Source of the DNA: Flavobacterium sp. | GTDB taxonomy: Bacteria > Bacteroidota > Bacteroidia > Flavobacteriales > Flavobacteriaceae | DNA length: 49,742 nucleotides | Assembly (NCBI GenBank): GCA_025351785.1 | Contig: JANXVF010000090.1 | Coordinates: 1 to 49,742 of the forward strand | Direction: 5' to 3' | In this document: one piece after another, positions 1-49,742 of the stretch | Numbering within the stretch: position 1 is the stretch's first letter | Layout: each line of letters begins with the position of its first letter | Made by a program: the position numbers and the translations under genes | Notes under the pieces: generated by a model | Told to the model about the DNA's origin: nothing | What the model saw: only the letters and a program-made list of their open reading frames with translations | Database searches by the model: none

Positions 1-397
1 CACCAGCATCAATAATGCCTTCCATAAGTTCATCATATTTTGATAAATCTTTTAATAAAATAATAATTGTTTGGTTAGCAACATATTCGTGTTTCTTTTT
101 TTCATAATCATACGTTGGATTTAAAGAAACGCGTTGTGTTAATACATCTTGTGTGGGAATTTTTATTTTTTTTATAAATTGAATTACTTTTTCGACAGCG
201 TCATCATTTATTTTTTTTACATCTATAACTTTAACTCCTTTAGTTTCAATAGCAATCGAAATGCTAGCTTGGTCTGGTGTTACTTTTATTTTTCCTTCGC
301 CAGATGTGGTAATTTGCGGAATTTGTTTTTGATTGATATCCTGAGCCTGAGAATAGGTTCCTGCTATTGTCATTAAGATAATAAATGTTTTTTTCAT
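1..397 (-). CDS. SIMPL domain (DUF541, YggE-like) secreted protein, C-terminal part beyond the window
   Basis: Reading the minus strand from the ATG at 395-397 gives an open frame of 132 codons that runs off the left edge. It begins MKKTFIILMTIAGTYSQAQ, a typical signal peptide ending near AQA/AQ, followed by QITTSGEGKIKVTPDQASIS. The 'G-GKI-V-PD-A-I-I-IET' pattern is the start of the SIMPL (DUF541) fold found in YggE and related periplasmic or outer-membrane proteins. The biochemical role of most members is unknown; E. coli YggE has been linked to oxidative stress. Because the gene is cut at position 1, roughly the last 90-100 residues of a normal ~230-residue protein are missing here. Family assignment is fairly firm; function is not. 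Confidence 0.8.
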   Translation of the reverse strand, partial: MKKTFIILMTIAGTYSQAQDINQKQIPQITTSGEGKIKVTPDQASISIAIETKGVKVIDVKKINDDAVEKVIQFIKKIKIPTQDVLTQRVSLNPTYDYEKKKHEYVANQTIIILLKDLSKYDELMEGIIDAG

Positions 398-453
398 GAT
401 TATTAAAGTTTGTTTATATGTTTTCTATTATTTTTTCAAAATCTATGCCAATA

Positions 454-1101
454 TTACAATTTTCCTTGCTTAGTGAGTATAAATAAAATTAAAATTGGGA
501 GCGCAAGAAGTAAAACTATCCAAATATTATGCGTAATTAAAGCAGGATTTTTTAGCAAAGTCAATACATATCCTCCAATTGCACCACCAAAATGAGCCGT
601 GTGTCCAATGGTATCATTTTTTGATTTCATCCCATAAATTGAGTAAAACAGATACCCTATTCCAAAAAGATATGCTGGAATTGGAATTGGGATAAAAAAC
701 ATATAAATACTCATATAAGGATTGAGTAATATTGCCGCGTAAATAATTCCTGTTACTGCACCAGAAGCACCAATTGCTCTATAATTATAATCATTTTTAT
801 GAAATAATAATGTAAGCATACTTCCGAAAAGTAAACTTCCAAAATAAAAGGTTAAAAATGTCCAACTTCCAAAATAATTATAAACTATGGGAGCAAAAAA
901 GTACAAGGAAATCATATTAAATGCTAAATGCGAAATATCCGCATGCAAAAAACCTGAGGAAAACATTCTGATTTGTTCTCCAGCACGAATGCTTCCTACA
1001 TGAAATTCATATTTTCGAAAAAAAGCAATATCATTAAATCCTTTGAAGCTTATTAATGCTGTCAATCCGATTATTAAAAGTAAAAAAAAAGAATTATCCA
1101 T
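454..1101 (-). CDS. rhomboid family intramembrane serine protease
   Basis: 215 residues, almost entirely hydrophobic with about six membrane segments. The rhomboid signature is complete: HADISHLAFNM at residues 53-63 (loop/TM2 His and Asn), GASGAVTG at 111-118 with the catalytic Ser113, and GHTAHFGGAIGGY at 166-178 with the catalytic His170. Rhomboids cleave transmembrane substrates within the membrane; the substrate here cannot be told. The length matches the compact six-helix bacterial form without extra cytosolic domains. The start codon lies only 17 bases after a terminator-like hairpin (1119-1152), so the gene either has an unrecognised promoter or depends on readthrough from the upstream hydrolase gene. 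Confidence 0.93.
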   Translation of the reverse strand: MDNSFFLLLIIGLTALISFKGFNDIAFFRKYEFHVGSIRAGEQIRMFSSGFLHADISHLAFNMISLYFFAPIVYNYFGSWTFLTFYFGSLLFGSMLTLLFHKNDYNYRAIGASGAVTGIIYAAILLNPYMSIYMFFIPIPIPAYLFGIGYLFYSIYGMKSKNDTIGHTAHFGGAIGGYVLTLLKNPALITHNIWIVLLLALPILILFILTKQGKL

Positions 1102-1118
1102 AATTATTTTTATAATAA

Positions 1119-1152
1119 AAAAAGTCCTAAAACATAAATTTCGGGACTTTTT
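1119..1152 (-). terminator. intrinsic terminator after the dienelactone hydrolase gene
   Basis: Arms AAAAAGTCC (1119-1127) and GGACTTTTT (1144-1152) form a perfect 9-bp stem around a 16-base loop, extendable by one G-U pair. On the minus strand it is followed by a run of seven T. It lies 19 bases past the hydrolase stop codon and just before the rhomboid start. Confidence 0.75.
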
Positions 1153-1171
1153 AAATTTTTATAGTTAAAAT

Positions 1172-1939
1172 TTACAATACTTCTTTCAAAAATTGTAACA
1201 TTGCTTTCCAAGATCTTTTTTCTGCTTTTTCATTATAAGCTGCGCCTTTAGAATTATCATTTCCTGCATTTTTATCAGTAAATGAGTGAACAGCATTTGC
1301 ATAATAAATCATTTCCCAATCGGCTTTTGAAGTCCGCATTTCGTTTTGAAATGCTTTAATTTCAGCTTCTGATTCATATGGATCGTCTGCACCATGACAA
1401 ACCAATATTTTAGGTGCAATTGTTTCTATTGTTCGAGTTTCGTCACGAGATAAACCACCGTGAAAAGAAACAATTCCTTTAATTTTCATGTTGGTTCTTG
1501 CTGCTTCAATTGCACCAGTACCACCAAAACAATACCCAATAACTACAATTTTGTCAGGATTTGCTCCTTGTTTTATTAGTTGATCTAAAGCTAATTGAAT
1601 TCGTTTTTGGTATTCCCCAATATTCTTTTTATAATATCCAGCTTTTTGTCCAGCTTCGGTATAATTAGTAGGTTTGTTTCCCACTCCATATATATCTGCT
1701 ACAAAAGTTTGATATCCTAATTTTGATAAATCAGTTGCCGTTTCTTTGGCGTGGTCATCAATTCCCATCCATGCGGGTAATATTAAAACTCCTGCTTTTG
1801 ATTTTAAAGGTACTTTTTCTTTAGATGCAAATCCACTTAGTTTTTGTTCTCCATCAGCATAATCAACGGGTTTTAATTGTGCAAAAGATGAGCTAAAAAA
1901 AATTAAGAATACAATAGTTAATAATTTTGATGATTTCAT
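1172..1939 (-). CDS. dienelactone hydrolase family protein, secreted
   Basis: 255 residues with an N-terminal signal peptide (MKSSKLLTIVFLIFFSSSFAQ), so probably periplasmic. The alpha/beta-hydrolase triad of the dienelactone hydrolase family is visible: nucleophile Cys137 in GYCFGG (135-140), an Asp in GADDP (183-187) and His218 in NAVHSF. The Cys nucleophile is the mark of this family rather than of ordinary esterases. Natural substrate unknown; aromatic-compound degradation should not be assumed, since no pathway partners are nearby. It lies 18 bases after the mdh stop and is followed by an intrinsic terminator, so it is probably the last gene of an mdh transcript. Confidence 0.88.
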   Translation of the reverse strand: MKSSKLLTIVFLIFFSSSFAQLKPVDYADGEQKLSGFASKEKVPLKSKAGVLILPAWMGIDDHAKETATDLSKLGYQTFVADIYGVGNKPTNYTEAGQKAGYYKKNIGEYQKRIQLALDQLIKQGANPDKIVVIGYCFGGTGAIEAARTNMKIKGIVSFHGGLSRDETRTIETIAPKILVCHGADDPYESEAEIKAFQNEMRTSKADWEMIYYANAVHSFTDKNAGNDNSKGAAYNEKAEKRSWKAMLQFLKEVL

Positions 1940-1957
1940 ATAATTAAGTTTTAAATA

Positions 1958-2890
1958 TTAAAGTATTGATTTTAAATCAGAATTCATTGCTCTGACGGCT
2001 TCAGCACTTTTAGCAAATAATATTTTTTCAGATTCATCTAAATTAATATCAATAATAGATTCGATTCCGTTTTTTCCGATAATACAAGGTACACCAATAC
2101 AGATATCATTTTGACCATATTCTCCTTCCAAATAAACAGAACAGGGAATCATTTTGCGCTGATCATTCAAGATACTATCAACTAAATATGCTACTGATGC
2201 TCCTGGAGCATACCATGCTGACGTTCCTAACAATGCTGTTAAAGTTGCGCCTCCAACCATGGTATTTGACGCAACTGTTGTAAGTTCTGAACTTGATAAA
2301 AATTGAGAAACGGGAACTCCATTATAAGTAGCTAGACGAGTTAGAGGTATCATAGTAGTATCGCCATGCCCACCGATTACCATACCCGAAATATCATTAG
2401 CTGGTTTATTTAACGCCTGAGACAAATAGGTTTTGAAACGAGAACTGTCTAATGTACCGCCCATGCCGATAACTCTATTTTTTGGTAAACCTGTAGCTTT
2501 TAATGTTAAATAAGTCATTGTATCCATCGGATTAGAAACTACAACAACGATTGCATTTGGAGAATGTTGTAATAAATTTTCAGCTACTGTTTTTACAATA
2601 CTGGCATTAATACCTATTAATTCTTCTCGAGTCATTCCTGGTTTTCTAGGAATTCCAGATGTAATAACTACTACATTACTATTTGCAGTTTTAAAATAAT
2701 CGTTTGTTACTCCAACTACTTTTGTATTAAAACCAAGAGTTGTTTGGGTTTGCATTATATCAAGTGCCTTTCCTTCGGCAAAACCTTCTTTAATATCTAA
2801 TAAAACTATCTCGCTTGCAATTCTCCTAAAAGCAATTGCATCTGCACAAGTTGCTCCTACGTTTCCTGCACCTACTATTGTAACTTTCAT
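1958..2890 (-). CDS. mdh: malate dehydrogenase
   Basis: 310 residues; NAD-dependent oxidation of malate to oxaloacetate in the citric acid cycle. The start is placed at the ATG at 2888-2890 (MKVTIVGAGNVG) because the longer open frame adds a 25-residue AT-rich extension before the Rossmann strand. Visible features: GAGNVG dinucleotide-binding loop (7-12), Asp32 for NAD ribose, the mobile loop PRKPGMTR with Arg82 and Arg88 (Arg82 favours malate over lactate), Arg151 in DSSRF, and the proton-relay His175 in GGHGD. Length and motifs match the LDH-like tetrameric MDH type. It follows gyrB with an 82-base gap. Confidence 0.96.
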   Translation of the reverse strand: MKVTIVGAGNVGATCADAIAFRRIASEIVLLDIKEGFAEGKALDIMQTQTTLGFNTKVVGVTNDYFKTANSNVVVITSGIPRKPGMTREELIGINASIVKTVAENLLQHSPNAIVVVVSNPMDTMTYLTLKATGLPKNRVIGMGGTLDSSRFKTYLSQALNKPANDISGMVIGGHGDTTMIPLTRLATYNGVPVSQFLSSSELTTVASNTMVGGATLTALLGTSAWYAPGASVAYLVDSILNDQRKMIPCSVYLEGEYGQNDICIGVPCIIGKNGIESIIDINLDESEKILFAKSAEAVRAMNSDLKSIL

Positions 2891-2972
2891 TTTTATATTT
2901 TTTTTAATTATGTTTAGATTTTTGTTTATGAAAAATAGATGATAAATATAAATTAATTTTAACACTTAATTT

Positions 2973-4919
<1,947 letters not shown>

Positions 4920-4951
4920 TTATATCGTAAATTTTATATTTTGTTGTATAG

Positions 4952-4959
4952 CAAATGTA
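4952..4959 (-). promoter_or_regulatory. candidate -7 promoter element of gyrB
   Basis: The minus strand reads TACATTTG, matching the Bacteroidota TAnnTTTG consensus, 38 bases before the gyrB ATG. No convincing -33 TTG is present at the usual spacing. Confidence 0.5.
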
Positions 4960-5202
4960 ATAAAACTGTGTCTTATTTCATAGTATTTTAGTGCTTTTCG
5001 AATCGAAGTTATTAACATTCAACAACCGTTTGATTCGATTTTTTTATTATATCTTTTAAAATTTAATGTTGTTTAGGTTTTCTACTTAAATCTTATCCGG
5101 TAATATTTTATTTTCTTAAATAGAGAGATTATTTAAAATTAGTTTTATGATAAACTCGTTTAAAATTGATTTTATACTAGATTAAATTGGATATAAAATT
5201 TG

Positions 5203-5210
5203 TAAGTTTG
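5203..5210 (+). promoter_or_regulatory. candidate -7 promoter element of the DUF3822/rsmD unit
   Basis: TAAGTTTG fits TAnnTTTG and lies 20 bases before the ATG at 5231, which implies a very short leader. A TTG lies at 5187-5189 but is closer than the usual spacing. Confidence 0.5.
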
Positions 5211-5230
5211 TATTATTTTAAATTTTACAA

Positions 5231-6037
5231 ATGGGATTGGATATTATTGATAAAACATATAAAAAACTATCTATTCAAGTTTCTTTAAATGGATTATCTT
5301 TTTGTAGTTTTAATACTCTTGAGAACAAACCAACAATCTTGAAAAATATATATTTTGACGATTTTCAGAAAGGAACTAAAATCGAAGATTTATTTTTAGA
5401 AGTATTTAAAAATAATCCCACATTAACAGAAAAACATGATGAAATCGTTATAATTCATAACAATAATTTGTCAACTTTTGTACCTATTGCGCTTTTTGAC
5501 GAAGAATTTATGGGGAGCTATTTGCAATATAATACTAAAGTTTTTGATTCAGATTTTTTTGCATTTGATACTTTAGAAAACTATCAAATGAATAATGTGT
5601 ACATTCCATATGTTAATATGAATAATTTTTTTATTGATCAATTTGGTGCTTTCAATTACAAACACTCTAGTACAATTTTGGTTACAAAATTATTAGCTCT
5701 TGGTAATAATGACGAAAATAAAAAAATGTTTGTGCACTTAAGTAAAAGCCATTTTGAAATTATTGTTGTACAAAACAGAAAATTGATTTTATACAATTCA
5801 TTTGAGTTTGAAACTCCCGAAGATTTTATTTATTATATTTTATTTACAGCTGAGCAATTACTTTTAAATCCAGAAAATTTTAAGTTAGAACTTTTAGGTT
5901 CTGTTAGCGAAACTGATGAATATTTTAAAATAGCATACAAATATGTTCGTAACTGTAATCTATTTGTTGATGATAAAAAGTTTGAAGATTTTTCTGAATA
6001 TCAAAATCGTGAATATTTTATACTGTTAAACTCATGA
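5231..6037 (+). CDS. DUF3822 family protein
   Basis: 268 residues, no signal peptide or membrane segment. The sequence (start MGLDIIDKTYKKLSIQVSLN) and its position immediately before rsmD fit the DUF3822 family of Bacteroidota, which has a remote actin/ASKHA-like ATPase look; no ATP-binding motif can be proven by eye. It overlaps the rsmD start by four bases (ATGA at 6034-6037), so the two are translationally coupled. Function unknown; the conserved pairing suggests a link to ribosome biogenesis, but this is inference. Confidence 0.8.
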   Translation: MGLDIIDKTYKKLSIQVSLNGLSFCSFNTLENKPTILKNIYFDDFQKGTKIEDLFLEVFKNNPTLTEKHDEIVIIHNNNLSTFVPIALFDEEFMGSYLQYNTKVFDSDFFAFDTLENYQMNNVYIPYVNMNNFFIDQFGAFNYKHSSTILVTKLLALGNNDENKKMFVHLSKSHFEIIVVQNRKLILYNSFEFETPEDFIYYILFTAEQLLLNPENFKLELLGSVSETDEYFKIAYKYVRNCNLFVDDKKFEDFSEYQNREYFILLNS

Positions 6038-6618
6038 GAATAATTTCTGGAAAATATAAAGGAAGAAGAATTAGTCCTCCAAAAAATTTACCTGTTCGTC
6101 CAACGACCGATATGAGTAAAGAGGCTATTTTTAATGTATTAAACAATCATTTTGATTTTAATGAATTGCGGGTTTTAGATTTATTTTCGGGAACAGGAAA
6201 TATTAGTTTTGAATTTGCATCCCGGGGTTGTAAACCCATAACGAGTATAGATTCTGATTTTGGTTGCGTTAAATTTATAAAACAAACTGCCTCCGAATTT
6301 GAATTTGACATTACGGCACTAAAAAATGATGTATTTAAATTTCTAGAAAATCATAAAGGTTCTTATGATATTATTTTTGCAGATCCACCTTATGGTATTG
6401 CTCAAACTGAATTTGAACGAATAGTAGCATTAGTTTTTGAAAACGAATTGCTACAAGAGGATGGAATGATGATTATGGAGCATTCTAAACATACAAAACT
6501 GAATCATTTAATTAATTTTTCGTTTCAAAAAAATTATGGAGGATCTGTATTTTCTTTTTTTGAATTTGAAAGCAATGAAGAGGAAGTTGGAGCACTAGAA
6601 GATGAAGATGATGTCTAA
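6034..6618 (+). CDS. rsmD: 16S rRNA (guanine(966)-N2)-methyltransferase RsmD
   Basis: 194 residues. Starts MRIISGKYKGRRI, the RsmD family opening, followed by RPTTDMSKEAIFN (22-34). The class I SAM-binding loop is LDLFSGTGN (48-56) and the catalytic N-methyltransferase motif is DPPY (117-120). It methylates N2 of G966 in 16S rRNA during small-subunit assembly. The C-terminus has an acidic tail (EEEVGALEDEDDV) beyond the usual fold. It is coupled to the upstream DUF3822 gene by a 4-base overlap and faces the nucleoside permease gene. Confidence 0.94.
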   Translation: MRIISGKYKGRRISPPKNLPVRPTTDMSKEAIFNVLNNHFDFNELRVLDLFSGTGNISFEFASRGCKPITSIDSDFGCVKFIKQTASEFEFDITALKNDVFKFLENHKGSYDIIFADPPYGIAQTEFERIVALVFENELLQEDGMMIMEHSKHTKLNHLINFSFQKNYGGSVFSFFEFESNEEEVGALEDEDDV

Positions 6619-6641
6619 ATCTTAAATTATAATTAAGGGTA

Positions 6642-7895
6642 TCAATGTGCTATATTTTCTAAAACTTCAGGATTGTGCTTGTGCTTAAAAAAAACTGCAA
6701 ATAAAATAGCAATCACAAATGCATAACCAGCAAACGAAAGCCAAATATAATGCCAATCGCGAACACCGTTTGTAGTAAAAAATTTATCGATTACAAGACC
6801 ACTAATAGTACCACCAAAAAAAGCACCAAATCCGTTTGACATCATCATAAATAAACCTTGCGCGCTTGATCTTATTCTTGAATCGGTAGTGGTTTCTATA
6901 AATAACGACCCCGAAATATTAAAAAAATCAAAAGCCATTCCATAAACTATACACGACAAGATAATCATCCAAAGTCCATCGGTTGGATTTCCAAATGCAA
7001 ACAAACCAAATCGTAAAACCCAAGCTAGCATTGAAATTAACATAACTTGTTTAATTCCAAATCGTCTCAAGAAAAAAGGAATTGCAAGTATAAACAATGT
7101 TTCTGAAACTTGAGAAATTGACATGATTATGGTAGAATATTTAACCACAAATGAGTTTGTATATTCTGGTATTTTAGCAAACTCAGATAAATATACATCT
7201 CCGTACATATTTGTCAACTGCAAAGCACCACCTAAAAACATAGAAAAAATAAAAAACAATGCCATTTTATAAATCCCAAATAATTTAAAAGCTTCCAATC
7301 CTAGTTTTTGAAATATACTAGCATTTTCTGAAATTAATTTTTGAGGTGGACATTTAGGTAGTGTAAATGAATAAATTCCCAAAATTATTGCAGCAATTGA
7401 AGCAATATAAAACATATTTGCCGATGCTTTGTTTCCAGTCAAATTTGTAATCCACATGGCAACTATAAAACCAATAGTTCCCCAAACTCTAATTGGGGGA
7501 AAAACTTTTATTACATCAAATTTATTATTTTTTAAAATGGTATAAGCAATAGAGTTTGATAAAGAAATGGTAGGCATATAGCAAAGCATGGCTCCAAAAA
7601 TTACCCAAAAAAAAGTTGTTGGGTTTTCTACCATAGGAATATATGCCAAAATGATTCCACCAATAATATGAAGAATTCCATATAGTTTTTCAGCATTAAT
7701 AAATTTATCTGCAATAATACCTGTAAAAGCTGGCATAATTATCGAAGCAAATCCTAGAGTTGAAAAAATTGCTCCAAACTCGGCACCACTCCACTGTTTT
7801 GTACCAAACCAATAATTCCCAACAGTAATCAACCAAGCTCCCCACACAAAAAACTGTAGAAAACTCATTAAAGTCAATCTAGATTTAATTTCCAT
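6642..7895 (-). CDS. nucleoside permease of the major facilitator superfamily (NHS family, NupG/XapB-like)
   Basis: 417 residues with about twelve hydrophobic segments. The opening MEIKSRLTLMSFLQFFVWGAWLITVGNYW is characteristic of the nucleoside:H+ symporter family, which takes up nucleosides by proton symport across the inner membrane. The IRVWGTIGFIVAMW segment and the late 'SSAQGLFMMMSNGFGAFFGG' stretch also fit NupG-type proteins. The exact substrate range cannot be read from sequence. It stands alone on the minus strand, 83 bases after the proline dehydrogenase gene, so co-transcription is possible. Confidence 0.87.
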   Translation of the reverse strand: MEIKSRLTLMSFLQFFVWGAWLITVGNYWFGTKQWSGAEFGAIFSTLGFASIIMPAFTGIIADKFINAEKLYGILHIIGGIILAYIPMVENPTTFFWVIFGAMLCYMPTISLSNSIAYTILKNNKFDVIKVFPPIRVWGTIGFIVAMWITNLTGNKASANMFYIASIAAIILGIYSFTLPKCPPQKLISENASIFQKLGLEAFKLFGIYKMALFFIFSMFLGGALQLTNMYGDVYLSEFAKIPEYTNSFVVKYSTIIMSISQVSETLFILAIPFFLRRFGIKQVMLISMLAWVLRFGLFAFGNPTDGLWMIILSCIVYGMAFDFFNISGSLFIETTTDSRIRSSAQGLFMMMSNGFGAFFGGTISGLVIDKFFTTNGVRDWHYIWLSFAGYAFVIAILFAVFFKHKHNPEVLENIAH

Positions 7896-7978
7896 AAAAA
7901 AATATAGTAATGTTAACAGATTGTAAATCTAATATTAAAATTGACAATTACAAACAAGCTAATTAAATTCTAAGAGGT

Positions 7979-9154
7979 TTAATTAATGCTTTTTTTGCGT
8001 CTCTCTCTTTCTTTATTTAGCATATACAATTCTCTACTAGTTTGACCGGCTACTGAAGTATTTTCTTGTGCTCTCCTTATTAAGTAAGGCATAACATCTC
8101 TAACGGGACCAAAAGGTAAATACTTAGCATTATTAAAACCATTTGCCGCAAGGTTGTAACTAATATTATCGCTCATTCCATACAATTGTCCGAACCAAAT
8201 TCGACTATCATTTTTTGAAATTGAATTTTTTTGCATCAAATCCATTAATAAATAAGAACTTTCTTCGTTGTGAGTCCCAGCAAAAATCATCATTTTATCT
8301 AAGTGTTGCATCATATAACTTAATGCTTCATTATAATTTTTATCGGTAGCTTCTTTGCTTTCACAAATTGGGGATGGATATCCTTTTTCTAATGCACGCT
8401 TATTTTCTTTTTCCATATAAGCGCCACGAACGATTTTCATACCAACAAAAAAATTTTCTTCACTTGCTTTTTGATGTATTTTTTTTAGATAATCCAACCG
8501 ATCCCAACGATACATTTGCAAAGTGTTTGAAATTATGGCTTTTTGCTTGTTATATTTTTGCATCATATTTATAACTAAATCATCTGCAGCATCTTGCATC
8601 CAGCTTTCTTCACCGTCTATTAATAATAAAACATTTTTATCATGTGCTGATTTACAAATGCGATCAAATCTGTCAACTACTCTACTCCATTCTGAATTTT
8701 CACTTGAAGTTAAAGGTTTTTTTTCGCCAAGTTTTTCATACAAATAAAATCGGCCTAAACCTGTTGGTTTAAAAACAGCAAACGGGATGGCTTTGTTTTG
8801 CGATGCAAATTCTATAGTTTTTAATGTCATCGCCAAAGTAGCATCAAATTGAACTTCTTCTTCCTTGCCTTCAACCGAATAATCTAAAACAGAGGAAACG
8901 CCTTTTGTAAACATTTCATCAACTACTTTCAAACAATCTTGCTCATTAACTCCTCCACAAAAATGGTCAAAAACAGTAGCTCGAATTAATCCTTCGACTG
9001 GTAAATGAAGCTTTAAAGCAAAATTTGTTAAAGTTGTACCAATAGAAACTAGCTTTTGATTGCCTATCATTTTAAATAATAAATACGCTCTTTCTAGTTG
9101 TGATTTTGTTTTTAAAGCAAATGCAATTTGGGTATTATCAAAAATTCTATTCAT
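7979..9154 (-). CDS. proline dehydrogenase (monofunctional)
   Basis: 391 residues, the length of the stand-alone Bacteroidota proline dehydrogenases rather than the PutA fusion. The FAD-dependent beta/alpha barrel is seen from motifs FAVFKPTGLGRF (about 125-136), MYRWDRLDYLKK, VGMKIVRGAYMEKE, and the C-terminal LPFGPVRDVMPYLIRRAQEN with the substrate-binding Arg pair. It oxidises proline to pyrroline-5-carboxylate, feeding electrons to the quinone pool. The partner P5C dehydrogenase is not in the window. A -7 element (9172-9179) lies just upstream, within the short gap after the DUF2452 gene. Confidence 0.93.
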   Translation of the reverse strand: MNRIFDNTQIAFALKTKSQLERAYLLFKMIGNQKLVSIGTTLTNFALKLHLPVEGLIRATVFDHFCGGVNEQDCLKVVDEMFTKGVSSVLDYSVEGKEEEVQFDATLAMTLKTIEFASQNKAIPFAVFKPTGLGRFYLYEKLGEKKPLTSSENSEWSRVVDRFDRICKSAHDKNVLLLIDGEESWMQDAADDLVINMMQKYNKQKAIISNTLQMYRWDRLDYLKKIHQKASEENFFVGMKIVRGAYMEKENKRALEKGYPSPICESKEATDKNYNEALSYMMQHLDKMMIFAGTHNEESSYLLMDLMQKNSISKNDSRIWFGQLYGMSDNISYNLAANGFNNAKYLPFGPVRDVMPYLIRRAQENTSVAGQTSRELYMLNKERERRKKSIN

Positions 9155-9171
9155 TTTTTAATTTAATTATA

Positions 9172-9179
9172 CAAATATA
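9172..9179 (-). promoter_or_regulatory. candidate -7 promoter element of proline dehydrogenase
   Basis: Minus strand TATATTTG (TAnnTTTG), 17 bases before the ATG; it would give the gene its own short-leader transcript in addition to any readthrough from the DUF2452 gene. Confidence 0.5.
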
Positions 9180-9180
9180 A

Positions 9181-9600
9181 TTAGAAAATAGCATTTTTAA
9201 TAGTTAGCACAATCCACTTTTTATCACTATTTAATTTAAAAGTACCAATATGTTCCTTTTTCCACTCGTTTGGTCCAATTAATGAAAGGAAATTTTCACC
9301 ATCATCACTAGAATATAAATGATAAATTTCGCCAATAACTGGTTCAAACGAAAATTTTGAATTATAGACAAGTTCGTTCCATTCAAATTCTTCCATCAAA
9401 TTTTGATATTGAAGTTTCAACTCGTTAAACTTATTTTCAAATTCTTTGTTTACATTACTTATACCTCTACTTTTCCACGAAACTAAATCGTCAATTTGAA
9501 TAACAGGTGCACCTACGCTCGTAGCATAGGGTAAAATATTTGCATTATAACCTTCTTTTTCTGTATAAACTATATTATCAGGTCTTTCTTTTTTAATCAT
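9181..9600 (-). CDS. DUF2452 domain-containing protein
   Basis: 139 residues, soluble, no signal peptide. Recognised by RPDNIVYTEKEGYNANILPYATSVGAPVI near the N-terminus and the 'EPVIGEIYHLY...FLSLIGPNEW' block in the second half, both typical of DUF2452. This is a small family common in Bacteroidota and gammaproteobacteria without assigned function. It lies 26 bases upstream of the proline dehydrogenase gene on the same strand. No catalytic motif is obvious. Confidence 0.8.
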   Translation of the reverse strand: MIKKERPDNIVYTEKEGYNANILPYATSVGAPVIQIDDLVSWKSRGISNVNKEFENKFNELKLQYQNLMEEFEWNELVYNSKFSFEPVIGEIYHLYSSDDGENFLSLIGPNEWKKEHIGTFKLNSDKKWIVLTIKNAIF

Positions 9601-9815
9601 AAATTGCTATTACTTGGAGATATTTGTTTATTGTATATTAATTGTCAGTATTTATTTTAAAAATGCTTTAAAATTAAAAGTGTTTAATTATATTTAAAAA
9701 TAATTGAACAAATGTATACAATTTTTCTATTTTTATGTAAAAATAAATTTAACAATTTTGAAAATTTTATACAAATGATTTTTTTTGTAAACAACAAAAC
9801 TATCGATAATATGTT

Positions 9816-9823
9816 TAATTTTG
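9816..9823 (+). promoter_or_regulatory. candidate -7 promoter element of aroB
   Basis: TAATTTTG fits TAnnTTTG. Transcription would start near 9830, which excludes the upstream TTG start at 9821 and supports the ATG at 9845. The remaining ~215 bases between the DUF2452 gene and this site hold nothing recognisable. Confidence 0.55.
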
Positions 9824-9844
9824 TGCGAAATAGTTTATACCCTT

Positions 9845-10906
9845 ATGCAACAAATAGACGCCAAAGAATATATCATAGTTTTTAATGAAAATGGATATGA
9901 AAATCTGAACGAATTAATACATACCCTGAACTATTCATCATTATTTATTCTAGTTGACGAAAATACAAATGAAAATTGTTTATCAAAATTTCTTCCAAAT
10001 CTAGCTATAAAAATACCCATTGAAATTATTGAAATAGAGAGTGGAGAAGCTCAAAAAAACATTTCAACTTGTTCAGAAATTTGGTCAATAATATCAAATT
10101 TGGGAGCAGACAGAAAAAGTGTAATACTAAATCTTGGAGGTGGCGTTATTTCTGATATTGGAGGATTTGTGGCATCAACATTTAAACGCGGTATCGATTT
10201 TATAAATATTCCTACATCGTTACTTGGCATGGTTGATGCCGCTATTGGAGGAAAAAACGGAGTAGATTTAGGAAATTTAAAAAATCAAATTGGTGTAATT
10301 AATAATCCTAAAATGGTTTTAATAGACAGCTCGTTTTTAGAAACCTTATCTCAAAAAGAAATGAAATCAGGACTAGCAGAAATGCTAAAACATGGTTTGA
10401 TTTATGATAAAGAATACTGGAACAAATTTTTAAATTTAGATCAAATTGATTTTGCCGATTTTGATGAACTTATTTATCGTTCTGTAGAAATTAAAAATGA
10501 AATAGTAGGATTAGATCCTACTGAAAACGGTATTAGAAAATCTTTAAATTTTGGTCATACACTAGGTCATGCTATAGAAAGTCACTTTTTGAATTCAGAA
10601 AAACAACTTTTACATGGCGAAGCTGTAGCTATCGGGATGGTTTTAGAAAGTTTTATTTCTAAAGAGAAAAAACTAATTTCTGAAAACGAATATTTTGAAA
10701 TTAAAAACACGTTAAAAAGCATTTATAACGAAATAAATTTTACAGAAAACGATATTGGTATGATAGTAAATTTACTGATTCATGACAAAAAAAATGAATA
10801 TGGAAAAGTACAATTTGCATTGTTAGACAGTATTGGTAAAATCAAGATAAATCAATCTGTTGAAAATGAAATAATTATGAACGGTTTTGAAGATTATAAA
10901 TCATAA
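9845..10906 (+). CDS. aroB: 3-dehydroquinate synthase
   Basis: 353 residues from the ATG at 9845; a TTG eight codons earlier keeps the frame open but falls within the predicted promoter. Catalyses the second step of the shikimate pathway (DAHP to 3-dehydroquinate), NAD- and metal-dependent. Motifs: NLGGGVISDIGGFVAST with the nucleotide-binding Gly cluster, INIPTSLLGMVDAAIGGKNGVD, and the metal ligands Glu in GLAEMLKHG, His in FGHTLGHAIE and His in LLHGEAVAIGM. It supplies chorismate, the substrate of the trp operon located about 17 kb downstream. Apparently a single-gene transcript. Confidence 0.96.
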   Translation: MQQIDAKEYIIVFNENGYENLNELIHTLNYSSLFILVDENTNENCLSKFLPNLAIKIPIEIIEIESGEAQKNISTCSEIWSIISNLGADRKSVILNLGGGVISDIGGFVASTFKRGIDFINIPTSLLGMVDAAIGGKNGVDLGNLKNQIGVINNPKMVLIDSSFLETLSQKEMKSGLAEMLKHGLIYDKEYWNKFLNLDQIDFADFDELIYRSVEIKNEIVGLDPTENGIRKSLNFGHTLGHAIESHFLNSEKQLLHGEAVAIGMVLESFISKEKKLISENEYFEIKNTLKSIYNEINFTENDIGMIVNLLIHDKKNEYGKVQFALLDSIGKIKINQSVENEIIMNGFEDYKS

Positions 10907-10926
10907 CATTTATTTTAATTAAAATT

Positions 10927-10958
10927 TTGTAATTCCCTTATTTTATTTTTTAAATTTG
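10927..10958 (+). promoter_or_regulatory. candidate promoter for the speA leader region
   Basis: TTG at 10927-10929 and TAAATTTG at 10951-10958 are separated by 21 bases, close to the Bacteroidota -33/-7 arrangement. The expected start of transcription (about 10964-10966) falls on the ATG of the small ORF at 10964 and about 230 bases before speA. Confidence 0.55.
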
Positions 10959-10963
10959 CGCTA

Positions 10964-11143
10964 ATGATTAAAAACTTTGATACCGTCAAAATCTATTTTT
11001 TAATATCCGATAAAAGTAATAAATTTCGGTTATTATTATCTTCTATTTTGTTCTACATCGCAGGCATTTTGTTTGTTTTTTTTGAGCAAACAGAAACACT
11101 AAAAGTAAATTTGCCTATTATTTATGCAAACATTAGGGTTTAA
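10964..11143 (+). CDS. small single-pass membrane ORF upstream of speA (59 residues), unrecognised
   Basis: An intact ATG-to-TAA frame of 59 codons in the aroB-speA gap. It begins MIKNFDTVKIYFLISDKSNK and has one strongly hydrophobic stretch at residues 23-40 (LLLSSILFYIAGILFVFF) flanked by charged residues, the layout of a small bitopic membrane protein. The predicted promoter would start transcription at or next to its ATG, so it would be leaderless or nearly so. It stops 50 bases before the speA ATG. I do not recognise a family. It may be a real small protein, an upstream ORF affecting speA, or chance in AT-rich DNA, which favours hydrophobic codons. Confidence 0.4.
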   Translation: MIKNFDTVKIYFLISDKSNKFRLLLSSILFYIAGILFVFFEQTETLKVNLPIIYANIRV

Positions 11144-11193
11144 ACTAGAGTTGAGTTGTTGTTCTCTCTTTTTTAATTTTATACTTAAATTCA

Positions 11194-12597
11194 ATGAATA
11201 CTAAATATTTCGACTTAATAAACCAAACGTATTATTTCCCTCAAGAGGAATTTACTCTAAACAAAGATAATCAACTTCAGTTTCACAATATTGATTTAAT
11301 GAAACTTGTTGAACAATATGGTACTCCGTTAAAGTTTACCTATTTGCCCCAAATTTCTAATAACATTAAACGAGCAAAAAACTGGTTTAGAAATGCTATG
11401 GAAAAAAATAAATATGAAGGTAAATATTACTATTGTTATTGCACTAAAAGTTCTCATTTTAAGTATATTATGAATGAAGCTTTTAAAAATAATATTCACC
11501 TAGAAACTTCGTCAGCTTTTGATATTAATATTGTAGAAAATTTACTAGAAAACGGAAAAATAAATAAAAACACTTTTATAATATGTAATGGTTTTAAAAG
11601 GGATTTATATATAACAAACATTGCAAGATTAATTAATAATGGTCACAAAAATGCAATACCAATAATTGATAATTATGAGGAATTAGATTTATTGCAAGCT
11701 GAGATTAAGGGTAAATTTAAAATTGGAATTCGTATAGCAGCAGAGGAAGAACCTAAATTTGAGTTTTACACCTCTAGACTAGGAATTGGTTACAAAAACA
11801 TTGTTGCATTTTACAAGAAACAAATTCAAGAAAATGATCGTTTAGAATTAAAAATTTTGCACTTTTTTATCAATACTGGTATAAATGACACAGCATATTA
11901 TTGGAATGAATTGGTTAAATGTATAAAAGTTTATGTAGCTTTAAAAAAAGAATGTCCTAGCCTTGATGGATTAAATATTGGTGGAGGTTTCCCTATTAAA
12001 AATTCACTAGCTTTCGAATTTGATTATCAATACATGATAGACGAAATTATTAATCAAATAAAAATTGCGTGTGACGAAGCAGAGGTTGACGTTCCTAATA
12101 TTTTTACCGAGTTTGGATCTTTTACAGTAGGAGAATCTGGTGGTGCCATATATCAAGTTTTGTATCAAAAACAACAAAATGATAGAGAAAAATGGAATAT
12201 GATAGATTCTTCTTTTATTACCACACTTCCAGATACTTGGGCTATTAACAAGCGATTCATCATGCTAGCCGTAAACAGATGGAATGATCAATATGAACGG
12301 GTACTACTTGGCGGAATGACCTGTGATAGTGATGATTACTACAATTCTGAACAAAATATGAATGCAATTTATTTACCAAAATATAATAAAGAAAAACCGT
12401 TGTATATTGGATTTTTTAATACTGGGGCCTATCAAGAAACAATTGGAGGTTATGGAGGTTTACATCACTGCTTGATACCGCAGCCAAAACATATTTTAAT
12501 TGATAGAGATGAGCACGGAATTATTGCAACTGAGGTGTTTTCTGAACAACAAACTTCTGATGATGTATTAAAAATATTGGGATATACACAAAAATAA
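11194..12597 (+). CDS. speA: biosynthetic arginine decarboxylase, Bacteroidota-type
   Basis: 467 residues, a fold-type III PLP decarboxylase, shorter than the ~630-residue SpeA of E. coli. The PLP Lys85 sits in YCTKSSHF (82-89). Later motifs are LNIGGGFPI, which contacts the cofactor phosphate, the GSFTVGESGG block, and LGGMTCDSDDYY, with the active-site Cys-Asp of this family. It makes agmatine from arginine as the first step of polyamine synthesis. Diaminopimelate decarboxylase is less likely because of the Tyr-rich start and the downstream deoxyhypusine synthase-like gene. The agmatine-using enzyme expected beside it is absent. Confidence 0.9.
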   Translation: MNTKYFDLINQTYYFPQEEFTLNKDNQLQFHNIDLMKLVEQYGTPLKFTYLPQISNNIKRAKNWFRNAMEKNKYEGKYYYCYCTKSSHFKYIMNEAFKNNIHLETSSAFDINIVENLLENGKINKNTFIICNGFKRDLYITNIARLINNGHKNAIPIIDNYEELDLLQAEIKGKFKIGIRIAAEEEPKFEFYTSRLGIGYKNIVAFYKKQIQENDRLELKILHFFINTGINDTAYYWNELVKCIKVYVALKKECPSLDGLNIGGGFPIKNSLAFEFDYQYMIDEIINQIKIACDEAEVDVPNIFTEFGSFTVGESGGAIYQVLYQKQQNDREKWNMIDSSFITTLPDTWAINKRFIMLAVNRWNDQYERVLLGGMTCDSDDYYNSEQNMNAIYLPKYNKEKPLYIGFFNTGAYQETIGGYGGLHHCLIPQPKHILIDRDEHGIIATEVFSEQQTSDDVLKILGYTQK

Positions 12598-12803
12598 ATT
12601 ATCTTGAAAGTAACAATATTCACAATCTTAGCATTTTAAAATTGAATTTAACTTAAAAAAAATAAAAACAAACAGTTTGAAATTTTAAAAAAAAAGATTT
12701 TCTTTGAATAGAAAATTACAAACCAAATTAGACTTAAAATAACTAATCACTAAAATTTTATTTAACCCCACATTTACTTAAAAAGATTAAAACTAAAACT
12801 ATA

Positions 12804-13775
12804 ATGAGCAAAGGACCAATTAGTCAATTTATTGAGAAACACTATTTACATTTTAATGCAGCAGCCTTAGTAGATGCAGCAAAAGGATATGAAGCACAAC
12901 TAGCCAAAGGTGCAAAGATGATGGTTACTATGGCTGGAGCAATGAGCACAGCAGAGATAGGTAAAATTTTTGCAGAATTTATTCGCAAAGATAAAGTTCA
13001 AATTATATCGTGTACAGGTGCCAATTTGGAAGAAGATATAATGAACTTGGTTGCTCACTCTCACTACGAAAGAGTACCTAATTATAGAGATTTGACGCCA
13101 CAACAAGAATGGGATTTGTTAGAACGAGGATTAAATAGAGTAACTGATACTTGCATTCCCGAGCATGAAGCGTTTAGACGATTGCAAAAACACATTTATA
13201 AAATTTGGAAAGATGCTGATGACAAAGGTGAACGGTATTTTCCTCACGAGTTTATGTATAAAATGTTATTGTCTGGTGTTTTAGAAGAATATTATGAAAT
13301 AGATTTAAAAGACAGTTGGATGTATGCTGCCGCAGAGAAAAATTTACCAATTATTGTTCCAGGATGGGAAGACAGTACCATGGGTAATATTTTTGCTTCC
13401 TATGTTATTAAAGGAGATTTAAAAGCCTCAACTATCAAATCGGGTATTGAATATATGACTTTTCTAGCCGATTGGTATCCTAAAAATAGTTCAAACGGTA
13501 TTGGTTTTTTCCAAATTGGTGGCGGCATTGCTGGTGATTTTCCTATTTGTGTAGTACCAATGTTGTATCAAGATATGGAAATGACAACTGTACCTTTTTG
13601 GAGTTATTTTTGTCAAATATCTGATTCTACGACAAGTTATGGCTCCTATTCTGGCGCTGTTCCAAACGAAAAAATTACTTGGGGTAAATTAGATATTCAC
13701 ACCCCAAAATACATAATTGAATCGGATGCAACTATAGTCGCTCCATTAATTTTTGCTTATTTATTAGATTTATAA
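12804..13775 (+). CDS. deoxyhypusine synthase family protein (probable bacterial polyamine aminobutyltransferase)
   Basis: 323 residues. The deoxyhypusine synthase fold is shown by SCTGANLEEDIMNLVAHSHYER (69-90), the glycine-rich FFQIGGGIAGDFPI (235-248), and YSGAVPNEKITWGK (282-295), ending in the lysine (Lys295) that carries the butylamine imine in the eukaryotic enzyme. Bacteria lack eIF5A; characterised bacterial homologues transfer the aminobutyl group to putrescine, giving homospermidine, so a role in polyamine synthesis is the best guess and agrees with speA upstream. The 206-base gap between speA and this gene is AT-rich and contains no gene. Confidence 0.85.
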   Translation: MSKGPISQFIEKHYLHFNAAALVDAAKGYEAQLAKGAKMMVTMAGAMSTAEIGKIFAEFIRKDKVQIISCTGANLEEDIMNLVAHSHYERVPNYRDLTPQQEWDLLERGLNRVTDTCIPEHEAFRRLQKHIYKIWKDADDKGERYFPHEFMYKMLLSGVLEEYYEIDLKDSWMYAAAEKNLPIIVPGWEDSTMGNIFASYVIKGDLKASTIKSGIEYMTFLADWYPKNSSNGIGFFQIGGGIAGDFPICVVPMLYQDMEMTTVPFWSYFCQISDSTTSYGSYSGAVPNEKITWGKLDIHTPKYIIESDATIVAPLIFAYLLDL

Positions 13776-13791
13776 TAGAATTTTATAGTGT

Positions 13792-14211
13792 ATGAAAAGA
13801 GTAATTGTAGATTATGCAAAACTGACAGGTGATATTTTAAATTTGTTAGTAGACAAATTTCCCGAGGGTTATGATGATTCTGATATTATCAGATTTAGAA
13901 ATGCTCAAAATGAATTAATCGAGGCTGTCGAAGTTAAAACTGAAGATACTATTTATTTAGTAAAAGTAAGTACAAAACTAGCTAGCAGAATGGAAAAATA
14001 TGACGAAGAGGATGATATAGATTCAGTTATCGAGCCTATTGTTCCCGTCGCTGGATTAGACGATGATGAAGATGCACCAAATGATGACGATGATGAAATA
14101 GATTTATTAAAAGATAAAGGTGGATCTGATGATGGTGATGATGATGAAGATGAAGATGATGACGAAGAACCATCGGATAATTTTGATGATGATGATGGCG
14201 AAGAAGATTAA
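13792..14211 (+). CDS. small protein with extremely acidic C-terminal tail
   Basis: 139 residues, 16 bases after the deoxyhypusine synthase-like gene and probably co-transcribed. The N-terminal ~65 residues (start MKRVIVDYAKLTGDILNLLV) look like a compact alpha/beta domain; residues from about 87 on are almost all Asp and Glu, encoded by repetitive GAT/GAA runs. Homologues in flavobacteria are often labelled DNA primase without basis that I can see: no primase motif is present. Function unknown. An acidic tail can bind cations or basic proteins, and the polyamine neighbourhood makes that attractive but unproven. Confidence 0.8.
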   Translation: MKRVIVDYAKLTGDILNLLVDKFPEGYDDSDIIRFRNAQNELIEAVEVKTEDTIYLVKVSTKLASRMEKYDEEDDIDSVIEPIVPVAGLDDDEDAPNDDDDEIDLLKDKGGSDDGDDDEDEDDDEEPSDNFDDDDGEED

Positions 14212-14218
14212 ATAAATT

Positions 14219-14260
14219 AAAATCCAAATTTCAAAAAAAAACATTTGAAATTTGGATTTT
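14219..14260. terminator. strong bidirectional terminator between convergent genes
   Basis: A perfect 17-bp stem, 14219-14235 with 14244-14260, around an 8-base A-rich loop, flanked by A and T runs on both sides. It can end the rightward polyamine unit and the leftward flippase unit. Confidence 0.88.
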
Positions 14261-14268
14261 TTTATTTT

Positions 14269-15546
14269 TTAAGCAAATAAATATTTTCTGAAATAAATAC
14301 TCAGTACAATAAGATATGTAAAATTTGTTAGAGCATGTGCCATCACAACTCCTTCGATTCCAAATTTATTAATAAAAAAAATGCTCGAAAAATACAATAA
14401 CAAAAGAGAGCATATTTCAGAAATTATAAAAGCTTTGGTCAACTTTTTTGCATAAAACAGAAAAGCTAAAACATATGAAGCCGCTTTAAAAATGTCTCCC
14501 AAAATTTGCCAAAAAAAGAGTTTTGAAATAGCCGAAAACTGATTTGTAAAAATCAATTGAATAACAGTATCTTTAAGAAGATATAATAGTAACATTCCGA
14601 AAATAAAAATAGGAAAAACTCCCTTATAAAAACTCCATATTATCTCACTTGTATCTTTATAGTTTTTAGAAACTGATAATTTAGGCAAAAAATAAATACC
14701 TAATATCGATGTTATAAACATAAAATAATACGATGAAATTCTGCTTATTGCTTCCCAAAAACCGGCATCAACCAATGATAAGTTAAATATTATATATTTT
14801 CGGATGGCTATAAAAATTATGGGACCAAAAACAGAAGAAACTAGTGCCATCAAAGAATATGAAGATAAATTTTGAAGCAACTTAAAATCGTAAAACTTAA
14901 ATTTAATATCTGATAAAAAATTTATTTTCTTGTTTATAATGAAAAAAGAAACTAAAAATAATAAAGAAGGAGTGCTAATTATTGATAATATAGCACCTTC
15001 CGTTTTCAATTGATAAATTAATAGTAAAGAAACTAAAAGTCCAATAAAACTTCCTATAATATTGATATAAATAACCTTTTTAAAATATCCTAAACCATTT
15101 ATTGTAGCCACCAAAAAAATATTTCCTATATATAAAGGCAATGCAAATGCTAAAGCTTTAAAAACAAAATTATAACAATGTTGATACCCAAAAATTGCAA
15201 CATTAAAGTCGCTTGAAAAGAAAAATAATATTGTCGAAACACAAATGCAAACTGCAAATACTGTTATAAATGCAGTAGAAAGTGTTTTTTTTAATTCTAA
15301 TTCATCTTCTTTATGTGATGCAACATATTTTACTACTCCATTTTCAAAACCTAAACTAGAAATCGCCTCGGTAGTTGCTAGAAAATTTCTCATATTTCCA
15401 ACTAAAGCCATACCACTTGGGCCAACAAAAAGTGCAATAAATTTTGATATAATAAAACCAATAAAAATTTTAACTATAACACTAATTCCATTCAAAGAAC
15501 TAATTTTGAACAAAGGATTAAGAAAAGTATTTTTAAAGAAATTCAA
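14269..15546 (-). CDS. O-antigen/lipid-linked glycan flippase (Wzx/WzxE-like)
   Basis: 425 residues with about twelve membrane segments. The start MNFFKNTFLNPLFKISSLNG and the block ALFVGPSGMALVGNMRNFLA are typical of the WzxE-type O-antigen translocase branch of the MOP superfamily, which moves undecaprenyl-linked oligosaccharides across the inner membrane. The start codon is TTG at 15544-15546, directly abutting the TAA of the upstream aminotransferase gene; no ATG gives a complete first helix, so TTG with stop-start coupling is preferred. Last of three minus-strand genes. No glycosyltransferases or Wzy lie in the window. Confidence 0.88.
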   Translation of the reverse strand: MNFFKNTFLNPLFKISSLNGISVIVKIFIGFIISKFIALFVGPSGMALVGNMRNFLATTEAISSLGFENGVVKYVASHKEDELELKKTLSTAFITVFAVCICVSTILFFFSSDFNVAIFGYQHCYNFVFKALAFALPLYIGNIFLVATINGLGYFKKVIYINIIGSFIGLLVSLLLIYQLKTEGAILSIISTPSLLFLVSFFIINKKINFLSDIKFKFYDFKLLQNLSSYSLMALVSSVFGPIIFIAIRKYIIFNLSLVDAGFWEAISRISSYYFMFITSILGIYFLPKLSVSKNYKDTSEIIWSFYKGVFPIFIFGMLLLYLLKDTVIQLIFTNQFSAISKLFFWQILGDIFKAASYVLAFLFYAKKLTKAFIISEICSLLLLYFSSIFFINKFGIEGVVMAHALTNFTYLIVLSIYFRKYLFA

Positions 15547-16668
15547 TTAATATTGATTTAAAATTTTAATAATATAATCTACCTCAACTTTTGAAATTAT
15601 AGGACTTATTGGCAAACTTAACACTTCGTTATGAATACTCTCGGTTATTGGAAAACTTAAATTATTAAACATAAAAAGAGCCTTTTGTTTGTGTGGCGCA
15701 ACTGGATAATGAATCAAAGTTTCTATATTGTTTTCTAATAAATAGTCTTGCAAATGTTGTCGGTTTTTAGTTCTAATAACAAACAAATGAAACACATGAT
15801 TGTTTGATAAATTCCATTGAGGCAATTTTATTTTGTCGTTTTTTATTTCCAAAATATACCGTTTGGCAATACTTTGCCTATAAATATTTTCATCATTTAA
15901 AAAAGGTAACTTAACATTCAAAAATGAAGCTTGCAGTTCGTCAAGTCTCGAATTAAAACCGATAATTTCATTGTAATATTTTTTTTCAGAACCGTAATTT
16001 CGAAGTGAAAAAAGGGTTTTTGCAAGCATTTCATCATTAGTTGTAATTGCGCCTGCATCACCTAAAGCGCCAAGATTTTTCCCTGGATAAAAACTAAAAG
16101 CTCCGGCATCTGATAAATTTCCTGCTTTTTTAAACTCACCTTCTACAAAATTTGGAATACTAGAAATTGCTCCATGAGCTTGAGCCGCATCTTCAATTAC
16201 TAAAAGATTATTTGACTTTGCAATAGCATTTATTTTTTCCATTGATGCTAATTGACCATATAAATGTACTGCTAAAATTGCTTTAGTTTTTACTGTTATT
16301 TTTTCTTGAATTAAATTTGCATCGATATTAAATGATGACTCGTCTGGCTCTACAAAAACAGGAATTAAATCAGAATTTATTATAGATAAAATACTAGCAA
16401 TATAAGTATTTGCTGGAACTATAATTTGGTCTCCTTTTTGAAGTAAACCGAGTTCCATATATGCCTTAAAAATAAGAACCAAAGCATCTAAACCATTTGC
16501 AACGCCTATGCAATATTTTGTACCACAATAGGTTGCAAAATTTGATTCGAAAGTTGAAACCTCGTTTCCTAAAATGAACCAACCTTTATCTAAAACTGAT
16601 TTCAATTTTGACTGAAATTCGTCATGATAAGGCAAGTTTATTTTATGTAAATCAAGAAATTTAATCAT
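15547..16668 (-). CDS. DegT/DnrJ/EryC1/StrS sugar aminotransferase
   Basis: 373 residues, fold-type I PLP enzyme acting on nucleotide keto-sugars. Motifs: [16 protein letters not shown] (34-49), VPANTYIAS (84-92), [11 protein letters not shown] (157-167) and [17 protein letters not shown] (191-207) with the PLP Lys197. The family includes dTDP-3-amino (FdtB/QdtB) and dTDP-4-amino-4,6-dideoxygalactose (WecE) aminotransferases; the overall look is closer to the 3-amino group but this is not decisive. It overlaps the upstream acetyltransferase gene by four bases and is coupled to the flippase downstream, which argues that its product sugar is part of a flipped glycan. Confidence 0.9.
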
Positions 16669-17642
16669 ATCATTACAGCATCTAAAAGGTGAAAATTTGA
16701 TGTTGAAATTTCATAAAAGTTCTGAATAACCGTTTTTGCTCCAAAACTTTCTTTCCAATATAATAATCCGCTGTTTATATTTAAGCCACTATTTTCATTA
16801 GAAATTCCAAAATCGAAAAAAGGTTTATCCTTAAAAACATTTGTTATTAAATGATGATGTAAAAAATCTAAACTACCATTTACATTTTTAGCTGGATTGC
16901 CAGAGATATATTGAGAATGTGCAACAAATTTTGTTTCAAATATAGTTGTTCCAGCTACAATTTTATCATCTTGATACACATTAAACTGTCTAATATTTTC
17001 TGGAAAATTTGATTTCAAATTTGTAATCTCCTCAAGGGAATGTACAGGCGTTACTTCATGTTTAAGACTTAGATTTGGAATTAATATTTGATTCCAAAAT
17101 GCATCAAATTTTGTTTCTTCAATTACCTCTAAATAACAATCTGAACCTTTTGAAATACCTGATTTTCTATCTTTTGAAAATACAAGTGGTTTTGATAAAT
17201 CTAATACCGAAAGTGTATCAACTCGATAATTTTTTGCTTTTAAAACAAACATACAGTAATTAATTTCATCCGAAAAAGTTTCACAATATATAGATGGAAT
17301 TTGTTTTAAAAATAAAGTGTCTATTTTGTTTGAACTCAAAAATTTTTGAATTTGTTTAAAAATCAATATTACTTTAGGAAGCGTTATTTTATCATCTAAA
17401 ATTAAACCTCCATAGGTTAATCCTTGATGAGAATAAATGCAATTATCAACTCTATTTGCTGGCAAAACCGAAATTAATTTTTCCTCTTGAAATATTAATA
17501 GTGAGAAATCTGAAAATCGATTATTATGATATTCTATAAAATTTCTATGAAACAAAAAGGTAGCATTTTTTGCACTTTTTACAAAAGTATTCCACTTTTC
17601 AAAATCGTCTTTTTGATATAATCTAACTTTATATTCTTTCAT
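16665..17642 (-). CDS. GNAT/FemAB-like acyltransferase of glycan biosynthesis
   Basis: 325 residues, soluble. The N-terminal half ends in [13 protein letters not shown] (70-82), a motif of the large two-lobed GNAT/FemAB-type (Acetyltransf_6-like) proteins, and the C-terminal half has the second acyltransferase lobe ([18 protein letters not shown], then AHSQYISGN and FDFGISNEN). It likely acylates the amino sugar made by the adjacent aminotransferase. The ATG of that gene overlaps its stop (ATGA), so the three genes form one operon in the order acyltransferase, aminotransferase, flippase. Substrate and acyl donor are inferred only. Confidence 0.75.
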
Positions 17643-17762
17643 GTTACTAATAAAACATTGGAAAATTACACTTTTAAATTTGAAATCAAAAAAATTAAAC
17701 TAATTTTAAAAATAATGCTAATTAAAATTAAATGATTAATTTTATCCAAATAGATTTTTTTG

Positions 17763-19577
17763 ATGAAAAAACAATTTCAAAATTATTATTTAGGTTTTTT
17801 TCTTTTGATTTTTTGTACTTTTTATGGACAAAACATTTCGTTATACAACCAATTCAATGGTCGTTATGATTTTGTATTTATAGGCAATACAATGAATAAT
17901 CAAGAAAATAATTCTATAAATGGTGAACCTGACCCTCCTTGTGATATCAATACTAGCTCAATTGCTTCATTAAATTTAAACTCTGGCGATATAATCGAAA
18001 ATGCTTATTTATACTGGGCAGGTTCAGGCTCTGGCGATTTTGATATTCAACTAAATGGGCAAAGTATTACTGCTCAACGTACTTTTTCGGTTATTCAAAG
18101 TGCTACTCAAAAGCCATTCTTTAGTGCTTTTGCAAATGTTACCCAGCAAATAATCGCCACGGGAAACGGAACTTACACTGTATCAGATTTAGATTTAAAC
18201 GCTATAATTGCCGATTATTGTCCTTTTGGTGGAAATTTTGCAGGTTGGGCACTTGTAATTATTTATAAAAATAATTTATTACCTATAAATCAAATCAATG
18301 TTTATGACGGCATGCAAAGTGTTCCTTCTGCTATAACTATTAATCTAAATAATCTAAACGTAATTGATAATGCAAATGCAAAAATAGGTTTTGTTGCTTG
18401 GGAAGGCGATAAAAATATAGCTCAAAATGAAACATTGACTATCAATGGAAACGTCATTAGTAATCCACCGTTAAATCCTCCCGATAATGCATTTAACGGG
18501 ACAAATAGTTTTACAGGTAGTGATTTATTGTATAATATGGATTTAGATGTTTATTCTATTCAAAATAATATAAATATTGGAGATACAAGTGCTCAAATTC
18601 AATTAACCTCTAGTCAAGATTTTGTAATGGTAAATGCCGTTGTTACAAAATTAAATAGTCAACTGCCAGATGCCACCATTGTAATTAACAATATCGAGAA
18701 ACAATGTAACACAAGACAAGTTACAGTACAATACACAGTTTCAAATTTTAATGCTTTCAATTCGCTTCCTGCAGGAACTCCTATTGCTGTTTATGTAAAC
18801 AATCAATTAATTGGTCAAGGAGTTACTCAAAATAATATCCCAATTGATGGAAGCGAAATAGGACAAATTATAGTTACAATACCAAGTTCGATTCCAAATA
18901 ACTTTGATATTACAATAGTTGTAGATGATGATGGAATGGGACACGGAATTATAATTGAAATTAATGAAAACAATAATAATTTTATTCATAATGCAAGTCT
19001 TTTAGTTTCACCATCTTTTAACATTCTTGAACCCTTAAAAGCCTGTAACGAAGGATTTACTCAAGGAACATTTAATTTTTTAAATTATAATAACCTAGTT
19101 TTAACAAATACAACAGATACATTTGCTGGATATTATGAAAACTATAATGATGCTTTTAATGAAACAAATCCAATTTTAAATCCAACAAATTATACAACTC
19201 AAATTACACCTAAAGAAATTTTTATTAGAGTTGAAAATGCTACTTGCTTTGCAATAACTTCATTCACATTGTTTACAAAAAATTGTCCTCCCTCTGTTTA
19301 TAATTATGTTTCTGCAAATAATGATAATTTAAACGATACTTTTGTAATAGATGGTTTACGAAATATTTTTTTGAATTTTGAACTCGAAATTTATAATCGA
19401 TGGGGACGACTAATTTGGACCGGAAATAATGAAACACAAAATTGGGATGGGTTTTCAAATCAAGGAAAAAGATTAGATAATGGCAAACTTCCAGAAGGAA
19501 CTTATTATTATATTTTAAACCTAAATGATGTTGACTATCTAAATCCACTTTACGGATGGTTGTATTTTACCCGATAG
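17763..19577 (+). CDS. secreted protein with T9SS type B (gliding motility-associated C-terminal) sorting domain
   Basis: 604 residues from the ATG at 17763 (a TTG just before it extends the frame by one codon). The signal peptide is MKKQFQNYYLGFFLLIFCTFYGQ. The body is Asn-, Ser- and Thr-rich beta structure: a first domain to about residue 310 (with LYWAGSGSGDFDI and a repeated tail FVMVNAVVTK), then a CARDB-like segment (VQYTVSNFNAFNSLPAGTPI). The last ~90 residues, from SVYNYVSANNDNLNDTF through FELEIYNRWGRLIW to YYYILNL, are the type B sorting domain recognised by the type IX secretion system. Hence an outer-membrane-exported or surface protein, adhesin-like; exact role unknown. Confidence 0.9.
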   Translation: MKKQFQNYYLGFFLLIFCTFYGQNISLYNQFNGRYDFVFIGNTMNNQENNSINGEPDPPCDINTSSIASLNLNSGDIIENAYLYWAGSGSGDFDIQLNGQSITAQRTFSVIQSATQKPFFSAFANVTQQIIATGNGTYTVSDLDLNAIIADYCPFGGNFAGWALVIIYKNNLLPINQINVYDGMQSVPSAITINLNNLNVIDNANAKIGFVAWEGDKNIAQNETLTINGNVISNPPLNPPDNAFNGTNSFTGSDLLYNMDLDVYSIQNNINIGDTSAQIQLTSSQDFVMVNAVVTKLNSQLPDATIVINNIEKQCNTRQVTVQYTVSNFNAFNSLPAGTPIAVYVNNQLIGQGVTQNNIPIDGSEIGQIIVTIPSSIPNNFDITIVVDDDGMGHGIIIEINENNNNFIHNASLLVSPSFNILEPLKACNEGFTQGTFNFLNYNNLVLTNTTDTFAGYYENYNDAFNETNPILNPTNYTTQITPKEIFIRVENATCFAITSFTLFTKNCPPSVYNYVSANNDNLNDTFVIDGLRNIFLNFELEIYNRWGRLIWTGNNETQNWDGFSNQGKRLDNGKLPEGTYYYILNLNDVDYLNPLYGWLYFTR

Positions 19578-19627
19578 ATAAAAAAATAAAAAATAGGTTA
19601 ACTTAGCACATTTAAATACAGATACTT

Positions 19628-20410
19628 TTGAAAATAATTTCCTCTTTACAAAATCCTTTTATAAAATCAATAGTATTGTTGCAAGAAAAAGCAAAAGCAA
19701 GAAAACAATCGGGAACTTTTATAATTGAAGGAAAAAGAGAAATTGAACTTGCTTTAAAAGGCAATTATAAAATAGAAACTATTTTATTTTATCCAGAATT
19801 AATAGACAATTCATTCGATTTATCAAATTATGATTCAATATCTATTGAAATATCTAAAGAAATTTATCAAAAACTAGCATACAGAGATACAACAGAAGGA
19901 ATAATTGCAGTTGCAAAATCAAAATCGTTACAATTATCAGATTTAAAACTTCCAAAAAACCCATTAATTTTAGTAATGGAATCTATCGAAAAACCAGGAA
20001 ACATTGGTGCTATGTTACGAACAGCCGATGCTGCAAATGTTGACGCAGTATTGATTGCAACTCCTAAATCTGATATATACAATCCAAATATAATTAGATC
20101 AAGCGTTGGATGCATTTTTACAAATCAAATTGCGATTGCAACAACAAATGAAATAATCGCTTTTTTAAAATTAAATACTATCAATTTTTATAGTGCAACT
20201 TTACAAAATTCTACTCCATATTATACACAAGATTATACAAAACCAACAGCGTTAATTGTAGGTACTGAAGCAACGGGATTATCAAACGATTGGCGTGTAA
20301 ATGCTACACAAAATATTATAATTCCTATGAGTGGTGAAATTGATAGCATGAATGTGTCTGTTGCAGCGGCTATTTTACTATTTGAAGCAAAAAGACAACG
20401 AGGATTTTGA
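19628..20410 (+). CDS. SpoU/TrmH family RNA 2'-O-ribose methyltransferase
   Basis: 260 residues. An N-terminal substrate-binding domain (SLQNPFIKSIVLLQEKAKAR, then GTFIIEGKREIELAL) is followed by the SPOUT knot: EKPGNIGAMLRTADAANVDAV (motif 1), IVGTEATGLS (motif 2) and IPMSGEIDSMNVSVAAAILLFE (motif 3). These enzymes methylate a ribose 2'-OH of rRNA or tRNA with SAM; the target is not predictable. The start is a TTG at 19628 because the conserved opening KIISSLQNP begins right there and no ATG precedes it in frame. It is 50 bases after the T9SS gene and 43 bases before the serine hydrolase. Confidence 0.9.
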   Translation: MKIISSLQNPFIKSIVLLQEKAKARKQSGTFIIEGKREIELALKGNYKIETILFYPELIDNSFDLSNYDSISIEISKEIYQKLAYRDTTEGIIAVAKSKSLQLSDLKLPKNPLILVMESIEKPGNIGAMLRTADAANVDAVLIATPKSDIYNPNIIRSSVGCIFTNQIAIATTNEIIAFLKLNTINFYSATLQNSTPYYTQDYTKPTALIVGTEATGLSNDWRVNATQNIIIPMSGEIDSMNVSVAAAILLFEAKRQRGF

Positions 20411-20453
20411 AAATAATTACTCAACATAAATTACTAAAACTAACAATAAAGCC

Positions 20454-21998
20454 ATGAATAACAAATTATTAATTTCTATTTTTTTTATAAATTTTGGTCT
20501 ATTTGCTCAAATATCTGAATCAAATTTAGATGATGTTGTAACCCGAACCATGAAAACTTTTAATGTTCCAGGCATAGCTGTGGCAATTGTAAAAGATGGA
20601 AAAATTATTATTTCAAAAGGATATGGGGTAACCAATATAAAAACTCAGCAAAAAGTAGACGGGAATACACTTTTTGGAATAGCATCAAATAGTAAAGCTT
20701 TTACAACTGCAGCTTTAGGAATACTTGTAGATGAAGGCAAACTAAATTGGGACGATAAGGTAACAAAATATATTCCTGAATTTAAAATGTACAACGATTA
20801 TGTTACTAATGAGTTTACAATAAGAGATTTATTAACACATCGAAGCGGACTCGGACTTGGTGCTGGCGATTTGATGATTTGGCCAGATGGACATAATTTT
20901 ACGCCAAAAGACATCATAAAAAATATTCATTATTTAAAACCTGTTGCACCTTTCAGAAGTAAATATGATTACGACAATCTTTTATATGTTATTGCTGGTG
21001 AAGTAATTGAGCGTATTTCAGGAACTACTTGGTGCGATTTTATTGAAGCAAGAATAATGAAACCTTTAATGATGAACCACAGCGCAGCTTCATTTTCACG
21101 ATTAAAAGATACTACAAACACAATTGTACCTCATGTACCTGTTGATGGAAAATTGCAAGTCATAAAACGCTATACAAATCATATTTTTGATGCTGCAGCA
21201 GGAATTTATGCCAGCACTAATGATTTAAGTTTGTGGGTAATTATGCAACTTCAAAACGGGAAATATGGCACCGAAAAACAAAACCATTTATTTACTGAAC
21301 AAGTACATGCCGAGATGTGGAAATCGCAAACCATTTTACCACTAGGAGTTATAAAACCCTACTCGACAAATTTTAAAAGTTATGGATTAGGATGGCAATT
21401 AACCGATATAAATGGACATTTACAAGTCTCGCACACGGGAGGTTTAGACGGAATCGTAACCCAAACAATTTTGTTTCCAGAAATGCAATTAGGAATTATT
21501 GTACTAACAAATCAGCAAAGTGGTTCTGCTTTTAATGCAATTTCAAATACTATAAAAGACAGTTATTTAGGGTTAAAAAATCCAGATCATGTAATAACTT
21601 TAAGTAGTGATAGAAAACAAAAAGAGGATAATGCAGATAAAATAACAAATGAAGTTTGGGAAACTGTAGCTAGAAATGGTAACGAAAAAAAATTGGTTAA
21701 TTTGAAAAAATATACAGGTACATATAATGATAATTGGTTTGGAGAAATTATACTGTCTGAAATAAAAGGCAAATTTTATTTTGCCTCTAAAAGATCTAAA
21801 CGATTAGCCGGTGAAGTCTTTTTTTATAAAAACGAAACTTTTGCTGTAAAATGGAATAATAGAAGTTATGGTGCTGATGCTTTTCTATTTTTTGATGATA
21901 ATAAAACAGAAATTAAAAATCATTTTACAATGAAAGCTATTTCTCCATTAACCGATTTTAGTTACGATTTTCAGGATTTAGATTTCAACAGAAATTAA
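20454..21998 (+). CDS. serine hydrolase of the beta-lactamase/penicillin-binding (class C-like) family with DUF3471-type C-terminus
   Basis: 514 residues with a signal peptide (MNNKLLISIFFINFGLFAQ). Catalytic motifs: SNSK (78-81, S-x-x-K), YDN (173-175, Y-x-N) and HTGG near residue 331. The first ~380 residues form the serine beta-lactamase-like fold; the last ~100 (starting near VNLKKYTGTYNDNWFGEI) resemble the DUF3471 beta-barrel often appended to these hydrolases. Expected to be periplasmic, acting on peptides, D-amino acid compounds or esters. True beta-lactamase activity should not be assumed from this fold. Confidence 0.9.
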   Translation: MNNKLLISIFFINFGLFAQISESNLDDVVTRTMKTFNVPGIAVAIVKDGKIIISKGYGVTNIKTQQKVDGNTLFGIASNSKAFTTAALGILVDEGKLNWDDKVTKYIPEFKMYNDYVTNEFTIRDLLTHRSGLGLGAGDLMIWPDGHNFTPKDIIKNIHYLKPVAPFRSKYDYDNLLYVIAGEVIERISGTTWCDFIEARIMKPLMMNHSAASFSRLKDTTNTIVPHVPVDGKLQVIKRYTNHIFDAAAGIYASTNDLSLWVIMQLQNGKYGTEKQNHLFTEQVHAEMWKSQTILPLGVIKPYSTNFKSYGLGWQLTDINGHLQVSHTGGLDGIVTQTILFPEMQLGIIVLTNQQSGSAFNAISNTIKDSYLGLKNPDHVITLSSDRKQKEDNADKITNEVWETVARNGNEKKLVNLKKYTGTYNDNWFGEIILSEIKGKFYFASKRSKRLAGEVFFYKNETFAVKWNNRSYGADAFLFFDDNKTEIKNHFTMKAISPLTDFSYDFQDLDFNRN

Positions 21999-22007
21999 AT
22001 TACAAAA

Positions 22008-23639
<1,632 letters not shown>

Positions 23640-23650
23640 TTAATTTGGTG

Positions 23651-23658
23651 CAAAAGTA
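23651..23658 (-). promoter_or_regulatory. candidate -7 promoter element of the ABC-F gene
   Basis: Minus strand TACTTTTG fits TAnnTTTG; no -33 TTG at normal spacing is evident. Confidence 0.4.
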
Positions 23659-23718
23659 GTTAAAAGTTTTGTTTTTTTTATAGGAGCTTATCTCATTATA
23701 GTTAGGAATAAAAATAAA

Positions 23719-23750
23719 AAAACTCTCAAAATAAAAATTAAGAGAGTTTT
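23719..23750 (-). terminator. intrinsic terminator after the glutathione peroxidase gene
   Basis: Arms AAAACTCTC (23719-23727) and GAGAGTTTT (23742-23750) with a 14-base loop, followed on the minus strand by a T-rich run. It lies 18 bases past the peroxidase stop. Confidence 0.75.
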
Positions 23751-23768
23751 AAAAATTTAAATTTTTTC

Positions 23769-24359
23769 TTATTTTGAAATCCAATCAACAATAGATGCAT
23801 CAGTAGGAAGCACTCGTGGCGCAATTACTTTATAAAGTTCTCCATTTTCATTGATCAAATATTTTTGAAAATTCCATTCTACATCGCTGTCTTGGAGTCC
23901 GTTTTTTGATTTTTGAGTCAAAAATTTATACACAGCGCACATATCGTTCCCTTTTACAGAAACCTTACTCATCATTGGAAACGTTACACCATAATTTTGC
24001 TGGCAAAAAGTTCCAATTTCTTTATCGGTTCCAGGTTCTTGAGAGGCAAAATTGTTTGCCGGAAACCCTACAATTACAAAATTTTTAGCTTTATATTTTT
24101 CATAAATAGCCTCTAAATCTTTATATTGAGGAGTTAATCCACATTGTGAAGCTGTGTTTACAACCAATATTTTTTTTCCTTTTAGTGTAGCAAAATCAAA
24201 ATCGTTACCTGCTAAATCTTTAACTTTAAATTGATAGATGTTTTGTTTTTCCATGGGTGTTTCGGTTTCAATTGTTGATGCGACTGCACTTTTTTGAGCA
24301 TTATTTTGACAACTTGAAAGCAAAATAATGTAACTAAATAATAACACTAATTTTTTCAT
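23769..24359 (-). CDS. glutathione peroxidase-like thiol peroxidase, predicted lipoprotein
   Basis: 196 residues. The N-terminus is a lipoprotein signal ending in LLSSC with lipidated Cys17, then a linker to about residue 38. The thioredoxin-fold peroxidase domain has VNTASQCGLTPQY (67-79) with peroxidatic Cys73, FPANNFASQEPG (99-110) with the conserved Gln107, a possible resolving Cys119 in GTFCQQ, and EWNFQKYLI (161-169) with Trp162-Asn163. The Cys form usually uses thioredoxin rather than glutathione as donor. Being tethered in the envelope it likely removes lipid or other peroxides there. Monocistronic, with its own terminator. Confidence 0.93.
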   Translation of the reverse strand: MKKLVLLFSYIILLSSCQNNAQKSAVASTIETETPMEKQNIYQFKVKDLAGNDFDFATLKGKKILVVNTASQCGLTPQYKDLEAIYEKYKAKNFVIVGFPANNFASQEPGTDKEIGTFCQQNYGVTFPMMSKVSVKGNDMCAVYKFLTQKSKNGLQDSDVEWNFQKYLINENGELYKVIAPRVLPTDASIVDWISK

Positions 24360-24682
24360 ATATTTTTTTTGTAAAATTACTATAATTGAATGTATTGGTA
24401 CTAAATTAATTTATATTTTTTTTAGATCAATCAATATTCTAAAAATATAATTTTATTATTCTGGAGAAAGTGATTGTTGTTTCTATTCAAAAACTTGACC
24501 AAGATGTTAATAATTATCAAAAAAAATAAACTTTTATATAGTAAAATGCCATACAATTGAAAACCAAACTTGTTGCTCCAAAAAAAATATGAAATAAGAG
24601 AATGTGTTGTATTTATAGTTTTTTTGGTTGTACTTTACTATCTTGCACTCCTTAAATTTGTATAACCTCACATATTTATAAA
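24360..24682. other. divergent intergenic region between the peroxidase and DUF349 genes
   Basis: 323 bases, AT-rich, without a credible open frame or RNA gene. The only recognised element is the promoter of the rightward gene at 24628-24660; no TAnnTTTG match was found for the leftward peroxidase gene. Confidence 0.6.
24628..24660 (+). promoter_or_regulatory. candidate promoter of the DUF349 gene
   Basis: TTG (24628-24630) and TAAATTTG (24653-24660) with 22 bases between, predicting transcription from about 24667 and a leader of only some 16 bases before the ATG at 24683. Confidence 0.55.
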
Positions 24683-26773
24683 ATGTTAGAAGAAAAGAAT
24701 GATAACCTGTTGGACAATCAAAATACAACAGATGGAAAAGAAAATGACTCAGTTAAAGACGACGCAACTGCTCAAATTGAGGAAACTAAAGTTGATGTTG
24801 AATCTGTTCAAGAAGTTATAATAACTCCTACAGAACCTACCGATGAATTGGTTGAAACTGATAATATAACCTCTGCTCTAGAAGAAATTGCACCTGAAAA
24901 GGTAATCGAATTAACTGACAATCAAGTTGCTGATGATTCTATAGAAATTCAAAATCCGCAAGTTGATGTAATGGACGAAATTTCTAGTTCAAATGCAGCA
25001 GAAAGCGAAGATGAAACTCTAAAGGCTAGACATGATATTCCAATGGAGGATTATGAAGCTATGACCATGGAAGATTTGCTTGAATCGCTTGAAAAAATTG
25101 TGGTTGTAGACAAAGTAATGTCTGTTAGAGAACATGTTGAGGAAATAAAAAAAGCCTTTCTTTCGAAATATTATCATTTTATAGATGAAAAAAAGGATGC
25201 GTTTTATGCTGAAAATCCAGATACTAAAGAAGATTTTCAGTATCAATCACCTCTAAAATCAAAATTTGATACGTTATATTCTAATTATAGAGATAAAAAA
25301 AATACACATTTTAAATCGTTGCAAACAAACCTGCAACAAAATTTAGAAAATCGTTTATCGCTAGTAGAGGAATTGAAAAATTTAATTCATTCCCCAGAAA
25401 ATATTACAGCATCTTTAAAACAACTTAACGATATTAGAGAACGCTGGAAAATTGCAGGAGCTATTCCAAAAGATAAATACAATCATGTCTGGAATAACTA
25501 TCATTTTCACATAGAAAATTTTTATGATTTTTTACATTTAGATAGAGAAGCGCGAGATATTGATTTTAAACACAATTTAGATTTAAAATTGAAAATTATA
25601 GCTCGTGTAGAAGAGTTAGTTTCCGACCCAGACTCTAACAAAGCGTTTAGAGAGTTACAAGATTTACATAAAATCTGGAAAGAAGACATTGGTCCCGTAT
25701 CTAGAGATAATAGAGAAATTATTTGGAAACGTTTTAGCGAATTGACTAAGCAAATGCATGACCAACGCGAAGCTTATTATGAAGGTTTTAGAGCCGTTGA
25801 AACTGAAAATTTAGTCATTAAAAACACTATTATTGAACAACTAATTTTGTTGTCTAAAGAAAGTGTTAATTCGCACCAAGCGTGGCTCAACCAAATTGTG
25901 AAAGTCGAAGCATTGCGCGATGAATTTTTTAAAACAGGTAAAGTGCCAAGCGATGTAAACGAAGCCACTTGGAGTAGTTTTAAAACTGCAGTTAAAGATT
26001 TTAATGTGTTGAAAAATTTATTTTACAAGGACATTAAAAAAGATCAAAACGATAATTTAATAAAAAAACAAGCATTAGTTGCAAAAGCAAACGAACTTAA
26101 AGAAAGTGATGATTTTGTTGGAACTACAGCATTGATGAAGCAAATTCAAGAAGATTGGAAACAAATAGGTCATGTTCCTAGAAAATTTTCAGATCAGCTG
26201 TGGGTAGAATTTAGAGGCGCTTGTAACCATTATTTTGAGCGTTTAAAAAACAGTAAAAAAGAAGAAGATGGCGAAGAGGTTGCTGCTTTTGAAAAGAAAA
26301 AAGAATATTTAGAAACGTTGAAGAGTTTTGAATTAACTGGCGAACACAAACCAGATTTAGATGCTATAAAACTTCATATCGAAACCTGGAAAAGTTTGGG
26401 TAGAGTACCATTTAACAGAAGGCATATTGAAGGAAAGTTCAATAAAATATTAGATTTATTATTTGAAAAGTTGAGTTTGAGCAAAAAAGATACTGAAAAG
26501 ATGCGTTTTGCAAATAAACTAGAAAACCTAAGTGATGATTCTCGAAAATTAGACGGTGAAAAAACATTTATAATGCGAAAAATTGAAGAAGTCAAAAGTG
26601 AAATTTTTCAATTAGAAAATAACATTCAGTTTTTTCAAAACACAAAAAATGCCAAGAAAGAAAATTCAATAGTTACCGAAGTTAGAAAAACTATCGCAGG
26701 TCACAAAGAGGAACTCGAAACTTGGAAAGATAAATTGAAACAAATTAGAGAATTGAACAAAACAGAAAATTAA
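24683..26773 (+). CDS. DUF349 domain-containing protein
   Basis: 696 residues, cytoplasmic. Residues 1 to about 115 are acidic and low-complexity (rich in Glu, Asp, Thr), probably disordered. From about 130 on there are several copies of a helical repeat with the recurring pattern 'I...WK..G.(I/V)P(R/K)....(L/I)W..F....(D/N).F', e.g. RERWKIAGAIPKDKYNHVWN, KIWKEDIGPVSRDNREIIWK, EDWKQIGHVPRKFSDQLWVE and ETWKSLGRVPFNRRHIEGKF; this is DUF349. The C-terminal ~90 residues are a charged coiled coil. Function unknown in general. It lies directly upstream of the trp promoter with no terminator seen between. Confidence 0.9.
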   Translation: MLEEKNDNLLDNQNTTDGKENDSVKDDATAQIEETKVDVESVQEVIITPTEPTDELVETDNITSALEEIAPEKVIELTDNQVADDSIEIQNPQVDVMDEISSSNAAESEDETLKARHDIPMEDYEAMTMEDLLESLEKIVVVDKVMSVREHVEEIKKAFLSKYYHFIDEKKDAFYAENPDTKEDFQYQSPLKSKFDTLYSNYRDKKNTHFKSLQTNLQQNLENRLSLVEELKNLIHSPENITASLKQLNDIRERWKIAGAIPKDKYNHVWNNYHFHIENFYDFLHLDREARDIDFKHNLDLKLKIIARVEELVSDPDSNKAFRELQDLHKIWKEDIGPVSRDNREIIWKRFSELTKQMHDQREAYYEGFRAVETENLVIKNTIIEQLILLSKESVNSHQAWLNQIVKVEALRDEFFKTGKVPSDVNEATWSSFKTAVKDFNVLKNLFYKDIKKDQNDNLIKKQALVAKANELKESDDFVGTTALMKQIQEDWKQIGHVPRKFSDQLWVEFRGACNHYFERLKNSKKEEDGEEVAAFEKKKEYLETLKSFELTGEHKPDLDAIKLHIETWKSLGRVPFNRRHIEGKFNKILDLLFEKLSLSKKDTEKMRFANKLENLSDDSRKLDGEKTFIMRKIEEVKSEIFQLENNIQFFQNTKNAKKENSIVTEVRKTIAGHKEELETWKDKLKQIRELNKTEN

Positions 26774-26807
26774 AATTAAAATTTATTTATTTTTAAATAA
26801 CAATTAC

Positions 26808-26815
26808 TACATTTG
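26808..26815 (+). promoter_or_regulatory. candidate -7 promoter element of the trp operon
   Basis: TACATTTG fits TAnnTTTG and predicts transcription from about 26822, which places the leader-peptide ATG about 11 bases into the transcript. No -33 TTG at standard spacing. Confidence 0.6.
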
Positions 26816-26832
26816 TAATTCATAAAAATATT

Positions 26833-26889
26833 ATGTACAACATTTTGAAAAATACCTGTTGGTGGAATAATTTACGTCAAACGTCGTGA
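26833..26889 (+). CDS. trp operon leader peptide (18 residues, tandem Trp codons)
   Basis: ATG-to-TGA mini-ORF reading MYNILKNTCWWNNLRQTS. Trp codons 10 and 11 are adjacent TGG TGG at 26860-26865. It lies between the predicted start of transcription and a strong intrinsic terminator, just upstream of trpEGDCFBA: the arrangement of a ribosome-mediated attenuator. Starved of charged Trp-tRNA the ribosome would stall on the WW pair. Too short for ordinary ORF calling. Gene symbol trpL would be by analogy only. Confidence 0.85.
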   Translation: MYNILKNTCWWNNLRQTS

Positions 26890-26961
26890 AATAGTCTAGC
26901 ATTGGTATAATTTAAAAACCAAAAATATAAAGGACTTGTCATCACGGCAAGTCCTTTTTTT
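26885..26961 (+). promoter_or_regulatory. trp attenuator: antiterminator and terminator
   Basis: The terminator pairs 26930-26940 with 26946-26956 (AAGGACTTGTC with GGCAAGTCCTT, one G-U pair), loop ATCAC, then seven T (26955-26961). A competing fold can be drawn: CGTGA (26885-26889) with TCACG (26942-26946), AGTCT (26893-26897) with GGACT (26932-26936), and TTGGT (26902-26906) with ACCAA (26918-26922), nested. The 5' strand of this antiterminator overlaps the leader stop codon (26887-26889), so a ribosome reaching the stop would block it and allow termination, while one stalled at 26860-26865 would leave it free. The terminator is clear; the antiterminator is inferred and not very stable. Confidence 0.8.
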
Positions 26962-27032
26962 GTCAGAATTATTTCAGAATCTTAACAAAATAGCATTGTC
27001 ATCGTGAACGCTATTGAAAGAATTAAATTAAA

Positions 27033-28439
27033 ATGAAAATGAAAACATTCAAACTAAATACAAACCACAAGCAAATCCTAGCCGATACAATCACACCTGT
27101 GAGTATTTATCTCAAACTGCGTGATAAATTTCCAAATAGTTTATTGCTCGAAAGTTCAGATTATCATGCTAACGACAATAGTTTTTCTTACATCTGTTGC
27201 AACCCAATTGCATCTATAAAGATTGAAAATGATAGCATTACAAAACAATTTCCAGATAATACATTTGAGATACTAAAAATTGAAAGTACAATAAGTGTAG
27301 CTAATGAAATTCAAAAATTTGCCTCACAATTTGAATCTAATAATGAAAGTTTTAAATTTATAACTAACGGTCTATTTGGCTATATAAATTATGATGCAGT
27401 TCGCTATTTTGAGAAAACAACGATAACAAAAAAACCAAATTCAAACGAAACACCTGATATTTTTTATGCCATCTATCAGAATATAATCGCCATAAATCAT
27501 TTTAAAAATGAAGCTTTTATTTTTTGTAATGCATTTGAATCAGTAAATAATATTGACGAAATCGCACAATTATTACAATCTAAAAACTTTGCTACTTATA
27601 CATTTAAAAAAGAAGGCAAAAAAACTTCAAATTGTTCTGATTCTGAATTTAAATCGAATGTTTCTTTAGCAAAAAAGCATTGCAAACGAGGAAATGTTTT
27701 TCAATTAGTACTTTCTAAACGATTTTCTCAAAAATTTAAAGGCGATGAGTTTAATGTTTATCGAGCGTTGCGAAGTATCAATCCTTCTCCTTATTTATTC
27801 TTTTTCGATTACGGAAATTTCAAAATATTTGGTTCATCACCCGAAGCGCAATTGATAATTAAAGACCGAGTTGCCGAAATCCATCCAATTGCTGGAACAT
27901 TTAAACGTTCAGGAAATGATGAACAAGATGCCATTTTTGCCAAACAATTATCCGAAGACAGTAAAGAAAATAGCGAACACGTTATGCTTGTAGATTTGGC
28001 AAGAAACGATTTAAGCCGAAACGGAAACCATGTCAAAATTGAAAAATACCGCGAAGTGCAATTTTTTTCGCACGTAATTCACTTGGTTTCCAAAGTTACT
28101 AGTATATTATTTCCATCCATAAATTCAATGCAAGTTGTAGCAGACACATTTCCAGCAGGAACATTATCGGGAGCGCCAAAACACAAAGCTATGGAATTAA
28201 TCAACAAAATTGAATCTACAAATCGAGGATTTTATGGCGGAGCAATAGGTTTTATGGATTTCAAAGGCAATTTTAATCACGCAATTATGATACGAACTTT
28301 TTTAAGTAAAAATCATACTTTGCATTATCAAGCAGGTGCAGGAATTGTAGAAAGTTCAGATGAAGAAAACGAATTGAATGAAGTATATAATAAACTTGGT
28401 GCATTAGATAAAGCTCTAGAGCTAGCCGAAGAAATTTAA
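27033..28439 (+). CDS. trpE: anthranilate synthase component I
   Basis: 468 residues; converts chorismate (with ammonia supplied by TrpG) to anthranilate. The chorismate-binding fold shows FFFDYGNFKIFGSSPEAQL, EIHPIAGTFKRSGNDEQDA, HVMLVDLARNDLSRNG, FPAGTLSGAPKHKAMELI and GGAIGFMDFKGNFNHAIMIR. The N-terminal domain contains LLESSDYH (about 35-42), the region of the Trp feedback site (LLES) in TrpE proteins, so end-product inhibition is likely. Two possible ATGs (27033 and 27039) differ by two codons. First gene of the trp operon, preceded by the attenuator. Confidence 0.96.
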   Translation: MKMKTFKLNTNHKQILADTITPVSIYLKLRDKFPNSLLLESSDYHANDNSFSYICCNPIASIKIENDSITKQFPDNTFEILKIESTISVANEIQKFASQFESNNESFKFITNGLFGYINYDAVRYFEKTTITKKPNSNETPDIFYAIYQNIIAINHFKNEAFIFCNAFESVNNIDEIAQLLQSKNFATYTFKKEGKKTSNCSDSEFKSNVSLAKKHCKRGNVFQLVLSKRFSQKFKGDEFNVYRALRSINPSPYLFFFDYGNFKIFGSSPEAQLIIKDRVAEIHPIAGTFKRSGNDEQDAIFAKQLSEDSKENSEHVMLVDLARNDLSRNGNHVKIEKYREVQFFSHVIHLVSKVTSILFPSINSMQVVADTFPAGTLSGAPKHKAMELINKIESTNRGFYGGAIGFMDFKGNFNHAIMIRTFLSKNHTLHYQAGAGIVESSDEENELNEVYNKLGALDKALELAEEI

Positions 28440-28483
28440 AAAATAAACTTTACAACATAATGCCATTATATAAACTTTAAAAA

Positions 28484-29053
28484 ATGAAAAACATACTTAT
28501 AATAGACAATTACGACAGCTTTACCTACAATTTAGTTCACTATTTAGAAGATTTAAACTGTAAAGTAACCGTTTTTAGAAACGACGAATTTGAGTTGGAT
28601 GAATTGCAAAAATATGATAAAATTTTACTTTCGCCTGGACCAGGAATTCCGGATGAAGCTGGTTTACTAAAAGCTGTAATTCAAAAATATGCTCCAAATA
28701 AATGCATTTTGGGAGTTTGTTTGGGTCAACAAGCGATCGGAGAAGTGTTTGGCGGAAGCCTAACCAATCTTGAAAAAGTATATCATGGAGTTGCCAGTAA
28801 AATTAAAATTGTAGTAACCGATGAATCGCTTTTTAATGGTTTAGAAAACGAAATTGAAGTAGGTCGTTATCATTCGTGGGTGATTTCTAAAGATAATTTT
28901 CCTGCTGATTTAGAAATAACTTCTGTGGATGCAAATGGAGAAATAATGTCTATAAGACATAAAAAATATGATGTAAAAGGCGTTCAATTTCACCCAGAAA
29001 GCATCTTAACTCCAAATGGAAAACAGATTTTAGAAAATTGGGTAAATCTATAA
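28484..29053 (+). CDS. trpG: anthranilate synthase component II (glutamine amidotransferase)
   Basis: 189 residues, class I glutamine amidotransferase. Triad visible: nucleophile Cys in ILGVCLGQQAIGE (about 75-87), and His-Glu in GVQFHPESILTPNG near the C-terminus; the oxyanion loop is LSPGPGIPDE. It releases ammonia from glutamine for TrpE. Stand-alone protein, not fused to TrpD as in enterobacteria. PabA could serve both pathways, but its position between trpE and trpD settles the primary role. 44 bases after trpE. Confidence 0.96.
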   Translation: MKNILIIDNYDSFTYNLVHYLEDLNCKVTVFRNDEFELDELQKYDKILLSPGPGIPDEAGLLKAVIQKYAPNKCILGVCLGQQAIGEVFGGSLTNLEKVYHGVASKIKIVVTDESLFNGLENEIEVGRYHSWVISKDNFPADLEITSVDANGEIMSIRHKKYDVKGVQFHPESILTPNGKQILENWVNL

Positions 29054-29113
29054 CAAACTCAAAATTCAAGTTCAATTAAAAACAGAATGAAATTTATCGT
29101 TCATTATAATATT

Positions 29114-30106
29114 ATGAAAAAAATACTAAACCGATTAATAAATCACGAAATTTTAACCAAAGAAGAAGCTAAATCCATCTTGGTAGATATCTCTAAAGCG
29201 CAATTTAATATGAGTCAAATTGCTTCCTTTTTGACGGTTTATATGATGCGAAGTATAACTATTGAAGAACTCGCAGGCTTTCGTGAAGCACTTCTAGAAT
29301 TGTGTATTCCTATAGATTTTTCCCAATATAATACTATTGATTTATGCGGCACTGGTGGCGATGGAAAAAATACATTCAATATTTCAACACTTGCCTCATT
29401 TGTAGTAGCTGGAACTGGAATAAAAGTTGCCAAACACGGAAATTATGGTGTTTCTTCTATTTCTGGATCAAGTAATGTGATGGAAAGTTTGGGAATCAAA
29501 TTAAGTTCAGAAAACGATTTTGTTCAAAGAAGCATTGACAAAGCAAATATTGCCATTCTTCACGCGCCATTATTTCATCCAGCGATGAAAAATGTAGGTC
29601 CAATTCGTAAAGAGCTTGGTGTTAAAACGTTTTTTAATATACTTGGTCCAATGGTAAATCCGTCGTTTCCAAAGAATCAAGTGATAGGAGTTTTCAGCCT
29701 CGAGCTAGCAAGAATGTATAGTTATTTATATGAAAATACCGATACCAATTTTTGCATTTTACACGGATTAGATGGTTTTGATGAAATTTCGTTAACCGAT
29801 GAAACCAAAATCATATCAAAAAATAATGAATTCATTTTAAAACCTGAAAATTTCAATTTGCAAAAACAAGAATTACATCAAATAAAAGGTGGCGAAACTA
29901 TTGATGAATCTGCTTCAATTTTCTATAATGTAATTTCAGGAAAAGGAACAAATGAACAGAATAATGTTGTTTGTGCCAATGCTGGAGTGGCAATTGCAAC
30001 AGTTGAAAATAGTTCAATTTTGGATGGTTTTTCTAAAGCAAAAGAAAGTTTATTAGGGGGAAAAGCGTTAGAAAAACTAAAAATTTTACAGGAATTAAGC
30101 AAATAA
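29114..30106 (+). CDS. trpD: anthranilate phosphoribosyltransferase
   Basis: 330 residues from the ATG at 29114 (MKKILNRLINHEILTKEEA), which gives the standard family start; an in-frame ATG at 29087 would add nine residues and is less likely. Motifs: DLCGTGGDGKNTFNIST (PRPP-binding), VAKHGNYGVSS, LHAPLFHPAMKNVGPIRKELGVKTFFNILGPMVNP (anthranilate site). Transfers the phosphoribosyl group of PRPP to anthranilate. 60 bases after trpG and 3 bases before trpC. Confidence 0.96.
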   Translation: MKKILNRLINHEILTKEEAKSILVDISKAQFNMSQIASFLTVYMMRSITIEELAGFREALLELCIPIDFSQYNTIDLCGTGGDGKNTFNISTLASFVVAGTGIKVAKHGNYGVSSISGSSNVMESLGIKLSSENDFVQRSIDKANIAILHAPLFHPAMKNVGPIRKELGVKTFFNILGPMVNPSFPKNQVIGVFSLELARMYSYLYENTDTNFCILHGLDGFDEISLTDETKIISKNNEFILKPENFNLQKQELHQIKGGETIDESASIFYNVISGKGTNEQNNVVCANAGVAIATVENSSILDGFSKAKESLLGGKALEKLKILQELSK

Positions 30107-30109
30107 AAT

Positions 30110-30895
30110 ATGAACATACTTGACAAAATAATTGTAGACAAAAGACGAGAAGTATTGCTGAAGAAATCAATAATTCCAGCATCACAATTAGAAAATTCAG
30201 TACTTTTCGATAGCAAAACCATTTCTTTAAGCAAAAGTTTACGTGCAAGTTCAACTGGTATTATTGCCGAACATAAACGCCGTTCACCATCTAAAGCAGA
30301 AATAAATTACAATTTCAGTGTTGAAGAAGTTGTTAAAGGATATGAAAATGCTGGTGTTTGTGGCATTTCGGTTTTAACCGATGGAAAATATTTTGGTGGT
30401 TCATTAGACGATTTATTGTTGGCACGAGCAACTGTAAATATACCGTTATTGCGAAAAGAGTTCATTATTGACGAATATCAATTACTGGAAGCAAAAGCAT
30501 TTGGTGCAGATGCTGTTTTATTAATCGCATCGGTTTTAACTCGAGCAGAAATTAAGAAATTTTCTGAATTTGCTCAATCTTTAGCCTTAGAAGTTTTATT
30601 AGAAATTCATGACGAATCAGAACTTGAAAAATCAATTATGCCAAGTTTAAATATTATCGGAGTAAATAATAGAAGCCTTAAAACTTTTGAAGTTAACTTG
30701 AAAAATAGTTTCAATTTAGCCTCAAAAATTCCGAATCAATTTATAAAAATATCCGAAAGCGGAATCTCAAGTATAAATTCGATTAAAGAGCTTCAAAAAT
30801 ATGATTATCAGGGTTTTTTGATCGGAGAAAAATTTATGAAAACTGAAAATGCTGGATTTGAAGCTACTAAATTTATAAACAATTTAAAGCTATGA
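30110..30895 (+). CDS. trpC: indole-3-glycerol phosphate synthase
   Basis: 261 residues, TIM barrel. Motifs: IIAEHKRRSPSKAEIN with the catalytic Lys, GISVLTDGKYFGGSLDDL, LLRKEFIIDEYQLLEAKAFGADAVLLI, GVNNRSLKTFEVNL, and ISESGISS. Catalyses decarboxylating ring closure of CdRP to indole-3-glycerol phosphate. Separate from trpF, unlike the E. coli fusion. Its stop overlaps the trpF start by four bases (ATGA, 30892-30895). Confidence 0.96.
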   Translation: MNILDKIIVDKRREVLLKKSIIPASQLENSVLFDSKTISLSKSLRASSTGIIAEHKRRSPSKAEINYNFSVEEVVKGYENAGVCGISVLTDGKYFGGSLDDLLLARATVNIPLLRKEFIIDEYQLLEAKAFGADAVLLIASVLTRAEIKKFSEFAQSLALEVLLEIHDESELEKSIMPSLNIIGVNNRSLKTFEVNLKNSFNLASKIPNQFIKISESGISSINSIKELQKYDYQGFLIGEKFMKTENAGFEATKFINNLKL

Positions 30896-31521
30896 AACTC
30901 AAAATTTGTGGCATGAAGAATTCTGAAAATATCTCAGAAATAGCAGAACTCCTACCCGATTATTTAGGATTGATTTTCTGGGAAAAATCAGCTCGTTTTT
31001 TTGACGGAATTCTTCCTGAAATTCCAAAATCAATTTTAAAAGTTGGAGTTTTTGTAGATGCAAATTTTAATAAAATTAGTTCAAAAATTGAAAAATATCA
31101 GTTAGATTTAGTTCAATTACACGGAAATGAAACTCCTAAATTTTGCAAAAAATTATACGATTCAAATGTTTCAATCATCAAAGCCTTTTCGATAAATAAT
31201 GATTTTAATTTTGAAATTTTAAAAGAATATGAATCGATTTGCGATTATTTTTTGTTTGATACAAAAGGAAAACTTCCTGGCGGAAACGGAACTACATTTG
31301 ATTGGAAATTATTAGAAAAATATGACAGCAACAAACCCTTTTTTCTCAGTGGAGGAATAGGTTTAAAGGAAATGTTACAAATAAAAAACTTTCAAAAAAC
31401 AAAAATTGCACCCTATTGTATTGCAATTGATGTTAATAGCAAATTTGAAAATAAAGCTGGAATTAAAATAAAAAAAGACCTATCAGAATTTAAAAAATTA
31501 CTATATGAAAATGAATTATAA
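30892..31521 (+). CDS. trpF: phosphoribosylanthranilate isomerase
   Basis: 209 residues, short TIM barrel. The catalytic Cys is in [11 protein letters not shown] (3-13), followed by [49 protein letters not shown] (with the catalytic Asp) and LSGGIG near the phosphate site. Isomerises phosphoribosylanthranilate to CdRP. Overlaps both neighbours: four bases with trpC and 11-17 bases with trpB, indicating tight translational coupling. Confidence 0.95.
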
Positions 31522-32695
31522 CGTAGATAATAACGGCTATTATGGCAACTTTGGTGGTGCATTCATTCCAGAAATGTTATATCCAAATGTAGAAGAATTG
31601 CGAAAAAATTATTTAAAAATAACTGCAGAACCTTCATTTCAAAAAGAATTTATGGAGCTGCTAGTTGATTATGTAGGACGACCAACACCGTTGTTTTTTG
31701 CCAAACGATTGTCTGAAAAATATAATACAAAAATTTATTTAAAACGTGAAGATTTGTGTCATACTGGTGCACATAAAATTAATAACACTATCGGACAAAT
31801 TTTGGTTGCAAAACGATTAGGCAAAACTAGAATCATTGCAGAAACTGGCGCAGGACAACACGGAGTAGCAACTGCAACTGTTTGTGCGCTAATGGGTTTA
31901 CAATGCATTGTATATATGGGAGAAGTCGACATAAAACGTCAAGCACCAAATGTGGCACGAATGAAAATGCTTGGAGCCGAAGTAAGACCTGCATTATCAG
32001 GTTCAAAAACTTTGAAAGATGCTACAAATGAAGCAATTAGAGATTGGATAAATAATCCAGAAAATACCCATTACATTATCGGTTCAGTAGTGGGTCCGCA
32101 TCCTTATCCTGACATGGTAGCTCGATTTCAAGCCATAATTTCAGAAGAAATAAAAGCACAATTACTTGAAAAAGAACGTACAGAATTTCCAAATTATGTT
32201 ATAGCATGTGTTGGTGGTGGAAGCAATGCCGCTGGCGCATTTTACCATTTTTTAAATGATGAAAACGTAAATTTAATTGCAGTTGAAGCTGCGGGAAAAG
32301 GAGTAGAATCTGGCGAAAGTGCAGCTACATCAATTCTTGGAAAAATCGGAATTATTCACGGAAGCAAAACACTTTTAATGCAAACAAATGATGGGCAAAT
32401 AACAGAACCCTATTCTATTTCGGCAGGATTGGATTATCCAGGAGTTGGTCCTTTACACTCCCATTTATTTGAAACAAAAAGAGCAGAATTTATTGCAATT
32501 ACTGATCAAGATGCTATGCAAAGTGGAATAGAATTATCGCAACTGGAAGGGATAATTCCAGCAATAGAAACAGCGCATGCTTTTTCAGTATTTGACAAAA
32601 AACAATTCAAACCAACTGATATAGTGGTAGTTAATCTTTCTGGTCGTGGTGACAAAGATTTAAATACATACATTGATTATTTTAAACTATACTAA
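31505..32695 (+). CDS. trpB: tryptophan synthase beta chain
   Basis: 396 residues, TrpB1 type. PLP Lys in [13 protein letters not shown] (about 90-102), [19 protein letters not shown], and the phosphate-binding [28 protein letters not shown] is the standard N-terminus. Condenses indole with serine. The first ATG (31505) and a second at 31511 are both possible; both lie inside the end of trpF. Only one base separates its stop from the trpA ATG. Confidence 0.97.
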
Positions 32696-32696
32696 A

Positions 32697-33458
32697 ATGA
32701 ATCGAATAAATTCTAAATTAAAAGAAGATAAAAAACTATTATCTATCTATTTTACAGCAGGTTATCCAAATATAAATGACACCGTTTCTATAATTCAAGA
32801 ATTGGAAAAAAATGGTGTGGATATTATAGAAATTGGATTGCCTTTTAGCGATCCGTTAGCCGATGGACCTACTATTCAAGCTAGTTCAACTCAAGCTATT
32901 CAAAACGGAATGACAACCGAGTTGTTGTTTGAACAGCTTAAAGATATTCGAGAAACGGTAACAATTCCGCTGTTAATTATGGGGTATTTCAATCCGATGT
33001 ATCAATATGGGATTGAAGCATTTTGCAAAAAATGTAACGAAATCGGAATAGACGGATTGATAATTCCTGACTTGCCTTTAAACGAATTTGAAAACCATTA
33101 CAAATCTGTATTTGGATTGGAAAATTTAAAAAATATTTTCCTAATTACACCTCAAACTTCAAATGAAAGAATTGTACAAATAGATGCCATTTCAGACAGT
33201 TTTATTTATATGGTAAGTAGTGCAAGTGTAACTGGCAGTAATCAAGGATTTGGAAATAATGAAACAACTTATTTTGAAAGAATTGCTGATTTAAATCTTA
33301 AAAATCCACAAATAATTGGCTTCGGAATCAACTCTAAAGAAACATTTGCACAAGCAGTGAAACACCAAAAAGGAGCAATTATTGGAAGTGCATTTATAAA
33401 ATTTCTTGAAAATAATAAAATTAATTCAATCAATAAATTTATTAAACTAATTATATAG
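32697..33458 (+). CDS. trpA: tryptophan synthase alpha chain
   Basis: 253 residues from the ATG at 32697; a longer frame starting inside trpB adds eight residues and is rejected. TIM barrel with the catalytic Glu in DIIEIGLPFSDPLADGPTIQ and the catalytic Asp following it, plus GFGINSKE and GAIIGSAFIK at the phosphate site. Cleaves indole-3-glycerol phosphate to indole, channelled to TrpB. Last gene of the trp operon; no clear intrinsic terminator follows in the 107 bases before the efflux promoter. Confidence 0.95.
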   Translation: MNRINSKLKEDKKLLSIYFTAGYPNINDTVSIIQELEKNGVDIIEIGLPFSDPLADGPTIQASSTQAIQNGMTTELLFEQLKDIRETVTIPLLIMGYFNPMYQYGIEAFCKKCNEIGIDGLIIPDLPLNEFENHYKSVFGLENLKNIFLITPQTSNERIVQIDAISDSFIYMVSSASVTGSNQGFGNNETTYFERIADLNLKNPQIIGFGINSKETFAQAVKHQKGAIIGSAFIKFLENNKINSINKFIKLII

Positions 33459-33556
33459 ATATCATATATTAATTAATTGATTTTTATATATTTAATAATA
33501 CTATATAGAAATTATCTATAGTTGTTCCTATTGTTAATAAAAGGTTAATTTTATAA

Positions 33557-33612
33557 TTAAACAGTTGTTTAACTCAAACGATTGTTTAATTTTGTACTAG
33601 AATTTTGTTTAA
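33557..33612 (+). promoter_or_regulatory. promoter and probable TetR operators of the efflux operon
   Basis: TTG (33565-33567) and TAATTTTG (33587-33594) are 19 bases apart, an excellent Bacteroidota promoter; transcription would begin near 33601. Overlapping it are the inverted repeat TTAAACAGTTGTTTAA (33557-33572) and the related AAACGATTGTTT (33576-33587), whose starts are offset by 17 bases on matching positions. The half-site TTGTTTAA recurs three times, at 33565, 33582 and 33605. Binding here by the adjacent TetR regulator would block RNA polymerase. Confidence 0.65.
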
Positions 33613-33620
33613 CTTTAACT

Positions 33621-34241
33621 ATGGGATTTAGCGAAAAGCAAATTGAGATTTTAAATGTAGCCGAACAACTTTTTGCCGAAGAAGGTTATGACGGAACATC
33701 TGTTAGAGATATATCGAAAATTGCTCATATAAATGTAGCGATGATTTCGTATTATTTTGGATCAAAAGCCAAACTTCTTGAAGCTTTAGTTATTCATAGA
33801 ATTGGTAGTTTGGGTTTGAAATTGGAAAATTTAGTTCAAGAAAAAATATCGCCCGTTACAAAAATTGAACGCATCATTGAATATTATATTCATCAGGTAA
33901 ATGCGAATCGTCATATTCATCAAATTTTGCACCAAGAGGCCTCAAATAATAAGCGTGAGATAAACTTAGACGCATTTATTGAGGTTAAAAAAAATAATAT
34001 TAGCCTAGTACAATCGGTAATTTCTGAAGGACAAGAAATGGGGGTTTTTCAACGAAATATAAATGTACCCCTTTTAGCTCCTATAATCATAGGATCTTTA
34101 GTTTATTTTAATATGAATAAAGCTTTGTATGGAGCTATCTTTAGTCTAAAAACTGAAGACGATTTTAATAATTATATCAGTACAGAATTAACGCAACACA
34201 TTCAACAAACCATTAAAGCACTTTTAGTTTATGAAAATTAA
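33621..34241 (+). CDS. TetR family transcriptional regulator of the efflux operon
   Basis: 206 residues from the ATG at 33621; the upstream TTG extension lies inside the promoter. The N-terminal helix-turn-helix is typical: ILNVAEQLFAEEGYDGTSVRDISK, then INVAMISYYFGSKAKLLEAL (about 38-57). The C-terminal ligand-binding half is all-helical. It is the first gene of the tetR-tolC-hlyD-emrB operon, and repeated palindromic sites overlap the shared promoter, so it probably autorepresses and represses the pump until a drug or bile-like ligand binds. Confidence 0.92.
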   Translation: MGFSEKQIEILNVAEQLFAEEGYDGTSVRDISKIAHINVAMISYYFGSKAKLLEALVIHRIGSLGLKLENLVQEKISPVTKIERIIEYYIHQVNANRHIHQILHQEASNNKREINLDAFIEVKKNNISLVQSVISEGQEMGVFQRNINVPLLAPIIIGSLVYFNMNKALYGAIFSLKTEDDFNNYISTELTQHIQQTIKALLVYEN

Positions 34242-35550
34242 AATCTTATTTTCAATTTCGATCTTTATTTTTGGAATTGGGATTATAAATTCGCAAGAGC
34301 GAAAAACACTTTCTTTAAAAGATGCCATTTCGATAGTTACCACAAAAAGTAATGAGGCAAATTTGGCTAATATTAAAGTTGAATCGGCAAAACTTGAACT
34401 AGAAACTGTAAAAAATAATCAATACCCTAGTTTGAAAATTTCGGGACAATATTCTAGATTAACAAATGCTAATGTTGTTTCAAATTTAGGGAGTTCAAAT
34501 TCTGGTGGTAATTCGCCAAAAGTAAGTCAACTATTGCTTGGTCAAGCAAATCTAAATATGCCAATTTTTAATGGATTTAAACTAAAAAATTCAATTTTAG
34601 CATCAAATAATCTTTATAAATCTGAAAAATTTTCGGCTTTGTATACTAAAGAACAACTTGCATTAGAAACTGTCGAATTATTTGCATCGCTTTACAAAGC
34701 ACAGGAAATGGCAAAATTATTTGAAGAAAATAGTAAAAGTGCGCAACAACGGGTTAAAGATTTTACTTCGCTTGTAGATAATGGTTTGCTTGCACGAAAT
34801 GATTTATTAAAAGCACAATTGCAAGTTTCTACCATTCAACTTTCGTTAGATACAGCAAACAAAAACATAAATGTAATTAATTATCAGTTGGTTACATTAC
34901 TTCAATTGCCAGAGGACACAAAAATTGATATTGATATTGAGACTATAAAAAGCGATATGGTAAAAAATCAAAACGCAACCATTGCAACACAAAGAAATGA
35001 TTTAGAAGCATTAAATTTTGAAGAAAAAGCTTCAGAGTCAAGAGTAAAAATTGCCAAATCGGGATTTTATCCTTCACTTTCTTTAATTGGAGGTTATATT
35101 GCTTTAGATTTAAAAGATGTCTTAACAGTTACAAATGCTATAAATTTTGGTGTAGGATTAAATTATGATATAAGTTCAATTTTTAAAAATCCTAAAGAAG
35201 TCAAATTAGCAAAATCTAAAGTAGAACAAGCTAAAACAGCAATAACAATATTGACAGACAAAATTAAATTAGAAACTCAAGAAGCTCAAGAAAATTATAC
35301 ATTATCGTTAAAGCAAAGTGAAGTTTATAAACAAGCAAATATTCAAGGTGAGGAAAACTATAGAATTATTAAAGATAAATATGATAATAGTCTAGCAGAT
35401 ACCAATGACTTACTTGAAGCAGATGTACAACAACTACAAACAAAAATAAATTTAGCACTTTCGCAGGCTGATATTGCTTTAAAATATTATCAATTACAAT
35501 TTGTCTCAGGAAAATTAATTAACTCTTTCAACTTAAACACAACTAAATAA
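34231..35550 (+). CDS. TolC family outer-membrane efflux protein
   Basis: 439 residues with a signal peptide (MKIKILFSISIFIFGIGIINSQ). The sequence opens with LSLKDAISIVTTKSNEANLA, and the long helical hairpins with regularly spaced Ala, Gln and Asn, the repeat-like halves (around 40-220 and 250-430), and ending TNDLLEADVQQLQTKINLALSQADIALKYYQLQFVSG, all fit TolC/OEP. It forms the trimeric outer-membrane exit duct. It overlaps the end of the regulator gene by 11 bases and precedes the adaptor gene by 7 bases. Confidence 0.93.
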   Translation: MKIKILFSISIFIFGIGIINSQERKTLSLKDAISIVTTKSNEANLANIKVESAKLELETVKNNQYPSLKISGQYSRLTNANVVSNLGSSNSGGNSPKVSQLLLGQANLNMPIFNGFKLKNSILASNNLYKSEKFSALYTKEQLALETVELFASLYKAQEMAKLFEENSKSAQQRVKDFTSLVDNGLLARNDLLKAQLQVSTIQLSLDTANKNINVINYQLVTLLQLPEDTKIDIDIETIKSDMVKNQNATIATQRNDLEALNFEEKASESRVKIAKSGFYPSLSLIGGYIALDLKDVLTVTNAINFGVGLNYDISSIFKNPKEVKLAKSKVEQAKTAITILTDKIKLETQEAQENYTLSLKQSEVYKQANIQGEENYRIIKDKYDNSLADTNDLLEADVQQLQTKINLALSQADIALKYYQLQFVSGKLINSFNLNTTK

Positions 35551-35557
35551 TCTTAAA

Positions 35558-36637
35558 ATGGAAAAGAAAAAAACAAATAAAAAATTTCTATTTATTTTCA
35601 TAATCCTACTATCAATTGGTATAACCTATGGTATTTTTAAATTCGTCAAATCGCAATCACATGAAACGACTGATGATGCTCAAATTGAAAAAAATTTAAA
35701 TGCAATAATCCCAAGAGTTGCTGGTTATATTACTAAAGTTTATGTAAAAGACAATCAATTTGTAAAAAAAGGTGACACTTTGTTTACTATTGATAATCAA
35801 GATTTTTTAGTAAAAGTTGAGGAAGCTAATGCAAATTTAGCTAGTGCAACTGGAAATTTTGAAGTTTCAAAAGCTGATATAGGTACTTCTCAAGCCTCAG
35901 TTTCAGTATCAGATGCAAATTTTCAAACAGCTGGAGGAAACATTGAAACTGCAAAAATTAGATTGACAAGAGCCACCAATGATTTTGAAAGATATAATAA
36001 TTTATATAAAAACCAATCGATTACAAAACAACAATTTGAACAAGCTGAAGCAACAAAACTAGAAGCACAAAGCCAACTAAAAATTTTACAAGAACAACAA
36101 AAAGCTACTTCGTTTCAAAAAACAGTTGCAACATCTCGAACAAATGTTTCCAATAAACAAGCACAAGTAGCACAAGCTAACATAAAAAAATCGCAAGCTC
36201 AACTAGATGCTGCAAAATTAAATTTATCCTATACTATTGTAACAGCTTCGGTTGATGGACAAGTTTCAAAAATAGCTATTCAACCAGGACAATACATTCA
36301 ACCTGGTCAATCTTTATTTTATATTATCAACAATTCTGAATCGTGGGTGATTGCAAATTTTAAAGAAACTCAGTTAAACAAAATGGTTGTAGGTCAAAAA
36401 GTTACAATAAAAGCTGATGCATATCCTGATACTGATTTTAAAGGAACAATTGCATCATTTTCGCCTGCAACAGGATCTCGATTTTCTATTTTACCTCCAG
36501 ATAATGCAACTGGAAATTTTGTTAAAACAATTCAACGTTTACCCGTTAAAATAACAATAGATTCTGATAATGATGTTGAAAAATTAAAATTATTGCGTCC
36601 AGGAATGAATGTAGATGTTGATGTGCATTTGAAATAA
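35558..36637 (+). CDS. HlyD/EmrA family membrane fusion protein
   Basis: 359 residues with one N-terminal membrane anchor (about 9-28) and no cleavage site. ETTDDAQIEKNLNAIIPRVAGYITKVYVKDNQFVKKGDTL is the standard EmrA-type beginning of the split lipoyl domain, followed by a long coiled-coil hairpin (about 85-215) and the second lipoyl half (ASVDGQVSKIAIQPGQYIQPGQ), then the beta-barrel domain. It bridges the inner-membrane transporter and the TolC duct. 79 bases separate it from the transporter gene. Confidence 0.94.
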   Translation: MEKKKTNKKFLFIFIILLSIGITYGIFKFVKSQSHETTDDAQIEKNLNAIIPRVAGYITKVYVKDNQFVKKGDTLFTIDNQDFLVKVEEANANLASATGNFEVSKADIGTSQASVSVSDANFQTAGGNIETAKIRLTRATNDFERYNNLYKNQSITKQQFEQAEATKLEAQSQLKILQEQQKATSFQKTVATSRTNVSNKQAQVAQANIKKSQAQLDAAKLNLSYTIVTASVDGQVSKIAIQPGQYIQPGQSLFYIINNSESWVIANFKETQLNKMVVGQKVTIKADAYPDTDFKGTIASFSPATGSRFSILPPDNATGNFVKTIQRLPVKITIDSDNDVEKLKLLRPGMNVDVDVHLK

Positions 36638-36716
36638 TGCCATCTCTACATATTATTAACATATTAATATCAATAAGACACTACTAATTTTTTAATTCTT
36701 AATTCTTAAATTAATA

Positions 36717-38294
36717 ATGGTTCAAGAAAATGACTTGGTGGAATATGGCTTTAGAAGAGTAATTATCACAATAACTGCTGTTCTTTGTGCACTTTTAGAA
36801 ATTGTCGATACTACAATTGTAAACGTAGCTTTGACAAATATGCGGGGAAGTTTAGGCGCCACATTAACTGATGTTGCATGGGTAATTACAGCATATGCAA
36901 TTGCCAATGTAATAGTAATTCCTATGACTAGCTGGTTGTCTCAACAATTTGGTAGACGAAATTATTTTGCAGTGTCGATTATTATTTTTACAACTGCTTC
37001 TTTTTTATGTGGAAATGCTTCAAATATTTGGGAGTTAGTCGCTTTTAGATTCATTCAAGGTCTTGGCGGTGGCGCTTTACTAGTAACTGCTCAAACTATT
37101 ATTACCGAAAGTTATCCGTTAGCAAAACGTGGCATGGCACAAGCAATTTATGGAATGGGAGTTATAGTTGGTCCTACATTAGGTCCGCCATTGGGAGGAT
37201 ATATTGTTGATCATTTTTCTTGGCCTTTTATTTTTTACATTAATATTCCCATCGGAATTATTGCTACAATATTGACATTAACTTTTGTGAGAAGCCCAAA
37301 ATATGGTGAAAAACTTCGTGCTAATCAAGTAGATTGGTGGGGAATTTTCTTTTTAGCATCTTTTATTGGTTCCTTGCAATTTGTTTTAGAACACGGGCAA
37401 CAAGATGATTGGTTCAATGATAGTACCATTGTTATCTTAAGTTGTGTAACAATATTTGGATTTTTATTATTTATTTGGCGCGAAATGACTTATAAATATC
37501 CAATTGTAAATTTAAGTGTTTTAAAAGATGGGAATTTAAGAATAGGCATTGTGATGTGTTTCATTCTTGGTTTCGGATTATATGGATCTACGTTAATTAT
37601 TCCTATTTATACACAATCAATTTTGGGTTGGAGTGCCACAGATGCTGGATTATTACTAATTCCAGGATCTATTACAACTGCTTTTTGTATGCCTATTGTT
37701 GGAAATTTAATTCAAAAAGGATTTCCCCAAGGCTATCTTGTTGGTGGTGGCTTTTTTATATTTTTTGTGTTTACATTTTTTATGTACACAGTTATAACAC
37801 CAGATACAGGTACTGAACATTTCTTTTGGCCTTTAATTTTTAGAGGAATCGGACTAGGTTTGCTTTTTGTACCCATAACGGCATTATCACTTTCTACATT
37901 AAGCGGAAAAAGCATAGGCGAAGGTGCCGCTTTTACCGGGATGATGAGACAACTTGGCGGTTCTTTTGGAATTGCAATTATTACTACTTTTATAACTAGA
38001 TTTGGTCAAAAACATCGTGTTGATTTAATTTCACATTTGGATGGAAGCAAATATGAAGTGCAACAACGTATCCTGCAATTACAAAAAAATTTTCAAGCAA
38101 AAGGTTTTTCTGTAAACGAATCTCTAAATAAAGCATACCAAGTAATTGATTATAATGTACTCAAACAAAGTACAGTTTTGTCTTATATGGATATCTTTTT
38201 GTATCTGGGAATTCTATTTTTATTTTGCATACCAATTATATTTTTAATAAAACGAGGTAAAACTAAAATCAATCCAGCAGATGCAATGCACTAA
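36717..38294 (+). CDS. DHA2 family multidrug MFS transporter (EmrB/QacA type)
   Basis: 525 residues with about fourteen membrane helices. Motif D1-like LEIVDTTIVNVAL near the N-terminus, motif A-like loop LSQQFGRRNYF, motif B-like RFIQGLGGGALLVTAQT and antiporter motif C GVIVGPTLGPPLGGYIVD mark a 14-TM drug:H+ antiporter. With the adjacent HlyD-type adaptor and TolC protein it should form an EmrAB-TolC-like pump carrying hydrophobic compounds from the inner membrane across the outer membrane. Substrates unknown. Last gene of the operon. Confidence 0.94.
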   Translation: MVQENDLVEYGFRRVIITITAVLCALLEIVDTTIVNVALTNMRGSLGATLTDVAWVITAYAIANVIVIPMTSWLSQQFGRRNYFAVSIIIFTTASFLCGNASNIWELVAFRFIQGLGGGALLVTAQTIITESYPLAKRGMAQAIYGMGVIVGPTLGPPLGGYIVDHFSWPFIFYINIPIGIIATILTLTFVRSPKYGEKLRANQVDWWGIFFLASFIGSLQFVLEHGQQDDWFNDSTIVILSCVTIFGFLLFIWREMTYKYPIVNLSVLKDGNLRIGIVMCFILGFGLYGSTLIIPIYTQSILGWSATDAGLLLIPGSITTAFCMPIVGNLIQKGFPQGYLVGGGFFIFFVFTFFMYTVITPDTGTEHFFWPLIFRGIGLGLLFVPITALSLSTLSGKSIGEGAAFTGMMRQLGGSFGIAIITTFITRFGQKHRVDLISHLDGSKYEVQQRILQLQKNFQAKGFSVNESLNKAYQVIDYNVLKQSTVLSYMDIFLYLGILFLFCIPIIFLIKRGKTKINPADAMH

Positions 38295-38414
38295 ATTTTA
38301 AGTCGTATATAAATAGTAATAATTTGAATGATTTTTTCAAACAATTAATGGTATAAATAGTATAGCTAAATTATAAAGTTATTAACAATTGTTTATTTTT
38401 AAAAAATAATATTT

Positions 38415-38422
38415 TATATTTG
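38415..38422 (+). promoter_or_regulatory. candidate -7 promoter element of the 38462 gene
   Basis: TATATTTG with TTG at 38389-38391, 23 bases apart. A perfect 10-base palindrome AACAATTGTT (38384-38393) overlaps the -33 position. Predicted start of transcription near 38429 excludes the upstream in-frame start at 38420. Confidence 0.45.
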
Positions 38423-38461
38423 ATTGAATATCAAGGTATTTATTTATTTAAACAAAAGTAT

Positions 38462-38809
38462 ATGGGACTTTTTAATAGCTCTGACAAAAAAATTATAAAA
38501 ACCCTTTACAAAAAAAGTGAAGAGATTGGTAACGATATCACCAAAGAAATTGAAGAACTTTTTGTTGAATTAAAATCAGATTATGATGAAAACCAAGAGG
38601 TTGTTTCTGATTATAGCAAACTTGTAAACGAACTCAAATCGAAATTAAGTCCTGATGATGCAAAAAAACTCATCGACTTTTCGGCTAGATTAAATAAAAT
38701 AAAAACATGTGCTCGAAAAGGGGTTGATGCGATGAGGGAAATTTCGCGCGATCAGAAAAAAGCAACTCGTGAAACTATGCGAGAATACGAAGAATATATC
38801 TATATATAG
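38462..38809 (+). CDS. small helical protein of unknown function
   Basis: 115 residues from the ATG at 38462 (MGLFNSSDKKIIKTLYKK). No signal peptide or membrane segment; almost wholly helical and highly charged, with heptad-like spacing across about residues 8-105 (EEIGNDITKEIEELFVELK, then KLVNELKSKLSPDDAKKLID), ending in a Glu/Tyr-rich tail. I recognise no family. It has its own promoter-like element and sits between the efflux operon and the repeat-bracketed T9SS gene. It could be a stress or structural protein, but nothing shows this. Confidence 0.7.
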   Translation: MGLFNSSDKKIIKTLYKKSEEIGNDITKEIEELFVELKSDYDENQEVVSDYSKLVNELKSKLSPDDAKKLIDFSARLNKIKTCARKGVDAMREISRDQKKATRETMREYEEYIYI

Positions 38810-38965
38810 TAATTATAAGCAAGCTTCAAAAAATTGCGGTAAATCAAATTCACGATGCTAGAAGACGAAAAAAGTAGCTTTGAAATTAACTTTTCAGAAA
38901 ATTAACAAGACACCCGCCAAAGTGAACAAGCCTTATGCCAAGGTAAACAAAGCCTGCTTATAACA

Positions 38966-39080
38966 GCGGTTTTGCGATATTGCGGGTTTCGGTATTTATC
39001 AGAAAAGAAGTTTTTAACTCAATAATTTGTTTATATTTGTGAAGGCTCGGTGCTAAATCGTCCGCAACATCGCAAAGCGC
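38966..39080 (+). repeat. imperfect inverted repeat inside repeat copy 1
   Basis: The arm 38966-38985 (GCGGTTTTGCGATATTGCGG) pairs with 39062-39080 (CCGCAACATCGCAAAGCGC) at about 17 positions, with one mismatch, one bulge and a changed pair, around a ~76-base loop. Copy 2 keeps only the inner 12 bases of the left arm. Confidence 0.8.
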
Positions 39081-39088
39081 GCGAGACG
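38974..39088 (+). repeat. 115-bp direct repeat, copy 1 (upstream of the T9SS gene)
   Basis: Matches 39810-39925 at about 91% with one single-base gap. The last 37 bases (ending GCGCGAGACG) are identical. Includes TATATTTG at 39032-39039, a promoter-like -7 motif pointing at the T9SS gene 110 bases downstream. Confidence 0.9.
39032..39039 (+). promoter_or_regulatory. candidate -7 promoter element within repeat copy 1
   Basis: TATATTTG inside a fully conserved stretch shared by both repeats. No TTG at the usual -33 distance. It is the nearest plausible promoter for the gene at 39149. Confidence 0.4.
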
Positions 39089-39148
39089 TTGACAGAAACC
39101 TTAGAAAAACTGAATGAGAAAGAATATTAAGTTAAGACGATAACAAAT

Positions 39149-39778
39149 ATGAAAAAATTAATAATCTTAGCTATCTTACTTATCAATTTTTTAAGTTACT
39201 CACAATGTCCCGCTCCTTCAAACGTAAATTTAATTAACAATATTGCATTTTTAAATACTGTGGAATTGAGTTGGACTGAAAATGGAACTGCAACAAATTG
39301 GGAAATTGCAGTAGTTCCTGATTTTAATGTTGGTTCAACAATTCCAACAAATGCCTGGATTTCTGTAACTAATAATCCATTCATAATTACTGGAATTTCA
39401 CCATCATACAATTGCTATGCGTTTTTTGTTCGTTCAGTTTGTTCGTTGACAGATGTAAGCAATTGGACAGGTGCTAGTACTCTAGGCTGTTCAATAACAG
39501 CATATAATTGGTTTTTGACTTTGTCTAATGATAATTTCTTATCTAATACTGAAAACACCACATTACAAATTTATCCTAATCCAACAAAAAATATCTTACT
39601 TATAAAAAATAACTACGAAATAGAAAAAATAAAAATATTTGATTACTTAGGGAAAGAAGTTTTGACTCAAACTCAAAATAATAAAGAAATTAATGTAGAA
39701 AATCTTTCTAAAGGAATTTATTTATTAGAAATATATTTGGAAAAGGAAAAAGTTTATAAAAAATTCATAAAGGAATAA
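39149..39778 (+). CDS. small secreted protein with fibronectin III-like domain and T9SS type A sorting domain
   Basis: 209 residues. Signal peptide MKKLIILAILLINFLSYSQ, then one fibronectin type III-like domain (about 20-110; 'VELSWTENGTATNWEIAV' and 'YNCYAFFVRSVC' are typical) with four Cys that may pair. The C-terminal ~70 residues, starting TTLQIYPNPTKNILLI and running through IKIFDYLGKEVLTQ to KGIYLLEI, are the type A (Por) sorting domain for type IX secretion. Thus a surface or secreted protein, adhesive or binding in function by inference. It is bracketed by two ~115-bp direct repeats. Confidence 0.92.
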   Translation: MKKLIILAILLINFLSYSQCPAPSNVNLINNIAFLNTVELSWTENGTATNWEIAVVPDFNVGSTIPTNAWISVTNNPFIITGISPSYNCYAFFVRSVCSLTDVSNWTGASTLGCSITAYNWFLTLSNDNFLSNTENTTLQIYPNPTKNILLIKNNYEIEKIKIFDYLGKEVLTQTQNNKEINVENLSKGIYLLEIYLEKEKVYKKFIKE

Positions 39779-39809
39779 ATCTTAACATAAAAAAAGGCAT
39801 CTGCCGACA

Positions 39810-39925
39810 GCGATATTGCGGGGTTTGGGTATTTATCTGAAAGTAAGTTTTTAAATCAATAATTTGTTTATATTTGTACAGGCTTGTTGCTAAATCGTCC
39901 GCAACATCGCAAAGCGCGCGAGACG
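39810..39925 (+). repeat. 115-bp direct repeat, copy 2 (downstream of the T9SS gene)
   Basis: Same orientation as copy 1, offset 836-837 bases. Retains the TATATTTG (39869-39876), the TTGCGG arm and the identical right end, but the outer part of the left arm seen in copy 1 (GGTTTTGC) is missing. No plus-strand gene follows. Confidence 0.9.
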
Positions 39926-39968
39926 CTACCTATAAAACTCTAATAGTATTAAAATCATTTTTTGAAAT

Positions 39969-40730
39969 TTATCTAGTATAAACAAGTTTAGTCGGAGAGC
40001 TCAAATTTGTATCAAACACATATCCTTCATAATTAAATCCTTTCAAATCATCAATTGTTTCGGCTTTTGTTTCTAAAATATATCGCACCATTAATCCTCT
40101 AGCCTTTTTAGCAAAAAAACTTATCATTTTTAATTTTCCATCTTTATAATCTTTAAATTCTGGAGTAATTACAGGAACTTTGAGTTTTTTTACATCGATA
40201 GCTTCAAAATATTCAGCACTTGCTAAATTGATAAACAACTCATCTTTTTCTAAAATTATATTTAATTCTTTGGTAATAACAGGTTTCCAAAAATCATATA
40301 AGTTTTTTTTTGTGCCAATTGGTAATTTAGTTCCCATTTCTAATCGGTAAGGTTGAATTAAATCTAGTGGTTTAAGCAAACCATACAACCCAGAAATTAT
40401 AAGTAGTTTGTCTTGCAAAACAGCAATTTTCTCATCAGTTAAAGAATATGAATCTAAGCCAACATATACTTCGCCATTAAAAGCATAGATAGCTTGGCGA
40501 GCATTTTCTGTTGAGATTTCTGCAACATTTCTAATTTGATTTCTATCCCAATTCAAATCGGCCAATTTATTTGATATGTCCATCATCTCCATTAATTGTT
40601 TTGGCTTTTTCTTTCTCAAAACTTTGTCAATAGCAAGAGATTGTTTTACAAAATTGTACTGAGTATGCAATTTTGTAGGCAACTGACTTTCAAAATCAAG
40701 AGATTTTGCTGGAGATATTACGATTTTCAT
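39969..40730 (-). CDS. yaaA: peroxide stress protein YaaA (DUF328/UPF0246)
   Basis: 253 residues, soluble. Starts MKIVISPAKSLDFES, the family hallmark, followed by KKKPKQLMEMMDISNKLADLN, IYAFNGEVYVGLD, LLIISGLYGLLKPLDLIQPYRLEMG and FFAKKARGLMVRYI. In E. coli YaaA is induced by peroxide and reduces intracellular free iron; the fold is a DNA-binding helix-hairpin-helix type. Nothing nearby adds to that. A minus-strand TATTTTTG (40749-40756) could be its -7 element. It faces the repeat copy 2, with 43 bases between. Confidence 0.94.
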   Translation of the reverse strand: MKIVISPAKSLDFESQLPTKLHTQYNFVKQSLAIDKVLRKKKPKQLMEMMDISNKLADLNWDRNQIRNVAEISTENARQAIYAFNGEVYVGLDSYSLTDEKIAVLQDKLLIISGLYGLLKPLDLIQPYRLEMGTKLPIGTKKNLYDFWKPVITKELNIILEKDELFINLASAEYFEAIDVKKLKVPVITPEFKDYKDGKLKMISFFAKKARGLMVRYILETKAETIDDLKGFNYEGYVFDTNLSSPTKLVYTR

Positions 40731-40863
40731 TATATAATTTTAATGATTCAAAAATACTATTAAGAAATGAAAAATCATGTAAGACAAAATTATTTGTTTC
40801 GATTTAAAAATAAATTAAATCAATATCAAAAACTTAACTTCTTTTATTTGCGTAATTCTTAGC

Positions 40864-41823
40864 ATGAAAACAAAATATTTACTTCCTCTAATTTTATTGA
40901 GTTCCTATTTTCTTATGGCTCAAAAAATTGAAAACACAGCCTCATTTAGAGACATAAAAGCAACTCGTTATTTTCGTTTTAATTATGATAACGATTATTT
41001 TGCAGGTACCGATCAAAATTATACGCAAGGATATAATTTTGAATTTGTGTCCCCAGTTTTCAGAAAAAACCCTCTCAACAATTTGTTTATTATCCCCAAA
41101 AAAAGCGAGACTAAATATGGAATTTCTATTGAACATATTGGTTTTACACCTGATAATATAAAAAGTGAAGAAATACAATATAACGATAGGCCTTTTGCAG
41201 CCTCAATTATGTTAAAAAGTTTTGGAATCTCGACTGATACTATCCAAAAATCTCGACTAGTATCTTCTATCAATTTAGGAATTATAGGTCCAGGAGCTTT
41301 TGGAAAAGAAATGCAAGTTGCTATTCATAAAGCCACTGGAAATACCATTCCCGGAGGTTGGCAAAATCAAATTAAAAATGATATCGTGTTGAATTATGAA
41401 CTAAACTATGAAAAACAATTAATAAGGTACAGCAATTTATTTTCATTAAATGCTAGTTCAAATGCAAAAATTGGTACCTTATATACCAATGCATCCTTAG
41501 GATTAAACGCAACAATCGGTATAATTAATAGTCCGTTTACAAGCATAAAAAACAAAAATAAATTTGAAATATACTTTTTTTCTCAAGCTTTTGTAAGCGC
41601 AATTGGTTATGATGCTACACTTCAAGGAGGTTTATTTAATAAAAAAAGTCCTTTGGTGATAAGTTCAAACTCCATCGAGCGGTTTACAGCTCAAAATCAT
41701 TATGGCTTTATTATGCAAACAAAAGCTATGTATTTTGAATATTATCAAACTTTGCAAACCCGAGAATACGAAATAGGAAAATCGTATAAATGGGGAGGAA
41801 TCAAAATTGGTTTCAAGTTCTAG
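40864..41823 (+). CDS. LpxR-like lipid A deacylase, outer membrane
   Basis: 319 residues with signal peptide MKTKYLLPLILLSSYFLMAQ. FNYDNDYFAGTDQNYTQG carries the Asn-Asp pair that in LpxR forms the active site, and MQVAIHKATGNTIPGGWQNQI contains the catalytic His region (VQNxxHxxxG..GW in known members). The alternating hydrophobic pattern with a final aromatic 'IGFKF' indicates a 12-strand outer-membrane barrel ending in Phe. Predicted to remove the 3'-acyloxyacyl group of lipid A. Activity on flavobacterial lipid A is not established. Confidence 0.85.
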   Translation: MKTKYLLPLILLSSYFLMAQKIENTASFRDIKATRYFRFNYDNDYFAGTDQNYTQGYNFEFVSPVFRKNPLNNLFIIPKKSETKYGISIEHIGFTPDNIKSEEIQYNDRPFAASIMLKSFGISTDTIQKSRLVSSINLGIIGPGAFGKEMQVAIHKATGNTIPGGWQNQIKNDIVLNYELNYEKQLIRYSNLFSLNASSNAKIGTLYTNASLGLNATIGIINSPFTSIKNKNKFEIYFFSQAFVSAIGYDATLQGGLFNKKSPLVISSNSIERFTAQNHYGFIMQTKAMYFEYYQTLQTREYEIGKSYKWGGIKIGFKF

Positions 41824-41921
41824 GGCAACTTTACAACAAAATTTTATCAACAAATAGCAATTGATAAATATGAAATGATAATTAAAATTTTACCTTTGAG
41901 TTTTCAAATAAAATTATAATT

Positions 41922-42467
41922 ATGGTTTATAAATTTAGAGTAATTCTTGATGCCGAAGAGGACATTTTTAGAGATATTGCTATACTTCAAGAGGATACTT
42001 TAGAAGATTTACACAATGCTATCGTAAATGCTTTTGGGTTTGATGGTATGGAAGTAGCCTCGTTTTATACCTGCGATGCAACATGGAATCAGGAAGATGA
42101 AATTCCAATGTTTGACGCTGGCGATGTTCCTGGCGAGAACAAAATCATGAGTGATTATAAGTTAGTAGATATTCTAAACACTGAAAACACCAAAATTATC
42201 TATGTATATGATTTTATCAATATGTGGACTTTTTTAGTAGAACTAGCCGCAGTTGAAGATGCAGTAGAAATAGATGTTATTTATCCGAATTTACTTTTCT
42301 CTCATGGCGAAATGCCAGCCGAAGCAATGGAAAAACATTTTCAATCTGATTTTGAAGAAGACGAAACCTATAACGAATTTGAAGATGATCTAGACCAAGA
42401 CGATTTAGACAGTTTTGGAACCGATGATAGTTTTGAAGATTTTGGATTTGAAGAAAATTGGAATTAG
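41922..42467 (+). CDS. plasmid pRiA4b ORF-3-like (IS1096 TnpR-type) domain protein
   Basis: 181 residues. MVYKFRVILDAEEDIFRDIAI, LEDLHNAIVNAFGFDGMEVASFY and YVYDFINMWTFLVEL are the blocks of the pRiA4b ORF-3-like domain. The last ~50 residues are highly acidic. Despite the family name this is not evidence of a plasmid or insertion sequence: such proteins are common single chromosomal genes in Bacteroidota. Function unknown. 49 bases upstream of the nucleoid-associated protein gene, probably co-transcribed. Confidence 0.85.
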   Translation: MVYKFRVILDAEEDIFRDIAILQEDTLEDLHNAIVNAFGFDGMEVASFYTCDATWNQEDEIPMFDAGDVPGENKIMSDYKLVDILNTENTKIIYVYDFINMWTFLVELAAVEDAVEIDVIYPNLLFSHGEMPAEAMEKHFQSDFEEDETYNEFEDDLDQDDLDSFGTDDSFEDFGFEENWN

Positions 42468-42516
42468 TTTCTTATAGAAAGTAAAAAAAAAATTACCTAA
42501 AATAATAAAATAATAA

Positions 42517-43575
42517 ATGATTAATTTATACAACACTCATATTGAGAGTTTATCAATACACCGAGTTGGAAATAAAAGTCGTAACGAAGCGATTTTTTTG
42601 TCAGAAAATCAATACTCGTTAAATAATGAAATGGCACCCTTGCTAAAGGAATATTTCTTTAAGTCGTTTCGTGAAAAAGAAGAAAACTATTATCAATTTG
42701 CTCACGAGGTAGATTTAGATTATAATGAGATGTTTAAAATGGCAACCGAAATTTTTGAAAATCCTTCAAATGTTCATGACATTTCTAAGCAAATCACCAA
42801 TCATTTGTTTGAGCAATCAAACCATCCACACATAAAAAACGGAGAAGTTTATGTTTCATATTTAACAAATGTATCTATTGACAACAATATTGTTGATGCC
42901 ATAGGGATTTTTAAAAGCGAATTGCGATCTGATTTTTTGCAGTTTGAGGAAAAAAATAGCAACCTCGATTTAATTCTACAAGAAGGTATAAATTTGAATC
43001 GGTTAGACAAAGGTTGTATTATTTTTAATTACAAAAAAGAAGAGGGTTATAAAATTTTGACTGTAGATAGTAATCGTTATGATGCACGCTATTGGTTAGA
43101 ACATTTTCTGGCCGTCGATGCATTTCAAGATGAAAATTTCATGACTAAAAAATATTTGAAATTTTGTCAAAGTTTTGCTAAAGATGTAGTTTTTCCAGCC
43201 GAAGATAAAAAGCAAGAAGTGATGTTTATGAACAGAGCTGTAAACCATTTTGCAAAAAATGATACTTTTGAGGAAACCAATTTTTTAAATGAAGTTTTAG
43301 ATAACCCAGATTTGATTCCTGAATTTAAAAACTATAAAGTTGATAAAGGAGAAAAATTTAGTATTGAAGATGTAACAACATTTCCTATAGCAAATGCTGC
43401 AGTTACAGATGCCAGAAAATCAATAAAAAATATAATAAATCTAGATACACATATCCAAATAAAACTTGATTTTATAAATCCAGAAAGTGCCGAAAAATAT
43501 GTTGAAAAAGGTTGGGACGAAGAAAAGCAAATGTATTATTATTTAGTTTATTTTAATAAAGAGAATAAAAGTTAA
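42517..43575 (+). CDS. nucleoid-associated protein (NdpA/YejK family)
   Basis: 352 residues, cytoplasmic. It starts IESLSIHRVGNKSRNE and has HISKQ-type blocks KQITNHLFEQSNHPHIKNGEVYVSYLTNV, the central GIFKSE...DFLQF, LNRLDKGCIIFNYKKEEGYKILTVD and ARYWLEHFLAVDAFQDENFMTKKYLKFCQSF, all matching the 37-kDa nucleoid-associated family. These bind the nucleoid in E. coli; role here inferred. Followed by a clear intrinsic terminator. Confidence 0.9.
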   Translation: MINLYNTHIESLSIHRVGNKSRNEAIFLSENQYSLNNEMAPLLKEYFFKSFREKEENYYQFAHEVDLDYNEMFKMATEIFENPSNVHDISKQITNHLFEQSNHPHIKNGEVYVSYLTNVSIDNNIVDAIGIFKSELRSDFLQFEEKNSNLDLILQEGINLNRLDKGCIIFNYKKEEGYKILTVDSNRYDARYWLEHFLAVDAFQDENFMTKKYLKFCQSFAKDVVFPAEDKKQEVMFMNRAVNHFAKNDTFEETNFLNEVLDNPDLIPEFKNYKVDKGEKFSIEDVTTFPIANAAVTDARKSIKNIINLDTHIQIKLDFINPESAEKYVEKGWDEEKQMYYYLVYFNKENKS

Positions 43576-43590
43576 CAAATAAATAAATCT

Positions 43591-43625
43591 AAATCTTTGT
43601 CAAAACTGGCAAAGATTTTTTATTT
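43591..43625 (+). terminator. intrinsic terminator after the nucleoid-associated protein gene
   Basis: AAATCTTTGTC (43591-43601) pairs with GGCAAAGATTT (43608-43618), one G-U, loop of six bases, followed by a T-rich stretch. Confidence 0.85.
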
Positions 43626-43669
43626 AAATTAGCCATTTAAATTCAAATTCATCCCAAAAAAGAAATCCT

Positions 43670-43677
43670 TACCTTTG
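43670..43677 (+). promoter_or_regulatory. candidate -7 promoter element of the DEAD-box gene
   Basis: TACCTTTG matches TAnnTTTG and lies 14 bases before the ATG at 43692; no TTG at the -33 spacing. Confidence 0.5.
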
Positions 43678-43691
43678 CATAAAAATAAGCA

Positions 43692-45038
43692 ATGAGCACT
43701 TTTGAGCAATTCAATCTACCAAAATCTTTACAAAAAGCAATTGATACTATTGGACTGAAAACCCCTACTCCAATTCAGGAAAAATCGTTTTCACCAATTA
43801 TGTCTGGTCGTGATGTTATGGGAATTGCACAAACAGGAACAGGAAAAACTCTTGCCTATTTACTTCCTTTGCTTAAACAATGGAAATTTGTCTCAACAGA
43901 TACCCCAAGAATTGTAATTTTAGTTCCTACCCGTGAACTTGTTGTTCAGATTGTAGATGTTATTGAAAGTTTAACTCAGTTTATGTCTGTAAGAACATTA
44001 GGAATTTATGGTGGTGTAAATATAAATACCCAAAAAAAAGCTGTTTATGCCGGTATTGATATTTTAGTAGGAACTCCAGGTAGAACAATGGATTTAGCAC
44101 TAGATAACGTTATCAGATTTGATTCTTTACAAAAATTGGTAATTGATGAGTTTGATGAAATATTAAATTTAGGTTTTCGTTTTCAGGTTACCTCGTTATT
44201 AACCATGATGAAAAACAAACGACAAAATATTTTGTTTTCGGCTACTATGACTGACGATGTTGATGCTTTGCTCGATGAATATTTCGAACTTCCCGAAGAA
44301 ATAACTTTAGCCCCATCAGGAACTCCACTAGAAAAAATAAAGCAATTTGGGTATGCCGTTCCTAATTTTTTGACTAAAATAAATTTACTGAATCACATTA
44401 TTACAACTGATGATACAACTGCGCGAGTTTTGATTTTTGCGAATAATAAAAAAACAGTCGATTTGATTGCAAATAGTATCGAGGAAATTTATAGAGAACA
44501 GTTTGGTATAATACACTCAAATAAATCGCAAAACTACCGATTAAATACCATGGCATCTTTTCAGGCTGGCGAATTGAGAGGAATTATTACTACAGATGTT
44601 ATGGCTCGTGGACTTGATATTTCTGATGTTTCGCATGTTATAAATTTTGAATTTACTGAAATTCCAGAGCAATATATACATAGAATAGGTCGAACAGGTA
44701 GAGCTGACAAACCTGGAATCGCAATCAGTTTTATTTCGCCAAATGAAGAAGATATTCAGGTTCAAGCAGAAATATTAATGGATAAAGAAATTGAGTTTTT
44801 AGATTTTCCATCGTCAGTTGTTCAAGAAGTTAGACTATTAGAATTTGAGAAAGATAAAAAGAAAGTAAAGCAACTAATGAAACGTGTCAAAAAAGATGGT
44901 GGCGAAGCGTTTCAAGAAAAGTCAAAGAAAAATCAGAAAGTTAATCTTGGTGGACCTGCAAAAACAAAACCCCGAAAAACTGCTTCAAGAAACCGAGGTG
45001 TAGAGCGCACTCGAGATGCCAAAAAAAAGAAAAAATAA
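43692..45038 (+). CDS. DEAD-box RNA helicase with DEFD variant of motif II
   Basis: 448 residues. Q motif FNLPKSLQKAI...TPTPIQ (7-28), motif I AQTGTGKT (46-53), Ia PTREL (79-83), GG and TPGR (128-131), motif II reads DEFD (152-155) instead of DEAD, motif III SAT (183-185), and HRIGRTGR in the C-terminal lobe. A basic Lys/Arg tail of ~60 residues probably binds RNA. It fits the RhlE/CsdA-like group acting in ribosome assembly or RNA turnover, especially in the cold. The Glu-Asp pair needed for ATP hydrolysis is preserved in DEFD. Ends in convergence with coaD. Confidence 0.93.
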   Translation: MSTFEQFNLPKSLQKAIDTIGLKTPTPIQEKSFSPIMSGRDVMGIAQTGTGKTLAYLLPLLKQWKFVSTDTPRIVILVPTRELVVQIVDVIESLTQFMSVRTLGIYGGVNINTQKKAVYAGIDILVGTPGRTMDLALDNVIRFDSLQKLVIDEFDEILNLGFRFQVTSLLTMMKNKRQNILFSATMTDDVDALLDEYFELPEEITLAPSGTPLEKIKQFGYAVPNFLTKINLLNHIITTDDTTARVLIFANNKKTVDLIANSIEEIYREQFGIIHSNKSQNYRLNTMASFQAGELRGIITTDVMARGLDISDVSHVINFEFTEIPEQYIHRIGRTGRADKPGIAISFISPNEEDIQVQAEILMDKEIEFLDFPSSVVQEVRLLEFEKDKKKVKQLMKRVKKDGGEAFQEKSKKNQKVNLGGPAKTKPRKTASRNRGVERTRDAKKKKK

Positions 45039-45045
45039 TTTAAAA

Positions 45046-45504
45046 TTATTTGCTAACCCTTACCGAATCTGGAACTAACATTTGATATTCGCCTCCATTT
45101 CTAATTACATCTCTTACAATACTCGAGGAAATATAGGACGTTTTAGCCGCAGTTAAAAGAAATATAGTTTCGATTTTTGAGAGTCTTCTATTAGTGTGGG
45201 CAATGGCTTTTTCAAATTCAAAATCGGCAGGGTTTCGTAATCCTCGCAAAATAAATTGTGCTTTTTCTTTTTTGCACAACTCAATAGTCAAACCTTCGTA
45301 GCTTATTACTTTAACATTTGGTTCGTCAGCAAAAGCATTTTCTATAAATTGGATTCTTTCTTCTAACGAAAACATGTATTTTTTCTCGGCGTTAACTCCT
45401 ATTGCCACAATTATTTCATCAAATAATGTAATACTTCTTTTTATAATATCATAATGTCCCAACGTTATAGGGTCAAACGAACCAGGGAAAATTGCTTTTT
45501 TCAT
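45046..45504 (-). CDS. coaD: phosphopantetheine adenylyltransferase
   Basis: 152 residues, the standard length. MKKAIFPGSFDPITLGHYDII (H18 of the T/HxGH nucleotidylyltransferase motif), the KKYMFSLEERI loop, LRGLRNPADFEFE and the C-terminal SSSIVRDVI signature. Joins 4'-phosphopantetheine and ATP to give dephospho-CoA, the penultimate step of CoA synthesis. It follows ddl with an 11-base gap, so they likely form one ddl-coaD transcript. Confidence 0.97.
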   Translation of the reverse strand: MKKAIFPGSFDPITLGHYDIIKRSITLFDEIIVAIGVNAEKKYMFSLEERIQFIENAFADEPNVKVISYEGLTIELCKKEKAQFILRGLRNPADFEFEKAIAHTNRRLSKIETIFLLTAAKTSYISSSIVRDVIRNGGEYQMLVPDSVRVSK

Positions 45505-45515
45505 ATTTTAAATAA

Positions 45516-46508
45516 TTATTTCATTTTATCCCAAATAGGTTTTCGCTTTAATGCTTGCTCAATCTCATTATCTAGCAAATCACTCATTTCTATTTTGGCA
45601 AATCGTGCTTGTTGCGGAAAAATACTTTGTGGCGACAAACCCGGATTAGTATTTATTTCAATAAAATGAGGAATATCATTCATGATTATAAAATCGGTTC
45701 TAGAGAAACCAGACATTCCCAATGTTTCGTAAACTTTTATTGCTGTTTCAATAACTTTATTTTCTATTTGTTTCGAAATTCTGGCAGGCGTAATTTCTTC
45801 TGATTTTCCTAAATACTTGGCTTCATAATCAAAAAATTCATTTTGAGTTAAAATTTCAGTAATGCCTAAAACTTTTGTTTCTCCTTTATATTTTAAAACT
45901 CCAACAGAAACCTCAATGCCATTCAAATATGATTCAATTAAAATATCATGATCCTCAGCAAAAGCAAACTCTAAAGCTTTATCAAGATCATCTAAGGTAG
46001 AAACCATTGAAACTCCTAGTGAACTCCCAGATTGATTTGGTTTAACAAAAAAAGGCAACCCCAATTGGGCTTTAATTTCTGCTCCCGTAAAGCTATCGCC
46101 TTTTGAAAGATAAATTGATTTTGCCATAGGAATTTCAAATTTTGACAGGACTGAAAGTGTATCTCGTTTATTAAAAGTTAATCCTGACTGATAAAAATTG
46201 CAACCAGTGTATGGAATATCTAATAACTCCCAGTAGGCTTGTAAATGACCGTCTTCGCCCGGAGTGCCGTGAACTGTGTTAATAACAACATCAAATTTTG
46301 CAGTTATCCCTTGATTAATAAATGAAAAATCTGCTTTATTTATCAAAAATTTATCGCCTTTAACTATACAGTACCATTCTGATTTTAGAATATGAACTTC
46401 AAAAGAAGTATATTTCTTTTTGTTAATTTCGTTTAGAATAAGCTGTCCACTTCGCAACGAAATGACTGATTCGTCAGAATATCCTCCCATAACTACCGCT
46501 ACATTCAT
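45516..46508 (-). CDS. ddl: D-alanine--D-alanine ligase
   Basis: 330 residues, ATP-grasp ligase. VVMGGYSDESVISLRSG (N-terminal His/Ser-type loop), INTVHGTPGEDGHLQA, FFVKPNQSGSSLGVS, ILIESYLNGIEVSVGVL, and FIEINTNPGLSPQSIFPQQA with the metal-binding Glu/Asn. Makes the D-Ala-D-Ala dipeptide for peptidoglycan. Divergent from the PASTA-domain gene. A minus-strand TATTTTTG (46533-46540) is a candidate -7 element. Confidence 0.96.
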   Translation of the reverse strand: MNVAVVMGGYSDESVISLRSGQLILNEINKKKYTSFEVHILKSEWYCIVKGDKFLINKADFSFINQGITAKFDVVINTVHGTPGEDGHLQAYWELLDIPYTGCNFYQSGLTFNKRDTLSVLSKFEIPMAKSIYLSKGDSFTGAEIKAQLGLPFFVKPNQSGSSLGVSMVSTLDDLDKALEFAFAEDHDILIESYLNGIEVSVGVLKYKGETKVLGITEILTQNEFFDYEAKYLGKSEEITPARISKQIENKVIETAIKVYETLGMSGFSRTDFIIMNDIPHFIEINTNPGLSPQSIFPQQARFAKIEMSDLLDNEIEQALKRKPIWDKMK

Positions 46509-46565
46509 TGCTGTTTTATTTTAAATACTACACAAAAATAGCATAATTGTTGATACTAAAAATTA

Positions 46566-46573
46566 TATCTTTG
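46566..46573 (+). promoter_or_regulatory. candidate -7 promoter element of the PASTA gene
   Basis: TATCTTTG fits TAnnTTTG; TTG at 46547-46549 lies 16 bases upstream. The predicted transcript would begin after the upstream in-frame start at 46573, supporting the ATG at 46591. Confidence 0.5.
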
Positions 46574-46590
46574 TGATAAATATAAATTAT

Positions 46591-47220
46591 ATGAGTTTAC
46601 GAAATTATCTTTCAAGTCGTGTTTTTGTCGCACAAATATTATCGGCAATTGCAATAGTTGCTGTGATTACTTATTTGTTTTTTCATTGGATAACTTTTAT
46701 AACACATCATGGCGAAGAAATTACAGTTCCAAACTTGGCAAAACTCACTCCAGAGCAAATCGAAAGTAAACTTGACGAACTCAATTTAAATTATGAAATT
46801 ATAGATACGGTAGATTATAATAAAGATTTTCCGAAGCTAACGGCAGTTCAGCAAGAGCCTACGGCAGGATCGAAAGTAAAAGGAGGACGAACTATATATA
46901 TAAAGCTGAATGCATCGACTTTTAAAATGGTTGCGGTTCCTGATTTGATTGAGAAAACTTTTCGTCAAGCAGTACCTACTTTAAAAGCCGTAGGATTAGT
47001 ACTTGGCGATACAACTTACGTTCCCTATTTAGGAAAAGACATGGTAATGCGCATGTTGATAAACGGAAAACCCATAAAACCTGGAACTAAAATTTTAAAA
47101 GCTTCAAGAATAGACTTAGTTTTAGGTGACGGAAAAGTAGTTTTTGATGAAACCGAAGTAGATTCGTTAGCACAGGAACAAAGCAAAAAGATTTTAGATA
47201 CCATCCCAAATGAGCAATAA
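46591..47220 (+). CDS. PASTA domain-containing membrane protein
   Basis: 209 residues from the ATG at 46591. One membrane anchor (about 12-34: VAQILSAIAIVAVITYLFFHW), then extracytoplasmic PASTA repeats: EITVPNLAKLTPEQIESKLDEL...VQQEPTAGSKVKGGRTIYIKL and VAVPDLIEKTFRQAVPTLKAVGLVLG, plus a third partial unit. PASTA domains bind muropeptides or D-Ala-D-Ala-bearing peptidoglycan pieces. No kinase domain is attached, unlike PknB/PASTA kinases. The neighbour ddl suggests a cell-wall role. Its last 11 bases overlap the rluD-type gene. Confidence 0.92.
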   Translation: MSLRNYLSSRVFVAQILSAIAIVAVITYLFFHWITFITHHGEEITVPNLAKLTPEQIESKLDELNLNYEIIDTVDYNKDFPKLTAVQQEPTAGSKVKGGRTIYIKLNASTFKMVAVPDLIEKTFRQAVPTLKAVGLVLGDTTYVPYLGKDMVMRMLINGKPIKPGTKILKASRIDLVLGDGKVVFDETEVDSLAQEQSKKILDTIPNEQ

Positions 47221-48250
47221 TATTGACCAACCTGTATTAGACGACGATTTATTTGAACATTTTAAGGTTGAAGTTCCTAAGGGTCAGGCGCTGTTAAGAA
47301 TTGATAAATTTTTGATGGGATTTATTCAAAATGCCACTCGAAATAAAATACAAACTGCGGCTTCAAATGGTGATATTTATGTAAATGACATCGCAGTAAA
47401 ATCAAATTATAGAGTAAAGCCATTTGATATTGTTCAAATTATGCTGACTCATCCTCCATATGAAAATACAATTCTGCCAGAAAATATTCCGTTAGATATT
47501 GTTTATGAAGATGATGCACTTTTAGTTATTAACAAGCCACCCAATTTTGTTGTGCATCCCGGTCACGGAAATTATACAGGAACTCTAGTTAATGCACTTG
47601 CTTATCATTTTGAAAATTTACCTATGAATAGTTCTGAAAGACCAGGATTAGTGCATAGAATTGATAAAGATACTTCGGGACTTTTGGTTGTAGCAAAAAC
47701 CGAAAGTGCAATGACACATTTAGCCAAACAATTTGAAGCTAAAACTACTGAGAGAGAATATGTTGCATTGGTTTGGGGCAATGTAAAACAAGACGAGGGA
47801 ACCATTGAAGGAAATATTGCCCGACACGTGAAAGAACGCATGCAAATGGCTGTTTTTGCTGATCCAGAAATTGGTAAACCCGCAATAACGCATTATAAGG
47901 TTATCGAACGACTGGGGTATGTAACTTTAATTTCGTGCAAACTCGAAACAGGAAGAACGCATCAAATAAGGGTTCACCTCAAACATATAGGTCATACAAT
48001 TTTTAACGATGAACGATATGGTGGCAATTTAATTTTGAAAGGAACCACGTTTACAAAATATAAACAATTTATTGATAATTGTTTCAAAACTTTGCCACGA
48101 CAAGCCCTGCATGCAAAAACACTCGGATTTATCCATCCTGTTACAAATGATTTTATGCGATTTGATACAGAACTCCCAACAGACTTTGCCGATTGTATCG
48201 ATAAGTGGCATACCTATTCAAAATCGCATGAGGTTGAAGATTTTATTTAA
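47210..48250 (+). CDS. rluD: RluA/RluD family rRNA pseudouridine synthase
   Basis: 346 residues. An N-terminal S4 RNA-binding domain (RIDKFLMGFIQNATRNKIQTAASNGDIYVN) is followed by the catalytic domain with PLDIVYEDDALLVINKPPNFVVHPG, the HRIDKDTSGLLVVAKT motif with the catalytic Asp, and LETGRTHQIRVHLKHIGHTIFND. Converts uridine in 23S rRNA (positions 1911/1915/1917 for RluD) to pseudouridine. The S4-containing form and length favour RluD-type over RluA. Overlaps the PASTA gene by 11 bases. Confidence 0.93.
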   Translation: MSNNIDQPVLDDDLFEHFKVEVPKGQALLRIDKFLMGFIQNATRNKIQTAASNGDIYVNDIAVKSNYRVKPFDIVQIMLTHPPYENTILPENIPLDIVYEDDALLVINKPPNFVVHPGHGNYTGTLVNALAYHFENLPMNSSERPGLVHRIDKDTSGLLVVAKTESAMTHLAKQFEAKTTEREYVALVWGNVKQDEGTIEGNIARHVKERMQMAVFADPEIGKPAITHYKVIERLGYVTLISCKLETGRTHQIRVHLKHIGHTIFNDERYGGNLILKGTTFTKYKQFIDNCFKTLPRQALHAKTLGFIHPVTNDFMRFDTELPTDFADCIDKWHTYSKSHEVEDFI

Positions 48251-48370
48251 TCATCTATTTAAAATCACAAAAAAAATTAGTTGCAATTTGATATTTAATC
48301 TTATAAATCTTGACAAATAATATTGTTCAAAATATTGAAATCATGTAACAATAACGTGTATCAATAAGTA

Positions 48371-48378
48371 TATATTTG
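48371..48378 (+). promoter_or_regulatory. candidate -7 promoter element of the barrel protein gene
   Basis: TATATTTG matches TAnnTTTG, 23 bases before the ATG at 48402; no properly spaced TTG. Confidence 0.5.
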
Positions 48379-48401
48379 CCCTAAATTTTCGGTATTATAT
48401 T

Positions 48402-49637
48402 ATGCACAATCTTAAATCAGTTTCTAAAATACTATTTTTTTTGTTTTTATTGGGTCATTTAACCACTTCACTTTATGCCCAACGTAAATGTGAACTCAAA
48501 GAGTTTCCTGAACTTTTTAAATCGAAAAAAGCTAGTTCTGAGGAAAACAAAAAGAAGAAGTTTTTTTTTGTTGCACCCTATTTGGGTTATCAACCCGCCA
48601 CAGGTTTTAGCTATGGTGCCATTACACAATATATCTTTAAAGGAAAACAAGACGATGAGCGATTTTCTGAAATATATGCTATTGCAAAATATTCTCAAAA
48701 AAAACAACTTTTAATAGATGTTGTAAACAATATTTATTTAAAAAATAATTCCATTTTATTAAATGGTGATTACCGCTATTATATTTTCACTCAATCTAAT
48801 TATGGTTTAGGATCGGATATTATTCCGTCAGGTGCAGGAAGTGGCGAATTTAATTTAACTGATATTGAGCAACCTATGGATTATAACTACATACGGTTTC
48901 AACAACTAGTATCGTTTAGAGTTAAAAAAAACCTATACTTTGGGGGAGGTTTTCAAGTAGATGCCTACTCAAAAATAGATGATAAAAAGTTAGATTTGGC
49001 TCAAGGCATAACAACGTATCATTATGATTATAACACAAAAAATAATTATGATGTCCAGAAATATTCGGTAGTAGGTGGTATTGTAAATGCACTTTACGAT
49101 TCGCGCGACAACTCTATCAATGCCAGCAAGGGAACTTATATTAATCTTAATTACAGATATAACCCATCTGTATCTGGCGGACAAAGGCAAAGTGGTGTGT
49201 TGCTTAGCGAGTTTAGACATTATTTTTCACTTAGCAAAAATAGTAAACAACATGTGTTAGCACTTTGGGCTTACGGACAATATGTAACAAACGGCACATT
49301 GCCTTATTTAAATTTACCAGCTGTAGGTTGGGATCAGCGAGGACGACAAGGCAAGGGATATACTCAAGGACTTTTTAGAGGTAATAACTTAGTCTCGTTT
49401 GAAACTGAGTACCGCTTCCCTATTTTGTGCAATGAACTTATAAGTGGTACAGTTTTTACAAATGTTGTTACCGTTAGCGATCAAGGTAGACTGCCCTTAT
49501 TTCATACACTTGAACCAGCAATTGGAGTAGGAATAAGAGTATTGTTAGACAAAGGCACTCGCACAAATATTATTTTAAATTATGCACAAGGTCACAAATC
49601 CCACGGATATTATTTAAATACTGACGAGTCCTTTTAA
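48402..49637 (+). CDS. BamA/TamA (Omp85) family outer-membrane barrel protein
   Basis: 411 residues with a signal peptide (about 1-26, ending LYAQ). APYLGYQPATGFSYGAITQYIF and VNALYDSRDNSINASKGTYINL are the surface-antigen (D15) patterns, followed by barrel strands and the internal LFRGNNLVSFETEYRFPI motif and VTVSDQGRL. No POTRA domains fit between the signal peptide and barrel, so this is a barrel-only member, unlike BamA. Function could be outer-membrane insertion or a surface porin. The last 105 bases of the window after it hold nothing recognisable. Confidence 0.88.
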   Translation: MHNLKSVSKILFFLFLLGHLTTSLYAQRKCELKEFPELFKSKKASSEENKKKKFFFVAPYLGYQPATGFSYGAITQYIFKGKQDDERFSEIYAIAKYSQKKQLLIDVVNNIYLKNNSILLNGDYRYYIFTQSNYGLGSDIIPSGAGSGEFNLTDIEQPMDYNYIRFQQLVSFRVKKNLYFGGGFQVDAYSKIDDKKLDLAQGITTYHYDYNTKNNYDVQKYSVVGGIVNALYDSRDNSINASKGTYINLNYRYNPSVSGGQRQSGVLLSEFRHYFSLSKNSKQHVLALWAYGQYVTNGTLPYLNLPAVGWDQRGRQGKGYTQGLFRGNNLVSFETEYRFPILCNELISGTVFTNVVTVSDQGRLPLFHTLEPAIGVGIRVLLDKGTRTNIILNYAQGHKSHGYYLNTDESF

Positions 49638-49742
49638 AGTTTTATTATAGGATAATGATGCTCAATATTTAGTTTGTATAAATCATATTAAAACTATTAT
49701 CTGCAAACTATTAAACTATATTTTGTCTATCAAAAAAAGTTG

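What the first reader, a model, noticed from the sequence alone, without database searches (positions are those of the whole stretch)
26808..27032. Complete transcription attenuator in front of trpEGDCFBA
Seen directly: a -7 element (26808-26815), an 18-codon leader ORF MYNILKNTCWWNNLRQTS with tandem Trp codons at 26860-26865, and a GC-rich terminator with seven T at 26930-26961. The layout is that of ribosome-mediated attenuation known from proteobacteria, here in a flavobacterial operon with unfused genes, where it has been less studied than TRAP or T-box control.
Basis: partly seen in the sequence, partly recalled or inferred. Interest (0 to 1): 0.72.

Follow-up and report, generated by a model that had tools for sequence, protein, structure and literature searches.

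The report
Bacteroid-trp attenuator before trpEGDCFBA
The stretch in front of this flavobacterial tryptophan operon belongs to a catalogued RNA leader family and is predicted to let transcription into the operon go on only when ribosomes stall at two tryptophan codons for lack of tryptophan.

Summary
In detail: -7-like box, 18-codon leader with two Trp codons, terminator with seven T, then trpEGDCFBA. It is not new in kind. The stretch is a member of Rfam RF01692 (Bacteroid-trp; 68.5 bits, cut-off 49), published in 2010; 275 of 397 genomes of the family match it at E<=0.001. Within 249 genomes of the genus the leader tracks trpD (162 both, 15 trpD only, 3 leader only, 69 neither). Its core lies 19-20 nt after the last Trp codon in 80 of 95 leaders although the stop codon drifts. 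Folding predicts that it forms when a ribosome is held at the Trp codons. TrpR and TRAP have no match in the genome. The likely mechanism is classical ribosome-mediated attenuation; nothing was measured. The unexpected find lies outside the window: the same cassette, with Lys codons at the same 19-nt spacing, stands before aspartokinase genes in Chryseobacterium, Myroides and Flavobacterium. This natural codon swap supports the mechanism; my paper searches found no description of it.

The parts
26808..26815 (+). -7-like promoter box TACATTTG (TAnnTTTG; the flavobacterial consensus is recalled)
   Evidence: TAnnTTTG lies upstream of the leader in 90 of 95 loci, the window's included, against about 0.06 expected per stretch
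26833..26889 (+). leader ORF MYNILKNTCWWNNLRQTS with stop TGA 26887-26889
26860..26865 (+). tandem Trp codons TGG TGG; preceded by TGT where 92 of 95 loci have a third TGG
26871..26876 (+). region 1 (TTTACG), predicted to pair with 26885-26890 when no ribosome is present (protector)
   Evidence: pair probability 0.96-0.98 in the untranslated RNA; kept in only part of the relatives (70.4% of cells paired)
26883..26889 (+). region 2 (GTCGTGA), 5' side of antiterminator helix I; overlaps the leader stop codon
26893..26897 (+). AGTCT, 5' side of antiterminator helix II, pairs with 26932-26936
26932..26936 (+). GGACT in the 5' arm of the terminator, 3' side of antiterminator helix II
26942..26948 (+). 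region 3 (TCACGGC): terminator loop and top of the 3' arm, 3' side of antiterminator helix I
26930..26956 (+). intrinsic terminator hairpin (26930-26940 with 26946-26956)
   Evidence: 99.6% of cells paired, 8 of 11 pairs with changes on both sides in 94 sequences
26955..26961 (+). run of seven T
26813..26940 (+). match to Rfam RF01692 Bacteroid-trp, 68.5 bits
27033..28439 (+). trpE (468 aa)
28484..29053 (+). trpG
29087..30106 (+). trpD
30110..30895 (+). trpC
30892..31521 (+). trpF
31505..32695 (+). trpB
32673..33458 (+). trpA (the TTG start listed is the first in frame; the match to TIGR00262 begins at residue 17)

Best explanation
It is a Bacteroid-trp (Rfam RF01692) leader in front of trpEGDCFBA that most likely controls the operon by ribosome-mediated transcription attenuation. 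Predicted steps: when charged tRNA-Trp is scarce, a ribosome would stall at the Trp codons 26860-26865, cover region 1 and leave GTCGTGA (26883-26889) free; this would pair with TCACGGC (26942-26948), helped by AGTCT with GGACT, as soon as these are transcribed. That antiterminator would take up the loop, the top of the 3' arm and part of the 5' arm of the terminator, so that RNA polymerase runs on into trpE. When Trp is plentiful the ribosome would reach the stop codon inside region 2 and mask it, the terminator would fold and transcription would end at the T run. If the leader is not translated, region 1 is predicted to hold region 2 and the terminator again forms. Shown: the sequence parts, their conservation and spacing, and the alternative pairings by computation. 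Inferred: the stalling, the kinetic win of the antiterminator, the response to Trp.
For: RF01692 at 68.5 bits, cut-off 49. Leader with Trp run and terminator in 95 of 95 fetched loci (leader presence is partly by selection, all 95 being RF01692 hits, but the model stops inside the 5' arm of the terminator). Antiterminator duplex at p<=0.05 against shuffled region 2 in 87 of 95 loci; its seven core pairs form in 91.6% of cells in 94 sequences, against 8.5-59.6% when slid. The core starts 19 nt (68) or 20 nt (12) after the last Trp codon in 80 of 95, while the stop codon lies from 7 nt before to 7 nt after the core start in the common classes. Folding of the window with accessible RNA ending at 26948-26952: antiterminator probability 0.94-0.96 with a ribosome at either Trp codon, 0.00 at the stop codon, 0.00-0.02 untranslated. 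Across loci: stalled >=0.5 in 87 of 89, at stop <=0.2 in 87 of 89. Leader tracks trpD: 162/15/3/69 of 249, Fisher p 1.8e-42. No TrpR or TRAP match in the genome, with controls ringing. Natural codon swap: the same cassette with Lys codons at the same spacing before aspartokinase genes.
Against: No expression data. From 26954 on and at full length the terminator is predicted to win in every ribosome state, so antitermination must win kinetically, which the folding does not show. The protector is not general: the untranslated RNA is predicted to form the antiterminator (>=0.5) in 35 of 89 loci, and only 43 of 89 show all three states; 1:2 pairing holds in 70.4% of cells, and one slid version has a higher covariation score. 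Covariation of the antiterminator core is thin: 5 cells in 2 of 7 pairs, a number of pairs that 53 of 500 shuffles reach; a version slid by +3 has nearly the same covariation score (0.079 against 0.080); and the outermost pair is absent in 42 of 94 sequences. L005 and L078 do not switch in the folding (in both the script anchored on an earlier CGTAA, so the test failed rather than the switch), L030 stays open (0.80) and L052 partly open (0.27) at the stop codon, and 6 of 95 loci have no CGT[GA]A core where the script looks. The window copy has two Trp codons where 92 of 95 loci have three. 15 of 177 genus genomes with trpD show no match to the family.
Confidence: 0.88

Rival explanations
1. 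The leader works without ribosome stalling at Trp: the terminator is a constitutive or growth-rate-dependent partial terminator and the sORF only keeps the leader translated.
For: No measured Trp response. In 35 of 89 loci the untranslated RNA is predicted to form the antiterminator, and the terminator is the more stable structure at full length.
Against: Two or three Trp codons in a row in 95 of 95 loci; 19-20 nt from last Trp codon to region 2 in 80 of 95 despite drift of the stop codon; Lys codons at the same place before aspartokinase genes.
Confidence: 0.06
2. A protein or a ligand (TrpR, TRAP, a T-box or a Trp riboswitch) controls the operon and the leader merely carries its site.
For: Such systems control trp operons elsewhere (recalled).
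Against: No PF01371 and no PF02081 match in the genome, while the controls ring (assembly listed as 99.94% complete, 176 contigs). RF01692 is the only Rfam match over its cut-off in the window, so no catalogued T-box or riboswitch.
Confidence: 0.04
3. The element is decaying in this genome: the third Trp codon became Cys and the antiterminator carries a G-U pair, so control is weak or lost.
For: CWW instead of WWW; TCACGG instead of TCACGA; the 68.5-bit score is below that of many genus relatives.
Against: The pairings are kept: the terminator has a matched change (A-U at alignment columns 101 and 123, G-C in 90 of 94) and helix II forms as AGTCT-GGACT. The folding still gives all three states (0.02 untranslated, 0.99 stalled, 0.00 at stop). 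Two Trp codons suffice in E. coli (recalled).
Confidence: 0.1

Closest known systems
Bacteroid-trp, Rfam RF01692 (Weinberg 2010, PMC2864571; passages seen: one table row)
   Same: Same family by covariance model, above the gathering score, same place before trpE, same leader with tandem Trp codons
   Different: Two Trp codons where 92 of 95 fetched loci have three; the Rfam structure line printed draws only the long hairpin and ends inside the terminator, without an antiterminator
E. coli trp attenuator, Rfam RF00513 Trp_leader (mechanism recalled)
   Same: Leader peptide with two Trp codons, protector, antiterminator and terminator as exclusive pairings
   Different: No match to RF00513 in the window; here the core antiterminator helix uses the terminator loop and the top of the 3' arm, with a second helix on the 5' arm, where E. 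coli uses the 5' arm (recalled)
Leader upstream of the trp operon of Flavobacterium psychrophilum (PMC6414381, one passage read; PMC9723704, passages read)
   Same: Bacteroid-trp upstream of a flavobacterial trp operon; the second paper reports clues for leader-peptide attenuation before amino-acid operons
   Different: No test of the switch in the passages read; no antiterminator described there
Lys leader before aspartokinase in Chryseobacterium, Myroides and Flavobacterium (this work, L145, L146, L165-L210)
   Same: Homologous cassette after the sensing codons: TTACG..CGTGA, terminator with TCACGA-like loop, 19 nt from the sensing block to CGTGA
   Different: Lys codons (typically KKxKK) instead of Trp; RF01692 scores 46.9, 46.2 and 38.9 in 3 of 8 sources and nothing at E<=1 in the other 5, below the cut-off

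Membership tests
Bacteroid-trp (RF01692) | covariance-model score at or above the gathering score (49 bits) | tested here: met
   68.5 bits over model positions 1-131
Bacteroid-trp (RF01692) | lies upstream of a tryptophan biosynthesis gene | tested here: met
   the trpE ORF starts at 27033, 71 nt after the T run; order E-G-D-C-F-B-A
Bacteroid-trp (RF01692) | short ORF with tandem Trp codons (recalled as a feature of the family; seen in 95 of 95 fetched loci) | tested here: met
   TGG TGG 26860-26865
Bacteroid-trp (RF01692) | occurs in Bacteroidetes | tested here: met
ribosome-mediated transcription attenuator (as a mechanism) | intrinsic terminator between leader ORF and first gene | tested here: met
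ribosome-mediated transcription attenuator (as a mechanism) | antiterminator exclusive with the terminator and placed so that a ribosome at the sensing codons frees it and one at the stop codon masks it | tested here: met
   by sequence and folding only
ribosome-mediated transcription attenuator (as a mechanism) | protector (1:2) hairpin for the untranslated state | tested here: inconclusive
   predicted in the window, not general in relatives
ribosome-mediated transcription attenuator (as a mechanism) | readthrough responds to charged tRNA-Trp | not testable with these tools
   needs experiment
E. coli-type Trp_leader (RF00513) | covariance-model match | tested here: not met
   no match in the window at the gathering score, nor at E<=1 in 26600-27100
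T-box leader or TRAP-controlled leader | T-box Rfam match; TRAP protein in the genome | tested here: not met

The most novel reading that the evidence does not exclude
Bacteroid-trp is one setting of a codon-addressed attenuator cassette in Flavobacteriales: the part after the sensing codons (19-nt spacer, TTACG..CGTGA, antiterminator and terminator) is reused, and exchanging Trp codons for Lys codons re-aimed it at lysine and placed it before lysC-type aspartokinase genes in Chryseobacterium, Myroides and Flavobacterium.
Probability: 0.75. Interest if true: 0.6.

Novelty: new member of a known kind. Interest (0 to 1): 0.42.

Why it matters
For the window it settles the likely control of its trp operon and supplies the antiterminator that the Rfam drawing lacks. 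More widely, homologous Trp and Lys versions of one cassette give a natural codon swap: the sensed amino acid would change with the codons while the switch stays. If confirmed it would show how attenuators acquire new specificities, and it would add lysine sensing by leader peptide in a phylum where the passages I read describe such attenuation from sequence and transcriptome data only.

Tried and rejected
Rejected: control by TrpR or TRAP and by a catalogued T-box or riboswitch. His-leader hunt in the own genome with CAYCAYCAYCAY: 24 matches against 11 for the backward control, not followed further. Of the weaker R1 hits (about 45 bits and less) I looked at nine: L150, L160, L153-L156, L163 and L164 look like ordinary terminators by eye, L152 is the opposite strand of a trp terminator; none was counted, and the other weak hits were not looked at. 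The RF01692 hit L133 in G335 looks by eye like the start of a coding frame and was dropped. The hairpin between terminator and trpE (26989-27015) was considered as a second control element; it resembles a dispersed repeat instead (no match with up to 3 mismatches to a repeat consensus in the window) and was left out. The dna search (179 of 249) was not used as a count of leaders, because many of its matches cover trpE alone. In the pattern scan the 19-nt spacing and the KKQY residues are built into the pattern, so those 26 loci count only for terminator, downstream gene and taxon; the spacing evidence comes from L145 and L146 (found by R1) and L191-L210 (found by blastn with the L146 stretch as query; L191 is the query's own locus and L192 has the same leader). 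The Lys loci overlap: four pairs of L191-L210 with L165-L190 are identical over 2.2-3.3 kb, and L145 with L176 over 1.75 kb. Rows dropped: alignment A1 left out L004, near-identical to L003 (94 of 95 used); model R1 used 46 of the 87 sequences left after dropping 8 of 95 (L004, and L077, L084, L087, L088, L090, L091, L092, which depart from the common core); the three-state folding left out 6 of 95 without core. The 40 loci were picked by me from the listed matches, not at random.

Full report
OBSERVATION. The leader folds far better than shuffles (z -5.18). The genes behind it are trpE, G, D, C, F, B and A in this order.

FAMILY. A scan of the window against Rfam gives one match over its cut-off: RF01692, Bacteroid-trp, 26813-26940, 68.5 bits against 49. 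The family was published in 2010 (PMC2864571; I read passages, where it appears as one table row). A 2019 paper notes the element upstream of the trp operon of F. psychrophilum (PMC6414381, passages), and a 2021 transcriptome paper reports clues for leader-peptide attenuation before amino-acid operons of that species (PMC9723704, passages). So the finding is real but belongs to a known kind.

DISTRIBUTION. RF01692 matches at E<=0.001 in 275 of 397 genomes of the family (241 over the cut-off), 42 of 395 drawn from the phylum, most of them from this family, and 165 of 249 of the genus (163 over the cut-off). TrpD occurs in 177 of the same 249. Comparing the two lists, 162 have both, 15 trpD only, 3 leader only, 69 neither (Fisher p 1.8e-42). 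Of the three leader-only genomes G837 is 76% complete, while in G828 and G840 the leader stands before a trpB gene; G982, which has trpD, also has a leader before trpB. The link is therefore with Trp synthesis, not with trpE alone.

ANTITERMINATOR. The Rfam structure line printed covers the long hairpin and stops inside the terminator. In 95 loci (1, the window's own; 30; 24; 40 fetched) a leader with tandem Trp codons and a terminator are present in 95. Between the Trp codons and the terminator lies, in most, GTCGTGA or TTCGTGA, complementary to TCACGAC in the terminator loop and the top of its 3' arm. The best duplex of this region with the terminator reaches p<=0.05 against shuffles in 87 of 95 loci. 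On 94 aligned sequences the seven core pairs form in 91.6% of cells; slid by 1-3 columns 8.5-59.6% form. The covariation is thin: 2 of 7 pairs with double changes, which 53 of 500 shuffles reach, and a version slid by +3 has nearly the same covariation score; the outermost pair is missing in 42 of 94. The sequence of the core hardly varies, so conservation and spacing carry the case. The terminator shows 8 of 11 pairs with double changes.

SPACING. The core (CGTGA or CGTAA) begins 19 nt after the last Trp codon in 68 loci and 20 nt in 12, of 95; 6 have no core and 9 another distance, two of which (L005, L078) are an earlier CGTAA caught by the script. Within the 80, the stop codon drifts: 54 have it 2 nt inside the core, 12 have it 7 nt downstream and 12 have it 7 nt upstream of the core start. 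What is held constant is the distance from the sensing codons, as a stalled ribosome would require.

SWITCH. For the window, with accessible RNA ending at 26948-26952, the antiterminator has probability 0.94-0.96 if a ribosome sits at either Trp codon, 0.00 if it sits at the stop codon, and 0.00-0.02 if the leader is untranslated, where region 1 (26871-26876) holds region 2. A ribosome covering 12 nt past the first base of the A site was assumed. From 26954 on the terminator is predicted to win in every state, so the switch must be kinetic. Over 89 evaluable loci of 95 the stalled state gives >=0.5 in 87 and the stop state <=0.2 in 87 (L030 0.80, L052 0.27); the untranslated state is <=0.2 in only 46 and >=0.5 in 35, and 43 of 89 show all three states, so the protector is not general.

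OTHER REGULATORS. PF01371 (TrpR) and PF02081 (TRAP) have no match in the genome; both searches ring in control genomes.

WINDOW-SPECIFIC CHANGES. The window copy reads TGT TGG TGG where 92 of 95 loci (not L001, L037, L086) and all 14 best other genus loci have three TGG. It also has a matched change in the terminator and a G-U in the antiterminator. Folding still gives all three states.

A LYSINE VERSION. One weak RF01692 hit, L132 in G840 (46.2 bits, below the cut-off), carries the leader MNTWIIKKGKKQYLRRTS before an aspartokinase gene. I built a model, R1, from 46 trp cassettes starting after the Trp codons and searched 12 genomes. Besides trp leaders it strongly hit G840 (67.6 bits) and G982 (67.0 bits), both Lys leaders before aspartokinase. 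In the own genome only the trp leader scored well (the other two hits have E 0.55 and 0.69). A pattern scan of named genomes found 26 loci: 15 Chryseobacterium, 7 Myroides, 2 Flavobacterium sp. and 2 Flavobacteriaceae bins. 26 of 26 have a terminator of the same kind, and the 23 with readable downstream sequence begin an ORF MKVLKFGGTSVG. Six such ORFs, five of these plus that of L146, were scanned: lysine-sensitive aspartokinase 3 on top but below its cut-off, aspartate kinase above its cut-off. A blastn search with the L146 leader gave 20 long matches (E<=1.9e-16) in 20 of 398 genus genomes, the query's own among them, and shorter matches at about 75% identity to query 88-174 in many more genomes, several at the coordinates of trp leaders. 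G840 was missed there, so 20 is a lower bound. 46 of 46 loci L165-L210 match R1 at E<=1e-4, though some are the same species twice. In L191-L210 the distance from the end of the KK block to CGTGA is 19 nt in 20 of 20: 18 by the first ATG ORF, L198 with a GTG start and L199 by its second ORF. In 19 distinct leaders the outer Lys codons vary between AAA and AAG, as a coding constraint predicts, while the two inner ones are AAG in all 19. Folding gives antiterminator >=0.5 in 19 of 19 when stalled at Lys and <=0.2 in 19 of 19 at the stop, but >=0.5 in 10 of 19 untranslated. Rfam hardly reaches these: in 8 sources RF01692 scores 46.9, 46.2 and 38.9 in three and nothing in five, and no lysine riboswitch appears at E<=1. 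My paper searches for a Lys leader of this kind (listings; passages of PMC9723704 and PMC2659441) found none.

CONCLUSION. The finding is an ordinary but well-formed member of Bacteroid-trp, most likely a ribosome-mediated attenuator. What is added here is the antiterminator geometry and the homologous Lys version, in which nature has swapped the sensing codons.

Noticed in passing
L132/L145 (G840:C26:24106-24253), L146 (G982:C1:1643106-1643193), L165-L210: Lys-codon leaders with the Bacteroid-trp antiterminator/terminator cassette before aspartokinase genes in Chryseobacterium, Myroides and Flavobacterium.
   Followed up: yes
L127 (G982), L128 (G840), L130 (G828): Bacteroid-trp-like leaders (68.2, 60.7 and 44.3 bits) in front of trpB; G840 and G828 have no trpD match, which would fit indole salvage under Trp control. 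In G982 the next ORF after trpB is on the other strand; not checked in the other two.
   Followed up: partly
L126 and L131 (G936:C1:2988205-2988333 and 2984354-2984483): Two trp leaders 3.9 kb apart in one genome; only the second is followed by trpE, with five ORFs on the other strand between them.
   Followed up: partly
26996-27021: The stretch between terminator and trpE resembles a repeat (TTGTCATCCTGAGCGCAGTCGAAGGA) seen at the same place in L097 and, varied, in L099; here degenerate, 20 of 26 bases.
   Followed up: partly
26857-26859: TGT (Cys) where 92 of 95 loci have a third Trp codon TGG; a point change or a sequencing error.
   Followed up: partly
L134 (G982:C1:762598-762752): A divergent WWW leader (45.1 bits) before a trpE-like gene, with a different terminator and no CGTGA core.
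   Followed up: no
24683-26773: The gene upstream of the leader is a 696-aa protein with five DUF349 stretches.
   Followed up: no
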